NCBI RefSeq assembly: GCF_011492945.1
Contig: NZ_CP045119.1
Span: 1,674,001 to 1,738,000 of the forward strand
DNA from: Rubrobacter tropicus
GTDB lineage: Bacteria; Actinomycetota; Rubrobacteria; Rubrobacterales; Rubrobacteraceae
Reading direction: 5' to 3'
Length of the DNA: 64,000 bases
The position numbers were made by a program, and so were the translations under genes. Below the pieces are notes generated by a model. The model was not told the DNA's origin and did no database searches. It was given only the letters and a program-made list of their open reading frames with translations. Of the stretch, positions 1 to 64,000 are shown piece after piece. The number at the start of each line of letters is the position of its first letter. Positions within the stretch are counted from its first letter, which is position 1.

Positions 1-981
1 CGGGTTGATCTGGGCCATCGCCTGGGACTCCGGGCCGTCGCCGGCCACCGTGCCCGTGCCGTGGGGGTTGATGTAGTCGATCTGATCCTCTTCGAGACCC
101 GAGGCCTTGACGGCGAGCCGCATGGCCCTCAGGATGCCGCGGCCCTTAGGGTCCGGGTCCGTCAGGTTGTGGGCGTCCGTGCTGCGGCCCACGCCGGTGA
201 TCCTGGCGTACGGCTCGGCCCCGCGGCGCTCGACGGACTCCGCGCTCTCAAGCAGCATCATCGCGCAGCCTTCGCCTATCAGGAAGCCCGAGTGGTTCGA
301 GTCGTAGGGGCGGCAGGCGCCCTCGGGGTCGTCGTTGCGGCGGCTCATGGCGCGCATGGCTATAAAGCCGGCGACAATGACGGGGGTAATGGAGGCTTCC
401 GAGGCCCCGCAGAGGACCATGTCGGCGTCGCCGCGCCGGATCAGGTCGAAGCCCAAAGCCATCATGTCCGTCCCGCAGGTGCAGGCAAGGGCACCGGTAA
501 TGGAAGGCCCCTGCACGCCGAGCTGGATGCCGACGTGGGCGGCGGCGGAGTTCGGCATGATCTTGGTGACCGAGAACGGGTTGACCCGCGTCGGGCCCTT
601 GCTGTCTATGGTCGCCTGGGTCGTCTCCATGCTGGTGACGCCGCCGATGCCGCTGCCTAGGATCAGGCCCACCCTTTCGGGGTCGTTGTTGAGGGTGTCC
701 CAGGCGTCCCCGTCTTCGAGGGCGAGCTTGGAGGAGGCGAGGCCTATCTGGGCGAAGCGGTCTGTGCGGGCCGCGACCTTGCGGTCCATGAAGTCCGTAG
801 GCTCGAAGTCGTTGCACTCGGCGGCGATTCTGACGTCGAACCCGTCCGGGTCGAAGAGCGAGATCGGGCCGGCCCCGCTCTTGTTGGCGAGCAGCGAGCT
901 CCAGAAATCCTTCCGGCCGACCCCGACCGGGCTGACCACGCCGATTCCGGTTATGTAAGCCTCCGGGCGTCCGTTCTCCAT
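1..981 (-). CDS. fabF: beta-ketoacyl-ACP synthase II (FabF), C-terminus beyond window
   Basis: This is the condensing enzyme of type II fatty acid elongation, acting on malonyl-ACP and acyl-ACP in the cytoplasm. About 327 residues are visible; the gene runs off the left edge. The start ATG at 981 follows GGAGGG at five bases. The N-terminus reads ENGRPEAYITGIGVVSPVG, typical of the family. The thiolase-fold nucleophile is Cys167 in GALACTCGTDMM, and the first catalytic His is His307 in NPHGTGT, where most relatives have NAHGTGT. The last motif (second His, then GGxN) lies outside the window. Its neighbours on the other strand include a type III polyketide synthase, so this end of the window is rich in acyl chemistry. 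A polyketide-type KS is the alternative, but the sequence looks like ordinary FabF. Confidence 0.93.
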   Translation of the reverse strand, partial: MENGRPEAYITGIGVVSPVGVGRKDFWSSLLANKSGAGPISLFDPDGFDVRIAAECNDFEPTDFMDRKVAARTDRFAQIGLASSKLALEDGDAWDTLNNDPERVGLILGSGIGGVTSMETTQATIDSKGPTRVNPFSVTKIMPNSAAAHVGIQLGVQGPSITGALACTCGTDMMALGFDLIRRGDADMVLCGASEASITPVIVAGFIAMRAMSRRNDDPEGACRPYDSNHSGFLIGEGCAMMLLESAESVERRGAEPYARITGVGRSTDAHNLTDPDPKGRGILRAMRLAVKASGLEEDQIDYINPHGTGTVAGDGPESQAMAQINP

Positions 982-1159
982 CTCGCCCTCCACGAATGTA
1001 TAGCATTAGACCTTATAGGAACCCCCGCATCTTAGCACCGTCGCCGCGCGAAGAGGCACGGTCCGCCGTCTTCGGGTGGCCGTGAAGGCGGGTACGTTCG
1101 TATTCGGCGCCTGTGCTATAAACGGGAGAGCAATCCGGGAAGGAGCACCGCTGGCGTCC

Positions 1160-1468
1160 GTGATCTTCTACTCCGCCTCGATCCTGTTCGGGCTCAACTT
1201 CGCCCTCGGCGTGCTCGTGCAGTTCGGCATCGTAGATACCAAGCCTTTTCGCTGGCTTCACCACGCGCTCTTCTTCGCCGTCTTCGCCTCCGCGGCCCTG
1301 GCCGTGGCGGTTGGCTTCTGGCAGGGTGAGCCCTACCGCTGGGCGCTCCTGCCGGTCCTCGCCCTGTACGTGGTCCTGCCAAGGGTGCGGGCCGGGACCG
1401 CCGGGCACGCGGCGCTGGCGGGGGCCGCGTTGGTCTTTTACGCAACCGGGCTCGTGTTCTCCCTGTAG
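1160..1468 (+). CDS. small membrane protein of unknown function
   Basis: The product is about 102 residues and almost wholly hydrophobic, with three to four predicted membrane segments (from IFYSASILFGLNFALGV, through FFAVFASAALAVAVGFW, to the final AALVFYATGLVFSL). I do not recognise a named family. The start is uncertain: GTG at 1160 lies 15 bases after GGAAGGAG, and CTG at 1151 is better spaced. An upstream GTG at 1076 would add a non-hydrophobic leader that overlaps a TATAAAC promoter-like box near 1117. The stop is followed within ten bases by the nitroreductase start, so the two are probably co-transcribed with the polyketide synthase cluster. Confidence 0.6.
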   Translation: MIFYSASILFGLNFALGVLVQFGIVDTKPFRWLHHALFFAVFASAALAVAVGFWQGEPYRWALLPVLALYVVLPRVRAGTAGHAALAGAALVFYATGLVFSL

Positions 1469-1477
1469 GAGGGTTTG

Positions 1478-2281
1478 TTGGATTTTCTCGAAGTCGTGAG
1501 GCGCCGCAGGACCACGAACGGCCCCTTTCTGCCCGACCCCGTAAAGCCGGAGCACCAGCGGCTGCTCGTGGAGGTCGGCGGCATGGCGCCGTCCCACTTC
1601 AACAGCCAGCCCTGGCGCTTCGTGCTCGTCGAGGACAGGGAGAAGATCGAAGAAGTAGCCCGCATAAGCGGCGACAGCATGAGGCAACTCCTGGAAGAGG
1701 GCACGTTCTGGAAACGCTACCGCCCGTACTTCCGCTTCTCCGAGGCCGAGATGGAGGAGCGGCGCGACGGTATCTTCTTCGACCAGATGCCCTCGGTCCT
1801 GAAGCCCTTCTCGCGCCAGGTCTTCTCGAACACCGGCCAGGCCGTGATGAACCGCTTCGGCGTCCCGAAGACTCTCGGGGAGGACAACCGCAAGCTGGTC
1901 GCCGGCTCCCCGCTTCTGCTCGCCGTGCTGCTGGACAAGACGGAGTACCGGCCGGGCGAGCTCTCGGGCTTCTACTCGGTCTTCGGGATGGGGGCCGCGA
2001 TAGAGAACATCTGGCTGACCACCACCGAGCTCGGCATGGGCATCCAGTTCGTCTCGACGCCGATGGAGATACCGGAGAACTGGAAGAGGCTGCAGGACCT
2101 CCTGAAGGTCCCGGACGAACTGGAGCTCATGGCCGTCTACCGGCTGGGCTACCTGCCCGAGAACCAGAGGCGTCCCACGATAGACTGGTCGAGCCGGCAG
2201 CGAAAGAGGATCTCGCAGTACGTCTTCCGCGAGACCTGCGAGACGCCCGAGGCTGACCCGGGCCGGGAGGCGGCGCGTTGA
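1478..2281 (+). CDS. nitroreductase-family flavoprotein
   Basis: This is an FMN-dependent oxidoreductase of the nitroreductase fold, about 267 residues. The N-terminal [15 protein letters not shown] and [15 protein letters not shown] match the FMN-binding start of the family (Arg-rich loop, then the N-Q-P-W segment), and a second cofactor region lies near [13 protein letters not shown]. The start is TTG at 1478, four bases after AGGAGGG; TTG at 1475 is too close to that site. The stop TGA overlaps the TTG start of the polyketide synthase, which implies translational coupling. A reductive or dehydrogenating step on the polyketide product is an inference from this coupling; the substrate cannot be read from sequence. 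Confidence 0.85.
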
Positions 2282-3324
2282 GCGGCCCGAAGATACTCTC
2301 CGTGGCTGGGGCCGTGCCGCCGCATCGGGTCGGGCAGGCCGAGGTCAAGGAGTTCGCGCGCGGCATGTTCGGGGAGGTCTATCGGGACATAGAGCGCCTC
2401 ACCCCCGTCTTCGACAACGTCCACGTCGAGAACCGCCACTTCTGCGTGCCACTCGAATGGTTCGAGACGGACCACACCTTCCCCGAGAAGAACGCGCTCT
2501 ACGTCGAGCACGCGCTCGACCTATCGGAGAAGGCGGCCAGGCGCGCGATGGACAGGGCCGGGGTACGCCCGGGCGAGATCGGCGCGATCCTCTTCTTCTC
2601 GACCACCGGGATCGCGACGCCCTCGCTCGACTCGAAGCTGATCTTCTCCCTGGGCCTATCCGAGCACGTCAGGCGCGTCCCTATCTGGGGCCTCGGATGC
2701 TCGGCCGGCGCCTCTACCCTTGCCCGCGCCGCCGAACACGCCCGCCTCTACCCGGAGCAAAAGGTGCTGATGGTCGGCGTGGAACTCAGCGGCCTCACTT
2801 TCCAGCGCGGCGACCGCTCGAAGAGCAACCTCGTCTCGACCAGCCTCTTCGCGGATGGGGCCGCGGCGGCGGTCGTCGGGAGCGGGGAGGGCCCCGAACT
2901 CCTCGGAAGCCGCAGCACGACCTGGCCCGACACCGAAGAGGTGATGGGGTGGGACCTGATCGAGACCGGCCTCAAAGTCCAACTCTCCAAGAGCGTCCCC
3001 GACATAGTCCGCACCAAGCTTCGCGAAGACCTGCAAGGGGCCTGCGACTCCCTGAACCTCCCCTTCGAAGAACTCGCGCACTTCGTCCTCCACCCCGGCG
3101 GCGCCAAGGTCCTCGACGCCTTCGAGGAAGTCCTCGGCATAGAACGCGGCGGCCTCACGTTCTCCCGCGGCGTCCTGCGCGACCACGGCAACATGTCCAG
3201 CGTGACGGTGCTGTTCATCCTGGAGCGCTTCCTGCAGAGCGGGGAGCCTTCGCCCGGTGACCTCGGCGTGCTCTCGGCGATGGGGCCGGGGTTCTCCGCG
3301 GAGCACGTGTTTTTCCGATGCTGA
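2278..3324 (+). CDS. type III polyketide synthase (chalcone/alkylpyrone synthase family)
   Basis: The enzyme (348 aa) condenses an acyl starter with malonyl-CoA extenders without an acyl carrier protein. The full catalytic triad is visible: Cys141 in GLGCSAGA, His272 in HPGG and Asn305 in DHGNMSS, the thiolase-fold Cys-His-Asn set of type III synthases (KAS III shares the triad, but the sequence context here is of the type III kind). The start is TTG at 2278, overlapping the nitroreductase stop as TTGA. The ICMT-like methyltransferase that follows is the usual partner of bacterial alkylpyrone synthases (B. subtilis bpsA-bpsB arrangement), so a long-chain alkylpyrone or alkylresorcinol is the likely product. 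Starter choice and chain length are not determined. Confidence 0.9.
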
Positions 3325-3327
3325 CGA

Positions 3328-3372
3328 GTCAGCACCTGAGCTGTCAGCTGTCAGCCATCAGCCATCAGCTTT
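3328..3372 (+). repeat. heptamer array, TCAGC orientation
   Basis: A run of near-identical seven-base units (CAGCTGT, CAGCCAT and similar) sits between the polyketide synthase stop and the methyltransferase start. It is the opposite orientation of the array at 3940-3984, so the two flank the methyltransferase gene as inverted arms. Confidence 0.85.
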
Positions 3373-3391
3373 TCTTGGGCGGTACGTTTCG

Positions 3392-3907
3392 GTGAACGCG
3401 GCGCTCCTCGTCATTGTTGTCGCGCTCGTGGGTTTGCAGCGGCTGTTGGAAGTCCGGTACTCGCGACGCAACGAGGCGCGGCTTCGGGCGCGGGGGGCGG
3501 TGGAGCGGGGGAGAGCGCATTATCCGGCGATGGTGGCGATTCATGCGCTCTGGCTGGTGTCGACGCTGGGCGAGGGGCTGTTGCGCGGGCCCGAGCCCCC
3601 GGCGTGGTGGCCCGTGCCGCTCGCGCTGTTCTTGCTCGTCCAGCCGTTGCGTTACTGGGCGATCTCCTCCCTCGGGGAGAACTGGAACGTTCGCATACTC
3701 GCCGTGCCGGGTGCGAAGCTGGTTAGAAGCGGGCCGTACAGCCTGTTTCCCCACCCGAACTACATCGTCGTGGCCGTAGAAGTGTTTACACTACCCTTGA
3801 TCTTCGGCGCCTGGACCACGGCATTCGTTTTCTCGGCCCTCAACGCCGGTTTCCTCTACGTCCGTATACGGGCCGAGAACCGCGCACTCAAAGAACTTGC
3901 AGGCTAA
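3392..3907 (+). CDS. isoprenylcysteine carboxyl methyltransferase-family membrane protein
   Basis: This 171-residue integral membrane protein resembles the ICMT/PEMT group of SAM-dependent methyltransferases. It has about four hydrophobic segments, and the C-terminal RSGPYSLFPHPNYIVVAVEV carries the conserved R-x-P-x-Y and downstream Glu that bind SAM in this family. Position after a type III polyketide synthase matches the B. subtilis BpsB arrangement, where such an enzyme O-methylates alkylpyrones; that role here is inferred. The start GTG at 3392 is chosen because it opens the first membrane segment; the ribosome site is weak. A longer reading frame exists upstream, but that part is made of repeat sequence. 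Confidence 0.8.
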   Translation: MNAALLVIVVALVGLQRLLEVRYSRRNEARLRARGAVERGRAHYPAMVAIHALWLVSTLGEGLLRGPEPPAWWPVPLALFLLVQPLRYWAISSLGENWNVRILAVPGAKLVRSGPYSLFPHPNYIVVAVEVFTLPLIFGAWTTAFVFSALNAGFLYVRIRAENRALKELAG

Positions 3908-3939
3908 GATAACGCTCGGGCGTCGGCTTTTCGCTCCTT

Positions 3940-3984
3940 GCTGATAGCTGACCGCTGAAAGCTGAAAGCCAATAGCTGCTGACC
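3940..3984 (+). repeat. heptamer array, GCTGA orientation
   Basis: Seven-base units GCTGATA, GCTGACC, GCTGAAA, GCTGAAA run up to 14 bases before the serS start. It is inverted relative to the array at 3328-3372. Confidence 0.88.
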
Positions 3985-3997
3985 GAAGGGAAGCACC

Positions 3998-5287
3998 GTG
4001 CTCGATCTCAAATTTATCCGCGAGAACGCGGACGCCGTTCAGGAGAACTGCAGGAACCGCGGCGTCGAGGCTGACGTGGGGCTTGTGGTGGAGCTCGCCG
4101 ACAGGCGCTCGGCGCTCATTCAGGAACTCAACGAGCTCAAGCAGCGGCAGAACCAGACGGCGAAGAGCATCGGGCAGGAGCGAGACCCCGAAGCCCGCGA
4201 GAAGCTCATCGCGGGGTCTAGGGAGATGAAACAGGAGGTACCCCAAAAGGAAACCGAGCTTACCGAAGTAGAAGGGCGGTTGCGGGAGGAGCAGCTCAAG
4301 ATACCCAACATGACCCATCCCGACTCGCCCATCGGCAGGGACGACTCCGAGAACGTCGAGATCCGGCGCTCCGGAGAGATCCCAGATTTCTCCTTCGAGC
4401 CGAAGGACCACGTAGAGTTGGGCGAGGCGCTCGGCATCATAGACTTCGAGGCCGGGGCGAAGACCACGGGCAGCAAGTTCTACTTTCTGAGGGGCGACGC
4501 GGTTCTTCTGGAGCTTGGCCTGATCCGGTACGCGCTCGACCTCATCACGCAGTACGGTTACGAACCGACGATCACGCCCGACCTTGCCCGCGACGAGGCG
4601 CTGGTCGGGACGGGCTTCATTCCCCGCGGTCCCGAGACCCAGATCTACTCGGTCGAAGACGACGACCTGTCTTTGATCGCGACCGCCGAGATCCCGCTCG
4701 CGGGCCAGCTCACGGACGAGATCGTGGACGAGAAGCGCCTGCCTTTACGCTTCGCGGGCCTCTCCCACTGCTTCCGCACAGAGGCGGGCTCCCACGGCCG
4801 GGCGAGCCGCGGCCTGTACCGCGTCCACCAGTTCACCAAGGTCGAGATGTTCGCCTTCACGACGCCGGAGGATTCGGAGAAAGTCCACGAGGAGATGGTC
4901 GAGATAGAAGAACGTATCTTCCAGGGCCTCGGCCTGCCTTACCGCGTCGTCGACATCTGCACCGGCGACCTGGGCGGCGCCGCATACCGCAAGTACGACC
5001 TTGAAGCCTGGATGCCCGGAAGAAACGACTTCGGAGAGGTGACGAGCACCTCGAACACCACCGACTACCAGGCCCGCCGCCTCCGCATCCGCTACCGCAG
5101 GGACGGGGGACGTCCCCAGCTTCTCCACACCTTGAACGGCACGGCCATCGCCATGAGCCGCGCCCTGATCGCACTGCTCGAGATCTACCAGCAGGAGGAC
5201 GGCTCCGTAAGGCTGCCGGAAGCCCTGGTCCCTTACGTGGGTAAGGAGGTCCTGGAGCCGGGCGTCTCCAGGGGGGCTGGGGGTTAG
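3998..5287 (+). CDS. serS: seryl-tRNA synthetase
   Basis: Class II synthetase charging tRNA-Ser and tRNA-Sec, 429 residues, the normal bacterial length. Residues 1 to about 105 form the long antiparallel coiled-coil arm that grips the tRNA (LDLKFIRENADAVQENC at the start). The catalytic core has motif 2 in FRTEAGSHGRASRGLYRVHQF and motif 3 in NGTAIAMSRALIALLE. The start is GTG at 3998, after GAAGGGAAG. The heptamer array ends just upstream, so the leader is very short. The racemase-like gene begins two bases after the stop, suggesting one transcript. Confidence 0.97.
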   Translation: MLDLKFIRENADAVQENCRNRGVEADVGLVVELADRRSALIQELNELKQRQNQTAKSIGQERDPEAREKLIAGSREMKQEVPQKETELTEVEGRLREEQLKIPNMTHPDSPIGRDDSENVEIRRSGEIPDFSFEPKDHVELGEALGIIDFEAGAKTTGSKFYFLRGDAVLLELGLIRYALDLITQYGYEPTITPDLARDEALVGTGFIPRGPETQIYSVEDDDLSLIATAEIPLAGQLTDEIVDEKRLPLRFAGLSHCFRTEAGSHGRASRGLYRVHQFTKVEMFAFTTPEDSEKVHEEMVEIEERIFQGLGLPYRVVDICTGDLGGAAYRKYDLEAWMPGRNDFGEVTSTSNTTDYQARRLRIRYRRDGGRPQLLHTLNGTAIAMSRALIALLEIYQQEDGSVRLPEALVPYVGKEVLEPGVSRGAGG

Positions 5288-5289
5288 CG

Positions 5290-6075
5290 ATGACGGAGGC
5301 CGCATCGGGCGCCCGCGTCTGGTACCAGAGCTTCGTGGACGAGGAGGAGCAGCGTCCGTACATCGACCGGCTGCGGGATCACCTCGGCACCGTGGCGGAC
5401 GCGGGCTTCGACCACGAGGTCGTCGGTATCTCGCCCCCGGACAGGCACTTCCACCCGGTTACGGAGTTCAGGATCGCCTCCCGCGTCATCCGAAACGCCC
5501 TGGCGGCCGAGGAGCGGGGCTTCGACGCGTTCGTCGTCGGGCACTTCCAGGAGCCGGGCATCAACGAGTGCAAGGGGGCGGTCGGCATCCCGGTCATCGG
5601 CCTCGGGGAGGCGACGATGCTCCACGCCATGACCCTCGGGCGCAAGATAGGGCTCGTCACCATCAACCCGATCTTCATCCCCTGGCACGAGGATCAGATT
5701 TCGCGCTACGGACTCGGCGAACGCGTCGTAGGCGTCCGCGCCGTCGACACCCACGTGGACGACTACATGAAGGCCTTCGAGGACGAGAAAGCCTACGACG
5801 CGGTTCGCGAGCAGTTCCGCCGGCAGGCGGGACCCTTGCTCGAGATGGGGGTGGAGGTGATCGTACCCGCAGGCGGCCTTCCGATGCTTCTCTTCGCGAA
5901 GGAACGAGGCTTCTCCATCGAAGGCGCCACCGTGCTGAACGGCATCACCGTCGCCGCGAAGTCGGCCGAGATGGCGATCAAGCTAAAAAACCTCGACGGC
6001 ACCTCCGTCAGCCGCCGCTCCTGGTTCGCCAAAGCCTCGCCGGAGGCTATACAAGAATTCCTCGAAAGCCAATAA
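5290..6075 (+). CDS. Asp/Glu/hydantoin racemase-fold protein lacking both catalytic cysteines
   Basis: The 261-residue protein has the two-domain fold of the Asp/Glu/hydantoin racemase family, with VVGHFQEPGINE and VIVPAGGLPM at the places where active members carry the two catalytic Cys. Here those positions are His85 and Ala194. The only nearby cysteine is Cys94. A two-base racemase mechanism therefore looks impossible; a decarboxylase, isomerase, lyase or non-catalytic role is open. It is ATG-initiated at 5290, two bases after serS, with GTTAGCG giving no clear ribosome site, so it may depend on translation of serS. The substrate is unknown. Confidence 0.75.
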   Translation: MTEAASGARVWYQSFVDEEEQRPYIDRLRDHLGTVADAGFDHEVVGISPPDRHFHPVTEFRIASRVIRNALAAEERGFDAFVVGHFQEPGINECKGAVGIPVIGLGEATMLHAMTLGRKIGLVTINPIFIPWHEDQISRYGLGERVVGVRAVDTHVDDYMKAFEDEKAYDAVREQFRRQAGPLLEMGVEVIVPAGGLPMLLFAKERGFSIEGATVLNGITVAAKSAEMAIKLKNLDGTSVSRRSWFAKASPEAIQEFLESQ

Positions 6076-6189
6076 CTTCCGCGCCACGGCACAGTTTTCG
6101 TGGTAACCGCGTCGGCTCGGCGCGTATTGACTAGCCTATTGGTCATCTGGTAGTAGGCTGATGGAAGCGGGCAAGAGCCAGACGGCGGC

Positions 6190-6195
6190 TATACT
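6190..6195 (+). promoter_or_regulatory. -10 box of proS promoter
   Basis: TATACT lies 45 bases before the proS start, ahead of a good ribosome site (GAGAGGAG, 6225-6232). No convincing -35 is seen. A TTGACT at 6127-6132 is too far upstream to pair with it. Confidence 0.4.
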
Positions 6196-6239
6196 GCCCG
6201 TAAATCGCAAAGAGTTGGAATCTTGAGAGGAGCGCCCGT

Positions 6240-7670
6240 ATGGCCGAGGCGGTCGAGAAGCTTACGAAGAAGAGCGAAGACCCGAGCAAGTGGTACCTGC
6301 AGCTTGTCAGGATGGCGAAGCTGGCGGATTACGGGCCGGTTCGGGGGACGTTCGCTATTCGGCCTTACGGGTTCGAGATCTGGGAGCGCGTCCAGCGCGA
6401 CCTGGACGACCGCTTCAAGGCGACAGGCCACAAGAACGCCTACTTCCCGCTCCTCATCCCCGAGAGCTACCTGAAGAAGGAGGCCGAGCACGTCGAGGGC
6501 TTCGACCCCGAGCTCGCCTGGGTGACCATCGGGGGGAGGGAGGAACTGGAGGAGCGGCTCGCCATCAGGCCGACGAGTGAGAGCATCATCTGCGACTTCT
6601 ACAAGAATTGGATCCAGAGCTACCGCGACCTCCCCATCCTCATCAACCAGTGGTGCAACGTCCTGCGCTGGGAGAAGGTTACGCGGCCCTTCCTCCGCAC
6701 GTCCGAGTTCCTCTGGCAGGAGGGCCACACGGTCCACGCGACGGCCGAGGAGGCCCGCGCCGAGACCCTCCAGATGCTGAACGTCTACCAGGACTGCTTC
6801 CACGAGGCGATGGCGATTCCGGTCTTGACGGGCGTCAAGAGCCCCTCCGAACGCTTCGCGGGCGCTGTGGAGACGTTCACCTGCGAGGCGCTGATGGGGG
6901 ATGGGCGGGCCTTGCAGGCCGCGACGAGCCACGATCTCGGGCAGAACTTCGCGAAGGCCTTCGACATCACGTTTTTGGACGAGCAGCAGGAGCGGGTCCA
7001 TCCTTACCAGACGTCGTGGGGGTTCTCGACGAGGACCATAGGCGGGCTCATCCTGGTCCACGGCGACGATCGGGGCCTGAAGCTGCCGCCGAGGATAGCG
7101 CCGACGCAGGCCGTCGTCGTCCCGATCTGGCGCGGCAACAACAAGGGCGAGGTGCGCCGCGAGGCCGAGGCGCTGTACTCGGAGTTGAAAGACGCCGGCC
7201 TTCGGATGGAGGTGGACCTCGACGAGGAGCACTCCCCCGGCTGGAAGTTCAACGAGCACGAGTTGCGCGGCGTGCCCGTGCGGGTCGAGCTGGGCCCGAA
7301 GGACATCGAGAAGGGGCAGGCCGTCCTCGTGCGGCGCGACACGCGGGAGAAGGAGTTCGTAGATAGGAAGGAACTGGCCGTGCGGCTGCAGGCTTTGATG
7401 GGGGAGATCCAGGAGAATATGCTCCGCCAGGCCGCCGCCTTCCGCCACGAGAACACCCGTCAGGCCGAGAGCTACGACGAGTTCAAGGAGATCATCGCCG
7501 AGAAGCGGGGCTTCGTCGTCGCCCCGTGGGACGGGACGGCCGAGACGGAGCAGAAGATCAAAGACGACACCAAGGCGACCATCAGGCTCCTACCCTTCGA
7601 GCGGCAGGACGGGGAGGACCTCGTCTCGGGCAAGCCCGGACAGACCGCGGTCTTCGCCCGCGCTTACTAG
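6240..7670 (+). CDS. proS: prolyl-tRNA synthetase, archaeal/eukaryal-type
   Basis: Class II synthetase for tRNA-Pro, 476 residues, cytoplasmic. It is of the short ProS type without the inserted editing domain of E. coli-type enzymes. Motif 2 lies in VLRWEKVTRPFLRTSEFLW, TFTCEALMGDGRALQAATSHDLG gives the proline pocket and motif 3 region follows in WGFSTRTIGGLILVHGD. The C-terminal domain ends GQTAVFARAY, typical of this type, but I see no Cys quartet there, so the zinc site of some relatives is absent. The ATG at 6240 has GAGAGGAG seven bases upstream. A hairpin terminator follows ten bases after the stop. Confidence 0.96.
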   Translation: MAEAVEKLTKKSEDPSKWYLQLVRMAKLADYGPVRGTFAIRPYGFEIWERVQRDLDDRFKATGHKNAYFPLLIPESYLKKEAEHVEGFDPELAWVTIGGREELEERLAIRPTSESIICDFYKNWIQSYRDLPILINQWCNVLRWEKVTRPFLRTSEFLWQEGHTVHATAEEARAETLQMLNVYQDCFHEAMAIPVLTGVKSPSERFAGAVETFTCEALMGDGRALQAATSHDLGQNFAKAFDITFLDEQQERVHPYQTSWGFSTRTIGGLILVHGDDRGLKLPPRIAPTQAVVVPIWRGNNKGEVRREAEALYSELKDAGLRMEVDLDEEHSPGWKFNEHELRGVPVRVELGPKDIEKGQAVLVRRDTREKEFVDRKELAVRLQALMGEIQENMLRQAAAFRHENTRQAESYDEFKEIIAEKRGFVVAPWDGTAETEQKIKDDTKATIRLLPFERQDGEDLVSGKPGQTAVFARAY

Positions 7671-7680
7671 GGTAGGCCCC

Positions 7681-7703
7681 GGGCTGCGCCTTCCGCGCAG
7701 CCC
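7681..7703 (+). terminator. hairpin after proS
   Basis: A nine-base perfect stem (GGGCTGCGC with GCGCAGCCC) and a CTTCC loop lies just after the proS stop, followed by only TTTG. It resembles a weak intrinsic terminator. Confidence 0.65.
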
Positions 7704-7790
7704 TTTGACGACGCGGGTCGGAGCGGTTAGCATTAATATGTTTTGTGGCGAAGCGCCCGTGTTGCGGGCGCTGCATCCGGAGGGGGCTCC

Positions 7791-8738
7791 GTGGGATCGT
7801 TCCTGATAGAGAGAAAGTTCTTTGTGCCGCGTCGGTTGGGTCTGTGCCTGCTTGCTCTGGTTCTAGGCGGGGGGATGCTGGCGGCGGTCTATGGGAAAGA
7901 CGCCGGGGCCGAGGAGTACTCCGCCTACTCCGACCCCGACAAGACGGCGCTCTCCCTGATCCTCTCGGAGCCGCGGAACGTCCGCGAATTCGAGCAAGAG
8001 TTCGGGCTCGATGATGCCGAGGTGGGGAAGGTCCTCGCCGCGGTGCGCGAGGAGAACGAGAAGTTGGCCGAGGAGTACGCCGCGAGCGAGAAGATAGTGG
8101 CCGCCAACAAGTCACTCCCGGACGAGAAGGTGGCTGACAGGATCTCCGCCTCCGACTACGACGAGACGGTAGAGGGGGCCATCGGCGAGACGAAAGAGAG
8201 CGTGACGGACCTGCTGCCCAGAGGTGGCGAGCCCGAGTTACGGGCGTGGGTGGACGAGCAGTGGGCGCAGGAGGTCTCGTCCTCTTCCGAAGAGAGTTAT
8301 GCGCGGGTGGAGGAGACGAAGGCCGGGCGAAGGGTGGTGTGCAAGGTCTTCGCCACGCAGTACATCGGCTACACCAGGTACGAGGCGTCCCTTCCTCACC
8401 GCACGCTCAAGTTCGGCTCGCGGCCCCAGGTGGTTATCAAGCGGATCAACGGCAACGTGGCGGTGCGGCCCCGGATCAAGGAGGTCGGGCCCTGGAATAC
8501 CTACGACAATTACTGGCAGACTAGGAAGAACCGCACCATGTGGAAGAGCCTCAAGCGCTGCGTTCCCCAGGCGCACGCGGCCTACTACCGGAATTACAAC
8601 GGCGGTAAAGACGAGTTCGGGCGTACGGTCCTAAACCCCGCAGGGGTAGATCTGACACCCGCCGTCGCCAGCGACCTGCGACTGGGCAAGTACCAGAACG
8701 CCTGGGTCTACGTCAAGTTCCCCTGGCTGCGGCGTTAG
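7791..8738 (+). CDS. secreted protein with a possible RlpA-like barrel domain
   Basis: The 315-residue product has an N-terminal membrane or signal segment (LGLCLLALVLGGGMLAAVYG), a charged helical middle (about residues 50 to 150) and a C-terminal part (about 180 to 315) that may be a double-psi beta-barrel: RPQVVIKRINGNVAVRPR, then GVDLTPAVASDLRLG and NAWVYVKFPW, reminiscent of the V-x-D-x-G-P and D-L-S/A-x-x-L-G motifs of RlpA-like proteins. That resemblance is my reading and is weak. GTG at 7791 is chosen because GGAGGGG lies five to six bases upstream. The stop overlaps by four bases with the convergent gene that follows. Confidence 0.7.
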   Translation: MGSFLIERKFFVPRRLGLCLLALVLGGGMLAAVYGKDAGAEEYSAYSDPDKTALSLILSEPRNVREFEQEFGLDDAEVGKVLAAVREENEKLAEEYAASEKIVAANKSLPDEKVADRISASDYDETVEGAIGETKESVTDLLPRGGEPELRAWVDEQWAQEVSSSSEESYARVEETKAGRRVVCKVFATQYIGYTRYEASLPHRTLKFGSRPQVVIKRINGNVAVRPRIKEVGPWNTYDNYWQTRKNRTMWKSLKRCVPQAHAAYYRNYNGGKDEFGRTVLNPAGVDLTPAVASDLRLGKYQNAWVYVKFPWLRR

Positions 8739-9100
8739 GGGCGCGCGGGCCGGTCCTCGCTCCGGGGGGGTAGCGCGGGGAAATCTTCGGCTTCGTCGAG
8801 GACCGCGAGCAACTCCGTCAACGAGAGGTCGCCCACCTCCCGAAGAAAGCCGCCGCAAGAGATGGTGCCCGGGACGCCCTCCTCGGTAGGTACCGTCACC
8901 CAGGTCGTGTTCGGGTCGGCAGTACCCTCCGAGCGGCTGGCGCAGATCACCACGTGGGGCTCCAGCCTGTATACCTGCGCCGGAACGGCTTCGAGCGGGG
9001 AGACCGTGACCCGCGCGGACGGTCGGAGGGCCTGTATGGCGCGGGCTATAGCCTCCCGGTACGATCGGTACTCGTCCCCGAAAGCGACCAGCACCCGCAT
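8735..9100 (-). CDS. conserved small protein of unknown function
   Basis: This 121-residue protein begins MRVLVAFGDEYRSYREAIARA and continues with alternating strand and helix segments (RLEPHVVICASR, then DLSLTELLAVLDEAEDF near the end). The pattern resembles a receiver-like Rossmann layout but without phosphorylation residues I can assign. I recognise the style of a recurrent actinobacterial hypothetical, no function. The ATG at 9100 is preferred; an extension to 9238 would add a low-complexity Gly/Ala/Arg stretch. It is convergent with, and overlaps by four bases, the secreted protein gene at 7791-8738. Confidence 0.6.
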   Translation of the reverse strand: MRVLVAFGDEYRSYREAIARAIQALRPSARVTVSPLEAVPAQVYRLEPHVVICASRSEGTADPNTTWVTVPTEEGVPGTISCGGFLREVGDLSLTELLAVLDEAEDFPALPPRSEDRPARP

Positions 9101-9256
9101 GCCGCGTGTCCCTGCGGGATCGCACCCGGACCGGCCTGCGCGTCTGGCCGCGCCGCGTGCGCCGCCCTCAGTGCCTCCGATGCCCCAGGGCCCCGGCACG
9201 ACCGGGGCCATACTCGCCAGGCTCGCAACCATGTTCACCTCCCCGCCATCTTCAGT

Positions 9257-9283
9257 GGCGCCCGGTCAGAAGGACCGGGCGCC
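9257..9283 (-). terminator. hairpin after the calcium-repeat protein
   Basis: An eleven-base perfect stem (GGCGCCCGGTC with GACCGGGCGCC) and a five-base loop sits 14 bases beyond the stop of the 9297-9641 gene. There is no T tract. Confidence 0.6.
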
Positions 9284-9296
9284 TGCCGAACAACGT

Positions 9297-9641
9297 CTAG
9301 CCAACCCTGACCCTCTCGCAGTTGCTCATGACGCGGTCCTCGGTGCTTGGATCGACGCGCGCCCGGTCGAAGCCGGCCCCGCAGTTGACCAGGTCGTCCT
9401 CGGCGCGGCCGGGGTCGACGGCGTTTATGAAGTCGTTGCCGTCGCCGCCGAAGAGGCGGTCGGAGTCGCCGCGACCGATCAGGGTGTCCCCGCCTCCCCG
9501 GCCGCGAAGCGTGTCGTTCTCGGCCGTGCCGACCAACCTGTCGGGGCCGTTGTCGCCCGTAAGGTTGAGCGCAAGGGCCGTGCCGCCGAAGATCGTGAGC
9601 ATCAGGCCCGTCACCGCCACCAGCATGGCCATCTTCTTCAT
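9297..9641 (-). CDS. secreted RTX-like calcium-binding repeat protein
   Basis: The 114-residue precursor has a signal peptide (MKKMAMLVAVTGLMLTIFGGTALA) and then three to four glycine-aspartate nonapeptide repeats: DNGPDRLVGTAENDTLRGR, GGGDTLIGRGDSDRLFGG and DGNDFINAVDPG. These form a parallel beta-roll that binds calcium in haemolysin-type proteins. The C-terminal part has two cysteines (NCGAGFDR, SNCERVRVG) that could form a disulphide. The ATG at 9641 has GGAAAGG seven bases upstream; an earlier start would add a charged leader that spoils the signal peptide. There is no protease or toxin domain, so it is a short surface or matrix protein. Confidence 0.75.
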   Translation of the reverse strand: MKKMAMLVAVTGLMLTIFGGTALALNLTGDNGPDRLVGTAENDTLRGRGGGDTLIGRGDSDRLFGGDGNDFINAVDPGRAEDDLVNCGAGFDRARVDPSTEDRVMSNCERVRVG

Positions 9642-9803
9642 TGCCGCGCCTTTCCGTCGCCTGCCTTTCCCGTCTTCCACGGTACTCTCTTCGGCGGGGC
9701 GATCAAGGGCGCGGCGGTTAAATAGCCTTCACTATGCGCGCCCTGCGATTAAACTGTTTTCATCGAAGGGCGGTGGGCCCCGAAACCACCCGTTGGGGGG
9801 CCG

Positions 9804-10490
9804 TTACGCCCCCTGAGCCCGGGGCGGATCGAAGCGGTATCCGACGCCCCGGATCGCGGTGATCGAAGACCGTTCGCCGGGGTGGTCGATCTTGTGCCTG
9901 AGGTGCCTGACGTAGACGTCGAGGACGTTCGAGCCAGGGTCGAAGTCGTAGCCCCAGATCTCGGCCAGGATGCGCTGGCGGGTGAGCTCTTCGCCGGGGC
10001 GGCGCGCGAAGTATTCGAGCAGCACGAACTCCCTCGGAGAGAGCTCTATCTCCTTGTCTCCGCGCCAGAGGCGGCGGGCGAGGAGGTCGATGCGGAGGTC
10101 TCCGGCGTTGATCTCGACAGGCTCCTGACGCCCGACGCGGCGGCTTAAGGCCTCGATCCTCGCCATCAGCTCCTCGAAGGCGAAGGGCTTGGTGAGGTAG
10201 TCGTCGGCTCCCGAACGCAGGGCCACCACCTTGTTCTCGAGGTCGTCGCGGGCCGTAAGCATGAGGACCGGCAGGTTGGGCCGGATGGACCGGATGCGCT
10301 GAAGGACCTCGTGGCCGTCGATGTCGGGGAGGGAGATGTCCAGCAGGACGAACTCCACACCCTCGTCGGCCGCGAGCCTGGCGCCTTCCTCGCCGCTCTC
10401 CGTGCCGACGAGGTCGTGCCCGTAGGCGGCCAGGATGCGCTTCAGCGACCGGACGATCGCCGCGTCGTCTTCGACTATCAGGATCTTCAT
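9804..10490 (-). CDS. OmpR-family response regulator
   Basis: The 228-residue regulator has an N-terminal receiver domain (residues 1 to 120) with the acidic pair in IVEDDA, phospho-acceptor Asp51 in LLDISLPDIDG, Thr near 79 (MLTARDD) and Lys near 101 (LTKPFAFEEL). The C-terminal winged helix (about 130 to 225) shows ELSPREFVLLEYFARRPGEE and the closing YVRHLRHKIDHPG plus GVGYRFD. It is transcribed away from the histidine kinase gene, with 96 bases between the two starts holding an inverted repeat. Signal and targets cannot be read. Confidence 0.93.
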   Translation of the reverse strand: MKILIVEDDAAIVRSLKRILAAYGHDLVGTESGEEGARLAADEGVEFVLLDISLPDIDGHEVLQRIRSIRPNLPVLMLTARDDLENKVVALRSGADDYLTKPFAFEELMARIEALSRRVGRQEPVEINAGDLRIDLLARRLWRGDKEIELSPREFVLLEYFARRPGEELTRQRILAEIWGYDFDPGSNVLDVYVRHLRHKIDHPGERSSITAIRGVGYRFDPPRAQGA

Positions 10491-10526
10491 TGGTCAGGCA
10501 GTATATATCGGCGGGAAATCTCCGGG

Positions 10527-10545
10527 TATCGGACATGGTCCGATA
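10527..10545. promoter_or_regulatory. inverted repeat between the two-component genes
   Basis: TATCGGAC and GTCCGATA form a perfect eight-base inverted repeat around ATG, midway between the divergent starts. The spacing suits a dimeric regulator, plausibly the response regulator itself. TATAGT at 10550-10555 is a candidate -10 box for the kinase promoter, next to the repeat. Confidence 0.5.
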
Positions 10546-10586
10546 ACGCTATAGTACGGGCTCCGCAGGGTACGCGGGGGGCGTCT

Positions 10587-12017
10587 ATGGGGTGGATAAA
10601 GAAAACCGCGTCGCAACCCTGGCTGGTCGCCGTCGTGGCGGGTAGCCTCATAGCCATGATCGCGCTCGCCGGCCTCGTCGGCCTTATGAACAACCTCTAC
10701 GTCAAGAAGATCACGGACGGCGGCCTCGAACACGCAGTCCAGCTGGAGACCCGTTCTAGCAACCTGAGGGACGCGGTCTCGGAGCTCCAGTTTCACCATC
10801 GCGACCTGCTCCTCTACGGCCCTGTGGAGGAGCACGTGCAGGACATAGACCGGGCCTACGACGACGTCATCGAGCAGATAGACCTCCTGGACAGCCTCGG
10901 GGTCCGCGACCCCGAGGCGCCGCAGCCCGACAGCCTGCGCCGAATGGCGAACGCCTACTACGAGGGCTTCAAGCCCGTGGCGGACAGGCAGGCCTCGGAC
11001 CCCGGCGCGTTCGAGCTGGCGAGCGACCGCGGCCTCGCGCAACTGGCCGAGTTGGATCGGGCCGCCGTCGACCTGGAGGCGCGCGGGCAGGATCGCGCCG
11101 CGGAGGCGCTCGTCGACCTATCCGCGGCCGAGGACGTGGAGAGGATCGTCCTGATCCTCGTCGCCACGGGCCTGGTGCTCGCCCTCATCGCGCTCACGTA
11201 CACCGGTTGGCGGATGATGCTGCTCATCGGCGAGCTGCGCGGCCTCCACGCCGAGCAGCGGGCCGCGGCGGAGGCGAGGGCCGACTTTCTGGCCGACGTC
11301 TCCCACGAGCTGAGGACGCCCCTTACCGTGCTCCGCTCGAACGCCGAGTTCGGCCTGGCCATCGACAAGGACTGGGCCCACAGGGACGTCCTCGAAGAGG
11401 TGGTCAAGGAGTCGGTCCACATGTCGCGCATGGTCGAGGACCTCCTCTTTCTGGCCCGCTCGGATACCTCCTCACCCCCGATGGAGACACGTCCCGTCAG
11501 CGTTCCGCTCTTCGTGGCGGATCTCGCGGGGAGATCCGAGGTGCTCGCGAGGGAGCACGGCTCGCGGTTCGAGACCGGCCTCGAAGGGGAGGGTGAGATC
11601 CGGATAGACCCCTCTCGCATGGAGCAGGCGGTGCTCGCGCTCGTGGACAACGCCGCCAAGTACGGCCCCGTTGGCGGCCTCGTCTCGCTCACCTCGTCCA
11701 CGGACGGCGGAGAGTTGCGCATCGAGGTGGCCGACGAGGGACCGGGCATACCCCGGGAGGAGCTGGAGCGGATCTTCGAGCGGTTCCACCGGGTAGGCGG
11801 TACCCGCTCCCGCAGGGCCGGCGGCTCCGGGCTCGGCCTCTCGATAGCCAAGTCGATAGTGGAGCTTCACGGGGGCCGCATCGAGGCGCAAGCCCCGCCC
11901 GGCGGCGGGACCAGGATGACCGTGTGCCTGCCACTCGACCACGCGGCCAAACCTGCCCCCGGGCCTGCCGTAGAGGCCCCCGGCCGGGAGGGCGGAACGG
12001 TCGGACGGTCCGGCTAG
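10587..12017 (+). CDS. sensor histidine kinase
   Basis: A membrane sensor kinase of 476 residues. TM1 is at about 12 to 36 (WLVAVVAGSLIAMIALAGLVG) and TM2 at about 188 to 210, enclosing an extracytoplasmic helical sensor domain. The dimerisation domain carries His240 in DVSHELRTPLTVL; the ATPase has an N box (LALVDNAAKYGP), G1 (EVADEGPGIP), F box (FERFHRVGG) and G2 (GSGLGLSIAKSIV). ATG at 10587 is used; a much longer reading frame upstream would overlap the divergent regulator gene. It is partner to the response regulator at 9804-10490. Confidence 0.92.
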   Translation: MGWIKKTASQPWLVAVVAGSLIAMIALAGLVGLMNNLYVKKITDGGLEHAVQLETRSSNLRDAVSELQFHHRDLLLYGPVEEHVQDIDRAYDDVIEQIDLLDSLGVRDPEAPQPDSLRRMANAYYEGFKPVADRQASDPGAFELASDRGLAQLAELDRAAVDLEARGQDRAAEALVDLSAAEDVERIVLILVATGLVLALIALTYTGWRMMLLIGELRGLHAEQRAAAEARADFLADVSHELRTPLTVLRSNAEFGLAIDKDWAHRDVLEEVVKESVHMSRMVEDLLFLARSDTSSPPMETRPVSVPLFVADLAGRSEVLAREHGSRFETGLEGEGEIRIDPSRMEQAVLALVDNAAKYGPVGGLVSLTSSTDGGELRIEVADEGPGIPREELERIFERFHRVGGTRSRRAGGSGLGLSIAKSIVELHGGRIEAQAPPGGGTRMTVCLPLDHAAKPAPGPAVEAPGREGGTVGRSG

Positions 12018-12032
12018 AGACCGTCCCCGCCC

Positions 12033-12061
12033 TTGACGGCGGGAGACGAGTTGTTTAGCAT
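12033..12061 (+). promoter_or_regulatory. sigma-A type promoter of the met operon
   Basis: TTGACG (12033-12038) and TAGCAT (12056-12061) are separated by exactly 17 bases, placing the transcription start near 12068, about a dozen bases before the riboswitch. The -35 lies within a small GC-rich hairpin after the kinase stop. Confidence 0.7.
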
Positions 12062-12079
12062 CCGCTTCTAGCGCGAACT

Positions 12080-12192
12080 CGCATCGAGAGCGGTGGAGGG
12101 AACTGGCCCCGAGAAACCGCGGCAACCGGCGGAGCACGTTTACGCGAGGTGCCAAGTCCAGCAGGACGGCCATTACCGTTCTGGAAGATGTG
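12080..12192 (+). promoter_or_regulatory. SAM-I (S-box) riboswitch
   Basis: The leader of metX holds the S-box core in order: GAGAGCGGTGGAGGGAACTGG, then CCCCGAGAAACCGCGGCAACC, GGTGCCAAGTCC, and a closing GGAAGATG. P1 pairs CGCATC at 12080-12085 with GATGTG at 12187-12192 (one G-U). SAM-I aptamers bind S-adenosylmethionine and turn off methionine genes. The downstream order metX-metY-ask-hom-asd agrees with this ligand. I assign the family from the conserved core; no folding calculation was run. Confidence 0.93.
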
Positions 12193-12203
12193 GGGAGGGG
12201 CGG

Positions 12204-12286
12204 GCAGCCTCTTCTGCGGGCGGGTTGCGCGGTGGGCGGGAAGACTCTCGCCGGAGGCGTGGCACGCGATCATAGAGGGAGGCTGC
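12204..12286 (+). promoter_or_regulatory. candidate anti-ribosome-site pairing downstream of the aptamer
   Basis: GCAGCCTC at 12204-12211 is exactly complementary to GAGGCTGC at 12279-12286, which overlaps the purine-rich site GAGGGAGG (12275-12282) before metX. This would hide the ribosome site when formed, so the switch may act on translation. No typical terminator with a T run is present between aptamer and gene. Confidence 0.45.
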
Positions 12287-12299
12287 ATTACTACTGAGC

Positions 12300-14775
<2,476 letters not shown>

Positions 14776-14783
14776 GAGGTCAG

Positions 14784-15986
14784 GTGAGCGAGAACCCACT
14801 CGTCATAAAGTTCGGCGGCACCTCCGTCGGCACCGGCGCGGCGATAGGCCGCGCCGCCAGGATCGCGGCCGAGGCCGCCCGCGAACGGCCCGTCGTAGTC
14901 GTCGTCTCCGCCATGAGCGGGGTGACCAACCTGCTGCTCGGCCACGCGGCCGTGGGGGCGACCGCGGACGGCTCGGCGGCGGAGCATCTGCGCGCGTCGC
15001 TCGCCGAGAGGCACCTGCGCGCGATGGGCGAGGCCGTCGCCCCCGAACGGCAGCCCGAGGTCGAAGGGCGGGTGCTCCGGTTGCTCGACGAGCTGGTCGA
15101 GACGGCGGGACGTCCGGCGGAGAGCGTGAAGGCCAGGAGGGCCGGGATCGCGGTCTTCGGCGAACGCCTGTCGGCCGAGATCTTCGCCGGCGCCGTCGCG
15201 GGGGCGGGCGTCCCGGGCGGGGTCGTCGGGGCCGACCCGATAGCCACCGACCGGCGATTCGACGAGGCCGAGGTCGATGTCGCGGAGACGGAGAGGCGAT
15301 GTTCGCGGTACGTAGCTCCCGTGCTCGAAGACGGGGCCGTGGCGGTCGTGCCGGGGTTCGTCGGACGCGCGCCCGACGGTTCTCCCACGACGCTTGGGAG
15401 GGGAGGGTCGGACCTTTCGGCGACCGTGCTCGGCCGGGCGCTCGGGTCCTCGGAGGTCTGGATCATGTCCGACGTCAACGGCGTGCTCGACGCGGACCCG
15501 CGGCTCGTTCCCGACGCCACCCTGATGCCCAGGCTCTCGTACCACGAGGCCCACACCTTCGCCGGTCTCGGGGCCAAGATCCTGCACCACAAGACCATGG
15601 AACCGGCCGCCGAGGCTCGCCTGGACGTCCTCGTCCGAAACACCTTCGCCCCCGAGACGCCCGGAACGCGGATCTCAGCGGACTTCGCCGACGGCGACGG
15701 CGTGCGCTGCGTGGCCCTGCGCCGCAAGGTCCCGATGGAGATACCGTGCGCCAACGGACGTCGCAGCGAGACGGCGATGGTGGTCTGCATAGGGTCGCCC
15801 TCGGAGGCCGACCTCAAGCTTGGCCTGCGTCTATTGCGGAAGGCGAAGATACGGTTCCTGCACGCCGGGTTCGCCTCCGCCGGCCTCGTCTTCGTCGTCA
15901 ACGGAGAACAGGGTGAGGACGCCCTCAGGCTCCTGCACGGCTCTCTCGTCACGGCCGACTCCCCAGGGGTCGAGGAGGTAGCTTGA
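14784..15986 (+). CDS. aspartate kinase
   Basis: Catalyses phosphorylation of L-aspartate, the first step toward homoserine, lysine, threonine and methionine. About 400 residues, cytoplasmic. The amino acid kinase domain starts IKFGGTSVG, has TTLGRGGSDLSATVLG and DVNGVLDADPRLV, and a C-terminal part (from about residue 315) looks like an ACT-type regulatory region, reduced compared with the usual pair of ACT domains. GTG at 14784 is chosen because GAGAGG lies five bases upstream; GTG at 14772, overlapping the metY stop, is the alternative. Fourth gene of the SAM-regulated operon if metX is first and metY second counted with its frameshift; the homoserine dehydrogenase start overlaps its stop. 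Confidence 0.9.
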   Translation: MSENPLVIKFGGTSVGTGAAIGRAARIAAEAARERPVVVVVSAMSGVTNLLLGHAAVGATADGSAAEHLRASLAERHLRAMGEAVAPERQPEVEGRVLRLLDELVETAGRPAESVKARRAGIAVFGERLSAEIFAGAVAGAGVPGGVVGADPIATDRRFDEAEVDVAETERRCSRYVAPVLEDGAVAVVPGFVGRAPDGSPTTLGRGGSDLSATVLGRALGSSEVWIMSDVNGVLDADPRLVPDATLMPRLSYHEAHTFAGLGAKILHHKTMEPAAEARLDVLVRNTFAPETPGTRISADFADGDGVRCVALRRKVPMEIPCANGRRSETAMVVCIGSPSEADLKLGLRLLRKAKIRFLHAGFASAGLVFVVNGEQGEDALRLLHGSLVTADSPGVEEVA

Positions 15987-17056
15987 GGCGGCTTGAGATC
16001 GTCCAGATAGGCCTCGGCCACGTCGGGCGCGCGGTCGCCCAGATCGTCCTGGAAGAGCGCAAGCGCTGGCTCGAACGCCGCGGCGTCGAGGTCCGCTACC
16101 GCGCCGTCTCGGATACCTCGGGCGCGCTCTCCGGCGAAGACCTGCTTCCGCAGGCCGTTCGTCTCAAGGAGGAGGGCGGCAGGCTCTCGGAGCTCGGCAC
16201 GGAGCCGCTGGAGGACGTGCTGCGCTCGGAGCCCGCGCCGGGGTTCACGAGGGTCGTCGTGGACGTGGCGGTGCACGGTGGGACGTTCGACCTCGACCTG
16301 CTCGGGATCGAGAACGGCTCCTACCTCGTGCTCTCCAACAAGGGGCCGCTCTCGGGGAGCACGGCGCAGTACGAGCAGCTCGTCAGCAAGGTACCAGACA
16401 GGCTCTGGCACGAGGCCACCGTGGGGGCCGGGATGCCGGTCATCTCGACCATGGGCGGCCTCATCGAGACCGGCGACGAGATCCTGGAGATCCAGGCGAG
16501 CCCCAGCGGCACTTTGGGCTTCGTCATGAGCGCCGTCGAGGCCGGAAGGTCGTTCTCCGAAGCGGTCCGGGAAGCCGTAGACTTGCACTACGCCGAGCCG
16601 GATCCCAGGGACGATCTCTCCGGGCTGGACGTGGCCAGGAAGGCGATAATACTGGCCCGCATGATGGGGCGCGGGATCGAACCGGAGGAGATCCCTTACG
16701 AGTCCCTCGTCCCCAAAGGCCTCGAAGACGTCCCCCTGGACGAGTTCATGGCCCGCCTCCCCGACCACGACGAGGCCTTCGCCGCCCGCATGGCGGCCGT
16801 GGAGCAGCACCACATGCTCCGCTACCTGACGCGAATCCCGAAGGAGGGCCCCGTCACGGTCGGCCTGGCGGACACGCCGGTCGAGAGCCCGTTCGGCCCG
16901 ATCAGCGGCCCCGAGAACGTCTTCGACTTCCGCACGCGCCGCTACTCGGATGTTACCCTCACCGTGCGCGGCCCGGGCGCGGGCCCCGAACGTACCGCGA
17001 GCGGCGTTGTCTGGGACCTGCTGGACATCGCCCACAGGGCGCTGCAAGACGACTAA
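15983..17056 (+). CDS. hom: homoserine dehydrogenase
   Basis: Reduces aspartate semialdehyde to homoserine with NAD(P)H. The 357-residue protein begins with a Rossmann motif (IGLGHVGRAV), has NKGPLSG where the family keeps NK, GAGMPVISTMGGLI in the substrate region, and the catalytic lysine in LSGLDVARKAIIL. There is no ACT domain at the C-terminus, so threonine feedback by that route is not evident. The start is TTG at 15983, overlapping the aspartate kinase stop as TTGA, which implies coupling. asd follows after 21 bases. Confidence 0.92.
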   Translation: MRRLEIVQIGLGHVGRAVAQIVLEERKRWLERRGVEVRYRAVSDTSGALSGEDLLPQAVRLKEEGGRLSELGTEPLEDVLRSEPAPGFTRVVVDVAVHGGTFDLDLLGIENGSYLVLSNKGPLSGSTAQYEQLVSKVPDRLWHEATVGAGMPVISTMGGLIETGDEILEIQASPSGTLGFVMSAVEAGRSFSEAVREAVDLHYAEPDPRDDLSGLDVARKAIILARMMGRGIEPEEIPYESLVPKGLEDVPLDEFMARLPDHDEAFAARMAAVEQHHMLRYLTRIPKEGPVTVGLADTPVESPFGPISGPENVFDFRTRRYSDVTLTVRGPGAGPERTASGVVWDLLDIAHRALQDD

Positions 17057-17077
17057 GAGATTAAAGGAGACACTGAG

Positions 17078-18043
17078 ATGCGCGAAGGATACACGGTGGC
17101 CGTGGTTGGGGCGGGCCTTGTGGGCGACAGGATCGTCGCCGAGCTCAGACGCCGGGACTTCCCGCTGAAAGAGCTGCGCGTCCTGGCGCGCACCGCCCGC
17201 CGCGCCACGCTGGCCGGCGAGGAGTTCGAGGTGGGGGTGGCCGAGCCCGAGGCGTTCGATGGCGTGGACATCGCCTTCTTCGCCGGAACGGAGGGCGAGA
17301 AGGGCGCCGCCGTCCAGCTCGCCGGGGAGGCCATAAGCCGGGGAGCCGTCGTCATAGACAACGGCAGCGACTTCAGGATGGACCCGGAAGTGCCGCTCGT
17401 CGTGCCCGAGGTAAACGCGGGCGCGGCTAAGGATCACAACGGGCTCATCGCCAACGGTAACTGTTCGACGATACAGATGGTCGTAACCCTGGCGCCGCTC
17501 GCGCGCGAGTTCGGCATCGAGAAGGTGATCGTCTCCACCTACCAGGCTGTCTCGGGCTCGGGCCGCGGCGGGGTGGAGGCCCTGGAGGACGGTCGCGAGG
17601 GCGTGTATCCCAAACCCATAGACCGCAACGCCATCCCGCTCATCGGGGGCGTCGGAGACGACGGCTACACCTCGGAGGAGACCAAGATGCGCCTTGAGAC
17701 GCGCAAGATCATGGGCCTCCCCGACCTCGAAGTCTTCGCCACCGCCGTCCGCATCCCCGTCCACACGGGCCACTCGGAGAGCGTCTACGTCGAGCTGGGC
17801 CGCGAGGCGACGCTCGACGAGGTCGTCGAGGCGCTTCGTTCGGCGCCGGGCGTAACCTTCTCGGGTGACGCCGACGACTTCCCGACGCCGCTCGAAGCGG
17901 CGGGCGACCCGAACACCTTCGTGGGCCGCGTGCGGGTGGAGGGCAACGTGGCGCAGTACTGGTGCGTCTCGGACAACCTGCTCAAGGGTGCCGCCACCAA
18001 CGCCGTCCAGATCGCCGAAGAGCTGGTCGGCGTCCGCGTCTGA
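17078..18043 (+). CDS. asd: aspartate-semialdehyde dehydrogenase
   Basis: Reduces aspartyl phosphate to the semialdehyde shared by methionine, threonine and lysine synthesis. The 321-residue enzyme has an N-terminal NADP motif (VVGAGLVGDRIV), catalytic Cys129 in NGNCSTIQM and the active-site histidine near 229 to 232 in PVHTGHSE. It is shorter than the E. coli form and of the Gram-positive type. ATG at 17078 has AAAGGAGA upstream. It closes the operon headed by metX, so all five enzymes from aspartate to homocysteine except sulfide supply come from one transcript. A hairpin follows immediately. Confidence 0.94.
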   Translation: MREGYTVAVVGAGLVGDRIVAELRRRDFPLKELRVLARTARRATLAGEEFEVGVAEPEAFDGVDIAFFAGTEGEKGAAVQLAGEAISRGAVVIDNGSDFRMDPEVPLVVPEVNAGAAKDHNGLIANGNCSTIQMVVTLAPLAREFGIEKVIVSTYQAVSGSGRGGVEALEDGREGVYPKPIDRNAIPLIGGVGDDGYTSEETKMRLETRKIMGLPDLEVFATAVRIPVHTGHSESVYVELGREATLDEVVEALRSAPGVTFSGDADDFPTPLEAAGDPNTFVGRVRVEGNVAQYWCVSDNLLKGAATNAVQIAEELVGVRV

Positions 18044-18044
18044 G

Positions 18045-18065
18045 GCGGTTCGCTTCGCGAACCGC
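18045..18065 (+). terminator. hairpin after asd
   Basis: A nine-base perfect stem (GCGGTTCGC with GCGAACCGC, loop TTC) starts two bases after the asd stop. There is no T tract. It likely ends the met operon. Confidence 0.6.
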
Positions 18066-18066
18066 G

Positions 18067-18097
18067 CCGTCAGCTATCAGCCGTCAGCTATCTGCTC
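18067..18097 (+). repeat. heptamer array, TCAGC orientation
   Basis: Units CGTCAGC, TATCAGC, CGTCAGC, TAT follow the asd hairpin. No opposite arm is seen before the acetyltransferase start at 18141. Confidence 0.75.
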
Positions 18098-18140
18098 TTG
18101 CTCCGTATCGTGAAGCCTTAGGAGCGAACCTGGGGGGGAA

Positions 18141-18626
18141 GTGTTGGTGATCGGCGTCCGGGAAGCGACGGTGGATGATGTGCCGCTGGTCCTCTCGTTT
18201 ATCCGGGAGCTCGCGGAGTACGAGAAGCTCTCGCACGAGGTGGTCGCAACGGAGGGGGCGTTGCGGGAGACTCTGTTCGGGGAGCGGCGGTACGCGGAGG
18301 TCCTGATCGGGGAGCAGGACGGAGCGCCAGCGGGCTTCGCGCTGTTCTTCCACAATTACTCGACGTTCCTCGGAAAGCCGGGCATCTACCTGGAGGACCT
18401 GTACGTGAGGCCTGAGTTTCGCGGTGCCGGCATCGGCCGCGCCCTGCTGGCACGCCTGGCTCGGCTGACCGTGGAACGGGGTTGCGGACGTCTGGAGTGG
18501 TGGGTGCTCGACTGGAACGAGCCCTCGATCGGCTTCTACAAGAAGCTCGGCGCCGTCCCGATGGACGATTGGACGGTCTACCGCCTGACGGGTGAGGCGC
18601 TGGAAGCGTTGGTCGACGGGGCTTGA
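18141..18626 (+). CDS. GNAT-family acetyltransferase, SSAT-like
   Basis: The 161-residue N-acetyltransferase starts VREATVDDVPLVLSFIRELAEYEKL, the segment shared with spermidine/spermine and diamine acetyltransferases. The acetyl-CoA loop is RPEFRGAGIGRALLARLA, and WVLDWNEPSIGFYKKLGA closes the core. The polyamine target is inferred from this resemblance. GTG at 18141 follows GGGGGGAA. It stands alone between repeats and a convergent gene. Confidence 0.82.
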   Translation: MLVIGVREATVDDVPLVLSFIRELAEYEKLSHEVVATEGALRETLFGERRYAEVLIGEQDGAPAGFALFFHNYSTFLGKPGIYLEDLYVRPEFRGAGIGRALLARLARLTVERGCGRLEWWVLDWNEPSIGFYKKLGAVPMDDWTVYRLTGEALEALVDGA

Positions 18627-18754
18627 TCGGAGCACGGTTGGTTGTTGGGTTCGGGCTTTACTCGCTCTGGTAGCCGCGCCCTTCCTGGTACTACCGGAGC
18701 GCCGGAAGTACCCGCATTGCCGCCTAGTCTTCGCATGCCCAGGCGCGCGTCGGC

Positions 18755-19429
18755 TCAAGCTGTGGTTCGGATGGTCATGGTGAGGACGCCCGCGACGATC
18801 AAGGCCCCTGCCCAGGCGAGGTCCGCGTTGAACCAGGTGCGTTTGAGGATCATCAACCCGAGCTTTTCGTAGACCACCAGCGCGACGGCCGCCATAACCG
18901 CGAACATCGCCAGCGTATGCACCGCGACGGCCGCGATGTCGGCGAGCGCCGCCGGGTTGGTCAGGAAGAGGTGTACGCCGTGGCCCGGGTGTTCGTGCGC
19001 CGGGTGCCCCATCCCCCGCACCGTGCCGGAGAACCTCAGCAGCACGGGGACGAGCATGAAGCCCGCCCCGTGCGCGGTCGCCATGATGAACGACCAGAGG
19101 GTCAGATCCCGGAAGCCGACCCGCATCCCCACCCAGCGCGGGTGTTTGCGCCGGATCAGCTTGTAGAGACCAAAGAAGATGAGCGTTACCGCCCCGATGT
19201 ACCCGAGTGTGTCCAGGGGGATCACGACCTGCGCGACCAAAACCGCCGCCACCACGAGGGTGACGGCGGCGGCGTGTCCGAGGGCGATGGGCCAGAAGGC
19301 CTTGAGGACCGCCTCCCGGCGCCCTTCTTGCAGGCCCAGGCTTACCGCGAAGAGCCAGCCCATCGCGGGGTTCAGGCCGTGGTAGGCGCCCAGCAGGACC
19401 AGGACGAGCCAGGGCCACGCGGCGCTCAT
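18755..19429 (-). CDS. membrane protein coupled to methanethiol oxidase, possible metal permease
   Basis: The 224-residue protein has six to seven hydrophobic segments. Its first segment reads LVLVLLGAYHGLNPAMGWLFAVSLGLQEG, with a His-Asn-Pro core inside the membrane, and loops carry HGAGFMLV and HPAHEHPGHGVH, rich in histidine. This recalls transition-metal permeases of the NicO/HupE kind, though the usual HALDADHI motif is absent. Its ATG overlaps the stop of the SBP56 gene as ATGA (19426-19429), so the two are translated together. Supply or export of copper or another metal for the SBP56 protein is an inference. Confidence 0.65.
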   Translation of the reverse strand: MSAAWPWLVLVLLGAYHGLNPAMGWLFAVSLGLQEGRREAVLKAFWPIALGHAAAVTLVVAAVLVAQVVIPLDTLGYIGAVTLIFFGLYKLIRRKHPRWVGMRVGFRDLTLWSFIMATAHGAGFMLVPVLLRFSGTVRGMGHPAHEHPGHGVHLFLTNPAALADIAAVAVHTLAMFAVMAAVALVVYEKLGLMILKRTWFNADLAWAGALIVAGVLTMTIRTTA

Positions 19430-20820
19430 GACGGGTAGCAGAACGAGTCCGAGGACGAGTCGCCGCCCTGCAGCCGGATCTGGTGCGGCCTCTCGTCCCC
19501 GAAGTCCGTGAAGAAGTCCGCATCGAGGGTGAAGCCGCCGCCGTTGTCCGCGTCCACGTCGGCCCTGGCGACCCAGCCCCTGATGCCGTCGGGGTAGAAC
19601 TGCTCGTCCCAGCTTGAGTACAGCGAGTTGCTGAAATAGACCCTGCGCCCGTCGCGGCTGACCTCCACCATCTGCGGCGCGCCGTTGAGGGGCCGTCCCG
19701 TCTTCGGGTGCTCCGTCCTGCGCGCGATGCCTCCGAGGTGCAGGGACCCCGTGTGCCTGGGATCGAACGGGTCGGAGACGTCGTACTGGCGCATCTCGCC
19801 GGTCCCCCAGCAAGAGATGTACAGGAAACGGTCGTCGAGGGAGAGGTTGATGTCGGAGACGAGTGGCGGCACGGCGCCGAAGCCCTTGAGCAACGGGGGC
19901 AGGAGGTCCGGTTCGGCGGGCTCTGCCGGGATGTCTATGACCTTCGTGATGTCCCACTTGTCGTTCTCGCGGTGCCACAGCCAGATCGAGGCCGAGAGGT
20001 CCTTGGTCGAGACGACGACGCCGACGAAGCCGTACGCCTTCGTGGGATCGTGGGCCGGGCGGAGCTCAAGCACCATCTGATGCTCCTCGCCCAGATCCAA
20101 CGCCTGCAGGTGCTTGCGGCGGCGCAGGTCCCACACGTGTATGCGGTGCCCGTAGCCGTTCGACAGGAGAACCTCCGGGTCGAGGCCGGCCTCGACCATG
20201 TTGGGTGTTCCCCACTCGCTGGTGATCATAGTATCGTGTCCCAGGTGCCACCAGAAGTCATAAGAGAACTGCTGGGGTCCGCGATCCACCTCCCAGCGCC
20301 CCAGGGGCTCGAAGGTGTCGTGGTCCATGACGAAGACGCCGCCCGGTCCGTTCCCGTCCGGGGTGCCGAGGGCGTTCATGTAGATCCCATCGGGACCGCA
20401 GTGGGTGGTGTGAGGGCGGCTGTAGCCCGTCCGCTCGTGCAGCTCTTCTGGCTCGATCACCTTGACGATGTGGGGCTTGGCGGGGTCCGGCTTGGTGTCG
20501 ATGACGTGGATGCGTGAAGAACGCAGGCCCGGAACGATGAGGTACCGGCGCTCCAGGTGCGGGTGTGGCGCGTAGGGGCAAAGCGACGCGCTGCAGGCGT
20601 TCCAGCCAAAGTGGTGCAACTCGTCGCCCATGACCGGCATCTCCACCCGGCCAACGACTTCCGTGTAGGTCGAGGAGTCTGGATCGACGTCCATCACCGC
20701 GAGGGCGTCGGGACGCCCGTTCGGGTTGAGGACCGCCACGTAAGCGAGCTTCTCTTTCGGAGCCTGCATCGCCATCCGCGGCGATGGGTAGTAGGTCGGG
20801 TCCGGCCTCAGAATAGTCAC
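19426..20820 (-). CDS. selenium-binding protein 56 family, methanethiol oxidase
   Basis: Proteins of this family oxidise methanethiol to formaldehyde, sulfide and H2O2, with copper reported in bacterial members. This one has 464 residues and a beta-propeller with the family's repeated blocks: LHHFGWNACSASLCPY, YSRPHTTHCGPDGIYMNALG, FWWHLGHDTMITSEWGTPNM, and CWGTGEMRQYDVSDP near the end. His-rich and Cys sites of the metal pocket are present. The GTG at 20820 is chosen because AAAGGAG ends six bases upstream; ATG at 20826 abuts that site. The downstream membrane protein is coupled to it. It may remove methanethiol made from methionine, a possible link to the met operon nearby. Confidence 0.88.
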   Translation of the reverse strand: MTILRPDPTYYPSPRMAMQAPKEKLAYVAVLNPNGRPDALAVMDVDPDSSTYTEVVGRVEMPVMGDELHHFGWNACSASLCPYAPHPHLERRYLIVPGLRSSRIHVIDTKPDPAKPHIVKVIEPEELHERTGYSRPHTTHCGPDGIYMNALGTPDGNGPGGVFVMDHDTFEPLGRWEVDRGPQQFSYDFWWHLGHDTMITSEWGTPNMVEAGLDPEVLLSNGYGHRIHVWDLRRRKHLQALDLGEEHQMVLELRPAHDPTKAYGFVGVVVSTKDLSASIWLWHRENDKWDITKVIDIPAEPAEPDLLPPLLKGFGAVPPLVSDINLSLDDRFLYISCWGTGEMRQYDVSDPFDPRHTGSLHLGGIARRTEHPKTGRPLNGAPQMVEVSRDGRRVYFSNSLYSSWDEQFYPDGIRGWVARADVDADNGGGFTLDADFFTDFGDERPHQIRLQGGDSSSDSFCYPS

Positions 20821-20826
20821 GAGCAT

Positions 20827-21233
20827 CTCCTTTCGGTCGACATGATCACGTGTTCCTGCCTGGTTGGTGGGGTCCTCGAGGCGTCGGGTAACGGGACGCG
20901 GAGAGTACTTACGGTAAGGCGTGCGTCGCGTTGTCGCCCGCACCATGGTCCGGCGTCCGAAGCGCAGGCGGGCAACCGCGGGAAAAGCCGGCCGAACCCC
21001 AGCGCCCGGCGCCGCGACATCGTGCGACCGGCAGGCTTCTCGCGGGACCGGTGCAGAGGCAATGGGTCTGACCTCGCCTCTGCACCGGTCCTTTGGTCGA
21101 TATGGGGGACCATCTTTCCCTAGTCCTTTTGGTCGCTACGTTGCAGGTAGCCTCGGCCCGAACGGTCGGGAAAGCCGGTCAAAGCTCCTCCGGTGTCGGG
21201 GGCATGGACTACCAGTCCAGTGCGGGTCTCTGA
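20827..21233. other. 406-bp gap with a 16-bp inverted repeat and no gene
   Basis: No reading frame here has coding character or a recognisable product. The notable element is the inverted repeat at 21045-21091, listed separately. Near the SBP56 start, CTTAC-G-GTAAG (about 20908-20918) and TGATCA/CACGTG (about 20844) are small palindromes. A short stem (TGGACT with AGTCCA) near 21205 lies close to the end of the methyltransferase gene. I assign no RNA gene. Confidence 0.5.
21045..21091. repeat. 16-bp perfect inverted repeat
   Basis: GGACCGGTGCAGAGGC (21045-21060) and GCCTCTGCACCGGTCC (21076-21091) are perfect complements around a 15-base loop, followed on the plus strand by CTTTGG. It lies between two minus-strand genes. 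A terminator for the methyltransferase transcript is possible but not convincing without a T tract on that strand. Confidence 0.7.
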
Positions 21234-22053
21234 TCAGCGCCTGAAGGCCACCACCTCCAGGTAGTGGGAGGGAACGACCATCGTCCCGTCGCTGGCGGTG
21301 TTCCGCTCGTCGATCAGGGCTTTGAGGTCCCGGGCCAGCGCTTCCTGGCCGTCGGAGTCCAGGGCGGCGAAAGCCCTCACCGTCGGGCCGTAGTAGTCGC
21401 GGAACCAGTCGACGAAATGCTCGGCCGACGGGTACCGAAAGTTGTACGTCCTACGGTGCGTCTCCAGGGAAGAGATCCCCTCGCCAAAGAGCTCCCGTAG
21501 CCGCTCTTCGGTCCCCCACAGCGAAGGCGGCTTCACGCCGGGGGCGGGGGACGTGCTTGCCTACGGTCTTTAGCATCTGTCCGGTGTAACCGTCGGGGGT
21601 CCAGCTTGCCAGCCCGATCTTCCCCCCGGGCCGGCAGACCCTGAGGAGCTCCGCCGCCGCCTTCTCCTGGTTCGGGCAGAACATCACGCCTATCGTGGAG
21701 AGCACCACGTCGAAGGAGGCGTCCGGGTAGGAGAGGTCCTCGGCGTCGCCGACCTCGAAGGTTATGTTCATGCCCTCTGCCTCGGCCCGCCTGCGGGCGT
21801 GTTCTATGGATTCGGGCGCCAGGTCCATGCCCGTAACCTCGCAGAAGCGTCTCGCGGCCGAGATGGCGGTGTTGCCGGAGCCGGTCGCCACATCGAGAAC
21901 CTTATCGCCGGAGCGGAGGTCCACCGCCTCGCAAAGCAGCTCGCCCATGATGGCGATGGGGTTGCCGATCTTCGCGTAATCGCCCGAGGTCCAGACCTTG
22001 CGCATGCGTTCCTTGATGGCCCCCATGCTGGGTGCCTGGTCCTGGATAGTCAC
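21234..22053 (-). pseudogene. class I SAM-dependent methyltransferase, one-base frameshift
   Basis: With one base removed the gene is exactly 819 bases, giving 272 residues. The first part has the SAM motif VLDVATGSGNTAISAA and continues GMDLAPESIEHAR, GDAEDLSYPDASFDVVLS and PGGKIGLASWTPDGYTGQMLK. At the two adjacent G runs 21540-21544 and 21546-21550 (C runs on the coding strand) one base too many shifts the frame; the conserved continuation VKPPSLWGTEERLRELFG is read in the next frame to 21234. This is the UbiE/Methyltransf_11-type family; substrate unknown. Translation as written would stop with a wrong C-terminus. It could be a sequencing error, like the metY and MFS indels. Confidence 0.8.
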
Positions 22054-22312
22054 GTCGATCCTCCTTCTCCTCGTGTTCGGTTGACGTCTACGGCGCTCTT
22101 TCTGGTCCGTGCCGTTGTTGCCGATCCTGGGTAACGGGTTCGCAGCCTTTCCCTATCAAATGTAACAAAAACATCATACATGTGGAGCCAGCCGTTCCGC
22201 ATCGGTCGAATTACGCAATTTCGGTTCCGGGGGCGTCGCTCCTACCTCCCGCCGGGACTCGCTATACTTAGCGTGTCGTAGGCGGCGTCTGCGGGCGGAG
22301 AGGAGTATCAGC

Positions 22313-22591
22313 ATGGCCGAGGGACGGGAGAAGCAGTCTTTCTGGGACCGTCTTTTCAGCGTGAACATAGGTTCCGCGCGGGAGGAGAGGGTCGTCGGGT
22401 ACATCATGCACAGGATCGGGGAGGGCGCCAACCTGCGCGAGGTGACGCAGGAAGAGTACGTACGGCGCAACGCCTCGCCGGCCGAGGTCGAAGAGATCCT
22501 GCACAACCCAAAGCTTTTGCACACGGCCCACGAACACCTGCAGCAGGACTTCGGCTCGGGAGAGCTCGACCCGCACCGCAAGCCGGAATAG
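22313..22591 (+). CDS. small conserved protein of unknown function
   Basis: A soluble 92-residue protein, mostly helical, beginning MAEGREKQSFWDRLFSVNIG and containing EERVVGYIMHRIGEGANLREV and SPAEVEEILHNPKLLHTAHEHL. There are no membrane segments or cysteines. I do not recognise a family. ATG at 22313 follows GGAGAGGAG. A TATACT box at 22263-22268 would put the transcription start near 22275. A heptamer array follows the stop. Confidence 0.65.
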   Translation: MAEGREKQSFWDRLFSVNIGSAREERVVGYIMHRIGEGANLREVTQEEYVRRNASPAEVEEILHNPKLLHTAHEHLQQDFGSGELDPHRKPE

Positions 22592-22592
22592 G

Positions 22593-22683
22593 TAGCTGCC
22601 AGTTCTCGGCTTTCAGCACTTTCGTTCCCGCTGAAGGCTGAAAGCGGAGGCCGAAGGCCGCAGCGGGCTGATAGCCGATAGCT
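22593..22683. repeat. heptamer arrays, inverted arms
   Basis: A TCAGC-oriented arm (22593-22618) and a GCTGA-oriented arm (22629-22683) face each other directly after the 22313-22591 gene. The second arm is interrupted by a GGAGGCCGAAGGCCGCAGCG-type insert. Together they can fold into a hairpin. Confidence 0.8.
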
Positions 22684-22713
22684 CCAACGGGAGACCGAAC
22701 ATCCCGCGGGCGG

Positions 22714-22719
22714 TATAAT
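22714..22719 (+). promoter_or_regulatory. -10 box of the FmdB-like gene
   Basis: TATAAT, a consensus -10, lies 33 bases before the ATG, leaving room for the GGAGG site at 22743-22747. The -35 region falls in GC-rich sequence with no clear match. Confidence 0.55.
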
Positions 22720-22751
22720 TCCCGGGTTGCGAGCTGTTGGATGGAGGCCGG

Positions 22752-23048
22752 ATGCCGATCTACGAGTACAAGTGCGAGAACGATCACGTCTTCGACGTGA
22801 TGCAGAAGATGTCCGAAGACCCGCTGACCACCTGCATCGAATGCGGCGCCCCGGTCAGAAAGGTCCTCCAACCGGTGGGCATCTCCTTCAAGGGCTCCGG
22901 CTTTTACTCCACGGACTACAGCAGCAAGAAGGGCCCCAAGGAACCGGCCGCCACGAGCCCCAACGGCGACTCCAAACCAGACACCAAAGAGAAGAAGCCC
23001 GCCGACAAGCCGGCCGCGTCGACCAAATCGTCCGGAACGAAGGACTGA
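22752..23048 (+). CDS. FmdB-family zinc ribbon protein
   Basis: The 98-residue protein opens MPIYEYKCENDHVFDV and has TTCIECGAPVRKVLQP, the FmdB/CxxC zinc ribbon. The second CxxC pair is intact; the first pair is degenerate, with a single Cys (YKCENDH), so zinc binding may use His or be reduced. The C-terminal 45 residues are Lys/Pro/Ala-rich and probably disordered. ATG at 22752 has GGAGG four bases upstream. The family is often called a regulator, but its function is not established. Confidence 0.8.
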   Translation: MPIYEYKCENDHVFDVMQKMSEDPLTTCIECGAPVRKVLQPVGISFKGSGFYSTDYSSKKGPKEPAATSPNGDSKPDTKEKKPADKPAASTKSSGTKD

Positions 23049-23053
23049 CCACG

Positions 23054-23302
23054 GTGGCCCGCGGCGCGGACCCGCCGCGCGACGAGCCCCGCCGCGAAGG
23101 CCCCGTTCGCCGGACCCTCCGCGTAGCCATCCTCGGCGTCACCCTGATCTTCGTGGTCGCCGCCCTCGCCATCTCCTGCTCCCTCGTCGTCTACACGGCC
23201 TACCGCCACGACCTCCAGAACGGCGTCTTCGCGTTGCTCCTCGCCGTCCTGAGCGCACAGATCGCCATAAACTGGTTTCTGTGGAAGGACGACGAGGAAT
23301 AG
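23054..23302 (+). CDS. small two-helix membrane protein
   Basis: This 82-residue protein has a basic N-terminus and two membrane segments: VAILGVTLIFVVAALAISCSLVVYTAY and GVFALLLAVLSAQIAINWFLW, and ends KDDEE. GTG at 23054 lies six bases after the FmdB gene, so the two are one transcript. No family is recognised. Confidence 0.6.
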   Translation: MARGADPPRDEPRREGPVRRTLRVAILGVTLIFVVAALAISCSLVVYTAYRHDLQNGVFALLLAVLSAQIAINWFLWKDDEE

Positions 23303-23469
23303 GCTTCGGGTTTGGCTTCAGGTTTCAGGCTGCAGGTATCAGAAAAATACCCTCGACCGGCCCAACGTTCGGCCGAGCAACGTAACTTCTAAACTACAAC
23401 ATACGTCGCCAAGCGACGGCTACGCACCGCACATCTGGCTGAAGCCTGATACCTAAAGCCTGAAACCTC
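23302..23469. repeat. CCTGAA-family arrays, inverted arms around a 95-bp spacer
   Basis: The arm 23302-23342 carries CAGGTTT/CAGGCTG/CAGGTAT units and the arm 23438-23469 carries CTGAAGC/CTGATAC/CTGAAAC units in opposite orientation. The spacer holds a small AAGCGACG palindrome-like stretch and nothing recognisable. The gap to dnaE (23303-23640) otherwise contains a TATAGTA-like box near 23543 and a hairpin-free, gene-free leader. Confidence 0.75.
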
Positions 23470-23640
23470 TGCGTGAAAAGTCCTGCAAATACAGCCTCAA
23501 CTTCTACTTCAGGGAGGCTGGACAACAGCCACTCCGTTCTCGTATAGTAGCCCTCGTCGAGGATGGATCGACGGGGAGAACAGGCGAGCGGCGGCGTCCT
23601 TTTGCGGCGTCGCCGGGGACCATGAGCGAGGGAGGGCTTT

Positions 23641-26600
23641 TTGTCGGGTGGTTCGGGCGCTTTCGCGCATTTGCACTGTCACTCGGAGTACTCGATGCTC
23701 GACGGGGCGAGCCGGATCAAGGACCTCGTCTCTTTCGCGAAAGAGCAGAACATGCCGGGGCTGGCGCTCACGGATCACGGGGTCATGTACGGGGCCGTCC
23801 GGTTCTACAAGGAGGCGAAGGACGCCGGGATCAAGCCGCTCATGGGCTGCGAGGTCTACGTCACGGCCGACCGGCACGACCGCAGCAGGGCCCCCTACTA
23901 CCACCTGACGCTCATAGCCCGGACGGCCGAGGGCTATCGGAACCTGATGAAGCTCTCGACGGGCGGTTTTCTCGAAGGCTTCTACTACAAGCCGCGGGTG
24001 GACATGGAAATGCTCAAGAGGTACGGGAAGGGCATCATCTGCCTCTCGGGTTGCCTCTCGGCCGAGGTCCCGACCCGCATCCTCGAAGGGCGCTTCGACG
24101 AGGCGAGGCGTCTGCTCGAGGAGTACGGTGAGATCTTCGACGCCGTCTACCTGGAGATGCAGGATCACGGCATCCCCGAGCAGCGGCGCGTGAACGAGGG
24201 GCTCGTAAAGCTCCACAAAGAGACGGGCCTCGACCTCGTGGCCGCGAACGACTCCCACTACACGACCCGCCACGACGCCAAAATGCACGACGCGCTCTTG
24301 TGCATCGGGACCGGCAAGTTCGTGAGCGACCCGAACCGCATGAAGTTCAGCGGCGATGAGTTCTACGTCAAGAGCATCGAGGAGATGGGCCGCATCTTCC
24401 CCGACCATCCCGAGGCCCTCGAAAACACCTTGAAGGTCGTCGAGAGCGTCGAGGACGTCGGCATAGAGCTCGGCAAGACCAGGTTGCCGAACTTCCCGAA
24501 GCCCGAGGGGTACACGGCCGACCAGTATCTCAGGGAGCAGTGCGACCGGGGGCTCGTGGCGCGTTACGGGGAGCTGGCGAAGGGGCCGGAGGTCCAGCAG
24601 AGGCTCGAGTTCGAGCTTTCGACCATCGGGAAGATGGGGTTCGCCGATTACTTCCTTATAGTGTGGGACTTCGTGAAGTACGCGAAGGACCGCAAGATCG
24701 CGGTGGGGCCAGGGCGCGGGTCGGCCGCGGGGTCCATCGTGGCCTACGCGTTGGGGATCACGGACCTCGACCCGCTTCACTACTCGCTGCTCTTCGAGCG
24801 GTTCCTTAACCCGGACCGGATCAACATGCCGGACGTGGACATAGACTTCTCCGTCTCCGGTCGTTCCGAGGTTATGAAGTACGTGACGGACAAGTACGGC
24901 GGGCACGAGCACGTGGCCCAGATCATCACCTTCGGGACGATAGGAGCCAAGGCCGCCATCCGCGACTCGGGCCGTATCTACCAGTACCCCTATTCGGACA
25001 CGGACAAGCTCGCCAAGTTCATCCCTGACAAGCCCGTCGGCACGACGCTGCGTGACGTGCTAACTCAGGGCGAGGACGGGGAGTACGCCGCGGGTGAGAA
25101 GCACCCGGGGCAGGCGCGCGAGATCCTGCAGTTCATCAACGGGAACGATGCCGCCCGACAGGTCCTGGATACCGCCTTCGAGATTGAGGGCTTCGCCCGC
25201 CACGCAGGCACCCACGCGGCGGGCGTCGTCATCTCCGAGGAACGCCTGACGGACATAGTCCCGCTTCAGCGCGTCAAGGACACCGACTCGGTGATGGTCC
25301 AGCACCCCATGAGCGACGTGGAAGCGTTGGGACTCCTCAAGGTGGACTTTTTGGGCCTGCGCAACCTCGACGTGATCGAGGAGACGCTCGAGACGATCCG
25401 GCAGACCTCGGGCGAGGAGGTGGACATCCAGAACATACCCCTCGACGACGAGAAGACCTTGAAGATGTTCGCCAGGGGCGACACGTTCGGGGTCTTCCAG
25501 TTCGAGTCCGGGGGGATGCAGCGGATGCTCCAGGAGGTCCGCCCGGACCGCTTCGACGACCTCGTGGCCCTGAACGCCCTCTACCGTCCGGGCCCCATGG
25601 ACTACATCCCGACCTTCAAGAAGGGCAAGCACGACCCCGAGAGCGTGGACTACCGCGACGAGCGGTTGAAGCCGATACTCGAGCCCACCTACGGGGTCGC
25701 CGCGTACCAGGAGCAGCTCATGGAGATAAGCAAGCTCCTGGGCGGCTTCACCCCCGGGCAGGCCGACACGCTGCGCAAGGCGATCGGCAAGAAGAACGCG
25801 GCGATGCTCGCGACCCTCAAGGACAAGTTCATGGAGGGCTGCGCCGCCAACGACGTCTCCATCGAGGTCGCCGACGAGCTGTGGAACTGGATGGAGAAGG
25901 CCGGCGGCTACTCGTTCAACAAGAGCCACTCCGCCTGCTACTCGTTCCTCGCCTTCCAGACCGCGTACCTGAAAGCCCACTACCCCGAGTCGTACATGGC
26001 CGCCCTCATGAGCAGCGTCATGAACACTAAGGACCGGGTGCCGCAGTACGTGGCCGAGGCGCGGGCGATGAAGATAGAGGTCCTGCCGCCCGACGTGAAC
26101 GAGAGCGGTCGCCGGTTCACGGTCGTCGGGAACACCATCCGGTTCGGGTTGTCCGCCGTAAAGAACGTCGGCGAGAACACCGTGGAGGCGATACGGGCCG
26201 CCAGGGAGGAGGGGGGGCCGTTCGCAGACATCTTCGACTTCTGCGAGCGGGTCGACTCCTCGACCTACAACAAGCGGACCGTGGAGTCGCTCATAAAGTG
26301 CGGCGCCTTCGACAACGTAGGCCCCTCGCGCGCGGCGATGGTAGCCGTCCACGCCAAGGCCGTCGAGCGCTGCACCAAAGGCCTCAAGGGGGCCTGCGAG
26401 GACCAGTTCTCGATGTTCGACGACGCCGAGATAGCGCCCCCGAAGCCCGAGTTCCCCGACCTCGAAGACGACCGGCGCGAGAGCCTGGAGTGGGAGAAGG
26501 AGACGCTCGGGCTCTACGTCTCCGACCACCCTTTGCGCCCGGTCCTCCACAAGCTCAAAAAGCACACCGACACAACCGTCTCCGACCTCGACCATTGCAG

Positions 26601-27129
26601 GGACGGGGCGATGGTGTGGGTCGGGGGGCTGGCGACGAGCGTTCGGACCAACACCACGCGCAAGGGCGACATGATGGGGATGCTCCAGCTCGACGACACC
26701 CGGGGGCTCGCCGAGGTAATGGTCTTCCCGCGGGTCTACGCCAAGTGCGCGAACTGCGTGCGCGAGGACGCCGTTCTAAAGGTCAAGGGCCGCGTCGAGC
26801 GCAAGGAGGGCATCCCGCGCATCATCGCCATGGAGATGGAGGAGCTCCACCTGGAACCGGGCCCCGATCCCGTCTACCTCGACGCTTCGTGTTTCGTCGG
26901 CCTCTCCCGCGCGGAGGCGGAGGAGGCATTCGGTCTGCTCGCCAAAAGCCCCGGAACGAGCCCCGTCTTCCTCGTCTCCCCGTCGGACGGATTGGAGGAG
27001 AGGGTCTTCGACGTGGAGGACTCCTCGGACCTGCACGCTGAGCTCAAGCAGATACTGGGGCCGAGGTGCCTCTCTTACTCCCGGAAAGAGGCCCCGGTCG
27101 CCGAGCCGGAGATGGAGCAGGTGTCTTAG
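23641..27129 (+). CDS. dnaE: DNA polymerase III alpha subunit
   Basis: The catalytic subunit of the replicative polymerase, 1162 residues. Residues 1 to about 270 form the PHP domain (HLHCHSEYSMLDGASR, GLALTDHGVMYG), where metal-binding His residues are retained. The palm has GPGRGSAAGSIVAYALGITDLDP and PDVDIDFSVSGR with the catalytic acidic residues, then fingers (GVFQFESGGMQRML, LNALYRPGPMDYIPTF), tandem HhH and an OB fold near 950 to 1040 (GGLATSVRTNTTRKGDMMGMLQL). The start is TTG at 23641 after GAGGGAGGG. It is of the DnaE1 type. No intein or mutation in catalytic motifs is seen. Confidence 0.97.
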   Translation: MSGGSGAFAHLHCHSEYSMLDGASRIKDLVSFAKEQNMPGLALTDHGVMYGAVRFYKEAKDAGIKPLMGCEVYVTADRHDRSRAPYYHLTLIARTAEGYRNLMKLSTGGFLEGFYYKPRVDMEMLKRYGKGIICLSGCLSAEVPTRILEGRFDEARRLLEEYGEIFDAVYLEMQDHGIPEQRRVNEGLVKLHKETGLDLVAANDSHYTTRHDAKMHDALLCIGTGKFVSDPNRMKFSGDEFYVKSIEEMGRIFPDHPEALENTLKVVESVEDVGIELGKTRLPNFPKPEGYTADQYLREQCDRGLVARYGELAKGPEVQQRLEFELSTIGKMGFADYFLIVWDFVKYAKDRKIAVGPGRGSAAGSIVAYALGITDLDPLHYSLLFERFLNPDRINMPDVDIDFSVSGRSEVMKYVTDKYGGHEHVAQIITFGTIGAKAAIRDSGRIYQYPYSDTDKLAKFIPDKPVGTTLRDVLTQGEDGEYAAGEKHPGQAREILQFINGNDAARQVLDTAFEIEGFARHAGTHAAGVVISEERLTDIVPLQRVKDTDSVMVQHPMSDVEALGLLKVDFLGLRNLDVIEETLETIRQTSGEEVDIQNIPLDDEKTLKMFARGDTFGVFQFESGGMQRMLQEVRPDRFDDLVALNALYRPGPMDYIPTFKKGKHDPESVDYRDERLKPILEPTYGVAAYQEQLMEISKLLGGFTPGQADTLRKAIGKKNAAMLATLKDKFMEGCAANDVSIEVADELWNWMEKAGGYSFNKSHSACYSFLAFQTAYLKAHYPESYMAALMSSVMNTKDRVPQYVAEARAMKIEVLPPDVNESGRRFTVVGNTIRFGLSAVKNVGENTVEAIRAAREEGGPFADIFDFCERVDSSTYNKRTVESLIKCGAFDNVGPSRAAMVAVHAKAVERCTKGLKGACEDQFSMFDDAEIAPPKPEFPDLEDDRRESLEWEKETLGLYVSDHPLRPVLHKLKKHTDTTVSDLDHCRDGAMVWVGGLATSVRTNTTRKGDMMGMLQLDDTRGLAEVMVFPRVYAKCANCVREDAVLKVKGRVERKEGIPRIIAMEMEELHLEPGPDPVYLDASCFVGLSRAEAEEAFGLLAKSPGTSPVFLVSPSDGLEERVFDVEDSSDLHAELKQILGPRCLSYSRKEAPVAEPEMEQVS

Positions 27130-27130
27130 A

Positions 27131-27155
27131 GCGGTCAGCTTTCAGCCGTCAGCAG
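27131..27155 (+). repeat. heptamer array, TCAGC orientation
   Basis: Units GGTCAGC, TTTCAGC, CGTCAGC follow two bases after the dnaE stop. There is no facing arm. Confidence 0.75.
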
Positions 27156-27191
27156 CCTGATGCCGGTGGGGCTCGATGATGTGAAGGAGGC

Positions 27192-27671
27192 ATGGTGTCC
27201 GAAGAAACGTTGACGGTGCGGGGCGGGTGTCAGTGCGGTGCGGTGCGGTATGAGGCGAGGGCCGCGAGCAGGGACGCCTATTACTGCCACTGCCGGATGT
27301 GCCAGAAGGCATTCGGGCATCTATCGGGTATCTTCTGCGGGGTTGATCGGCGGAGCGTGGAATGGGAGAGCGGGGAGCCAGCCTACTACCAGTCGTCGAA
27401 GGTCGCGCGCCGCGGTTTTTGCCGGGAGTGCGGCACGCCGCTGACGTTCGAGTATTTGGAGTTGGGTGAGCTTCACCTGGCCGTCGGTAGCCTCGACGAG
27501 CCCGGGCGGTTCAGGCCGGTGATCCACTACGGCTCGGAGAGCATCGTGGAGCCGTTCTTCACGGAAGACGGGCTTCCCCGCGAGCGCACGGATGAGGACC
27601 AGGAGTTCATGGCCATGTGGCGCGCGGCCTACGGCCCGGACTCCGTGCCGGGGCATCCTTCCGGTAGCTGA
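27192..27671 (+). CDS. GFA-family (DUF636) zinc protein
   Basis: This 159-residue protein has the family's cysteine pattern: GGCQCGAVRYEA, YYCHCRMCQKAFG and GFCRECGTPLTFEY. The four-Cys and three-Cys groups bind zinc in the Mss4-like fold. Some relatives were proposed to activate glutathione with formaldehyde, but most have no known substrate. ATG at 27192 follows GAAGGAGG. If SBP56 at 19.4 kb makes formaldehyde, this gene could handle it, but it is 6 kb away and in another transcript, so the link is weak. Confidence 0.82.
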   Translation: MVSEETLTVRGGCQCGAVRYEARAASRDAYYCHCRMCQKAFGHLSGIFCGVDRRSVEWESGEPAYYQSSKVARRGFCRECGTPLTFEYLELGELHLAVGSLDEPGRFRPVIHYGSESIVEPFFTEDGLPRERTDEDQEFMAMWRAAYGPDSVPGHPSGS

Positions 27672-27683
27672 GGGACCCGCGGG

Positions 27684-28325
27684 GTGGACGTCGGAAAGCT
27701 CGCCTCACGTCATCCCGTGCTGTACCACATGGCCGAGGACGGGAGCTGGGAAAGTATACGCAGACTCGGTCTTTTGAGCACGAGCGCCCTGCTCGACGGG
27801 TTCGAGGTGGGGGAGGGGCGGAGGCGCCGCATCGAGTCCGCCCGCCGGCCGGAGATGGAGGCAATAGAGCACCCGGAGCACGGACGCGCCCTGATCTGGG
27901 ACAACAAACCGATGCAGGAGACGGTCCTGGAGCGGTGCCTGACGGGCATGACCCCGCGCGAGTGGTACGAGACGCTCAACCGCAGGGTCTTTTTCTGGCT
28001 GGACAGGAGGCGACTGCTAAGGCTGCTTTGTGCGAGGGCCTACCGGGACCGGCCGCACCTCGTGCTCGAGCTGGACACCGCGGAGCTTCTGCGGCGGCAC
28101 GCGGAGGACGTCACCCTGTCCGCGATCAACTCCGGCGCTACGTTCGCGATGAACCCGGCCCCCCGCGGGCCCCACACGTTCCGCCGCGTTGAGGATCACC
28201 CCAGGGGCAAGGCGGTCGTCGAGCTCGCCGTGGACTACGCCGTCCCCGGGGCCGCCGACTTCACCTGCCGCGTGAGCCGGTGGCGCGGCGGGGGAGAGTT
28301 GGGTGAGGTCTGGCGAAAGGGTTAA
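27684..28325 (+). CDS. DUF7002-like protein, possible ADP-ribosyltransferase fold
   Basis: The 213-residue protein begins HPVLYHMAEDGSWESIRRLGLLSTSALLD, very like a group of uncharacterised proteins I know as DUF7002. The Y-H-M, I-x-x-x-G-L-L-S-T order recalls the first strand and helix of ADP-ribosyltransferase folds (RNA 2'-phosphotransferase and DarT/RES type). Later segments are RVFFWLDRRRLLRLL and TLSAINSGATF. The catalytic residues of that fold cannot be assigned with confidence. GTG at 27684 is used, with GAGGGAC upstream. The GFA gene is twelve bases before, so they are probably co-transcribed. Confidence 0.6.
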   Translation: MDVGKLASRHPVLYHMAEDGSWESIRRLGLLSTSALLDGFEVGEGRRRRIESARRPEMEAIEHPEHGRALIWDNKPMQETVLERCLTGMTPREWYETLNRRVFFWLDRRRLLRLLCARAYRDRPHLVLELDTAELLRRHAEDVTLSAINSGATFAMNPAPRGPHTFRRVEDHPRGKAVVELAVDYAVPGAADFTCRVSRWRGGGELGEVWRKG

Positions 28326-28401
28326 CGTCCCCGGGTTGTAATCGGCGGCGGTGAGCGGCTAGGATTGGTCTTTCGGCACGCGCACACGAGAGGTTGACCC
28401 G

Positions 28402-29502
28402 ATGACGGACACGATGACCGAGAAGATAGTCTTTACCCGCGGCGTCCCGCCGCCCGAGGCTTTCCCGACGGAGCAGATGGGCGAGTGCTTCGACGCGGCG
28501 GTGCGCGGGGACGCTGCCACGGTGCTGCAATACGGCCAGCAGCGCGGGTACGCCCCTCTGAGGCGCCAGCTCGCCGAGGAGTACGGGGTCTCGGAGACGG
28601 AGATCCTGGTGGGCAACGGCTCGCTGCAGTTGCAGGACCTCGTCGCCTCGTACCTCTCCGGGCCAGGCACCGTGGTCTACACGGAGCAGCCGAGCTACGA
28701 CCGCGCGATCAAGACGTTCCGCAGGCGCGCCGCCCAGGCCATCGGCATCCCGCTCGAAGAAGACGGCATCAGCGTCGACCGCCTGGAGGCGGCGCTTGAA
28801 AGGGAGGTCCCGGCCTTCGTCTACCTCGTGCCGGACTTCCAGAACCCGGCGGGCGCGACGCTCTCCCTGGAGAAGCGGCGCAGGATCGTGGAGCTCGCCG
28901 TGGAGCACGACTTCTGGGTGATAGAGGACGTCCCGTACCGCAAGCTCCGCTACGAGGGCGAGGACCTGCCGCTGTTGCGCGAGATCGACGCCTCGCGGGT
29001 CATCACGATGAGCTCGTTCTCGAAGCTCCTCTCCCCAGGAATCCGGGTGGGGTTCATGATCGCGCCAGAACCCCTCATAGACGCGGTCACGGCCCTCGGC
29101 GAGGACACCTACCTCGCCCCGGTCCTGCCCACGCAGGCGGCCGTCGCCGAGTTCATGGGCCGCGGCCTGCTCGGGCCGAACATCGAGCGCCTCAAGGAGC
29201 TGTACACTCCTCGCTGGAAGACGATGTCCGACGCCGTCCGCCGCGAGCTACCCGACGCCCAGGCCTTTATCCCCGGCGGCGGCTTCTTCGTCAGCGTCAT
29301 GCTCCCCGAGGACGCCAACACGACGAACCTAGTCGGGCGCGGCAAAGACGCGGGCCTCGTGCTCACGCCGGGCGCCGCCTTCTTCGCCGACCCCGGGGAC
29401 GGCGAGGCCGTCCCCGGCGACCGCTTCGTCCGCCTCCCCTTCTGCGCCGTAACACCGGGGCAGATAGAAGAGGGAGTCAAAAGGCTCGCGAGCCTTTTGT
29501 AG
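28402..29502 (+). CDS. class I/II PLP-dependent aminotransferase
   Basis: This 366-residue fold type I PLP enzyme has YGQQRGYAPLRRQLAEEYG (cofactor-loop region), VPDFQNPAGATLS, and the PLP lysine in SSFSKLLSPGIRVGFM. The order and PDFQNPxG segment match the 2-aminoadipate/LysN and MocR-related aminotransferases. The substrate is not determined; aromatic or branched-chain amino acids and 2-aminoadipate are open. ATG at 28402 follows GAGAGGTTGACCCG. The stop TAG is part of the heptamer array that follows. Confidence 0.88.
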   Translation: MTDTMTEKIVFTRGVPPPEAFPTEQMGECFDAAVRGDAATVLQYGQQRGYAPLRRQLAEEYGVSETEILVGNGSLQLQDLVASYLSGPGTVVYTEQPSYDRAIKTFRRRAAQAIGIPLEEDGISVDRLEAALEREVPAFVYLVPDFQNPAGATLSLEKRRRIVELAVEHDFWVIEDVPYRKLRYEGEDLPLLREIDASRVITMSSFSKLLSPGIRVGFMIAPEPLIDAVTALGEDTYLAPVLPTQAAVAEFMGRGLLGPNIERLKELYTPRWKTMSDAVRRELPDAQAFIPGGGFFVSVMLPEDANTTNLVGRGKDAGLVLTPGAAFFADPGDGEAVPGDRFVRLPFCAVTPGQIEEGVKRLASLL

Positions 29503-29684
29503 CTGTCAGCTTTCAGCGGTCAGCTTCTCCCCTGACAGCAAAGTCTCGCCCGAAAGAGCGAAGCCGCGCGGCCCCGGACTCAATGGTCCGGGGCCGCTCC
29601 AGTCACGACGTTTGCGCTCTACTGCGGGTGCGTCCCAACGGTCAAAAGCTGATAGCTGACAGCTGATAGCTGATAGCTGACAGC
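29501..29684. repeat. heptamer arrays, inverted arms with an internal 12-bp hairpin
   Basis: A TCAGC arm (29501-29526) begins on the aminotransferase stop codon; a GCTGA arm (29646-29684) ends next to the 35-bp repeat. Between them GCGGCCCCGGAC (29568-29579) pairs perfectly with GTCCGGGGCCGC (29586-29597). The rest of the gap 29503-29827 is an AT-rich leader for the regulator gene. Confidence 0.85.
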
Positions 29685-29685
29685 G

Positions 29686-29720
29686 CAGGTAGGGGCTTTG
29701 CCCCTACCCTGGACTTTGGC
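29686..29720 (+). repeat. 35-bp repeat, left copy
   Basis: This sequence contains a nine-base perfect hairpin (GGTAGGGGC with GCCCCTACC, loop TTT). The identical 35 bases occur in reverse orientation at 33380-33414. The pair brackets the regulator, transporter and transposase genes. Confidence 0.9.
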
Positions 29721-29827
29721 GCTTCTTATGGTTGTTGCAGGATTTGGACAACTCCCAGTTAAGTTGTTGCGACGAACGTAATCGGCTCCTTCTTGACTTT
29801 TGATTTGTTTTTGCGAAACATATCGTT

Positions 29828-30430
29828 ATGACTGAACAAAGCGGTTTTCCGGATTACGAGATGGAGGAATACTTCGAGGCGACGGAGCCCGAGCACCACA
29901 AGGCGTTCGCGGACCCCACCAGGCAGCGGGTCGTTAACCTGCTCTACGAGAGGGCGGCGACGACCAAGCAGCTCGCCGGGGCGCTCGGGCAGAGCCCCGG
30001 GAGGATGGCGCACCACCTGAAGGTCTTGGAAGGAGTGGGGCTCGTGCGGGTGGTCCGCACGCGGCAGGTCAGGGCCATAACCGAAAAGTATTACGGCAAC
30101 ACCTACCGCAGGGTGAACTTCACGGCCAGGGGGTTCTCGTGGCGGGAGAATCTGCCCGAGCTAGAGCCCTTCTTCTTGCTCCGGCAGGCGATCGACGAGT
30201 ACGACCGCTCGGCACTGGAGGTAGAGAGGCGGCCGGGCGCCGTAGCCCCTATGTCGCTCGTAGAGCACGCCCGCGTGCCGGCCTCACGCGCCGACGAGTT
30301 CGCCGCGAAGGTCCTGGAGCTCGCCAAGGAGTTCGAGTCGGACCCGGTGCCAGGAGAGCGCGTGTGGGGCTTCGTGGCGGCCGTCTACCCGACCGACCTG
30401 CCCGAGCTCCCCGAAGACGCCGACGCCTAA
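29828..30430 (+). CDS. ArsR-family winged-helix regulator
   Basis: The 200-residue DNA-binding protein has EPEHHKAFADPTRQRVVNLLYERAATTKQLAGALGQSPGRMAHHLKVLEGVGLVRVVRTRQVR at about 21 to 83: a winged helix of the ArsR/SmtB type, with no clear Cys metal site. A C-terminal 110-residue segment (from AITEKYYGNTYRRV) is present in related regulators and may bind a ligand. The leader is AT-rich, with TTTTTGCGAAACATATCG ahead of ATG at 29828. The MFS gene follows 12 bases on, so it probably controls that transporter. Confidence 0.85.
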   Translation: MTEQSGFPDYEMEEYFEATEPEHHKAFADPTRQRVVNLLYERAATTKQLAGALGQSPGRMAHHLKVLEGVGLVRVVRTRQVRAITEKYYGNTYRRVNFTARGFSWRENLPELEPFFLLRQAIDEYDRSALEVERRPGAVAPMSLVEHARVPASRADEFAAKVLELAKEFESDPVPGERVWGFVAAVYPTDLPELPEDADA

Positions 30431-30442
30431 GGTTGCGGGCCT

Positions 30443-31800
30443 GTGAGCGACACCAGACCCGACGTGCAAGGGAGCGCGCGGCGACTGCCGATGCTCGCGC
30501 TGATCGGCGCGAACGGCGTTTCCTGGATGGGGAACATGGCTGCCCTGGTCGTCGTACCCTGGTTCGTGCTGGAGGTCACCGGGAGCGCGGCCAAGACCGG
30601 CCTCGTGGGCGCCACGCTTGGGGTAGGCACGGTCCTCTCCGGCGTCTTCGCCGGCCCCATGGTGGACCGCCTCGGGCACAGGAGGATGAGCGTCCTGGCG
30701 GACCTCGCGAGCGGCGTGACGACCGCCGCCGTGCCGTTGCTCTACCTGGCCGACGCCCTGGAATTCTGGGCGCTCCTGGCGTTGGTTTTCCTGGGCGCGG
30801 TCCTCGATGCGCCGGGCAACGCGGCGCGTGCCGCCATGGTGCCTGGCCTGGCGCGCCACGCCGGGATGCCGCTGGAGAGGGCCAACTCGGCCTTCGGGGC
30901 GGTGCCGCGTCTCGCCCTGCTCGTCGGCACCCCGGCGGCCGGGGCCGCCATCGCCGCGTTCGGGGCGACCACCGTGCTGCTCGCCAACGCCGCCACCTTC
31001 GCCGTCTCCGCGGCCCTGGTGGCGCTGCTCGTGTCCCCGACCGAGGACCGTGCCGAAGCGATCCCCGGAGCGCGGGATGCGACTTCGGGAATGCGCGCGA
31101 CCGGTGTCGCGGGGTACTTCGCCGACCTGGCAGAGGGTGCGAGGTTCGTGGCGAAGAGCCGGACGGTACTCTCCTTGGTGCTCGTGGTGACCTTCGTAAA
31201 CACGATCGACGACCCGTTCGTCTCCGTGGTGCTACCGGTCTACGCCAAGACCCAGTGGGGGAGCGCCGTGGGCCTGGGCCTCCTCTTCGGAGCAGGCGGG
31301 GCGGGGGCGCTCGCGGGAACGGCGGTGTTCGGGGCGGTGGGCCACCGCCTGCCGAGGAGGAGCGCCTTCGCGATCGGCATCCTCGCCGGCGCGGGGATCG
31401 AGTACGCGGTGCTGCTGGTCTCGCCCTCTCTGGCCGTGGCCTTCGCCGCCTTCGTGCTCGGGGGGTTCCTCTTCGGGCCGATCGACCCGATCTTCTCGAC
31501 GGTCCTGCAGGAGCGCACCCGAAAGAGATGCTGGGAAGGCTGTTCGGCCTGAGCACGGCGCTGGCGACGGCTGGCGCCCCGCTCGGGCTTGCCGTAGGCG
31601 GCTTCCTGGTCGAAGGCGTAGGTCTGCGGGCGACCATCGCCGGGATGGCGGCGGCCTCGGCGGCGGTGGCCCTCTGGATGTGGCTCGATCCCGCCCTGCG
31701 CGGCATGGACGCCCCGGCGAGAGTAGGCGCCGACCGGCCGCGGGAGGAGGGCCCCGTGGTCGCGGCGGACTCCGCGAGGGGCCCGCGCGAGGAAGACTGA
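30443..31800 (+). pseudogene. MFS transporter, one-base frameshift near the end
   Basis: With one base restored the product is 452 residues, typical for 12-helix drug efflux proteins of the major facilitator superfamily. The first part reads NGVSWMGNMAALVVVPWFVLEV and has MVDRLGHRRMSVLADLASG, the loop 2-3 signature. At 31518-31520, ERT is followed by CCC where CCCC restores the conserved PKEMLGRLFGLSTALATAGAPLG in the second frame, which runs to 31800. As written the last helices are lost. The ArsR-type gene upstream suggests an inducible exporter. The indel again falls in a C run. Confidence 0.8.
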
Positions 31801-31812
31801 CCGCCTGCCGGC

Positions 31813-33360
31813 TAGGACGCGAGAGCCCTGCCCCGACCAAGGAGGATAGGAGCCATGCCCAGGAATGCCGCCGTCCCCGCCGAGCCGTCGTCGTCGCCTC
31901 CGCTTCTCGGGTCGCTCCTGCGCTTGCTCGCCGCGCATCGTCCCGCATTCCGCCAGGAGCGCACCTTCCGCAGGATGCAAGCCTTGCTCTTGGGATGTCT
32001 CTTCTCCTTCGCCAGGCGCACCGTCACCCAGGCGCTCGTCACATTGGGGCTTACGGACCACGACTGGAGCGCCTTCTACCGCCTCTTCAACGAGCCCCGC
32101 CTCGACTACGAGGTCCTCACCGGCTGCTTCTTTCGGAAGACGTTGGAGCACCTCCCGGAAGAGCGGCCCTGCGTGGCGGTGGTCGACGGCGTCCAGGTCC
32201 CGCGCCACTCCCACAAGATGCCGGGCACCTCGTGGCTCAAGCACCCGAAGACCCCGCCTTTCATGCCCGGACCCCATCGAGCCCAGCGCTTCCTGCACCT
32301 GGCGGCGCTCCTGCCTCGGAGCGCCGAAGGGTACACGCGAGCGCTGCCGCTCAGGTGGGAGCCGGCCTTCCCGGAGAAGGCGGTCCTTCCCGATGGAACC
32401 GATCCGCGCAAGCAGTGGGAGCCGGCGGTCCTGGCCGTCCGGTGGCTCAGGGCGCGCCTCGACGAAGCCGGCCGCGCCTCGCAGCGGCTCCTGGTCCTGG
32501 GCGACGGCGACTTCTCGGTCGCCAAGATGAGGGCGCTTCTACCGGAGGGCGTCGTGCTGATGACCCGCTTCGCCCGAAACCGGATCCTCCGGGAGCTGCC
32601 CGTTCCTGAGACGGTGGTCCGCAGGGGCAGGCCGCGATTCTACGGACCGAGGGCGAGGAAGCCGCACGAGTGGCTCGGGGAGCGTTCTGGGTGGCGCCGG
32701 GCACGCCTGCGTGTGCGCGGTAGGACGGTCTCCCCGCGCTACCGCGTCGAGGGGCCGTTCTTGCTGGAGCGTGCCCCGGGGCGACCGGTGTTCCTGGTCG
32801 TGGTGAAGGGGGTGCAGCGGGCCTCCGGGCGGGGCCGCCGGGCGAGGAGGGACCCCGCGTTCTGGATCGTCTCGGCGGTCCGGGATTGCGAAGGATGGCG
32901 CCTGCCCTTCTCGGCGGCGGAGCTGCTGTCGTGGGCGTGGCAGAGGTGGGAGGTTGAAGTTTCGCACCGCGAGATGAAAACCGGCTTTGGGCTCGGGGAG
33001 ATCCAATGCTGGAGCAAGGAGGCCGCCGTCCTGGCGGTGCAGTGGCAGGCTTGGGCCTACGGGGTACTGGTGCTCGCCGGTTACCGCGCCTGGGGCATGG
33101 GCCTCGGGCCGATCCGTCCGCCGGGCAGGTGGTGGAACGGCTCGGGGAGGTGGTCGCTGGGCTCCCTATGGCGGGGCTACCACTACGAGCTGTGGGGGAC
33201 GGAGGAATTTAGACCGATCTTCGCGGCGACCGGGGACGGGTGGCCCGAAAAAGAGGCGCTGTTGGCGGGGATGGGAAACGCGGTGAACGGTTCGCTGCGC
33301 GGATAGCCGTTCGCGTGCGCTTGCGCGCCCGGATGGGTCGGTGGGAGACCGCCCGTCCGG
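31813..33360 (+). mobile_element. possible insertion sequence, ends tentative
   Basis: Outside the transposase gene, 31813-31838 and the reverse complement of 33336-33360 share a GGACG core and end in CCGACC (about 18 of 26 positions alike), which may be imperfect terminal inverted repeats. No target duplication is evident, so these ends are a guess. The gene itself is intact. Confidence 0.35.
31855..33306 (+). CDS. DDE transposase, IS4-superfamily type
   Basis: The 483-residue protein has three acidic regions in the order of DDE transposases: VAVVDGVQVPRHS (near residue 110), VLGDGDFSVAKM (near 215) and WEVEVSHREMKTGFGLGE (near 370), the last with the R-x-x-x-E/K spacing of the IS4-type YREK motif (Y replaced by H/S). 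An RNase H-like fold with beta-rich insertion is expected. The reading frame is complete, so the element could be active. ATG at 31855 has AAGGAGG upstream. The intergenic 55 bases separate it from the MFS frame. It is a single copy in this window. Confidence 0.85.
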   Translation: MPRNAAVPAEPSSSPPLLGSLLRLLAAHRPAFRQERTFRRMQALLLGCLFSFARRTVTQALVTLGLTDHDWSAFYRLFNEPRLDYEVLTGCFFRKTLEHLPEERPCVAVVDGVQVPRHSHKMPGTSWLKHPKTPPFMPGPHRAQRFLHLAALLPRSAEGYTRALPLRWEPAFPEKAVLPDGTDPRKQWEPAVLAVRWLRARLDEAGRASQRLLVLGDGDFSVAKMRALLPEGVVLMTRFARNRILRELPVPETVVRRGRPRFYGPRARKPHEWLGERSGWRRARLRVRGRTVSPRYRVEGPFLLERAPGRPVFLVVVKGVQRASGRGRRARRDPAFWIVSAVRDCEGWRLPFSAAELLSWAWQRWEVEVSHREMKTGFGLGEIQCWSKEAAVLAVQWQAWAYGVLVLAGYRAWGMGLGPIRPPGRWWNGSGRWSLGSLWRGYHYELWGTEEFRPIFAATGDGWPEKEALLAGMGNAVNGSLRG

Positions 33361-33379
33361 ACTACCGCTGCTGAGAAAT

Positions 33380-33414
33380 GCCAAAGTCCAGGGTAGGGGC
33401 AAAGCCCCTACCTG
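33380..33414 (-). repeat. 35-bp repeat, right copy (inverted)
   Basis: Exact reverse complement of 29686-29720. Its last bases overlap the last codon and TAG stop of the M36 peptidase gene, so the GGTAGGGGC hairpin forms right at that gene's end and may serve as terminator. Confidence 0.9.
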
Positions 33415-36400
33415 CTAAACACTTGCAGTTCGGCGGCGCGGACCACTTCGTCCTCGTCGGAGCCGCGGGTGCAGTCCGAGTCGTTGGCCGGGTCGGCGTC
33501 GGGGTCGCCCTGGTAGATGGCGGCGCCGGTGCACTGGTTGGAGATGACGCGGAGCTGGACATGGGTGGCGGTGGTGTCGCGGACGTCGAAGCCGGCGAGT
33601 TGGAGGTCGGGGGCCGTCGGGCGGGGCTGGCCCGCCGAGGCCGGGCCGGTCTCGGCGCTGGCCGGGCTGGTGAAGACGCCCGTGAAGCCGCGCGTCGGGT
33701 TCGAGCAGTCGTTCGACGCACTCGCGGTGCAGGTCAGGATCCGGAACTGCCTGAGCGCCGAGAAGCGGCTCTGGGTGTCCGTGTCGCCGAACTTGTCGCC
33801 CTCCTCCTGGGGCCTGAGCAAGGCGCTGACCTGGACCCTGTCGACGAGCTGGGCGCCGCCGGCGAGGTTGACGGTTACCTGCTTGCCCCTGACGGGGCCG
33901 TTGGCCCGCCAGTTGGTGGCCTCCGTCTCGTCGAGAAGCCGGGTGGCGGAGGCGCCGCCCGTTCCCGCTGTGCCGTCGCTCGTGGCCGTGGGCCGCGCGC
34001 CCCTCGCCGAGGAGGCCAGGTTCGCCTGCATCTGGATCGTCCTGGTCCCGGTATCGCCGGAGGCGAACGTCTGCCGCGCGCGCTGGAGGCCGAAGCCGGG
34101 GGCGCGGACGAAGAGGTCGTAGGAGCCGGGGGCGATGGTTGCCGAGCGGGTCAGCGGGGTGGTCGTGCGGCCGTCCGCGACGGGGACCGCGCGCGCCTCG
34201 TAGCGGCCGACGAAGACCTCGAAGTTGGTGATCTCGGCGCCCGTGGGGCCGACGGCGCGGAAGGTTACCTCCGCGTTGTTCTCCCGCGGGGAGGCGAAGC
34301 TGGGCGTCGGGTCGCGGTCGTCTGAACCTTCGCTCTTGGCGCCGATGCCCATGCCGCCGCGGGCGAAGCCGAGCCAGAGTTCTTTCTGGTTGGCGCCGCC
34401 GAAGCGCATCCTGTCAGCGGCGAGGTAGGCGTCGCGGGCGTCGAGGAAGCTTACCGAGGACTGCTGAAGGAGGAAGGCGTCGTGGAAGATCTGGGCCCAC
34501 CTGCGGTTGCCCGGGCAGTCGAGCGCAGAAGTCTCCCCGTCGGCGCACCGCTTTTGCAGGTCCGTGCCAGACCCCGAGGGGTACTGGGCGTCGTACTTGT
34601 TCATGAGAAGCTCGCGGATATCGAAGTTGACGGCCGACCAGATCTCACCGTCCGCGTGCGGGCTTGTTACGCCGTTCGGGTCGTACTCGATGTCCGAGTA
34701 GTTCAGGGGGCTCGCGTTCATGCCGTAGTTGCGGATGCCGGACTGCTTGTCGCCCGTAACGTACGGACCCACCGCGTACCGGTTCTCGCCGTCGGTCGGG
34801 TTGTAGCCGTACTCGTACAGGTACTCTATGGCCGTGAGGTCCGACCAACTCTCGCCCATCGAACGGGCCTGCAGGCCCGAGAGGCCCTGGTCCGGGCCGG
34901 CGACCATGCGGTTTTGGATCGCGTGCCCGTACTCGTGGGCTATCACCGAGACGTCGTAGTCGCCGTCGACGCACGGGGCGTAGAACGCGCCCGCTATCGG
35001 CTGCCAGAGGTACATGTTGGTTATGGGTGCTATGCCGTCGTTTAGCGTGATCTGGTTGGCGTTGTCCCGCCCGAGGTAGCTCGGCGCCCCGCCGTTGACG
35101 GCGCCGGCCTGCACGTCGCCGATTTCGGGGTCGTTCTCCCTTTCGGGCGGCGTCAGGCCGAAGTTGTTGTCCTGCAGGTTGTAGGCCTGCTCGGTGAAAC
35201 CGAGGTTGTAAGACCAGTCGTGGATGCGGTTGTGGGTGGCGAACAGCGCCGCCGTGGCCGCCGAGATGTCGTTGCCCTCGCCAGGGACGGCGAGCTCGGT
35301 CGGCGAGCAACCCTTGCCGGGGTCGGCCGGGTTGGTCGACTCGTACCAGGCGTTGGTCCAGGGGTATTCGTACTCGCGCGTGGCGCTCGTCGGCCTGAAG
35401 CCGGTCGGGCCCGGCGAGAACGGCCCGTACCAGGACTCGGCCGAGCGCGCGTTGTTGCCTATCGTCGTAAACGTCGGCGGGTTGCCCGCCGCCTTGGTGT
35501 TCACGTCCCAGGGCGCCCGCGAGGCCTGGTTTGCGACGTCGAGGGCGCAGCCGGCGGGGGCCGCGTCGCCGTAGACGAGGGTGTTCCAGCAGATCACGTC
35601 CCGGGTGTCAGTGGAAGGGTAGCTGCCGATGGTGGCCCCGATCGGCGGGTTGGCGAAGAACTGGTCCCACTCCGGAGGGTAGGGCACGCCGTCCGGCGGA
35701 TCCGCGGCGTCGTTGGCGAGGAAGAAGCCCGTGTAGGTGTTCGGCGGGAGCGGGGCCGCGTTCTGGAAGCTGCAGACCCGCACGAAGTAGTCTCCCGGCG
35801 GCACGCCGCCCTCGGGCTCGTAGAGGATGCTCTCGGGCGTCGTTATGACGTCGCCTTCGGCCACGACCACGCCGCCAAACACGAGCTGGAGCACGATGTC
35901 GTTGGCCGGGTTCGTCGCGTTGGCGCTCACCGCGACCTGCCCCGTGCCCTCGGCGACGGTGAACGGGCCGTTCTGCGGCGCCTCGTCGCAGGAGGTGGCG
36001 CTGAAGGTGCCCTGGAAGGGTTGGGAGTTCGGCGGCTCTGGCACGGCCGGCGGCTCGACCTGGGCGTACTCGATGCCCGTGTCTTCGGCGAGCTGCTGGA
36101 CGTTGTTCGTCCTTACGAGCACCTTGCCGGTGTTGGCGTCGACGAAGCTGGTGAAGGATTTCGCCTCGTTGCCGCTGTCTTCGATCAGGATCGCCTCGTA
36201 GGCCGGCCGCACGCCGCCCTCTGGCGTCGGAACGGCCGTGAGGCGGACCTGCTGCTCCTGCGAGAGCCCGTCCACGCGCAGCTGCGTGAAGTCGCTGCGC
36301 AGGCCATCGCCGTCCTTCAGACGGTCGGCCGTCGCGCTCTCTATGTCCGCGGGGACGACGCTCTCGCCGACGTCCCGGGCCGCCGTCACCCAGGCCTCCT

Positions 36401-37010
36401 TGCCCGTGAGACCCGTGGAGGTCGTTGCGAGGCCCGTGTTCTTCGAGAGCGATGAGGAGACGTAGGCCACGTCCCAGCTGCCGCCAGACCCGGTGAGGCC
36501 GACCAGCACGGAGCCGTCGGTCACCGCGGGCAGGTCGCCGAACTGCTGGCGAAAGAGCACGACGTGGCCGTCGGAGCCCTCCATCGGGGTCTCGTTCTCG
36601 AACTTCAGCCGGGCGTCGTCGCGCAGGTAGTCCGCGGAGAGGCCGAAGACCGCCGCGTTGTTCGCGAGGAAGGCGCGGGCCGCGGCCCTGGCGTCGTCGC
36701 CCTGCACGTCTTTGGCGAGGAAGCCGTCGTAACGGATCAGGGACCGCGGCGTGCCGAACTGGTTCCAGCGGGCCGTCGCGCCGAGGTCGGAGACGGCGCC
36801 GCGCTGGGCCGCGGTCGCGCTCACGCTGCCCGTCCTGAAGTCCCGGTCGGGCTCGTGGTCGTGCAGCTCCTCGATGTTTCCCACTGCGCCCGCCGAACGG
36901 GGTCCGAGCACCTCTAGAGCGAGGAGCGCCGCCGCCAACACCACCATGAGAAATACGGCCTTCGCCGTGCGTCCGGTCGGCACTCCGCCGTTCGCCCCTT
37001 CTCCAGACAT
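33408..37010 (-). CDS. secreted M36 (fungalysin-type) metallopeptidase with C-terminal carbohydrate-binding-like domain
   Basis: A 1200-residue exoenzyme. The signal peptide (FLMVVLAAALLALEVLG, about 18 to 38) is followed by an FTP propeptide (about 60 to 280), a beta-rich insert, and the M36 peptidase with HEYGH zinc site (His692, His696, catalytic Glu693) and third ligand Glu720 in RSMGESWSDL. After the peptidase come a carboxypeptidase-regulatory-like beta domain (about 950 to 1020) and a discoidin-like C-terminal domain (about 1030 to 1190). It would be secreted and autoprocessed. ATG at 37010 is preferred; upstream extension shares no signal-peptide logic. The peptidase target is unknown. 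Confidence 0.9.
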   Translation of the reverse strand: MSGEGANGGVPTGRTAKAVFLMVVLAAALLALEVLGPRSAGAVGNIEELHDHEPDRDFRTGSVSATAAQRGAVSDLGATARWNQFGTPRSLIRYDGFLAKDVQGDDARAAARAFLANNAAVFGLSADYLRDDARLKFENETPMEGSDGHVVLFRQQFGDLPAVTDGSVLVGLTGSGGSWDVAYVSSSLSKNTGLATTSTGLTGKEAWVTAARDVGESVVPADIESATADRLKDGDGLRSDFTQLRVDGLSQEQQVRLTAVPTPEGGVRPAYEAILIEDSGNEAKSFTSFVDANTGKVLVRTNNVQQLAEDTGIEYAQVEPPAVPEPPNSQPFQGTFSATSCDEAPQNGPFTVAEGTGQVAVSANATNPANDIVLQLVFGGVVVAEGDVITTPESILYEPEGGVPPGDYFVRVCSFQNAAPLPPNTYTGFFLANDAADPPDGVPYPPEWDQFFANPPIGATIGSYPSTDTRDVICWNTLVYGDAAPAGCALDVANQASRAPWDVNTKAAGNPPTFTTIGNNARSAESWYGPFSPGPTGFRPTSATREYEYPWTNAWYESTNPADPGKGCSPTELAVPGEGNDISAATAALFATHNRIHDWSYNLGFTEQAYNLQDNNFGLTPPERENDPEIGDVQAGAVNGGAPSYLGRDNANQITLNDGIAPITNMYLWQPIAGAFYAPCVDGDYDVSVIAHEYGHAIQNRMVAGPDQGLSGLQARSMGESWSDLTAIEYLYEYGYNPTDGENRYAVGPYVTGDKQSGIRNYGMNASPLNYSDIEYDPNGVTSPHADGEIWSAVNFDIRELLMNKYDAQYPSGSGTDLQKRCADGETSALDCPGNRRWAQIFHDAFLLQQSSVSFLDARDAYLAADRMRFGGANQKELWLGFARGGMGIGAKSEGSDDRDPTPSFASPRENNAEVTFRAVGPTGAEITNFEVFVGRYEARAVPVADGRTTTPLTRSATIAPGSYDLFVRAPGFGLQRARQTFASGDTGTRTIQMQANLASSARGARPTATSDGTAGTGGASATRLLDETEATNWRANGPVRGKQVTVNLAGGAQLVDRVQVSALLRPQEEGDKFGDTDTQSRFSALRQFRILTCTASASNDCSNPTRGFTGVFTSPASAETGPASAGQPRPTAPDLQLAGFDVRDTTATHVQLRVISNQCTGAAIYQGDPDADPANDSDCTRGSDEDEVVRAAELQVFSR

Positions 37011-37261
37011 TGTCCCCCGTCCCGTTCGGTTCCCGGCACGAACCCTCTTCCGCGCTTCAGACGCGCTTGCCCGGGATAGAATCTTGCCCGGGGCCCCTAC
37101 GGCGCACGCGGGGGTTTGTGCGTTGCAGTTCGAGCAGCATACAGGGATGGCGATCCCCGCGCCAGGGGCGGCGCGGAACCTTCTCCAGCGTACCAAGGAT
37201 CGGGGGTTTGGGCGCCGATTTTCTCTCTGGTTTGGGGCCGATGCGTGCGTACACTCGGTCA

Positions 37262-38314
37262 GTGGCGAAGAAGATGACCGGCGCGGCCGACCAGAAAACA
37301 GATCAGACAAAGAATGCGACGGTGCGCAAGACGCTGATCTCCTGGTTCCGGGAGAACGGGCGGGACCTGCCTTGGCGCCGCACGCGGGACCCGTGGCGCA
37401 TCCTGGTCTCCGAGGTGATGCTGCAGCAGATCCAGGTGGCGCGCGCGATCCCCTTCTACGAGCGTTTCACAGAACGCTTCCCGACGGTCGACGCGCTCGC
37501 GACGGCGCCGCTCGCGGAGGCGATCCGGGCCTGGGGCGACCTCGGCCGCTACCGGCGGGTGGTGAACCTCCACAGGACGGCCCGCATCGTCGTCGAGGAG
37601 CACGAGGGCCGGATACCCGCGGACCCGGAGGTGCTCGTCACCCTGCCCGGCATCGGGCCCTACACGGCTGGCGCGGTCGCCTGCTTCGCCTTCGAGCGGG
37701 ACGTGCCCTTCTTCGACACGAACATGCATCGGGTGCTCCACCGCGTGTACTTCGGCCCCGAGGTGCCGGAGCCGGCGGCGAAGAGGAAGGAACTGCTGGC
37801 GCTCGCCGCGGGACTCGTGCCCGTGGGGGACGGCTGGGCCTGGAACCAGGCGGTGATGGAGTTCGGCGCGTTGCACTGCACGGCGCGCAGACCCCGCTGC
37901 GAGGAGTGCCCGGTCTCGGGCCATTGCAGCGCCCATCCCGGGATGCCCGGGGCCCTGGCCGCCGCGCCGCGCGCGCCGAAGCGGGAGCCGGCCGACAGGT
38001 ACGAAGACTCCAACCGCTACCTGCGGGGCAGGGTGCTGGCCCAACTTCGCGAAGCCCGCGCGGCGGACGGCCTCGAGCTGCGGGATATCCAGAGCCGGCT
38101 GCGCCGCGACGAGACCGAGGTCGGGCTGCCCCGCCTCCGGGGCGCGGTGCGCAGCCTGGAAGACGACGGGCTCGCCTGCACCGTGCCCGCGAGAGATTCG
38201 GACGACAGTTCCCCGGGGCGGGCCGTGGCCGAAGAGCGGGCCGCCTACGACGCTAGACCGCCCGGCGGCGCGGGGGGCGAAGGCCTGGCCGGGATACGGG
38301 TTACGCTGCCGTGA
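37262..38314 (+). CDS. mutY: A/G-specific adenine glycosylase
   Basis: Removes adenine opposite 8-oxoguanine, preventing GC-to-TA mutation. The 350-residue protein has the family's catalytic segment VSEVMLQQIQVARAIPFYERF (acid in SEVMLQQ), the HhH LPGIGPYTAGAVACFAF, catalytic Asp in FFDTNMHRVLHRV and the [4Fe-4S] pattern C-x6-C-x2-C-x5-C (CTARRPRCEECPVSGHC). The NUDIX-like 8-oxoG-recognition domain is missing; the C-terminal 100 residues are basic and unlike it. GTG at 37262 is chosen because TACACT at 37250-37255 would start a leaderless transcript there; ATG at 37241 or 37274 are alternatives. Confidence 0.88.
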   Translation: MAKKMTGAADQKTDQTKNATVRKTLISWFRENGRDLPWRRTRDPWRILVSEVMLQQIQVARAIPFYERFTERFPTVDALATAPLAEAIRAWGDLGRYRRVVNLHRTARIVVEEHEGRIPADPEVLVTLPGIGPYTAGAVACFAFERDVPFFDTNMHRVLHRVYFGPEVPEPAAKRKELLALAAGLVPVGDGWAWNQAVMEFGALHCTARRPRCEECPVSGHCSAHPGMPGALAAAPRAPKREPADRYEDSNRYLRGRVLAQLREARAADGLELRDIQSRLRRDETEVGLPRLRGAVRSLEDDGLACTVPARDSDDSSPGRAVAEERAAYDARPPGGAGGEGLAGIRVTLP

Positions 38315-38342
38315 GGGGATAAGGGTGGCGAGATCCGCCGCG

Positions 38343-38729
38343 CTACAGCGGGGCGAAGATGTCCACGTGGTTGCCGTCCGGGTCCAGTACCACGGCGTAG
38401 CGCTGGCCCCAGAACGCGTCCCAGGGTTCTTTGTGGCCGCGCCCCAGGGCGGCAAGCTCCGCGTACTTCTCGTCCACGCCGGCGGGCGAGGGGAGGAGAA
38501 AAGCGAGGGCCATCCCGTGGCCGCCGGATGGTGGAGTGTAGTCAGGGTAGATCTGGGCGATGAGGTCCGCGGTGTCCCACGCGACCCTCAGGCCTCCCGG
38601 TGTCGTCGTCTCCGCGTGGGGTTGGTTCTCGGCCTCCGGGGGGACTTCCAGCCCGAGGCGGCGGTAGAACGCCAGCGAGGCGCGCATGTCGCGGGTGACG
38701 ATGCCTACGAGGTCCAGCCGTACATCCAT
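38343..38729 (-). CDS. VOC-family (glyoxalase/bleomycin resistance) protein
   Basis: A 128-residue single-module vicinal-oxygen-chelate protein: VGIVTRDMRASLAFYRRLGLEVP at the N-terminus, and YAVVLDPDGNHVDIFAPL at the end. It probably dimerises around a metal or ligand, but the usual terminal Glu ligand is replaced by Ala/Pro, so it may bind a ligand rather than do catalysis. It is divergent to the amino acid permease. No function can be stated. Confidence 0.75.
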   Translation of the reverse strand: MDVRLDLVGIVTRDMRASLAFYRRLGLEVPPEAENQPHAETTTPGGLRVAWDTADLIAQIYPDYTPPSGGHGMALAFLLPSPAGVDEKYAELAALGRGHKEPWDAFWGQRYAVVLDPDGNHVDIFAPL

Positions 38730-38780
38730 GGCGTAAAGCTCCTCCGGTCGTTTCAGACCGAGCTTACTTCAAGGAAGCAC

Positions 38781-38807
38781 CGCTCCCAACATGCGATGTG
38801 GGAAGCG
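38781..38807. promoter_or_regulatory. imperfect inverted repeat in the VOC-permease interval
   Basis: CGCTCCCAACAT and ATGTGGGAAGCG face each other around GCG, with one bulged base per arm. It lies between the divergent starts of the VOC gene and the permease, where an operator would sit. Confidence 0.35.
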
Positions 38808-38876
38808 GGTGTGCAATTCCGTTAACATGGGACTCAAGAATGGGCAATGCGTCCGCGCGGCGGGGAGGAGAGGCTC

Positions 38877-40253
38877 ATGGAGGCATCTGAGGCCAGGGAG
38901 GCACGGTCGGGTCACCCGCCGCTAAAGCGCGGGATAGGACGGGTACTGCTCCTGTTCTTCGTGATCGGGGACATAGTCGGGGCCGGCATCTACGCGCTCG
39001 TGGGCGAGGTGGGGGCGACCGTGGGCGGGGCGATCTGGGCGGCCTTTTTGGCCGCCTTCGTGCTGGCCGTGTTCACCGCGGCCTCCTACGTGGAACTGGT
39101 GACCAAGTACCCGCGGGCCGGCGGGTCCGCCACCTACGCCCACAACGCCTTTCGCAGGCCGTTCGTCAGCTTTATAGTGGCCTTCGCGGTGGCCGCCTCC
39201 AGCATCACCTCGGCCTGCGTGCTCACGCTCGCTTTCTCGGGCGACTACCTGAGCCAGTTCGTCAACGTGCCGACGCTTGTCTCCGCCGTGCTCTTTCTGG
39301 CGCTCGTGTCGTTCATCAACTTCTACGGCATCTCCGAGTCGGTCAGGATCAACGTGGTGCTTACGTGCGTTGAGCTGTTCGGGCTGCTCCTGATCGTCCT
39401 TATCGGGTTCGCGGCGCTCGGCACGGGCACGGGCGACCCCGGGCGGGCCTTCGAGTTCAAGGACGGCTCGGCGGTGCTGCCGGCGCTTCTGGCCGGCACG
39501 GTCCTCTCCTTCTACGCCCTCATCGGCTTCGACGACTCCGTGAACGTGGCGGAGGAGGTGCAGGGGCCGAGCCGGTCTTACCCGTTCGCCATCTTTGGCG
39601 GCCTCGTGGCCGCGGGCGTGATCTACCTGCTCGTCACCTTTACCGCCTCAATGGTGGTCCCGACAGACGCTTTGGCGGGCTCGGACGGGCCGCTGCTACA
39701 GGTCGTCGAGCGGGGACCGCTCCCGATACCAACCTCCCTCTTCGCCGCGATCGCGCTGCTCGCCGTCTCGAACGGGGCTCTTATCAACCTGATCATGGCC
39801 TCCCGCGTCGTCTACGGGATGGGGGACCAGGGCGTGCTGCCCAGGATCTTCTCCACGGTCCATTCGAACCGGCGCACGCCTTGGATCTCCATCGTCTTCA
39901 CCTCCCTGATAGCCCTCGCCCTGCTCGTCACGGTGGGCCGCTACGACGAGGCGTTGAGCACCCTTAGCTCGACGACCGTGGTGCTGCTCCTCTCGGCTTT
40001 CGTCGTCGTGAACGTCTCGGTGCTGGTGCTGCGCCGCGACCGGGTCGACCACGAGCACTTCACCACCCCGAACGTGTTTCCCATCCTCGGCATAACGGTC
40101 TCGGGGGCGCTTTTGGTCTACACCGCGATCAGCGACATCAGGGTCTTCGGCCTCGCGGCGTTGCTTGTCGGCCTGGGCGTCGTCCTCTACGTGATCAACG
40201 TCTTCGCCAAGAGGAGCCTGGACAGGGAAGGCCCCCGCGACGACGGGGGGTGA
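38877..40253 (+). CDS. APC-superfamily amino acid permease
   Basis: The 458-residue membrane protein has about 12 helices. The first (RVLLLFFVIGDIVGAGIYALVGEVGA) carries the GxG-type unwound segment for substrate binding in the APC fold, and the consensus FYALIGFDDSVNVAEEVQGPSRSYPFAI in helix 6 and following loop is typical. The substrate is likely an amino acid or related compound; which one is unknown. ATG at 38877 follows GGGGAGGAGAGG, which clearly marks the start; an earlier start would lack it. Confidence 0.9.
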   Translation: MEASEAREARSGHPPLKRGIGRVLLLFFVIGDIVGAGIYALVGEVGATVGGAIWAAFLAAFVLAVFTAASYVELVTKYPRAGGSATYAHNAFRRPFVSFIVAFAVAASSITSACVLTLAFSGDYLSQFVNVPTLVSAVLFLALVSFINFYGISESVRINVVLTCVELFGLLLIVLIGFAALGTGTGDPGRAFEFKDGSAVLPALLAGTVLSFYALIGFDDSVNVAEEVQGPSRSYPFAIFGGLVAAGVIYLLVTFTASMVVPTDALAGSDGPLLQVVERGPLPIPTSLFAAIALLAVSNGALINLIMASRVVYGMGDQGVLPRIFSTVHSNRRTPWISIVFTSLIALALLVTVGRYDEALSTLSSTTVVLLLSAFVVVNVSVLVLRRDRVDHEHFTTPNVFPILGITVSGALLVYTAISDIRVFGLAALLVGLGVVLYVINVFAKRSLDREGPRDDGG

Positions 40254-40329
40254 GCCTTTCGGAGATCCGGCAAGACCCTTCGGTGCGTAGTCTCCGGTAG
40301 GCGTATCTAACTCGGAACGGAGGACGGCC

Positions 40330-41445
40330 TTGTCCGACATCAAGCTCCTGCTCGCGCTTGCCATGGTCGCCCTGTGCGCGGCCGGCGCGGCATCGGCCCA
40401 GACTGGGACCGCACAGGCTTTCCCGCTTCCCGGCGACGAGGTGTACCCCGAGGGCGTGGCATACCAGCCGGCGACGGGAGACTTCTTCGTCGGCAGCACG
40501 ACGGACGGCGCGGTCTTCCGGGGCAACGTCGGGGAGCCTGGTACCGAAGCCGAGACGTTCCTCGAACCGGGCGCCGACGGACGCTCGACCGCGATCGGGA
40601 TGAAGGTGGACTCCGCGGGACGGCTGTTCGTCTCCGGTGGCGACACGGGCAGGATGTTCGTCTACGACACCGAAACGGGCGAGCTCCTGGACCGATTCGA
40701 GAACGGCGCGGAGACGACCTTCGTAAACGACGTTGCGCTCACCCCCGACGGCTCCGCCTTCTTTACCGATTCGATGAACCCCGAACTGTACCGCGTGTTT
40801 CCGGACGGCTCCGGCGGCTACAGCCAGGAGACCTTCCTGAACTTCGAAGGGACACCCCTCGAGTACGAGGAGGGCTTCAACCTCAACGGCATAGCGGCCA
40901 CTCCGGACGGCCGCTACCTCATAACCGTCAAGTCCCTCAGCGGGCAACTCTTCAGAATCGGCACGCAAAGCAAGGAGGTCGTCGAGATCGACACCGGCGG
41001 CGCGGACCTTACGAACGGCGATGGCCTCCTGCTCCTGGGTCGCACCCTCTACGTCGTGCGCAACCAGAACGAGGTAATAGTGCCCGTTGAGCTCTCCCCG
41101 GACTACTCCAGCGGGACGGCGGGCGAAGGCTTTACGGACGACTCCCTCATGTACCCGACCACCATCGCCGCGTACGAAGGTCGGTTGCTGGTCGTGAACT
41201 CCCAGTTCGACGCGAGAGAGAGCGGCACGCAGGCGGAGCTGCCCTTCACCGTCTCCGGCATTCAGATCTCCGACGGAGCCGCCCCCGCCTCGGCATCCAC
41301 CAGTCCATCCGCGAGCGCCTCTGGCGTTGCCTCGCCCGTGCCAGATACCGGCGGCGTCTCCCCGAACACGCTGGTGCTGGTAGCGCTTCTAGCGGGGGCT
41401 TGTGCGCTCGCGATCGGTTACGGCGCGATCAGGCGCTTGCGTTAG
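40330..41445 (+). CDS. secreted beta-propeller (SMP-30-like) with VPDTG cell-wall sorting-like tail
   Basis: A 371-residue surface protein. It has a signal peptide (LLLALAMVALCAAGAASA, residues about 5 to 23), a six-bladed propeller of SMP-30/gluconolactonase type (GEVYPEGVAYQPATGDFFVGST; TPDGSAFFTDSMNPELYRVF; FNLNGIAATPDGRYLITVKS), a Ser/Ala linker, and a C-terminal VPDTG (337-341), a hydrophobic stretch and RRLR. That tail has the layout of an LPXTG sorting signal. TTG at 40330 follows GGAGG. Enzymatic function is not assured. Confidence 0.8.
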   Translation: MSDIKLLLALAMVALCAAGAASAQTGTAQAFPLPGDEVYPEGVAYQPATGDFFVGSTTDGAVFRGNVGEPGTEAETFLEPGADGRSTAIGMKVDSAGRLFVSGGDTGRMFVYDTETGELLDRFENGAETTFVNDVALTPDGSAFFTDSMNPELYRVFPDGSGGYSQETFLNFEGTPLEYEEGFNLNGIAATPDGRYLITVKSLSGQLFRIGTQSKEVVEIDTGGADLTNGDGLLLLGRTLYVVRNQNEVIVPVELSPDYSSGTAGEGFTDDSLMYPTTIAAYEGRLLVVNSQFDARESGTQAELPFTVSGIQISDGAAPASASTSPSASASGVASPVPDTGGVSPNTLVLVALLAGACALAIGYGAIRRLR

Positions 41446-41472
41446 CCGCCGAATATTTGTACCGGTGGCCCA

Positions 41473-41501
41473 TTACATGTTCGCGGCGGGTGACGTATTC
41501 T
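41473..41501 (+). promoter_or_regulatory. candidate promoter of the ATP-grasp gene
   Basis: TTACAT (41473-41478) and TATTCT (41496-41501) are 17 bases apart, about 50 bases before the gene. The -35 matches poorly, so only the -10 is well supported. Confidence 0.35.
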
Positions 41502-41551
41502 GGCGCGGTGAGCGGTAAGGAGAGAACCCGACACACGGACGGAGCCGCGAG

Positions 41552-42955
41552 TTGATCCACGACGAATCGGCCCCGACCGGGACCGGAACGAAACTGCCCG
41601 CGCTCGAGCCCGACTTCTTCAACGAGGTTTTCGAGAAGGACGGCCGGGTGCGGACGCACTACGGGCCCTTGATGGGGGCGATCGGGTCTTTGAACGAAGG
41701 GGAGTTGGCGGCCAGGATCTCGCGGGCCAACGGGCGGCTGCGGGAAGAGGGGGCGACCTTCGTCCTGCCAGACGACCCTGATAACTCCGGCAGGATCTTC
41801 CCGGTCGACTGGATACCCCGCATCATCCCCCCAGAACACTGGCAGACCTTACAGGCCGGTCTCTCCCAGCGCGGCCGCGCCATCAACGCCTGGCTGCGCG
41901 AGGTCTACGGCGGCAAACAGGACGTGGTGCCGGACGAGGTCCTCCGGGACAGCGTCTTCTACAGGCCCCACGCGTTCCCCGGAGAGCACCCCGTCCACGT
42001 CTACGGCCCCGACGTCGTACACGTGAAACCCGGCGAGTACGTGGTCCTCGAAGACAACGCCCGCGTGCCGAGCGGCATAGCCTACTCCGACGTAATCCGC
42101 CGGGTCGGGATGGAGGTTCTGCCCGAGCTCTTCGAGGGCTACGGGGTGGCCGGGATCTTCGCGTACTACTCCCGGCTGCGGGCGACGCTCCTCGCGGCAG
42201 CCCCGCCGGACGTGGACGAGCCCCACGTGGCGGTCGTCACCCGGGGCGAGCGGGACTCGGCGTTCTTCGAGCACGAGAGGATCGCGCGTTCCTGCGGCGT
42301 CCCGCTTCTCACCCTCTCCGACTGCTTCGTGAAGGGCGGCGAGGTCAGGACCCGCCCCGAGGGCCGGCGCCTGGACGCGATGTACCGCCGCTTCGACGAG
42401 GACTACGTGGACACGGACCTGCCCGAGATGAAAAACGTCTACCTGAACGGCAAGATAGGCTTCGCCAACTCCTTCGGGGCGGGGGTCGCCGACGACAAGG
42501 CGGTCTTCCCGTTCGTGCCGGCCATGGTCGAGCGCTACCTCGGCGAGAAGCCGGTCCTGCAGAACGCCCCCACCTACTCCCTGATCGAAGAAGACGGCCG
42601 GACGGAGGTCCTCGACCGCCTGCCGGAGCTCGTCCTGAAACCCCGCGAGGGTTACGGCGCCCAGGGAATGCTCGTGGGCCCCGAAGCCAGCCGCGAAGAC
42701 CTCGAAGAGGCCGTCCGCCGCGTAAAGAAAGACCCCACCGCCTTCGTCGCCCAGGAATTCCTGGACTTTTCGACCCACATAACCCACGACGGCGAAAACG
42801 AACCAGACGAAGCCTTCGTAGACCTGCGCGCCTTCGTGCTCCCGGCCCTCGACCACGTAATGCCCGGCGGCCTCACCCGCGTCGCCCGTCCGGGCACCCG
42901 CGTCGTCAACTCCAGCGCCGGCGGAAGCTCCAAAGACACATGGGTGTTGGAATAG
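41552..42955 (+). CDS. circularly permuted ATP-grasp protein
   Basis: A 467-residue protein of the circularly permuted ATP-grasp family (formerly DUF404/DUF407): FNEVFEKDGRVRTHYGPL and SVFYRPHAFPGEHPVHVYGPDVVHVKPGEYVVLEDNARVPSG at the start, FANSFGAGVADDKAVFPFVPAMVERYLGEKPVLQN in the middle, LVLKPREGYGAQGMLVGPE and a closing RVVNSSAGGSSKDTWVL. These are ATP-dependent ligases probably joining amino acids to a peptide-like product. In most genomes the gene is followed by an alpha-E domain protein and a transglutaminase-like protein; here only a repeat and a convergent gene follow. TTG at 41552 has GGACGGAG upstream. Confidence 0.85.
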   Translation: MIHDESAPTGTGTKLPALEPDFFNEVFEKDGRVRTHYGPLMGAIGSLNEGELAARISRANGRLREEGATFVLPDDPDNSGRIFPVDWIPRIIPPEHWQTLQAGLSQRGRAINAWLREVYGGKQDVVPDEVLRDSVFYRPHAFPGEHPVHVYGPDVVHVKPGEYVVLEDNARVPSGIAYSDVIRRVGMEVLPELFEGYGVAGIFAYYSRLRATLLAAAPPDVDEPHVAVVTRGERDSAFFEHERIARSCGVPLLTLSDCFVKGGEVRTRPEGRRLDAMYRRFDEDYVDTDLPEMKNVYLNGKIGFANSFGAGVADDKAVFPFVPAMVERYLGEKPVLQNAPTYSLIEEDGRTEVLDRLPELVLKPREGYGAQGMLVGPEASREDLEEAVRRVKKDPTAFVAQEFLDFSTHITHDGENEPDEAFVDLRAFVLPALDHVMPGGLTRVARPGTRVVNSSAGGSSKDTWVLE

Positions 42956-43133
42956 CTGTCAGCTATTAGCTATCGGCCGTCAGCTTCTCGTCTGGTGGCA
43001 TTTTCCCAGGACCGTTGACCCGGCTCTAGACAAAATTCTCCAAAGACTGGCCGCCAAGCGTTCGCCCCCGGGTTCCTTCTATTACGATTTTTAGCTGAAA
43101 GCTGACCGCTGAAAGCTATAAGCTAAAAATCGT
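42954..43133. repeat. heptamer arrays with a 13-bp inverted repeat at the M32 gene end
   Basis: A TCAGC arm (42954-42986) starts on the ATP-grasp stop; a GCTGA arm (43093-43124) lies within a 13-base inverted repeat, ACGATTTTTAGCT (43084-43096) and AGCTAAAAATCGT (43121-43133), whose right part holds the M32 gene stop. The convergent genes share this element as a likely bidirectional terminator. Confidence 0.85.
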
Positions 43134-44622
43134 ATAGCGCGCCGAACTTCTCCCTGAGGTAATTGAGGTACGGGGTCGTGTCGGGGGGGCGGCCGGTCGC
43201 TTTTTCGACGAGGGCTTCGGGGTCGTGTTTCTTACCGTGGCGGTGGATGTTTTCGCGGAGCCAGGCGAGGAGCGAGGTGAATTCGCCGCGTTCCATCTGG
43301 GCCGGGATGCCGGGGTGTTCTTTCAGGGCTGTTTCGAAGAGTTGCACGGAGAGGATGTTGCCCAAGGTGTAGGTTGGGAAGTAGCCGAAGTAGCCGATTG
43401 CCCAGTGGTCGTCCTGGAGGACGCCGCTGGCGTCGTCTTTCGGGGTGATACCCAGGTGCTCTTCCATCTTCGCGTTCCAGGCTTCGGGGAGGTCGGGGAC
43501 GGCTAGGCTGCCTTCGACGAGGGCGACTTCGAGCTCGAAGCGCAAGACGACGTGCAGGTTGTACGTAAGCTCGTCGGCCTCTACGCGGATCTCCGACGGC
43601 GACGCCGCGTTGATCGCCCGGTAGAAGTCTTCGGGCGACGTCCCTCCCAACGCCTCGGGGAAGGCCTCCTGCAGGCGCGGGTAGAAGTGGTTCCAGAAGG
43701 GGCGCGAGCGACCGACGACGTTCTCCCACAGGCGCGACTGCGACTCGTGGATGCCCAAAGAGACGCCGCCCGAGAGGGGCGTGCGCGTGTAAGTCGGGTC
43801 GACGCCCTGCTCGTAGAGGGCATGGCCTGCTTCGTGCAGGGTTGCGAAGAGTGCCGGGGAGAGGCAGGCGGGGTCGTAGCGGGTGGTTATACGCACGTCT
43901 CCCGGCCCGCCGAAGTTTATGCAAAACGGGTGGGGCGCCCGGTCCTGCCGCCCACGCCCCCAGTCGTAGCCGAACGCGGATGCGATTGATCGGCCGAAAG
44001 CCTCCTGCCGTCCCTCGTCGAACGCGCCGCGGAGCGGGGCCGTCCGGTCGTCCGAAACAGCGGCGACTGCGCGCACCATGTCGGCCGTTCCGCGTTTGAG
44101 TTCGTCGAAGATCGGCTCCAGGCGGGCCTTTTTGGCGCCGGGCTCGTAGCGGTCGAGGAGCGCGTCGTAGGGATGATCCTCGTAACCGAGGCATTCGGCA
44201 ATCTCCCGCTGCAAATCCAGGATGTTCCGCAGGTGTGGGACCAGTGCCCTGAAATCTTGGTCGGCCCGCGCCCGTCTCCAGGCCGGCTCCGCGATGGTGG
44301 TGGCGCGCGAGGTCTCCGCCACCAGCCTGGAGGGGAGCTTGGTGGCGCGTTCGTGCTCGCGGCGGGCGAGGCGCACCACGGCCTCGGCGTCCGAGCCCGG
44401 TTCCGGGTCGCCCGCGGCGTCGATCAGGCGGGCGGTCTCGTTCGAGGCGGTGATGTCGTGGGAGAGGCGGCTCAGGGTCGCGAGGGCCTCGGCCCGGGAA
44501 CCGACGCCGCCGGGCGGCATGTAGGTCTGGTGGTCCCAGTGGAGGACGGAGGCCGCCGAGTCGAGGTCCGCGGCGGCGGCGAGGTAGTCGACCAGCGATC
44601 TGGTGCGTTTATCCAGGTTCAT
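43123..44622 (-). CDS. M32-family carboxypeptidase
   Basis: The 499-residue zinc peptidase releases C-terminal residues (Taq carboxypeptidase family). It has the HEXXH site HEAGH (His263, His267, Glu264), the preceding CLSPALFATL, the helix GIHESQSRLWENVVGRS with its third zinc ligand Glu, and the family's closing region WAIGYFGYFPTYTLGNILSVQLFE. Cytoplasmic, no signal peptide. The stop codon falls inside the repeat arm. It probably recycles peptides. Confidence 0.93.
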   Translation of the reverse strand: MNLDKRTRSLVDYLAAAADLDSAASVLHWDHQTYMPPGGVGSRAEALATLSRLSHDITASNETARLIDAAGDPEPGSDAEAVVRLARREHERATKLPSRLVAETSRATTIAEPAWRRARADQDFRALVPHLRNILDLQREIAECLGYEDHPYDALLDRYEPGAKKARLEPIFDELKRGTADMVRAVAAVSDDRTAPLRGAFDEGRQEAFGRSIASAFGYDWGRGRQDRAPHPFCINFGGPGDVRITTRYDPACLSPALFATLHEAGHALYEQGVDPTYTRTPLSGGVSLGIHESQSRLWENVVGRSRPFWNHFYPRLQEAFPEALGGTSPEDFYRAINAASPSEIRVEADELTYNLHVVLRFELEVALVEGSLAVPDLPEAWNAKMEEHLGITPKDDASGVLQDDHWAIGYFGYFPTYTLGNILSVQLFETALKEHPGIPAQMERGEFTSLLAWLRENIHRHGKKHDPEALVEKATGRPPDTTPYLNYLREKFGALYDF

Positions 44623-44743
44623 GGGGAGGGAACGTAGTGCAGGGACGGCGTCCCGTCAAGGCCGTCGATTCGTTTCCATTCGGGTGCGGGGCGCATTAGT
44701 ATGTCCGGGATTGGTCGGTGAGTGTGCAAGAGGGAGGCGTGGG

Positions 44744-46117
44744 TTGAACCGGTTCGCAAGAGGGGCGCTCACGGCGTTGGGCGGGGCCGTCGCGGCGGAG
44801 ACGCTCAGGCGCGTCGTCTTCTCGGGCAACGGCCAACGCTACGAGCCGTGGGAGCGGGCGCCGTACCGCGACTTCCCCAACCGCATCCTCATCCTCGGCG
44901 GCGGGTTCGCCGGCTACACGGCGGCCAAGAGCCTGTGCAAGATGACCCGGCGCAGGGACGACGTTGGGGTGATGGTCATCTCGCGGGAGAACTTCTTCAC
45001 CTTCTGGCCCATGCTCGCCGGGTGCATCAGCAGCGACATCGACACCAAGAACGTCGCGCAGCCCTTGCGGCGGGCTCTGATCCGGGACGGCGCAAGCTTC
45101 CGCCGCGCCGAGGTCGAGGGCGTAGACCTGGAGAAGCAATGCGTCACGGCCGGCGGAAGGGAGTTCCCCTACGAGCACCTGATCGTGGCTTTGGGGGCCG
45201 AGCCGGCGTACTTCGGCATCCCCGGCGTCGAGGACCACGCCATAAGCATCAAGGGAATACGGGCCGCGGAGGAGATCCGAAACAGGGTAATAGAGCGCTA
45301 CGAGGAGGCGACGCTCGCCCGCGGGGACGTCCCCGACTCGCAACTGACGTTCGTGGTGATCGGGGGCGGCGCCACGGGCGTCGAGGTCGCCGCCGAGCTG
45401 CACGGCCTCGTCCACGACGTCCTGACGCCCGACTACCCGAACATAAACCCCCACAGGGTCAAGATAGTGCTCGTAGACAGCAACGAGATGATCCTCAAAG
45501 AGCTCGACCCGGCGCTGAGGCGCACGGCGCGCAAGAAGCTCGCGGACCTGGACATCAGCGTCATCACGAAGGTCAAGGCCAGGGAGATCAAGGCCGACAG
45601 GGTGATCCTCTCGGATGGGAACGAGATCCCGACGCAGAACGCAATCTGGACGGCCGGCGCCCGCGCGAGCGAGAAGCTGGACGACCTGGACCTCCCCTCG
45701 GACGAGCGAAAGGGCCTGAAGACCGACGCCTTTATGCGGGTGGAGGGCCACGAGAACGTGTGGGGGATAGGGGACTGCGCCGCCACCGTCGAGAAGGACG
45801 GCACGCCCGTCCCGCCGAACGCCCAGGCGGCCACGCAGGAGGGTAAGGTGGTCGCAAGAAACGTCGTCTCGGCAATAGACGGCGGCGAGCCCGAGCCCTT
45901 CGACTACAAGCCGGTAGGTCAGCTCGTCGAGATCGGCAGTGACTTCGCCGTCAACCAGGTGATGAACGTCAAGTTCAGCGGCCTCATAGCCTCGCTGTTC
46001 TGGCGGGCGACGTATCTCTACAAGCTGGAGAGCCCGCAGAGCCGGGCCAGGATCGCCGCTGACTGGATACTCGACATCTTTATCGACTCGTCGGTAACCC
46101 AGATCCGGGACCGCTAG
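44744..46117 (+). CDS. type II NADH dehydrogenase-like FAD oxidoreductase
   Basis: The 457-residue protein has two dinucleotide folds: FAD ([18 protein letters not shown]) and NAD ([21 protein letters not shown]), and the family's [17 protein letters not shown] and [11 protein letters not shown]-terminal amphipathic region ([21 protein letters not shown]) could hold it at the membrane as in NDH-2 enzymes that pass electrons to quinone. TTG at 44744 follows AGGGAGG by six bases. PurU follows seven bases later. Quinone specificity is not visible. Confidence 0.87.
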
Positions 46118-46124
46118 GGCGACG

Positions 46125-46976
46125 TTGTCTTCCAACTTGCGTCTCACCGTCTCCTGCCCCGACAGGAAGGGCCTGATCTCGGCCCTCTCCTCCTTTATCT
46201 CGATGCACGACGGCAACATCCTCTCGGCCGACCAGTACGTGAGCGACGAGGCGACCTTTTTTATGCGCCTGGAAATAGAGGGCGAAGGCTTCGGTCTCTC
46301 CCGCGACGAGTTCGCCGGCGCCTTCCGCCCCCTCGCCCGCCGTCACGGCATGGACTGGCACGTCAGCCACACCGACACCCCGAAGAAAATGGCGATCCTC
46401 GTCTCCCGCTACGACCACTGCCTGACGGACCTCCTCTGGCGCTGGGACGCAGGAGAACTCGACGCCGAGATACCGCTCGTCGTCTCGAACCATCCGGACC
46501 TCGCTCCGCGCGTCGAGGCCCACGGCATCCCCTTCCACCATCTCCCCGTGACGAAAGAGACGAAGGCCGAGCAGGAATCGCGCGTCCTGGACCTGCTCTC
46601 CGAGAACGAAGTGGACCTCGTCGTGCTGGCCCGGTACATGCAGATCCTCACACCCAAATTCGTGGACGCCTACAGGGACAGGCTCATAAACATCCACCAC
46701 TCTTTCCTGCCGGCCTTCGCCGGCGCCGATCCCTACCGCAGGGCGCACGAGCGGGGCGTAAAGACGATAGGGGCGACCGCCCACTACGTCAGCGAGGAGC
46801 TCGACGCGGGCCCAATAATTCACCAGGACGTCGCCCACGTCTCCCACCGCGACACGGTGGACGACCTGGTGAGGTTGGGCCGCGAGGTCGAACGCCGCGT
46901 CCTCGCCAGGTCCGTCCGCCTGCACCTCGAAGACCGCATCCTCGTCGACGGGAATCGTACGGTCGTCTTCGAGTAG
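46125..46976 (+). CDS. purU: formyltetrahydrofolate deformylase
   Basis: Hydrolyses 10-formyl-THF to formate and THF, tuning one-carbon pools. The 283-residue protein has an N-terminal ACT domain ([24 protein letters not shown]) and the formyl-transferase-like domain with [19 protein letters not shown], and [20 protein letters not shown] for the catalytic His/Asp. TTG at 46125 is used; there is no strong ribosome site, so it may rely on the NDH-2 gene upstream. A repeat follows the stop. Confidence 0.93.
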
Positions 46977-47026
46977 AGAGCTGTCAGCTGACAGCTGAAA
47001 GCGCGGTTCGCGTAGCGGACCGCTCA
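46977..47026. repeat. palindromic heptamer core plus hairpin between purU and GST
   Basis: AGCTGTCAGCTGACAGCTG is a self-complementary heptamer core; a nearby GCGGTTCGC/GCGGACCGC stem (one mismatch, loop GTA) follows. The convergent genes end on either side of it. It likely acts as a two-way terminator. Confidence 0.7.
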
Positions 47027-47656
47027 GAGGCTCTCCATTCGATACGACACCATCACGTGCTCGCGGTACGCCGGGCGTTCGGAGAGTCGGTCGTGCCAGG
47101 CTTCGAGGTTCGGCAGGGCCGGGCGGTCTATATCGAGGGTGAGGTAGCGGTAGATCGTGGGCCCGAGGGCGACGTCGCCGATGGTCGGCGAGTCGCCGGC
47201 TACGAACTCGCGGCCTTCGAGGTGGGTGTCGAGTACGTGCAGGGTGTCGGCGGTGGCTCTGACCGAGGCGGCTATCTTGTCCGGGTCTCGGTTCTCCGGG
47301 GCGGACCGGATCAGGCCGAGCACCGCGTCCTTGAAGGCCGGAAAGACCGTGCCCAGCTGGTAGTCCATCCACTTGTCCGAGAGGGCGCGGGCCTCCGGGT
47401 CTTCAGGCCACAGGAGCCCCGCCCCGTATCGGCCGGCCAGGTACCTGACGATCGTGTTCGACTCCCAGAGGTCGAAGCCGTCGTCCGAGATGAGCGGCAC
47501 GAGCCCGGTCGGGTTTCGGGCAAGAAAGCCCGGTTCCTTGTTGCCCCCGTAAAGGCCGCCCATGTCGTACCGCTCGAACGGCACCCCCAACTCGCCCAGG
47601 CACCAAAGCACCTTCTGCACGTTGAGGGAGTTCGTCCTGCCGAAGACCTCGATCAC
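47024..47656 (-). CDS. glutathione S-transferase-family protein
   Basis: The 210-residue protein has a thioredoxin-like N-terminal domain (IEVFGRTNSLNVQKVLWCLGELG, with Ser at the catalytic place, NPTGLVPLI cis-Pro loop, WESNTIVRYLAGRYG) and an all-helical C-terminal domain. Actinobacteria mostly use mycothiol, so the thiol cofactor may not be glutathione. GTG at 47656 opens the gene; a TAGACT box sits 32 to 37 bases upstream. Confidence 0.85.
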   Translation of the reverse strand: MIEVFGRTNSLNVQKVLWCLGELGVPFERYDMGGLYGGNKEPGFLARNPTGLVPLISDDGFDLWESNTIVRYLAGRYGAGLLWPEDPEARALSDKWMDYQLGTVFPAFKDAVLGLIRSAPENRDPDKIAASVRATADTLHVLDTHLEGREFVAGDSPTIGDVALGPTIYRYLTLDIDRPALPNLEAWHDRLSERPAYREHVMVSYRMESL

Positions 47657-47687
47657 GCCATCCCCTCTCCTACGCCTGCGACTCTTT

Positions 47688-47693
47688 TAGTCT
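47688..47693 (-). promoter_or_regulatory. -10 box of GST gene
   Basis: TAGACT on the minus strand, 32 bases before the GTG, with GTAGGAGAGGGG as ribosome site between. The same hexamer recurs before several genes in this window. Confidence 0.4.
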
Positions 47694-47720
47694 ACCGGGT
47701 GGCGGTATTGGGGCGCGACC

Positions 47721-48407
47721 TTAAAGCTGTTTCCGCACGCCTGCTTCGGATTCGATGGGCCCCACCTGCTCGCCGAGGTCGCCCTCGAAGGCGCGACGGG
47801 CCGCGCCGCGGCGGCCGATGGGGAGGACGGTCTTGCCCTGGAGGTCTTCGAGGCCCAGGGCGAGGCCGCCGTAGAGGGCTATGGCGGCTATCACGCAGCC
47901 GAGGACGCCGGAGGCGGTCTGCAAGGCGGTGGCCGCGGTGAGCTCGTAGAGGCCGCTCGTTGCGAAGCGGGCCGAGGCGAGGACTATGACCAGGCCGAGG
48001 AGGGGCTTGCCCAGGAGGGCGCCCGCGCCGACGAGGAGCAGGATGACGGCCAGCGAGACGGCGAGCAGGCCCTGGGTGGCGTTGGTCGAGTTCGGTGGCG
48101 CGGTCAGGTCGATCAGGCCGTTGGCGAGCCAGGAGAAGGAGATGAGGGCCATGATGGTGGCTCCGAGCGTCTCCCGGGAGAGAAAGGCGAGCACGGAGGC
48201 CAGCGCCAGCGGCGGGAAGATGAAGCCGATCTGGACGAGCGCGAGGCTCCGGGTCTCTGACGTGGGTATGATGCCCAGCTGCAAACCGCTCAGCATTAGC
48301 GACCCGGCACCGAAGGCGAAGAACGCCAGCGGCAGGGGGCTGGCCAGCGGGCGGAGCACGATGCGGGTCATGCCCTCGATCTTCTTCTGCGGGTCCCGTT
48401 CTTCCAA
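47721..48407 (-). CDS. GPR1/FUN34/YaaH-type membrane protein
   Basis: The 228-residue protein has six hydrophobic segments, starting RPLASPLPLAFFAFGAGSLMLSGLQLG, with the GFIFPPLALASVLAFLSRETLGATIMALISFSW and TSGLYELTAATALQ blocks of the acetate uptake family (SatP/YaaH). It probably carries acetate or another small carboxylate, inferred from family. The TTG at 48407 has AAGGAG five bases upstream; TTG at 48437 is less well placed. Confidence 0.8.
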   Translation of the reverse strand: MEERDPQKKIEGMTRIVLRPLASPLPLAFFAFGAGSLMLSGLQLGIIPTSETRSLALVQIGFIFPPLALASVLAFLSRETLGATIMALISFSWLANGLIDLTAPPNSTNATQGLLAVSLAVILLLVGAGALLGKPLLGLVIVLASARFATSGLYELTAATALQTASGVLGCVIAAIALYGGLALGLEDLQGKTVLPIGRRGAARRAFEGDLGEQVGPIESEAGVRKQL

Positions 48408-48488
48408 ACTTCTCCTTCGTATATTCGCCGGCGGCAATGCATCGTAGCATCGTGCGCGCGGCTGGCCGTGAACGGCCTCTTGTATCGG

Positions 48489-48494
48489 TTAAGA
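48489..48494 (+). promoter_or_regulatory. -10 box of the his operon
   Basis: TAAGAT ends ten bases before the hisZ ATG (48505) with no ribosome site between, so a leaderless transcript is likely. Confidence 0.5.
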
Positions 48495-48504
48495 TAGCCT
48501 CCGG

Positions 48505-49752
48505 ATGAGAGAGAAGACCCCAAGAAAGTTCTCGACCACGCCGGGCACGCGCGACGTCCTGCCCCCGGAGTCCACGCGCCTCCTGGACGTGCAGGCGGAG
48601 GTGCTGAAGCGGTTTCGCCTGCACGGTTTCAGGGAGATCGTTACGCCGGCGTTGGAGTACTCGGAGGTCATCGAGGAGCCGAAGCTCCGGGATTCGGCTT
48701 TCAAGCTTTTTGACCCGGACAACCAGATGCTCCTGTTGCGCCCCGAGGTTACGACGCCGGTCGCCCGCCTCGTCGCCCAGCGCCTGCGCAACATGCCGCC
48801 GCCGCACAAGCTCTCCTATAGCCTCCCCGTCTACAGACGCACCGGCGTCGGCCGCGGGCAGAGCGCGGAGTTCCGCCAGGCCGGGGTCGAGGCCGTCGGC
48901 TCGGCGAGCCCGGGCGAGGACGCGGGGACTATCGCCGTGCTCGTGGACGTGCTCCGAACCCTTGGCCTTCGTCCCGGTACGGACTTCGCTCTCGTGCTCG
49001 GGCAGGCGGCGTTCTACAGGGGGTATCTCAACAGCGTGGTCCCCGGGGTCGCGGCAGAGGTGCTAGCGGCGCTCGCGGACAAAGACCTCGTGAGGGTGGA
49101 CGAGATCTCGTCCACCCTCCAGCCCGAGGTCGCCGCCGCCGTCAGGGAGCTACCGCGCCTCGTCGGGCCCGCCACCGACGGCGCCGTGTTGGAGCGGGCC
49201 GAGAGGTACGCGGGGGAGAGCGGGGATGCCGGGGCGGCGCTGGGGAACTTGCGGCTGATCCTGGATCACCTCGCGGCCGTCGGTTGCCTCGACGGCGTCA
49301 TGCTCGACTTCGGCCTGATCGGTCGCCACGACTACTACACGGGAGCCGTCTACGAGGTCTACGCCTCGGGCCTCGGCTTCACCGTCGCAAACGGCGGCCG
49401 CTACGATAACCTTCTCCGGCGCTTCGGGGAACCGCTGCCCGCCACCGGCTTCGCCATCTCCCTCGAACGTCTGGTCTCCGTGCTTCCCGAGAGGGAACCC
49501 GCCCCGCTCGTCGTCCTCGTCGGCGCCTCCGTAGAGGCGACCCGGAAGGCGGGTGACTTGCGCGGGTTCGGTGTGCCCGTCCTGCACCTGGCCGAAGACC
49601 TGCCGCAGGCCGAGGCCGCGGACTACGCCCGCTCGGTCGAGGCTGGCTGGGTCGGATACCCGGTGCCCGAGGGCGTCAAGCTCGTCTCCACAACCGGAGA
49701 AGAACCCGGAATCGTCCCCGTCGATGCCGTTGCCGGGAGAGTGATGCGATGA
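48505..49752 (+). CDS. hisZ: ATP phosphoribosyltransferase regulatory subunit
   Basis: A catalytically inactive HisRS paralogue that binds and regulates short-form HisG. The 415-residue protein has class II motifs (STTPGTRDVLPPES, LRPEVTTPVARLVAQR, YRRTGVGRGQSAEFRQAGVEAVG) and ends in the GGRYDNLLRRFGEPLPATGFAISLERL region. ATG at 48505 is likely leaderless. Its stop overlaps hisG start as ATGA. Presence of hisZ predicts the short HisG seen next. Confidence 0.93.
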   Translation: MREKTPRKFSTTPGTRDVLPPESTRLLDVQAEVLKRFRLHGFREIVTPALEYSEVIEEPKLRDSAFKLFDPDNQMLLLRPEVTTPVARLVAQRLRNMPPPHKLSYSLPVYRRTGVGRGQSAEFRQAGVEAVGSASPGEDAGTIAVLVDVLRTLGLRPGTDFALVLGQAAFYRGYLNSVVPGVAAEVLAALADKDLVRVDEISSTLQPEVAAAVRELPRLVGPATDGAVLERAERYAGESGDAGAALGNLRLILDHLAAVGCLDGVMLDFGLIGRHDYYTGAVYEVYASGLGFTVANGGRYDNLLRRFGEPLPATGFAISLERLVSVLPEREPAPLVVLVGASVEATRKAGDLRGFGVPVLHLAEDLPQAEAADYARSVEAGWVGYPVPEGVKLVSTTGEEPGIVPVDAVAGRVMR

Positions 49753-50396
49753 GGGGTCTGCGGGTCGCCGTCCCAAAGGGCGCCATCTTCGAAGACGCCC
49801 TCGCCGCCCTCGAATCTGCCGGGATGCCGGTAGGGGTGTTGCGGGAGGACGGGCGGAGGCTCCTCTACCGGGCCGAGGGGGCCGAGTTCATCATGAGCCG
49901 GCCATCGGACGTGCCCGTATTCGTGGAGCATGGGGCCGCCGACATCGGCATCGTCGGGAAGGACGTGCTCGACGAGCAGCAGCCGAACGTGATGGAGCTT
50001 CGGGACCTCGGGACCGGGGCCTGCCAGATGGTGCTCGCCGCGCCGCGAGAGAACGTGGAGGTCGTGCGGAGCGCCATCTCGCACGCCGAAGTGGTCCGCG
50101 TCGGTACGAAGTTCCCCAACGTCGCCCGCCGCTACTTCGAGGGGATGGGCAGGCAGGCCGAGGTAATAGAGTTGCACGGCTCCGTGGAGCTCGCGCCGCT
50201 CGTGGGGCTCGCCGAGTGCATAGTCGACCTGACCGCGACGGGCACGACGTTGCGGGAGAACGATCTTGTGGTCATGGACGAGATCTCCTCCTCCACCGCC
50301 CGCCTGATCGCCAACCGCGGCTCCTACCGCCTGCGGCACCCGGAGGTCGCGGCCCTGGTCGAAGCCATGCAAAGAAACGGAGACCGCGTTGGTTGA
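49749..50396 (+). CDS. hisG: ATP phosphoribosyltransferase, short form
   Basis: First step of histidine synthesis. The 215-residue protein lacks the C-terminal regulatory domain of long HisG, so needs HisZ. Motifs seen are RVAVPKGAIFEDAL, MSRPSDVPVFVEHGAADIGIVGKD and ECIVDLTATGTTLRENDL, the PRPP-binding loop. It overlaps hisZ by four bases and hisD by eight, in a tightly coupled operon. Confidence 0.95.
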   Translation: MRGLRVAVPKGAIFEDALAALESAGMPVGVLREDGRRLLYRAEGAEFIMSRPSDVPVFVEHGAADIGIVGKDVLDEQQPNVMELRDLGTGACQMVLAAPRENVEVVRSAISHAEVVRVGTKFPNVARRYFEGMGRQAEVIELHGSVELAPLVGLAECIVDLTATGTTLRENDLVVMDEISSSTARLIANRGSYRLRHPEVAALVEAMQRNGDRVG

Positions 50397-51633
50397 GAAG
50401 ATAGACGCCCGCGGCAAGAGCGCGGCCGAGATCGTCGGAAGATTGCGCCGCCCGGACGGCTTTCTCTCCGTTCGAATACGAGGGGCCGCCAGGGGCATCG
50501 TCGAGGGGGTGCGCGAGGGGGGCGACGCGGCGCTGCTCGATTACACCGAACGCTTCGACGGCGTGCGCCCGGAGAACGTCCGGGTGCCGGCCGAGGAGAT
50601 CGAGAGCGCCAGAGACTCCCTCTCTCCCGAACTCAAGGACAGCTTCGCCTTTGCGATAGAGAACGTGCGGGCGTTCCACAAGCGGGAGCTTGGGCGTGGG
50701 TGGGAGATGCACAGAAACGGCGCCACCGTGGGCCAGAGGGTGCGACCCATCAGGAGCGCGGGCCTCTACGTCCCTGGCGGGCACGGGGCCTACCCGAGCA
50801 CGCTCGTCATGTCCGCCGTCCCGGCCCAGGTGGCGGGGGTGGGGGAGATCCGGGTCTGCACCCCGCCGGGAACCGACGGCACCGCCGACGAGAGCGTGCT
50901 CGCCGTCGCCGGCCTTCTCGGCCTGGACGAGGTCTACGCCCTCGGCGGGGCGCAGGCCGTCGGCGCCCTGGCGTTCGGGACCGAGACCGTTAGGCGGGTG
51001 GACAAGATAGTCGGCCCCGGCAACGACTACGTGACGGCGGCGAAGCTAGAGGTCTTCGGCGTGGTCGGCATCGACGCGCCGCAGGGGCCTAGCGAGGTGA
51101 TGGTCCTTGCCGACGCCGGCGCCTTCCCCGAGCGGGTCGCCCGCGACCTCATGGCCCAGGCCGAGCACCTCTCCGGCGCCTCAGCCGTGCTCCTCACCCC
51201 GAGTGAGGAGCTCATACGCGGCGTCGAGCCGCTCCTCTCCGGGGAACCATCAGAGCTAATCACGCTCGTCAGGGTACGGAACAACGCGCAGGCCGTCGAG
51301 ATCTCCAACGCGTACGCCCCCGAGCACGCGCACGTGATCTCCGAGGACCACGAGGCGATCCTCCAGGACCTCGACGCCGTCGGCATGGTCGCCGTCGGCG
51401 ATTTCAGCCCCGTTGCCCTCGGCGACTACGCCGCCGGCCCGTCCCACGCGCTGCCTTCGGGCGGCGCCGCCACCTGGGCCTCGGCCCTCGGCACCCGCGA
51501 CTTCGTGGCGCACACAAACTACATCCACTTCACGAGGGACGCGCTGGGCGAGATCGGACCGCACGTACAACGCCTCGCCCGCCTGGAAGGCTTCGAGAAC
51601 CACGCCGAGAGCGTCAGCGTCCGGATGAAGTGA
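50389..51633 (+). CDS. hisD: histidinol dehydrogenase
   Basis: Catalyses the last two oxidations to L-histidine using NAD and zinc. The 414-residue enzyme shows IRSAGLYVPGGHGAYPSTLVMSAVPAQVAG, AIYALGGAQAV-like (EVYALGGAQAVGALA) and GPGNDYVTAAK, and EHLSGASAVLLT, then AGPSHALPSGGAATWASALGTRDF for the zinc and catalytic sites. TTG at 50389 overlaps hisG. There is a TAGAAT box at 51643, between it and hisB, which may be an internal promoter. Confidence 0.95.
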   Translation: MVEKIDARGKSAAEIVGRLRRPDGFLSVRIRGAARGIVEGVREGGDAALLDYTERFDGVRPENVRVPAEEIESARDSLSPELKDSFAFAIENVRAFHKRELGRGWEMHRNGATVGQRVRPIRSAGLYVPGGHGAYPSTLVMSAVPAQVAGVGEIRVCTPPGTDGTADESVLAVAGLLGLDEVYALGGAQAVGALAFGTETVRRVDKIVGPGNDYVTAAKLEVFGVVGIDAPQGPSEVMVLADAGAFPERVARDLMAQAEHLSGASAVLLTPSEELIRGVEPLLSGEPSELITLVRVRNNAQAVEISNAYAPEHAHVISEDHEAILQDLDAVGMVAVGDFSPVALGDYAAGPSHALPSGGAATWASALGTRDFVAHTNYIHFTRDALGEIGPHVQRLARLEGFENHAESVSVRMK

Positions 51634-51679
51634 GCCGTCGGTTAGAATGCCGGCGGGCAGATAAACCAGAAGGAGCGGG

Positions 51680-52264
51680 ATGTCACGAACGGGCAGCGCG
51701 GAGCGGAAGACGGGCGAGACCTTCGTCAGGGTCGGCCTGGAATTGGACGGTACCGGCCGGGTCGATGTGGCCACCGGCGTCGGTTTCCTCGACCACCTCC
51801 TGCACCTGCTCGCCCACCACTCCGGCATGGACCTTACGGTCGAGGCGAAGGGCGACACCTGGGTAGACGACCACCACACCGTCGAAGACACGGGCCTGGT
51901 GCTCGGCCGCGCCTTCGACGAGGCGCTCGGGGACCGCGCGAACCTCGTCCGGTTCGCCGACGCGAGCGCCCCGCTCATCGAAGCCCTCTCGACGGTAGTG
52001 GTCGATCTCGGCGCCAGGAGCCACCTCACCTGCAACCTCGGGCCGATGCCCGAGAAGATCGGCACCTTCGACACCGAGCTGTTCCAGGAGTTCCTGCGCG
52101 CCTTCACCCAGTACGGCCGCTTCACCCTCCACGTAAACTGCCACTACGGCGAGAACGCCCACCACAAAGTGGAGTCGGGGGTTAAAGCGCTGGCGGTCGC
52201 GCTTCGGGCGGGCATCGCGACGCGGACGGGCGGCAGCGCCTCGACGAAGGGGGTTGTTGATTAG
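51680..52264 (+). CDS. hisB: imidazoleglycerol-phosphate dehydratase
   Basis: Sixth pathway step, a manganese enzyme. The 194-residue monofunctional form has GVGFLDHLLHLLAHHSGMDLTV, DDHHTVEDTGLVLG and HHKVESGVKALAVALR, including the paired HH/E metal motifs. ATG at 51680 has GAAGGAGCGGG upstream. The stop TAG is the first bases of the repeat arm that follows. There is no fused phosphatase. Confidence 0.95.
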   Translation: MSRTGSAERKTGETFVRVGLELDGTGRVDVATGVGFLDHLLHLLAHHSGMDLTVEAKGDTWVDDHHTVEDTGLVLGRAFDEALGDRANLVRFADASAPLIEALSTVVVDLGARSHLTCNLGPMPEKIGTFDTELFQEFLRAFTQYGRFTLHVNCHYGENAHHKVESGVKALAVALRAGIATRTGGSASTKGVVD

Positions 52265-52428
52265 CTATCAGCTATCAGCTTTCAGCGGTCAGCCAGGAGC
52301 CTGTCTAGACCGGGGTTTCTTACGCCCGGGCAAAGGCCTGTCCGGGCGCTGCGGTTTCGGCGGGTTGCCGAACAGGAGAACCGGGGGATCAAGCCCGAAG
52401 CCGAAGGCTGATAGCTGATGGCTGAAAG
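52263..52428. repeat. heptamer arrays, inverted arms between hisB and hisH
   Basis: A TCAGC arm (52263-52294) begins on the hisB stop and a GCTGA arm (52403-52428) reaches into the hisH start codon (ATG at 52418). Between is a CGCCCGG/CCGGGCG stem (about 52330-52356). The element splits an otherwise tight operon. Confidence 0.85.
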
Positions 52429-53044
52429 GTTGAACGTCGCCGTCATCGACTACGACGCGGGCAACACCCTCTCCGTGACGCGGGCGTTGGAGAAGGTGGG
52501 TGCCCGCGTGGATCTTACGTCAGACCCGGAGCGGGTGGGGGGCGCGGATGTGGTGGTGCTGCCCGGGGTCGGGGCCTTTGGGGACTGCATGAAGAAGCTG
52601 CGGGAGAGGGGGATGGACGTTGCCTGCGGGGAGGCGTTTCGTTCCGGTAAGCCTTTTCTCGGCGTGTGCGTGGCGCTGCAGGTGATCTTCGACGATTCGG
52701 AGGAGTCGCCCGGTGCGGAGGGACTCGGCCTGCTTCCTGGGAGCGTTCGCCGCTTCGAAGCCGGGGACCTCAAGGTTCCTCATATGGGATGGAACGAGTT
52801 GCGGCTGGTGCGGGAGCACCCGGTTCTGGATGGGCTCGACGGGGAGGACTTCTACTTCGTGCACTCGTATTACCCCGAGCCCGCGGAGGCGGCGGACCTT
52901 CTGGGGGAGACGGAGTACGGGGTGCGCTTCTGCGCGGTGGCGGGGCGGGAGAACCTGGTGGCGGTGCAGTTTCACCCCGAGAAGAGCAGCCGGGCCGGCC
53001 TGAGGCTCTACGAGAACTTTCTGTCCTGGTCGAGGACCCTCTGA
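52418..53044 (+). CDS. hisH: imidazole glycerol phosphate synthase subunit HisH
   Basis: Glutaminase subunit supplying ammonia to HisF. The 208-residue class I amidotransferase begins AVIDYDAGNTLSVTRALEKVG, has the nucleophile segment PFLGVCVALQVIFDDSEE (Cys near 87) and closes with HSYYPEP and FHPEKSS. The ATG at 52418 lies inside the repeat arm, so the first four residues (MAER) are encoded by repeat sequence; without it TTG at 52430 would be the start. hisF is not in the window although HisH needs it. Confidence 0.92.
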   Translation: MAERLNVAVIDYDAGNTLSVTRALEKVGARVDLTSDPERVGGADVVVLPGVGAFGDCMKKLRERGMDVACGEAFRSGKPFLGVCVALQVIFDDSEESPGAEGLGLLPGSVRRFEAGDLKVPHMGWNELRLVREHPVLDGLDGEDFYFVHSYYPEPAEAADLLGETEYGVRFCAVAGRENLVAVQFHPEKSSRAGLRLYENFLSWSRTL

Positions 53045-53766
53045 TGGATTTCACCGTTTACCCGGCGATAGATTTGCGGGGCGGCAAGTGTGTTCGGCTC
53101 GTGCAGGGGGATTTTGGCCGGTCAAAGGAGTACGACGCCGACCCCGTGGAGCGGGCCCGCGAGTGGGAGCGGCGGGGGGCCGGGGCGATCCACGTCGTCG
53201 ACCTCGACGGCGCGAAAGAGGGCCGTCCCGTTCAGGCCGAACTGGTCGGCCGGATCTCCGGCGCCGTTGGCGTCCCGCTCCAGGTCGGCGGCGGCATCAG
53301 AACCCTCGATGACCTCGCGCTGCTCCGGCGCTCGGGCGCCTCGCGCGTCGTCGTGGGGACGGCAGCCGTGGAGGACCGGGAGCTGCGCCTGCGGGCCGTC
53401 GAGGAGCTCGGACCTTCGCTCGTCGTGGCCCTCGATGCCCGCGACGGGGTGGTCGCCACCCACGGCTGGCAGCGGTCGAGCGGGGTCCCCGTGCTGGAGC
53501 TTGCGGAGGAGATCTCCGAAGACGGCGTCGCGTCCGTCCTCTACACCGACGTCGCCCGCGACGGCGTGGGTACGGGCGCCGCCCTCGAAGACACCGCCGC
53601 CCTCGCCCGCATCATACCCACTATCGCCAGCGGCGGCGTCCGGGACGCGGGAGACGTGGCCGCTCTGTCCAGGCTCGACGGCGTGGTAGGCGTGATCGTC
53701 GGCACCGCCCTCTACGAAGAACGCGTAACGCTGGAAGACCTTCTCCGCGCCGCGAACCAGGGTTGA
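53044..53766 (+). CDS. hisA: phosphoribosylformimino-AICAR isomerase
   Basis: TIM-barrel isomerase, 240 residues, with YPAIDLRGGKCVRLVQGDF at the start, VPLQVGGGIRTLDDL and ASGGVRDAGDVAAL for the phosphate sites and both catalytic Asp (Asp near 10 and in VLYTDVARDGVG). ATG at 53044 overlaps the hisH stop by one base (TGATG). It ends the operon here; hisF, hisI, hisE and hisC do not follow. Confidence 0.94.
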   Translation: MDFTVYPAIDLRGGKCVRLVQGDFGRSKEYDADPVERAREWERRGAGAIHVVDLDGAKEGRPVQAELVGRISGAVGVPLQVGGGIRTLDDLALLRRSGASRVVVGTAAVEDRELRLRAVEELGPSLVVALDARDGVVATHGWQRSSGVPVLELAEEISEDGVASVLYTDVARDGVGTGAALEDTAALARIIPTIASGGVRDAGDVAALSRLDGVVGVIVGTALYEERVTLEDLLRAANQG

Positions 53767-53856
53767 AGCTGTCAGCTCTCAGCGATCAGCTCTCAGCCAG
53801 GAGCAAAAAAGTCGATCGCTGAGAGCGGAGGCGGAGCCGGAGCGGGCTGATAGCTG
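53767..53856. repeat. heptamer arrays, inverted arms after hisA
   Basis: A TCAGC arm (53767-53798) and GCTGA arm (53815-53856) lie close together with a GAGGCGGAGCCGGAGC insert in the second. The convergent gene at 53898 follows. Possible two-way terminator. Confidence 0.8.
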
Positions 53857-53897
53857 ATGGCGCGGGTTGCAGTGGCTCAGTGTCACTGCGAACCGCT

Positions 53898-54206
53898 TTA
53901 AATTTCCAGCGTGGAGACCTTCGTCTGGCCGCCCTCGTATTTTGCGGCCTGGATGGTGCGCCAAAAGAGTTGGGCCAGGGCCTCGTCGGTCGGCTGCGGC
54001 AGGCCGGGATGGTTCTCGGAGATGGTGGCCCGTGAGGCCTCGGTCGCGGCGTCGAGGGCGGCGTTGATCTCGTACGCCCTGGCGGCCTGGTACTTTACGT
54101 GGAGGATCTGTGGCGGGGCTTCTCCGGCCGAGAAGCGCAGTTCGTACTCTTCGGTGCGGCTCTCCTGGTCTCCGGTGCGCCTGGCGGCGCAGATCAAATC
54201 TGGCAT
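53898..54206 (-). CDS. small conserved protein of unknown function
   Basis: A 102-residue soluble protein beginning MPDLICAARRTGDQESRTEEYELRF and ending WRTIQAAKYEGGQTKVSTLEI, mixed strand and helix. I do not recognise a family. ATG at 54206 is used; a GTG two codons earlier (54212) is equally possible. It is divergent to the penicillin-binding protein. Confidence 0.55.
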   Translation of the reverse strand: MPDLICAARRTGDQESRTEEYELRFSAGEAPPQILHVKYQAARAYEINAALDAATEASRATISENHPGLPQPTDEALAQLFWRTIQAAKYEGGQTKVSTLEI

Positions 54207-54270
54207 CGGCACATCCTAGCATCACCCCCGGTCCGGTGGCCGTTGGGTTAGACTAGTCGCCGGAGGGCAG

Positions 54271-56226
54271 GTGAACGACTGGTTCGAGACAGGCAAGAAG
54301 GCCAGGGGCAAACCGCGCCCCGGTCTCTTCGTGCGCGGTTTGCGCACCGCGTTCAATACCGCCCTGATCCTGGGCGCCTCCGCCGTTATCGGGGTGTTGG
54401 GCCTCTACCTCTTCGTCGTGCAACAGTACGAGGAAGGCCTCGCGAGGCGGCAGCCGGAGCTCGTGCAAGACTCCTACGTCTACGACGCGCAAGGTGAGAG
54501 GATCGGCGCGTTCCGGGCCGTAGAGAGCCGCGAGACCGTCGGCTTCGAGGGCCTGGGGGATCGGATCCCGGCCGCCGTCGTCGCCGTCGAGGACCGCAGG
54601 TTTTACGAGCACTTCGGCGTCGACTTCGAGGGCTTGGGGCGGGCGGCCTGGACGGACCTTCGGGCCTGGGAGGTGCAGGAGGGGGGCTCTACCATAAGCG
54701 AGCAGCTGATGAAGAACCTCTTCGTCGAGGAGGACGAGCGGCTCGACGTCTCGTTCTGGCGCCGCTTCGTGCAGTCCTCGCTCGCCTTCTCCTACGAGCG
54801 GCGCCACTCCAAGGAGGAGATCCTGACCGCGTACCTGAACGCCGTCTACTTCGGTGACGGGGCATACGGTGCCGAGCGGGCCGCCGAGCAGTACTTCGGC
54901 AAGGACGCCGACGAGGTGACGCTCTCGGAGGCCGCCGCCCTCGCCGGCTTCCTGCACGCCCCCTCGACCTACACCACCTGGGAGGGCGAGCCGCTCGTCG
55001 AGCAGGCCACCGCCCGCCGCGACAGGGTGCTAGGCCTCATGCTGGAGCAGGGCATGATCTCCGCCGCCGAGCACCGCGAGGCGGTCTCCGAGGACCTCCA
55101 GTTCGCCCCCGACCCTCCCCCAGAAGACCCGGCCTACGCGCCCTTCGTCGAGAAGGTGCGCGAGGAGGTCGAGGAGAAAGCCGGTGCCGAGGCCGTTCGC
55201 CTGGGCGGCCTTCGCGTCCACACCACCCTCGACCCCGACCTCCAGCACGCCGCCGTCGAGGAGTCGGAAAGGGTCCTCGACGAACCCGACGACCCCTCCG
55301 CGGCGGTCGTGACCGTGGAGCCCCAGAGCGGCGCGATCAGGGCCCTGGCCGGTCAGGAGGGGGACTTCAACCTGGCGCTCCACGCGCGCCGCCAGCCGGG
55401 CAGCTCCTTCAAGCCCTTCGTGCTCGCCGCCGCGCTCAAGAAGGACGTCTCCCCGGAGAGCACGTACTTCTCCCAGGACCTCAACTTCAGTTTCCAGGAC
55501 GAGTACTACGCCATAGAGAACTACGACTCGGTGGAGCGGGGCGAGATCTCGATCCGCGAAGCGATGGCCGAATCCGACAACACCGTTTTCGTCCAGCTGG
55601 CCGCGGACGTCGGCCTCGATCGGGTCGCCCGAACGGCAAGAGAACTCGGCATAACCACGAAGGTCGAGGCCTACCCTTCCACGGCGATAGGCGGTCTCGG
55701 CGAGGGGGTGAGCCCGCTCGACATGGCCTCCGCCTACTCGACCTTCGCGGGCAGCGGCATCCATCGCGAACCTTACGCCGTCGGGCTCGTCGAGCGGGTG
55801 GATTACGGAAGGCGCGAGACGCCGTTCGAGCACCGCATCGGCGGGAGGCGCGTGCTCACGGGGAACCAGGCCGCGATCGCGACGGGCGTCCTGCGGGGCG
55901 TGGTCGAAGACGGAACGGCGAGCATGTACCACGACCTGGACGAGGAGATAGGACGCCCCTCAGCCGGCAAGACGGGCACCACCGACGACTTCGTTGACGC
56001 CTGGTACGTCGGCTACACGCCCCGCCTCTGCACCTCCGTCTGGGTGGGCTACCCGGAAGGCAGGCGCTCGATGGTCGGCGTCCACGGCCTCGAAGAACCG
56101 AACGGCGAGAGGCTGCCCATGGACATCTGGTCCTCCTACATGGACCGCGCGACCGAGGGCGACCTCGCCCTCGAGTTCCCGGAGGCCGACACCTCAGAAC
56201 TAGAGATCTCTTACGGCGGCATGTAG
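54271..56226 (+). CDS. class A penicillin-binding protein (PBP1A-type)
   Basis: Bifunctional peptidoglycan enzyme, 651 residues. One N-terminal membrane anchor (TALILGASAVIGVLGLYLFVVQ, about 30 to 52) precedes the GT51 domain with VAVEDRRFYEHFGVD, GGSTISEQLMKN (T-Q-Q-L in many relatives is S-E-Q-L here) and YLNAVYFGDGAYG; the transpeptidase domain has SSFK (Ser378, Lys381), SDN (AESDNTVF) and KTG (AGKTGTTDDF). GTG at 54271 follows GGAGGG; a TAGACT box lies at 54249-54254. No PASTA domain follows. Confidence 0.95.
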   Translation: MNDWFETGKKARGKPRPGLFVRGLRTAFNTALILGASAVIGVLGLYLFVVQQYEEGLARRQPELVQDSYVYDAQGERIGAFRAVESRETVGFEGLGDRIPAAVVAVEDRRFYEHFGVDFEGLGRAAWTDLRAWEVQEGGSTISEQLMKNLFVEEDERLDVSFWRRFVQSSLAFSYERRHSKEEILTAYLNAVYFGDGAYGAERAAEQYFGKDADEVTLSEAAALAGFLHAPSTYTTWEGEPLVEQATARRDRVLGLMLEQGMISAAEHREAVSEDLQFAPDPPPEDPAYAPFVEKVREEVEEKAGAEAVRLGGLRVHTTLDPDLQHAAVEESERVLDEPDDPSAAVVTVEPQSGAIRALAGQEGDFNLALHARRQPGSSFKPFVLAAALKKDVSPESTYFSQDLNFSFQDEYYAIENYDSVERGEISIREAMAESDNTVFVQLAADVGLDRVARTARELGITTKVEAYPSTAIGGLGEGVSPLDMASAYSTFAGSGIHREPYAVGLVERVDYGRRETPFEHRIGGRRVLTGNQAAIATGVLRGVVEDGTASMYHDLDEEIGRPSAGKTGTTDDFVDAWYVGYTPRLCTSVWVGYPEGRRSMVGVHGLEEPNGERLPMDIWSSYMDRATEGDLALEFPEADTSELEISYGGM

Positions 56227-56273
56227 CGTCCCGCCTTACACTCCAACCCCTGCCACGCTTCGAGAGGAGAACC

Positions 56274-56522
56274 ATGACGAGCGGCAACATCCAGATGGGC
56301 CCCGACCCCGACGAGGTGCGCGACGCCCTGAACGCGGCCCTGCGCGACGACCCGGCCTTGCGCGAACGCACCAGCGAACAGGTGGCCACCGAACTCGCCG
56401 GCAGGGGCTACCTGCAAGAAGAACCGGACCCCGTCCTCGTCGCCGAGACGCTTGGCACGCCTGACCCCGACGGGCCCGACGACGGCCCTGGCGAAGAGAC
56501 CGAAGCGGCGAGCCCGACGTAG
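56274..56522 (+). CDS. small acidic protein of unknown function
   Basis: An 82-residue protein with a helical N-terminal half (PDEVRDALNAALRDDPALRERTSEQVATELAGRGYL) and an acidic Pro/Gly tail. It lacks a membrane segment or cysteines. ATG at 56274 follows GAGAGGAG. It may be in one transcript with the penicillin-binding protein. Confidence 0.55.
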   Translation: MTSGNIQMGPDPDEVRDALNAALRDDPALRERTSEQVATELAGRGYLQEEPDPVLVAETLGTPDPDGPDDGPGEETEAASPT

Positions 56523-56528
56523 GGGTTG

Positions 56529-56562
56529 TAGCCGTCAGCTTTCGGCGGTCAGCTTTCAGCTT
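56529..56562 (+). repeat. heptamer array, TCAGC orientation
   Basis: Units CGTCAGC, TTTCGGC, GGTCAGC, TTTCAGC end five bases before a TACAAT box. No facing arm. Confidence 0.8.
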
Positions 56563-56566
56563 GGAT

Positions 56567-56572
56567 TACAAT
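56567..56572 (+). promoter_or_regulatory. -10 box with likely leaderless start
   Basis: TACAAT ends ten bases before the ATG at 56583, the same spacing as hisZ. The region upstream is repeat array, so the promoter is next to it. Confidence 0.45.
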
Positions 56573-56582
56573 GAGGTCCGGC

Positions 56583-57035
56583 ATGGACCTGGATAGGCTC
56601 TACGGGGGATCCTTTATAGACTGGGAGGCGGTCGCCGCCTCCTGGAACAAGCGCACCGTCCCCTCCCGCCTCCTCCTCTTCGCCGCCCGCCGCTACCTCG
56701 GAGAACGGCCCGCCGCGACGGACGGGACGCGGGCCGCGACGCTGGAACCCGTCTCCCTGCCGGACGAGATAAAACGCGCCTATGCCGCACCCCCGGCTAC
56801 GGAGGGAGACGCGGCCCGCCTGTGGGGCGAGTTCGTCGACTCCGCCGTCGCCGCCGAACTCGAAATGGTCTCCTACGGCGAGCGCCCCCCGCTCCTGCAC
56901 GAGCTCCGAAACGGCCTCTCCCAGGCCGCCGACGAGGCCGGAAGAAGCTCCGAGAGGGGCAGGTGGTTTATGCGGCGCCACGACGCGCTCCCGGGAACGG
57001 ACCTGCCCGACTCCCCCGAATATCTGCCGATATAG
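56583..57035 (+). CDS. conserved protein of unknown function
   Basis: A 150-residue protein, soluble, starting MDLDRLYGGSFIDWEAVAASWNKRTVPSRLLLFAARRYLG with helix-rich segments (DAARLWGEFVDSAVAAELEMVSYGERPPLL). I do not recognise a family. A start four codons earlier overlaps the promoter box, so 56583 is used. The stop TAG begins the next repeat array. Confidence 0.55.
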   Translation: MDLDRLYGGSFIDWEAVAASWNKRTVPSRLLLFAARRYLGERPAATDGTRAATLEPVSLPDEIKRAYAAPPATEGDAARLWGEFVDSAVAAELEMVSYGERPPLLHELRNGLSQAADEAGRSSERGRWFMRRHDALPGTDLPDSPEYLPI

Positions 57036-57257
57036 CTTGTCAGCCCGGCGCTTCGCGCCTCGTCAGCCCGCTTCGGCCTGTCAGCCAGTCGTCCGTACAC
57101 GGTACGGTTTCCGGCACCCGAAACGCTTCGCAAGGCGCTGCCCGATTGGGCCATGGGCGGCGAGAAGCTGACGGGCTGAGAGCGAGGGCCGCAAGGCCCT
57201 AAGCGTGCCGAGAGCGGAGGCGCAGCCGGAGCGTGCTGAAAGCTGCGAAGCAGCGTG
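57034..57257. repeat. heptamer arrays, inverted arms with degenerate inserts
   Basis: A TCAGC arm (57034-57089) includes CGGCGCTTCGCGCC inserts; a GCTGA arm (57150-57257) includes AGCGGAGGCGCAGCCGGAGC and AGCGAGGGCCGCAAGGCC inserts. It fills most of the gap before the malic enzyme. Confidence 0.75.
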
Positions 57258-57315
57258 CTAAATTCGGCGGGTGGAGCGCCGCGTGGGGCGGGCTCACTAG
57301 GGAGAGGAAGATTCG

Positions 57316-58761
57316 ATGGAGTCCATACCGAGCGCCAGCTACAGTTTTACCTTGCGGGTCGAGTTTCCGCACCGGGCGGGGTCGCTCGGCAAGATCCTGA
57401 CCGCCATCGGGGAGGCCGACGGGATGGTAGGGGCGGTCGACATCGTCAGGATGCGGGAGGACAGGACCGTTCGCGACATCACCGTGAACGCCCGCGACTC
57501 CGAGCACGGCCAGAGCGTCGTCGAGGCCGTAGAGGGGCTGCCCGAGGTCAGCGTCGTAAATGTCTCCGACAGGACCTTCCTGATGCACATCGGGGGCAAG
57601 ATCGAGGTCCGCTCGAAGCTCCAGATCCGGACCCGCGACGACCTCTCTATGGTCTACACGCCGGGCGTCGCGAGGGTGTGCCGGGCGATCCACGACGACC
57701 CCGAACGGGCCTTCAACCTCACCATAAAGCGTAACACCGTGGCGGTAGTCTCGGACGGGACGGCCGTCCTCGGCCTCGGGGACATAGGCCCCAGGGCCGC
57801 GATGCCCGTGATGGAGGGTAAGGCCGCCCTCTTCAAGCAGTTCGCCAACGTCGACGCGTTCCCGATCTGCCTCGACACCAAGGACACGGACGAGATCGTC
57901 GCAACCGTCAAGGCCCTCGCCCCCGGTTTCGGCGGCATAAACCTCGAAGACATCTCGGCCCCGCGATGCTTCGAGATCGAAGAACGCCTGAAGAAGGACC
58001 TGGACATCCCCGTCTTCCACGACGACCAGCACGGCACGGCCGTCGTCGTCCTCGCCGCCCTCATAAACTCGCTGAAGATAGTGGGCAAGAAGGTGGAGGA
58101 CCTGCGCCTGGTCGTGAACGGCGTGGGGGCTTCCGGGGTGGCGTGCGCCAAGATCATAATGGCGGCCGGCGCCACGAACGTCGTCGGCTGCGACTCAAAG
58201 GGCATAGTCCACGAGGGCCGCGAGGACCTGAACCCGGCCAAGCGCTGGTTCGCCGAGAACACCAACCCCGAGGGACGCACGGGGGATCTGGCCGAGGCCG
58301 TCCGGGGCGCCGACCTGTTCCTAGGCCTCTCCGCCCCGAACGTGCTCACCGTGGACGACCTCAAGACGATGAACGAGGACCCCATAATCTTCGCCATGGC
58401 GAACCCCGACCCGGAGATACGCCCCGAGGACGCGATGGGTCACGCCAGGATCATCGCCACGGGCCGCAGCGACTACCCGAACCAGATCAACAACGTCCTC
58501 TGCTTCCCCGGTATCTTCCGCGGCGCCCTCGACGTCCGCGCCCGCGAGATAGATGAGGGGATGAAGCTTGCCGCCGCCAACGCCATGGCCGAGGTTATCC
58601 CCGAAGAAGACCTCTCCGAAGACTACATAATCCCCTCCGTCTTCGACGAACGCGTCGCCCCCGCGGTCGCCGAAGCCGTCTCCGAGAAAGCGAAAGAGAC
58701 GGGCATGGCACGCCGCATACAGGATCGCGCCGAAACCGGGCTCTCCGCGACGACGTTCTGA
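57316..58761 (+). CDS. NAD(P)-dependent malic enzyme with N-terminal ACT domain
   Basis: Oxidatively decarboxylates malate to pyruvate. Residues 1 to about 80 form an ACT-like regulatory domain (SYSFTLRVEFPHRAGSLGKILTAIGEADGMVG), and the malic enzyme proper follows: LSMVYTPGVARVCRAIHDDPE, GDIGPRAAMPVMEGKAALFKQFA, metal site FHDDQHGTAVVVLAAL and NAD fold VVNGVGASGVACAKI. The fused ACT suggests allosteric control by a small molecule. ATG at 57316 follows AGGGAGAGGAAG. 481 residues. Confidence 0.93.
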   Translation: MESIPSASYSFTLRVEFPHRAGSLGKILTAIGEADGMVGAVDIVRMREDRTVRDITVNARDSEHGQSVVEAVEGLPEVSVVNVSDRTFLMHIGGKIEVRSKLQIRTRDDLSMVYTPGVARVCRAIHDDPERAFNLTIKRNTVAVVSDGTAVLGLGDIGPRAAMPVMEGKAALFKQFANVDAFPICLDTKDTDEIVATVKALAPGFGGINLEDISAPRCFEIEERLKKDLDIPVFHDDQHGTAVVVLAALINSLKIVGKKVEDLRLVVNGVGASGVACAKIIMAAGATNVVGCDSKGIVHEGREDLNPAKRWFAENTNPEGRTGDLAEAVRGADLFLGLSAPNVLTVDDLKTMNEDPIIFAMANPDPEIRPEDAMGHARIIATGRSDYPNQINNVLCFPGIFRGALDVRAREIDEGMKLAAANAMAEVIPEEDLSEDYIIPSVFDERVAPAVAEAVSEKAKETGMARRIQDRAETGLSATTF

Positions 58762-58765
58762 GGAG

Positions 58766-58886
58766 GTTTCAGGCATCAGGTTCCAGGTAAGGGGAAGACG
58801 CGACTTTCTCCTGGCCCCTTTCGGGGAGGAGTCTTGCGCGACCAGAGGTTGCGCCCAAGACTCCTGCAGCCTGAAACCTGATGCCT
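58766..58886. repeat. CCTGAA-family arrays, inverted arms with inner hairpin
   Basis: The left arm (58766-58788, CAGGCAT, CAGGTTC, CAGG) and right arm (58863-58886, CCTGCAG, CCTGAAA, CCTGATG) are inverted. The spacer contains GGAGTCTTG pairing with CAAGACTCC, a nine-base stem. Confidence 0.75.
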
Positions 58887-58924
58887 TCACTGGACTTGTC
58901 TCCGGCGCGGCATAGAATCTCTTC

Positions 58925-59200
58925 ATGACGGCTTTTCGCCAGATTTTTGTTTGCGCCACGCCCGGGGAGGGACGCTGCGGCGCGAAGGGAGGCGAAGAGT
59001 TGCTCGAAGCCTTCAGGAGCGAAGTGGAGAGGCGCGGGGTGTCTTCGTCCACCATCCTTCGCAACGCCTGCACGCGCCGGCACGAGGAGGGTCCCGTCGT
59101 CTTCGTCTTCCCGGACGACGTCTGGTACACCCGCGTCACGCCTGACGAGGTCCCGCGGATCGTCGAGCGGCACCTGTCTCCATTTCGGGTGGAATCCTAG
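58925..59200 (+). CDS. thioredoxin-like [2Fe-2S] ferredoxin family, one Cys ligand replaced by His
   Basis: The 91-residue protein has the family's outline: QIFVCATPGEGRCGAKGGEELLEAF and a closing EEGPVVFVFPDDVWYTRVTPDEVPRIVERHL. Typical members ligate a [2Fe-2S] cluster by two N-terminal Cys and a C-x-x-x-C pair before the GPVV segment. Here Cys10, Cys18 and Cys49 are present, but the fourth position is His53 (NACTRRHEEGP). A 3-Cys/1-His cluster is possible; so is loss of the cluster. ATG at 58925 has no strong ribosome site. Confidence 0.75.
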   Translation: MTAFRQIFVCATPGEGRCGAKGGEELLEAFRSEVERRGVSSSTILRNACTRRHEEGPVVFVFPDDVWYTRVTPDEVPRIVERHLSPFRVES

Positions 59201-59232
59201 CCTGACGGCCTGTTCCTGCGTGTCCGGTCTGG

Positions 59233-60600
59233 CTAACGCTCATCCTTTTCTTGCTCACCGCTGAAAGCTGAAGGCTGAGAGCTGTCTGTCCCATCGCTCC
59301 CGAACCCGAGGCGTCCGATCGTCCTCTCCATGGCCCAGTCCGCGCCGGTGAGCAGCCTGTCACGGCGGCTCTTTATGTAGTAGAGAAAGACGCTTCGGTA
59401 GAGGGCCTGGGCCGCGGGCCCTCGTAGCTTGAGGCCCACCGCGTCGGCCACGCCGCTCTCGGGGCCGAGGCTCACGACGTAGCCCCGGTCGAAGAAGCGG
59501 AAGGGTGGGCGGCCCCTGCGGCTGCCGGCGCCCCGCAGCCGCCTCTTGAGGTCGCGGGCGGTCCACGGTCCTTGCTGCACGGCGACGGAGGCCGTGGGGG
59601 GCAGGGGACCGAGCTTCGGGTGGAAGTAGTTGCCGGCGTCCCCGAGGACGTAGACTTCGGGGTGATCCGGCAAAGTCAGGTGCTCGTCTACGCCGACGCG
59701 CCCGGACGCGTCGTGCTTACCAGGAAGGTCGCGGACGAGCGGCGAGGCCTCCACACCCGCCGCCCAGACGCGCGTTGCGGCGGGCAGGAACTCGTCCCCG
59801 AACCACACGCCGGACCCTGTCGCCCCGTCCACCGGGGCGTTCAGGCGGACCTCGACGCCCAGGTTGGCCAGGGTCTGTTGGGCAACGCGGTCGAAGTACG
59901 GGTCGAGCCAGCCCATCAGCCGGTCGGCCGCCTCGAAGAGGACCACCCGCGGCTCCTCGCGGGGGCGCCGGTGCGAGCGCTTCTTGAGGTAGTCGAAGAG
60001 CGCCGCGAGCTCCGCGGCGAGCTCGACGCCGGTCGCCCCGCCGCCGATGACCGCCACCGTGAGGGCGCCGGGCGGCACGGGACGCGGGCCGGCGGACCCG
60101 TTCCAGGCCCTGGCGAGACCGTCGCGCAGGGTCAGCGCGTCCTTCACGCTCCAGAACGTCTGGGTGTGGTCTCTTAGGGGCCCGGGCGGCTGCGTCGCGA
60201 CGCTGCCGGGGTTGAGCACGAGGTACTCGTATCCGACCACGCCCTCCGAGGTGTGGAGGACCCTCTCGTCGAGGTCCAGGCCGGTGACCTCGGCCCGGAG
60301 GAAAGTACACGCGCCGCGGCAGAGGGGGGAAATGGGAGACCGGACGCTCCCGGGGTGGACGCGGCCGACCGCGACCTCGTGGGCCAGGGGCACGAACTCC
60401 CACTCCTCTCGGCGGTCGACGAGAAGTGTCTCGCCCGGCTTCTTCAGGGCGGGGGGCAGGTGCCTGAGCAGGGACGCACCCGCAAACCCGGCACCGACGA
60501 TCACGACGCGCGCACCCCGGTCCACGCGCAAGGACCGGGCCGTTCTGCCGGACGTTGCCTCCACGTTCGACGGTGGTCGGTTTCCGGGGGTTTCGGGCAA
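59233..60600 (-). CDS. FAD/NAD(P) oxidoreductase, NDH-2-like
   Basis: A 455-residue pyridine nucleotide-disulphide-type protein with FAD motif VVIVGAGFAGASLLRHLPP, NAD motif [20 protein letters not shown], and VYVLGDAGNYFHP with TASVAVQQGPWTARDLKRRL, as in NDH-2. It is the second such protein in the window, about 30% alike by eye at motifs only. The last residues (QPSAFSGEQEKDER) are encoded by a heptamer array, so the gene end has been rewritten. TTG at 60600 is the likely start. Confidence 0.83.
   Translation of the reverse strand: MPETPGNRPPSNVEATSGRTARSLRVDRGARVVIVGAGFAGASLLRHLPPALKKPGETLLVDRREEWEFVPLAHEVAVGRVHPGSVRSPISPLCRGACTFLRAEVTGLDLDERVLHTSEGVVGYEYLVLNPGSVATQPPGPLRDHTQTFWSVKDALTLRDGLARAWNGSAGPRPVPPGALTVAVIGGGATGVELAAELAALFDYLKKRSHRRPREEPRVVLFEAADRLMGWLDPYFDRVAQQTLANLGVEVRLNAPVDGATGSGVWFGDEFLPAATRVWAAGVEASPLVRDLPGKHDASGRVGVDEHLTLPDHPEVYVLGDAGNYFHPKLGPLPPTASVAVQQGPWTARDLKRRLRGAGSRRGRPPFRFFDRGYVVSLGPESGVADAVGLKLRGPAAQALYRSVFLYYIKSRRDRLLTGADWAMERTIGRLGFGSDGTDSSQPSAFSGEQEKDER
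59258..59284 (+). repeat. heptamer array inside the 3' end of the NDH-2-like gene
   Basis: Units GCTGAAA, GCTGAAG, GCTGAGA on the plus strand are read in the minus frame as SQPSAFS, the C-terminal tail of the oxidoreductase. Confidence 0.8.
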
Positions 60601-60715
60601 GGCTTATCTCCATTCATGGCCTGCTCGCGGCGACAGTAGAAGTATACAGCGGCGCGTGCAGGCCTAGACTGCGCCCCGTCACGCGACGGGGGTTTACAAA
60701 ACGGATCGCCGAACG

Positions 60716-60721
60716 TAGACT
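60716..60721 (+). promoter_or_regulatory. -10 box of the CxxC protein gene
   Basis: TAGACT ends 17 bases before the ATG at 60739. A second TAGACT lies at about 60665. Confidence 0.4.
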
Positions 60722-60738
60722 GCACGGACCGTCGTCGT

Positions 60739-61137
60739 ATGGGGCGTCGGCGGTACAAGGGGTTTTGGCAGTGGAACGGGGAATTGCCCCTTCCGGGGCT
60801 AGAAAGGGAAAGAGTGATAAAGGAGGAAGCGGGGGCCGGGGACATCATCCCCGGGCTTATAGTCAGGCATACCAACCGGCGCCTGGGTAAACTCGACGCC
60901 TGCGAGGCGTGCGAGCGTTTGATCTCGGGCAAGATCTCCTTCTCCGAGTTCGTCGACCAGATCGGAGACCGATACACGGAGATCCTCGACTTCATGATGG
61001 AACACGACCTCCACCCGGGCCGCCCGGAGGAGGTCCTTTTTTGCATCGATTGCCACGCGGATCTCTCCGCCCGCAACGTCCTGCGCGCGCAACTGTCCTA
61101 CCTCTACGGCTACGAGGGCAAGGCCGCCACGGGGTAG
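60739..61137 (+). CDS. small protein with two CxxC pairs, unknown function
   Basis: A 132-residue protein, helix-rich. It has two Cys pairs, Cys55/Cys58 (DACEACERL) and Cys102/Cys105 followed by His106 (FCIDCHADLS), a likely zinc or iron-sulfur site, with an acidic helix between (ISFSEFVDQIGDRYTEILDFMMEHD). I do not recognise the family. ATG at 60739 is used from the TAGACT box; GTG at 60814, after GAAAGGGAAAGA, is another candidate and would remove the first 25 residues. Confidence 0.55.
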   Translation: MGRRRYKGFWQWNGELPLPGLERERVIKEEAGAGDIIPGLIVRHTNRRLGKLDACEACERLISGKISFSEFVDQIGDRYTEILDFMMEHDLHPGRPEEVLFCIDCHADLSARNVLRAQLSYLYGYEGKAATG

Positions 61138-61216
61138 ACTCGGGCCGTACCGGGTAGTAAACGTACCCACGCCCCCAGGGGCACAGTGCAGGCGAGAGAC
61201 GGGAAGGCCCCAAACC

Positions 61217-61432
61217 GTGAACGACGATACCCAGAAGCGTCTTATCTCCATCCTCTCGACGGCCATCGCGTTCGTCCTGGCGAGCCGGCTGGCCGAGAGG
61301 TTCATAAAAGAGCCGGAGGTGCGCGGCGTGCGCGACGACGCCAAAGAGGCGCTGCTCCAGGCGTCGTTCTCCCTGGCCTCGACGATAGTCGCCTCGTTCA
61401 TCATCCGCCGGGTGGTCGGCAGCCGCTGGTAG
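61217..61432 (+). CDS. small membrane-associated protein of unknown function
   Basis: A 71-residue protein with two hydrophobic stretches (RLISILSTAIAFVLASRLAERF and LQASFSLASTIVASFIIRRVVG). GTG at 61217 is used. No family is recognised. The perfect hairpin just after the stop is a strong terminator candidate. Confidence 0.6.
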   Translation: MNDDTQKRLISILSTAIAFVLASRLAERFIKEPEVRGVRDDAKEALLQASFSLASTIVASFIIRRVVGSRW

Positions 61433-61433
61433 A

Positions 61434-61467
61434 GCGGGGATCGGAAGCTCAAGCTTCCGATCCCCGC
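61434..61467 (+). terminator. 16-bp perfect hairpin
   Basis: GCGGGGATCGGAAGCT (61434-61449) pairs with AGCTTCCGATCCCCGC (61452-61467) directly after the 61217-61432 stop. There is no T tract, so it could also be an RNA stability element. Confidence 0.7.
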
Positions 61468-61469
61468 GC

Positions 61470-61562
61470 GGTCAGCTATCGGCGCGCTCCGGCTTCGCCT
61501 TCGCTTTCAGCCGTCAGCTTTTTTGGTCTTGCTGAGAGCTGAAAGCTGACCGCTGAAAGCTA
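61470..61562. repeat. heptamer arrays, inverted arms
   Basis: The TCAGC arm (61470-61522) contains GCGCGCTCCGGCTTCGCC, an insert like those at 53840 and 57210 in reverse; the GCTGA arm is 61530-61562. It follows the hairpin above and precedes the hydrolase promoter. Confidence 0.8.
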
Positions 61563-61606
61563 CTACGAACACGTCAGTCCACTCACCGGGCTGCGCACAT
61601 TTGCGT

Positions 61607-61612
61607 TATTAT
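61607..61612 (+). promoter_or_regulatory. -10 box with likely leaderless start
   Basis: TATTAT ends seven bases before the ATG of the hydrolase (61620), leaving no room for a ribosome site. This suggests a leaderless transcript. Confidence 0.5.
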
Positions 61613-61619
61613 TGCGCGC

Positions 61620-62948
61620 ATGAGTACCATTCTGATAGTTCTGTTTCTGTTGATCCTGGTGGTCGTGGCGGCGTCGCTGGCGCTCGGCCGGGCCACCTAC
61701 GAGGTGGACAGCGCCCGCGACACGGAGTTTCTAGAACTCGACGGGGCCTGGGTCCGCTACAACGTCATCGGCGGGGGTCCGCCGGTGGTCCTGGTCCACG
61801 GCTGGCTCTCCTCTTCGCGCATCTGGGAGCCCCTGGCGAGTAGGCTGGCGCAGCGCTTCACCGTCTACAGCCTCGACCTCGTCGGCTTCGGCGAGTCGGA
61901 CAAGCCGGCCTCCGGATACGGGGTGCGCAACGGGAGCAGGCTGCTCTACGCCTTTTGCGCCCACTTCGGGCTGGCGCGGGCCAGCGTCATAGGCCACGAC
62001 CTCGGCGCCAACATGGTGGTCAAGCTCGCGGCGGACCATCCGGATCTGGTCGGCCGTATCGTGCTCGTCTCGGCGCCGGCGGACGAGGACCAGATCGACC
62101 TTCCGACCCCGCTGTGGCTCGCGACGCTCCCCGTCATAGGCCCGCTCTTCTACGCGCTCGGGCGGGCGGCGCGGCCGGTGCGGCGGATGTGGATGCGGCC
62201 CTTCGTCGCCGATCCGGACGACCTCACGGACGAGCTCGTTGACGACGCGGGGAAGTCCACGCCGGCGGCGGCGGCCCGCACCCTGAGCATCTCCAGGCGC
62301 GAGATCTCGCGCGGCAGGCTCGTTCGGCAGGCCGCGATCATCAAGATGCCGATGCTCGTAGTCTCGGGAGAGGAAGACCAGATCGTGGACCCCCACTCCG
62401 TCAGCGCCTGGGCCGGAAGCGTGCAGCGGGCCGAGATCTGCCTGATGGACGCGTGCGGCCACGCCCCGATGATCGAACGCCCGGCGGAGTTCAACGCCCA
62501 AATTCTTGCCTTTCTTACGGGCGACGCCCGCTACCTGGACCACGCCGAAGCCCAACTTCCAACCGCCGCCGACCAGGAGGCCGAACCGGCCGAAGACCGG
62601 GAACCGGATGTACTTCCCGACGATGAGATCGCCGTTCCCCCGGAAGACGTTCACGCTAGCGACGATACCGCCGACCTCACGGTGGAGTACCCGGTCTCTG
62701 ACGAAGCGCCGCCGAAGATCCACCGCAAGCGCGAGGGAACTTACCAGGCGGACGGCCAGGATGAGACATCCGAACCACAGACAGACCGCGTTCAGAACAG
62801 AAGACGCCGCGCCACATCGGCCGACGACCCCATCCCGGAGCTGCCGGAGGACCTCTTCGACTGGCCCGAACCCCGCCGGGAACCCCGCCGTCCCAGGCCT
62901 GAAGACGAAGAGCCACCGCCAAGCTCCAACGGGCCATCTCGGCTTTAG
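61620..62948 (+). CDS. membrane-anchored alpha/beta hydrolase with Asp nucleophile and disordered tail
   Basis: The 442-residue protein has an N-terminal membrane segment (ILIVLFLLILVVVAASLALG), an alpha/beta hydrolase domain with oxyanion region VLVHGWLSSS, nucleophile Asp127 in IGHDLGANM and the final His in DACGHAPMIERP. An Asp in place of Ser is the mark of epoxide hydrolases and haloalkane dehalogenases. Residues from about 300 are Glu/Pro/Arg-rich and probably disordered, an unusual addition. The substrate is unknown. It ends on the next repeat. Confidence 0.8.
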   Translation: MSTILIVLFLLILVVVAASLALGRATYEVDSARDTEFLELDGAWVRYNVIGGGPPVVLVHGWLSSSRIWEPLASRLAQRFTVYSLDLVGFGESDKPASGYGVRNGSRLLYAFCAHFGLARASVIGHDLGANMVVKLAADHPDLVGRIVLVSAPADEDQIDLPTPLWLATLPVIGPLFYALGRAARPVRRMWMRPFVADPDDLTDELVDDAGKSTPAAAARTLSISRREISRGRLVRQAAIIKMPMLVVSGEEDQIVDPHSVSAWAGSVQRAEICLMDACGHAPMIERPAEFNAQILAFLTGDARYLDHAEAQLPTAADQEAEPAEDREPDVLPDDEIAVPPEDVHASDDTADLTVEYPVSDEAPPKIHRKREGTYQADGQDETSEPQTDRVQNRRRRATSADDPIPELPEDLFDWPEPRREPRRPRPEDEEPPPSSNGPSRL

Positions 62949-63150
62949 CTTTCAGCCGTCAGCTTTCAGCTATCAGCCTTAGAAGATGCTCGATTACCGC
63001 TGGACGTTGATGGCTAGAATTCGGACTTCCCGCTATCCGCTATCGTGCGGTTCGCAAGGAGACCGGCGCCTGGACAAACGGCAGGAACAAACGCCCTCCG
63101 CTTCGCCGTTCTTGCTCGAAGCTGTTAGCTGAGGGCTGAAAGCTGACAGC
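62947..63150. repeat. heptamer arrays, inverted arms between convergent genes
   Basis: A TCAGC arm (62947-62979) begins on the hydrolase stop; a GCTGA arm (63119-63150) ends four bases before the stop of the convergent acetyltransferase gene. The 140-bp spacer holds no gene. Confidence 0.82.
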
Positions 63151-63153
63151 CGC

Positions 63154-63777
63154 CTACAGCGTTTTCTGCAGGTACAGCCATTCCCTGATATCCAGGAAGT
63201 AGCTCGTCAGGAAAGACTTCTGGCGGCTTACCTCGCGGTAGCCCTCGGCTTCGTAGAGGCGCAGGGCGGAGAGGTTGTTGCTGCTGACGTGGAGGCCGAC
63301 GGTCTCCTTGCCGGAGTCCCTGGCGAGGTCCTCGGCGGCCGAGAGCAGGCCGCGGGCGATGCCCTGCCGCCGGAAGGAGGGGGAGACGACGAGCCGCTCG
63401 ACGTAGGCCTCGGATGAGGTGTGCGAGTAGCGGGGGTAGGAGAGCAGGGTGGTCGCCCACATGGCGCGGGGAAGACCCAGGTTGCGGGTCAGGGAGCGCC
63501 AGAGGCCGCGGGCGAGGATGTCTTCCCTGGAAGGGGCCGTCCGCACGCCGACGCTGCCGGCGAGCTCGGACGTCGAGTAGCCTTCGGTGACGAGCGAGGT
63601 GACGCCGCCAGAGGCGTGCTCCAGGGTAACCCACTTCTCCATGATCCGGAGGGAGCGGTCCATTCGGCCGCCGAAGATGGGCCGGAACTTGTCCAGAAAG
63701 CCCTCGACCACGAGGCCCGCTATGGCGGGGTCGTCCTTTGCGTCGGCGAAGCGTACGGTAAACTGCTCGGCTTCCAT
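63154..63777 (-). CDS. GNAT-family acetyltransferase
   Basis: A 207-residue GNAT protein. RLVVSPSFRRQGIARGLLSAAEDLA is the acetyl-CoA loop and HVSSNNLSALRLYEAEGYREV the C-terminal core. The N-terminal 110 residues are atypical and rich in basic and aromatic residues. Substrate unknown. ATG at 63777. Confidence 0.8.
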   Translation of the reverse strand: MEAEQFTVRFADAKDDPAIAGLVVEGFLDKFRPIFGGRMDRSLRIMEKWVTLEHASGGVTSLVTEGYSTSELAGSVGVRTAPSREDILARGLWRSLTRNLGLPRAMWATTLLSYPRYSHTSSEAYVERLVVSPSFRRQGIARGLLSAAEDLARDSGKETVGLHVSSNNLSALRLYEAEGYREVSRQKSFLTSYFLDIREWLYLQKTL

Positions 63778-63804
63778 ACGGTCAATCGTACCAGAATGCG
63801 GGGT

Positions 63805-64000
63805 TTAGCCGATCAGGCGCCGGCGCATTATCTGGATCGGCACGAGCGCCAAGACCCCCGTGAAGACGAGTATCCACGCGACGTCTATAAGGACCGCGGG
63901 CGTTGGCCCCGAGGCGAGCGCCCTGCACACGTTCACCGCGTGGTAGAGCGGCGTGAACCACGCTACCTGCGGCACCGGAGCGGGGAAGTCGTCGACGGGG
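63805..64000 (-). CDS. ABC-2 type transporter permease, C-terminal end
   Basis: Only the last 64 residues are in the window: WFTPLYHAVNVCRALASG followed by a final membrane segment (VLIDVAWILVFTGVLALVPIQIMRRRLIG). The WFTPLYHAV block is characteristic of NodJ/daunorubicin-type ABC-2 permeases, which pair with an ATPase. The gene begins to the right of the window. The stop TAA is at 63805-63807. Confidence 0.8.
   Translation of the reverse strand, partial: PVDDFPAPVPQVAWFTPLYHAVNVCRALASGPTPAVLIDVAWILVFTGVLALVPIQIMRRRLIG

Follow-up and report, generated by a model that had tools for sequence, protein, structure and literature searches.

An SBP56 gene of the selenium-binding-protein family in Rubrobacter tropicus is directly followed by a gene for a six-helix membrane protein, and this pair is found in at least eight bacterial phyla. 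It is not a local arrangement, and its recurrence is far beyond chance. All paired SBP56 sequences examined retain the residues of a SELENBP1-type copper pocket, and the membrane protein contains five invariant histidines. These properties are consistent with a conserved two-gene operon in which a cytosolic SBP56 enzyme is served by a membrane protein that handles a metal, copper being the likeliest candidate, an explanation for which the case stands about evenly balanced.

The gene pair and its distribution

The pair was examined in a window of 64,000 nucleotides, the whole stretch of DNA that was analysed. Reading of the minus strand gave the same gene coordinates and the same ATGA overlap as the original prediction (Table 1). 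The GTG at 20820 is the likely start of the SBP56 gene because of the AAAGGAG site before it; an alternative ATG at 20826 abuts this site. The R. tropicus genome (4.58 Mb, two contigs) contains a single copy of each gene. In another genome, G005, a match of 33% identity covering 46 residues was discarded as spurious.

Table 1. Features of the gene pair, with positions in the window.
Feature	Position	Strand	Description	Basis
SBP56 (selenium-binding-protein family) gene	19426..20820	-	GTG at 20820 to TGA at 19426-19428; 464 aa, without signal peptide, not MtoX-type	
Six-TM membrane protein gene	18755..19429	-	ATG 19429-19427, stop 18755-18757; 224 aa, above the cut-off for no family	
ATGA	19426..19429	-	membrane gene start overlapping SBP56 gene stop	sequence reading
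AAAGGAG, ribosome-binding-like site	20827..20833	-	six bases 5' of GTG 20820	sequence reading
SBP56 H69-H70 (HH)	20611..20616	-	human SELENBP1 H73/H74	residue conservation
SBP56 H137-x-x-H140 (HXXH)	20401..20412	-	human H137/H140	residue conservation
SBP56 H446	19483..19485	-	likely counterpart of Hyphomicrobium His412	matched by position, without direct alignment
Membrane protein H17	19379..19381	-	motif HGLNPAMGW, TM1 break	58/58
Membrane protein H52	19274..19276	-	TM2	58/58
Membrane protein H96	19142..19144	-	positively charged TM3-TM4 loop, predicted cytoplasmic	58/58
Membrane protein H120	19070..19072	-	motif HGAG, TM4 break	58/58
Membrane protein H171	18917..18919	-	TM5	58/58
TM4-TM5 loop, residues 133-160	18950..19033	-	variable, His-rich, predicted extracytoplasmic	composition

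A methionine/aspartate-pathway cluster (MetX, O-acetylhomoserine sulfhydrylase, aspartokinase, homoserine dehydrogenase and Asd) lies at 12300-18043 of the window, convergent with the pair. A link between the pair and these methionine-synthesis genes was rejected, as it was not conserved and tblastn gave no match in three relatives or in 80 loci. The O-acetylhomoserine sulfhydrylase frame is broken at about 13500-13710 of the window, where the first part is in a different frame from the rest, reflecting either a sequencing error or a real frameshift.

A search of three whole-genome samples (954 genomes) with the membrane-family alignment revealed 33 membrane-gene matches, 29 of them directly downstream of an SBP56 gene; three of the 33 came from genomes known beforehand to carry the pair (R. 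tropicus, G322 and G312). In the sample from the R. tropicus phylum (296 genomes) all 11 matches, distributed over 10 genomes, were on the same strand as SBP56 and directly downstream of it, and in one genome (G019) both genes of the pair had decayed side by side. Every one of the ten matches from the class of Azospirillum (G322; 289 genomes) adjoined SBP56, as did eight of the 12 from the class of Marinobacterium (G312; 369 genomes). The other four comprise two at contig ends that are not judgeable (G824 and G700) and two exceptions, one a C-terminal fragment of the membrane protein without SBP56 (G789) and the other a divergent family member separated by about 3 kb from an SBP56 stretch on the opposite strand (G973). 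The divergent member (L227, 3728-4381) has glutamine at the position of H17, and no counterpart of H171 was seen in it by eye.

A scan of genome contigs gave 578 relatives of the membrane protein. Among the best 80 of these 578 loci the SBP56 gene was just upstream in 79, and the single exception begins at a contig end. The pair was also present in 53 of 58 plasmid records, in which the membrane protein is annotated as 'hypothetical protein'. Of the five plasmid exceptions, two are Ti plasmids of Agrobacterium, where the nearest upstream annotation is an ISL3 transposase gene, and three are Variovorax plasmids on which a relative of the membrane protein, without SBP56, lies beside a DUF899 gene. 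On these Variovorax paradoxus plasmids (L199-L201) the divergent relative follows a small beta-propeller gene and the DUF899 gene, the product of which presumably has a thioredoxin-like fold; the frame is interrupted in L201. No phage copy was confirmed. By record titles and tree labels the phyla were Actinomycetota, Chloroflexota, Thermomicrobiota, Verrucomicrobiota, Acidobacteriota, Armatimonadota, Gemmatimonadota and Pseudomonadota, and a Deinococcota plasmid contributes an additional phylum. The two genes had originally been coupled as a prediction, and by all three counts they do co-occur in other genomes. One Chloroflexota contig (JAUJPG010000039.1; L025 and L077) contains the pair twice, with about 10 kb between the copies, and G670 (L223) has, within a few kb of a clade-A pair, another SBP56-like stretch of only 28% identity that is possibly MtoX-like.

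The overlap between the genes had been taken to indicate fixed co-production, which proved overstated: an overlap of exactly -4 bases was measured in 36 of 79 loci, spacing in the other loci ranged from -35 to +228, and a separation of up to 267 between match ends was seen on plasmids. Co-transcription of the pair is strongly favoured, with an overlap that is not fixed. No recurrent third operon gene was found among the 83 upstream and 89 downstream ORFs that were aligned (of 89 and 103, respectively) from 47 of the 80 loci.

The SBP56 protein and its copper pocket

The SBP56 protein matched Pfam PF05694 over its full length (residues 5-461) with 664.1 bits, compared to a gathering cut-off of 34, and closely resembles the Sulfolobus tokodaii protein of known structure (PDB 2ECE; phmmer 669 bits). 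The match to the MtoX equivalog model NF052453 was 112.6 bits, below the cut-off of 650, and in a quick tree the protein was placed outside the MtoX group. The earlier label 'methanethiol oxidase' was therefore not upheld, leaving methanethiol as a candidate substrate only.

The quick tree, which covers 79 of 104 SBP56 sequences, placed 57 paired sequences in one group with four unpaired sequences nested within it, apart from 13 sequences of a 'type B' and five of MtoX type. The topology suggests an ancient pairing in a single SBP56 clade, with a few later losses. In the R. tropicus phylum sample 28 genomes were above the SBP56 cut-off and 10 of these contained the membrane gene, while in the Azospirillum-class sample the membrane gene was present in 10 of 20 such genomes; SBP56 does not need the membrane partner. 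In Alphaproteobacteria (L130, L131 and L132) ferredoxin-like, CoA-binding-like and rhodanese-like ORFs, labelled by eye, were seen close to type B SBP56 genes that are not paired.

In human SELENBP1 the copper pocket is described, in the parts of PMC10362175 consulted, as H73/H74, H137, H140, D189 and E252, residues needed for activity or copper content. Counterparts in SBP56 were assigned by motif and position, with no alignment of the human sequence, and H69/H70, H137/H140, D188 and E252, together with H446, were each present in all 82 paired sequences. By this assignment the SELENBP1-type pocket of HH, HXXH, D and E appears to be kept in every paired SBP56. The HH motif was also found in all type B (13/13), MtoX (5/5) and unpaired (4/4) sequences and H137 in all five MtoX sequences, while H140 is replaced by tyrosine in MtoX (5/5). 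In MtoX the 40-residue stretch preceding the match is hydrophobic (median 2.2), which is not the case in paired SBP56 (-0.24); by hydropathy there is no hydrophobic leader or signal peptide in R. tropicus SBP56, nor by median in the paired group. The best label for the protein is a putative cytosolic copper-type thiol oxidase.

The membrane protein and its histidines

No family in Pfam or NCBIfam matched the membrane protein above its cut-off. The AlphaFold2 model (pLDDT 87.3, pTM 0.79) showed six membrane helices, two of which are interrupted: TM1 after residue 18 and TM4 at residues 120-123. Conservation was measured in an alignment of 58 sequences, consisting of R. tropicus, two relatives and 55 of the 80 loci, from which mostly near-copies were omitted along with two members that were truncated or at a contig end. 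H17, H52, H96, H120 and H171 are invariant, in agreement with the membrane histidines originally predicted, as are N20, P21, M23, G24, W25, Q34, W112, M116 and others.

The loop between TM4 and TM5 is enriched in histidine across the 58 relatives (10.4% compared to 3.0% elsewhere) and slightly in methionine (5.3% compared to 3.9%). The mean number of lysines and arginines was 2.8, 3.9 and 2.8 in loops 1-2, 3-4 and 5-6 compared to 0.1 to 0.5 elsewhere, which by the positive-inside rule would place the TM4-TM5 loop outside the cytoplasm. A histidine-rich loop had been among the features from which a possible role of the protein in metal loading or export was predicted. It is present in R. tropicus but is not conserved, as the loop contains at least three histidines in 25 of the 58 relatives and none in eight, and its predicted extracytoplasmic position would prevent direct transfer of metal from the loop to an enzyme in the cytosol.

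Weak matches were obtained to RhtB (best 3.3e-6), YtaF, YjbE and GDT1, four families of the LysE superfamily, although the best matches of the R. tropicus protein to LysE-superfamily families reached 17 bits against cut-offs of 184-209. Profile comparison with LysE using hhalign gave E values of 0.0003-0.0014 at a probability of only 17-40%, compared to 0.17 for the EamA control, and aligned the NP of HGLNP with the PG of LysE. A Foldseek search with the model gave no match at E <= 0.001 and no LysE-superfamily structure among the matches listed, and the best VIA Z, 7.2, was not above the helical background. An internal 3+3 repeat was not detected by profile comparison, as the N-half against C-half score of 14.1 was reached by six of 60 block-shuffled controls. 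The weak family matches and the stronger profile match to LysE than to EamA point to a membrane protein that is probably LysE-superfamily-like. According to the parts of PMC4608589 consulted, this superfamily is one of export-catalysing transporters, in which amino-acid exporters, TerC proteins and DsbD electron carriers are counted.

Possible roles of the pair and comparison with known systems

Free copper in the bacterial cytoplasm is kept very low. To our knowledge, little is understood of how copper enzymes are loaded in this compartment or of what the widespread SBP56/SELENBP1 family does physiologically. In the proposed mechanism SBP56 would be a cytosolic copper-type thiol oxidase that shares its fold family and its copper pocket with human SELENBP1, and its partner a six-helix, LysE-superfamily-like membrane protein handling metal for it. 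An ion would be collected by the outer TM4-TM5 loop, which often contains histidine, and passed inwards through the membrane by the four histidines in TM1, TM2, TM4 and TM5. The positively charged cytoplasmic loop carrying H96 would then deliver it near SBP56, possibly by contact between the two proteins. A dedicated metal supplier is suggested because the apparent client is cytosolic with a copper pocket, the intramembrane histidines are invariant, the outer loop contains histidine and TerC proteins offer an analogy.

The absence of a known maturation gene also counts for metal supply: SCO1/SenC had no match in 14 of 32 pair-bearing genomes, namely R. tropicus and 13 of the 31 others. Against it, no membrane gene was found near the 13 type B and four clade members of SBP56, some members of the membrane family have no His-rich loop, and the Variovorax relatives occur without SBP56. 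In the parts of PMC10362175 consulted, human SELENBP1 made in E. coli was active after copper was added in vitro, so loading there needs no partner, which counts against a strict need. The more specific proposal, that the membrane family is dedicated to one client and acts as a copper importer or inserter for a cytosolic SELENBP1-family copper oxidase in many bacterial phyla, is tentative and somewhat unlikely to be correct as it stands. If true, it would represent a maturation route different from SCO1/MauG.

A sulfur cargo in place of a metal, in the form of a thiol, sulfide or sulfane sulfur that SBP56 uses or produces, is unlikely for the membrane protein. The superfamily includes amino-acid exporters, the strongest family matches were to homoserine/threonine efflux proteins and one relative adjoins a DUF899 gene, all of which would suit a sulfur cargo; however, the five invariant histidines and the enrichment of histidine in the loop fit a metal better, and membranes are readily permeable to methanethiol, H2S, formaldehyde and H2O2. 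Export of metal, with the two proteins co-produced as a stress or detoxification pair that lowers cytosolic metal, would agree with the description of the superfamily as exporters, and direction is not readable from sequence. This appears improbable, as resistance genes and metal regulators did not recur nearby (among the families listed, the top ones reached three of 83 upstream and three of 89 downstream ORFs). It is very doubtful that, instead of being a transporter, the protein anchors SBP56 to the membrane or serves it as a transmembrane partner for redox chemistry or haem binding, since, although DsbD belongs to the same superfamily and intramembrane histidines could ligate haem, the invariant columns contain no cysteine and an O2-using oxidase needs no electron partner.

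Metal supply by the membrane protein remains the preferred reading, and a genetically linked partner with invariant histidines would give a direct handle on both copper loading and the role of SBP56. The pairing itself provides a hint of function for a widespread protein annotated only as 'hypothetical protein'. It appears to be new, as no report of SBP56 with this membrane partner was met in the parts of the openly licensed PMC literature searched. The bacterial SBP56 study describes SCO1/MauG partners in the sections consulted (PMC5739008), and the words 'operon' and 'neighbor' do not occur in the main text of an evolutionary SBP study (PMC10277263).

The original prediction that known clusters differ from this one agrees with the published mtoX-SCO1-mauG arrangement (PMC5739008, as far as consulted) and with the lack of any SCO1/SenC match in the R. 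tropicus genome. In the MTO operon of Hyphomicrobium sp. VS, SCO1/SenC and MauG are proposed in the same sections to act in maturation of the periplasmic enzyme. The pair resembles this operon in that a candidate maturation gene comes after the gene for an SBP56-family enzyme, and the HH, H137 and H446 positions are common to MtoX-type sequences. Unlike MtoX, R. tropicus SBP56 is far below the model cut-off, has no hydrophobic leader and has H140 where MtoX-type sequences have tyrosine, and the place of SCO1/MauG is taken by a membrane protein. With human SELENBP1, a cytosolic Cu-dependent thiol oxidase according to the parts of PMC10362175 consulted, it shares the HH, HXXH, D and E of the copper pocket and the absence of a leader, while differing in being bacterial and paired with a membrane protein. 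The membrane protein is like the LysE superfamily (RhtB, MntP, TerC, GDT1, NicO and DsbD) in its six modelled helices and its weak matches to four member families, and unlike it in exceeding no curated cut-off and in the HG of the TM1 motif, which was found in none of the LysE sequences listed. The TerC proteins MeeF and MeeY of Bacillus subtilis metalate enzymes, as described in the parts of PMC10246235 consulted. They differ in that the metal is manganese, the enzymes are exported and membrane enzymes and the clients are several, and in those parts pairing with one client gene is not described. As LysE-superfamily membrane proteins that metalate enzymes, MeeF and MeeY provide an analogue of how the membrane protein of the pair may work.

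Follow-up and report, generated by a model that had tools for sequence, protein, structure and literature searches.

An ArsR regulator gene, an MFS efflux gene and a transposase gene of Rubrobacter tropicus lie between two inverted copies of a 36-bp sequence. Very probably, this block is a 3.7-kb IS701-like (DDE_5) insertion sequence with two passenger genes, arsR and MFS, whose target, a 27-bp palindrome located between convergent genes of the host, was duplicated on insertion. The element and its relatives in other bacteria appear to choose their landing sites by the shape of the DNA and not by its letters. They probably form a distinct IS701-like lineage, in which targets would be chosen purely by structure and the entire palindrome (20–46 bp, a length set by the target) would be duplicated via strand transfer at a cruciform's 5' feet. 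The window, i.e. the whole stretch of DNA that was analysed, comprises 64,000 nucleotides (contig NZ_CP045119.1, 1,674,001–1,738,000). Positions refer to the window unless the host genome is named, and L and G numbers are our labels for loci and genomes.

Composition of the inverted repeat

The features of the region are listed in Table 1. According to the sequence comparison within the window, the inverted repeat is an exact reverse complement over 36 bp (29685–29720 and 33380–33415). When it is extended to 29685–29726 and 33374–33415, 40 of the 42 bp (95%) are complementary. The first-pass annotation had described perfect reverse complements of 35 bases, each containing a nine-base hairpin with a TTT loop. 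The exact complementarity holds and the length is one base greater; the hairpin is confirmed, with a 9-bp stem and a TTT (or AAA) loop in each copy. For the 19-bp hairpin core, 0.03 occurrences per window are expected by chance. A genome-wide search for the 36-mer (4.58 Mb, two contigs), in which up to 3 mismatches were allowed, detected two copies, both at this block. The sequence CTGGAGTTTGGC at 1994283 and 3956720 of the host genome was rejected, as both places have a protein-coding look and no element is there.

As the transposase is single-copy in the genome, the ends of the element had to be read from its relatives. On this comparison, the 36-mer is read as a composite in which 3 outer bp stem from the original target, the next 21 bp form a hairpin and the inner 12 bp are the terminal inverted repeat CTGGACTTTGGC. 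The true element end within the 36-mer would be only 12 bp (about 18 bp with mismatches), and the remainder would be the duplicated target palindrome. When the window flanks are joined without the element, a palindrome of 27 bp results (arms of 12 bp, GCAGGTAGGGGC-TTT-GCCCCTACCTGC), and we infer that this was the original target. The perfect 36-bp inverted repeat is then best explained by a flipped loop in what was a near-direct repeat. With its loop inverted, the duplication in the window is not an exact direct repeat, and this was counted against our explanation. Directly left of the insertion, repeats of the AGCTGATAGCTGACAGC type are present in tandem and inverted arrangement (29501–29525 and 29647–29684).

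Table 1. Features of the insertion and its surroundings (window positions; target assignments are those proposed in the text)
Feature	Position	Strand	Evidence and remarks
Aminotransferase gene, host, left neighbour of the insertion	28402–29502	+	Pfam Aminotran_1_2; adjoins the M36 gene without insert in same-genus genome G004
Outer 3 bp (GCA) of proposed original 27-bp target palindrome, left	29685–29687		Pairs with TGC 33413–33415; GCAGGTA kept at uninserted G004 site
Left copy of putative duplicated target palindrome, GGTAGGGGC-TTT-GCCCCTACC	29688–29708		9-bp arms; 0 bp from terminal repeat; differs from right copy only by inverted loop
Left terminal inverted repeat CTGGACTTTGGC	29709–29720	+	Motif common to ends of homologous elements; imperfect match up to 29726
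ArsR-family regulator, passenger, 200 aa	29828–30430	+	Pfam HTH_20, HTH_5; 69% identical homologue beside MFS gene in L076
MFS efflux transporter, passenger, frameshifted	30443–31800	+	Pfam MFS_1, E 6e-25; frames read from sequence
IS701-like DDE_5 transposase, 483 aa	31855–33306	+	Pfam DDE_5, E 2.6e-17; NF049999 below cut-off; single copy in genome
Right terminal inverted repeat, GCCAAAGTCCAG on + strand	33380–33391	-	Repeat comparison
Right copy of putative duplicated target palindrome, loop AAA	33392–33412		Hairpin reading at ends
M36 peptidase gene, host	33408–37310	-	Pfam Peptidase_M36; stop codon within right palindrome copy
Outer 3 bp (TGC) of proposed original target palindrome, right	33413–33415		Sequence

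The element and its passenger genes

The element is 3,683 bp long (29709–33391). Its regulator, efflux transporter and transposase had been named correctly in the first-pass annotation, and Pfam assigns them to the ArsR, MFS and DDE_5 types; the frameshift of the MFS gene had been missed. This one-base frameshift is located near 31520, where the intact frame (30443–31552) gives way to a C-terminal part in another frame, and it is either decay or an assembly error. In the alignment of the transposase, D111, D217, E366 and E368 are invariant over 12 homologues and are putative catalytic residues. The AlphaFold model of the transposase, built from five sequences, has a mean pLDDT of 48.7, a quality too low for comparing folds. 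No match was found by sequence among solved structures, and no homologue among plasmid records. A composite transposon was ruled out, since the block has one transposase only.

The terminal repeats of a single element (29709 and 33391) enclose the arsR and MFS genes (29828–31800). As the target duplication brackets the full 3,683 bp, the two genes would most simply have arrived together with the transposase. In another Rubrobacteraceae genome (L076), ArsR (69%) and MFS (50%) form an adjacent pair without terminal repeats, and this chromosomal pair suggests that the cargo is probably a captured chromosomal efflux operon. The passenger promoter region has no useful similarity to that of L076. 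Cargo was not found in any other element seen, the full-length units being 1.57–1.66 kb.

It is also conceivable, and in our judgement rather unlikely, that the insertion sequence occupied this site first and that the arsR–MFS pair entered it later, without ever having been mobilised by the element. The sampled relatives without passengers, besides shorter deletion derivatives, and the chromosomal pair of L076 would both agree with such a late entry. On the other hand, the target duplication encloses the whole element, no second terminal repeat is present near the transposase, and the corresponding locus of G004 has neither the pair nor the transposase.

The uninserted site in a related genome

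In G004, a genome of the same genus with an M36 peptidase 80% identical to that of the window, the aminotransferase and M36 genes are adjacent and the block is missing. The first-pass annotation had proposed to look for such an empty site in relatives, and had suggested that the repeats mark an acquired block. The block indeed behaves as a single IS-type transposition unit absent from G004; the 36-mer is not the element end as such. The site in G004, GCAGGTA / CCCCTAC...AACACCTGCAGTTC, aligns with the joined window flanks, and the middle of the palindrome is missing. The palindrome at this uninserted site is not intact, which was weighed as a point against our explanation. One repeat copy had been seen to form the end of the M36 gene, and the stop codon does lie inside the right hairpin. 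Its position is the same in G004, which indicates that it is native.

Two further GTAGGGGC...GCCCCTAC palindromes are present in the host genome, at L024 (1563271) and L027 (1905633). They have no terminal repeat and no element, and are possible free targets.

Relatives and the hairpins at their ends

Homologous elements were detected in a Rubrobacteraceae MAG (L020, 65%) and in Chloroflexota and kin (L021–L023, L036–L041 and L081–L100). Element ends and hairpins were taken from a curated table, and L010–L019 were left out of the end reading as remote or fragmentary matches. In the relatives with readable ends, the terminal repeat matches CT(G/T)(G/A)A(C/G)TTTGGC exactly or with slight deviations, and is located about 150 bp or less from the transposase gene. 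Two elements of the same transposase subfamily, L036 and L039, end in the terminal repeat GCCAAAGTCGA and are not flanked by hairpins; they are perhaps a branch with a different target rule.

Directly outside the terminal repeat, 44 of the 48 readable ends have a hairpin, counted as such if its arm measured 8 bp or more and began no further than 3 bp from the repeat. Among random positions of these loci, the rate is 0.66%. The 48 sampled ends are not all independent, as seven copies come from one genome and several from another. The hairpin sequences, however, are unrelated from site to site, so that the pattern exceeds common descent. In genome G483, seven copies are found at seven different palindromes. 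Four copies in this genome are 99.4–100% identical to one another, and the similarity ends exactly at the terminal repeat. Uninserted counterparts of the G483 insertions were searched for within the family of G483, and none was found. The stretch beside the L096 insertion has dozens of dispersed matches of about 95 bp in G483 (L113–L121), which would represent another family of repeats.

Duplication of the palindrome

Nineteen elements were readable at both ends, and 18 remain when L036, which has no hairpins, is set aside. The same palindrome is present on both sides in 15 of these 18 two-hairpin elements. Exact direct repeats of 20–46 bp, consisting of the palindrome, were identified in 12 cases (L020, L037, L040, L082, L086, L090, L091, L093, L094, L096, L098 and L100), and in three (the window element, L089 and L095) the loop alone is inverted between the two sides. 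The palindromes on the two sides differ in the other three (L021, L041 and L083). These three elements, and likewise the lack of hairpins at L036 and L039, were entered against our explanation. The differing palindromes are assumed to have arisen by recombination between copies, by analogy with the imperfect direct repeats of ISRm22, for which recombination has been argued (PMC1525189). L041 and L095, both in genome G180, are deletion derivatives of 811 and 834 bp with palindromes still on both sides.

The elements L037 and L040 sit in a dispersed repeat of the Chloroflexota genome G180. A query made of the left flank, one palindrome and the right flank gave 47 matches in G180, most of them near the full query length. 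The matches that were read have one palindrome each, and the inserted copies have two. The dispersed repeat (L042–L071) is about 140 bp long with one central palindrome, and is partly in tandem at a spacing of about 286 bp. Among the uninserted copies, both loop orientations (ATG and CAT) occur in the same flank orientation. As these loops are polymorphic without insertion, inversion of such palindrome loops does take place, and it can explain TTT versus AAA in the window. We ascribe the occasional inverted loops (3 of 15) either to the processing of hairpins or to a flip at a later time.

Proposed mechanism and alternatives

As far as the comparison of sequences reaches, insertion is tied to palindromes of any sequence and to the duplication of the whole palindrome. 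This combination suggests that a cruciform is attacked at its feet. The target palindrome would be extruded as a cruciform, and strand transfer would occur at its 5' feet. Gap filling would then copy the hairpin on each side, so that the length of the target duplication equals that of the palindrome. A stem-loop-duplicating route was drawn in 2017 as a hypothetical alternative to the hairpin removal proposed for IS1272 (PMC5678879, Fig. 13, pathway b). As part of the same reading, the lineage of the window is a likely natural instance of that route.

Structure-directed insertion and hairpin duplication might also act on a single-stranded hairpin, e.g. on the lagging-strand template, in place of a cruciform. 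Hairpins form on single strands too, and the loop inversions fit hairpin processing. DDE transposases, however, normally use double-stranded DNA as the target to which both element ends are joined (PMC5678879), and both strands need joining in any case; a single-stranded target is judged unlikely. It is improbable that the elements were inserted between two pre-existing hairpins, as in paired, BIME-like palindromes, with no duplication at all. The hairpins of the window are inverted like paired palindromes, and three elements have unlike hairpins on their two sides, but the uninserted G180 copies have one palindrome, and exact direct repeats of otherwise unrelated palindromes, as in the 12 elements above, are rarely expected from pairs. 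Still less probable is that the entire 36–42 bp repeat belongs to the element itself and forms, together with its hairpin, a long terminal inverted repeat. Such terminal repeats bearing hairpins exist in some elements, and the window repeat is perfectly inverted and symmetric; yet the four nearly identical G483 copies have four unrelated hairpins beyond the terminal repeat, and the hairpin is already present in the uninserted G180 repeats. The other suggestion of the first-pass annotation, that the 36-mers are an ordinary terminator repeat in independent copies, with no connection to the transposase, would agree with hairpins located between genes or at gene ends, but it has practically no probability left, since 12 bp of each 36-mer are the terminal repeat of the element family and the many scattered copies expected of such a repeat are absent from the genome.

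Comparison with known systems

Like the IS701 family, the element has a DDE_5 domain, short terminal inverted repeats and, without cargo, a size of about 1.6 kb, and its transposase is related to that family over most of its length. The transposase scores 125.6 bits against NF049999 (cut-off 170) and 30.2 bits against NF033540 (cut-off 150), and the homologues are also below the cut-offs. By these scores, it is related to the IS701 family and is not a formal member. Short terminal repeats (12 bp in the window element) and a DDE transposase whose acidic residues are conserved, as judged from the sequence, are shared with IS701. The target duplication of IS701 members is reported as 4–5 bp, and as 4–9 bp in ISGka1/2 (PMC8024623), whereas the window family duplicates palindromes of 20–46 bp.

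IS1272, of the IS1182 family, targets stem-loops that vary in sequence and in size and often directly follow a gene, and it removes the stem-loop without leaving a target duplication (PMC5678879). Palindrome-targeting IS1182 members are mentioned by Siguier et al. without details (PMC5678879). The window family resembles IS1272 in using an inverted-repeat target whatever its sequence, with unrelated hairpins at 44 of 48 ends. In contrast to IS1272, the stem-loop is kept and duplicated, being present on both sides of the element and as one copy when uninserted, and the transposase is of a different family. ISPsy8, ISPa11, ISPpu9/10 and ISRm22 insert in REP sequences, where a specific sequence is broken at a fixed point with direct repeats of 0–6 bp (PMC1525189). 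Palindromic repeats are the target in both cases, but those of the window family are unrelated in sequence and are left whole. In the literature covered, which excluded ISfinder and most subscription papers, we found no IS701-like element with palindrome duplication. We also found no published example of whole-palindrome duplication beyond the hypothetical route in the IS1272 work.

Transporter IS (tIS) are IS elements with passenger genes. The window element is similar to them in its regulator and efflux genes, which are enclosed by the terminal repeats of an element with a single transposase. It differs in that the cargo form is known as one copy only, from sequence, and in that its MFS gene is frameshifted.

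Target duplications of IS elements are usually short, with a length set by the transposase. In the window family, the length is set by the palindrome of the target, which points to structure-directed recognition and duplication of the whole hairpin. Composites of a palindrome and a terminal repeat can mimic long inverted repeats, which is a warning for annotation. The mechanism behind the symmetry reaches well beyond the window. If the proposed mechanism is true, the family would be a natural counterpart to the hairpin-removing route of IS1272 and a marker for sites of cruciform or hairpin formation in living bacteria, and it would place cargo at intergenic hairpins without gene disruption.
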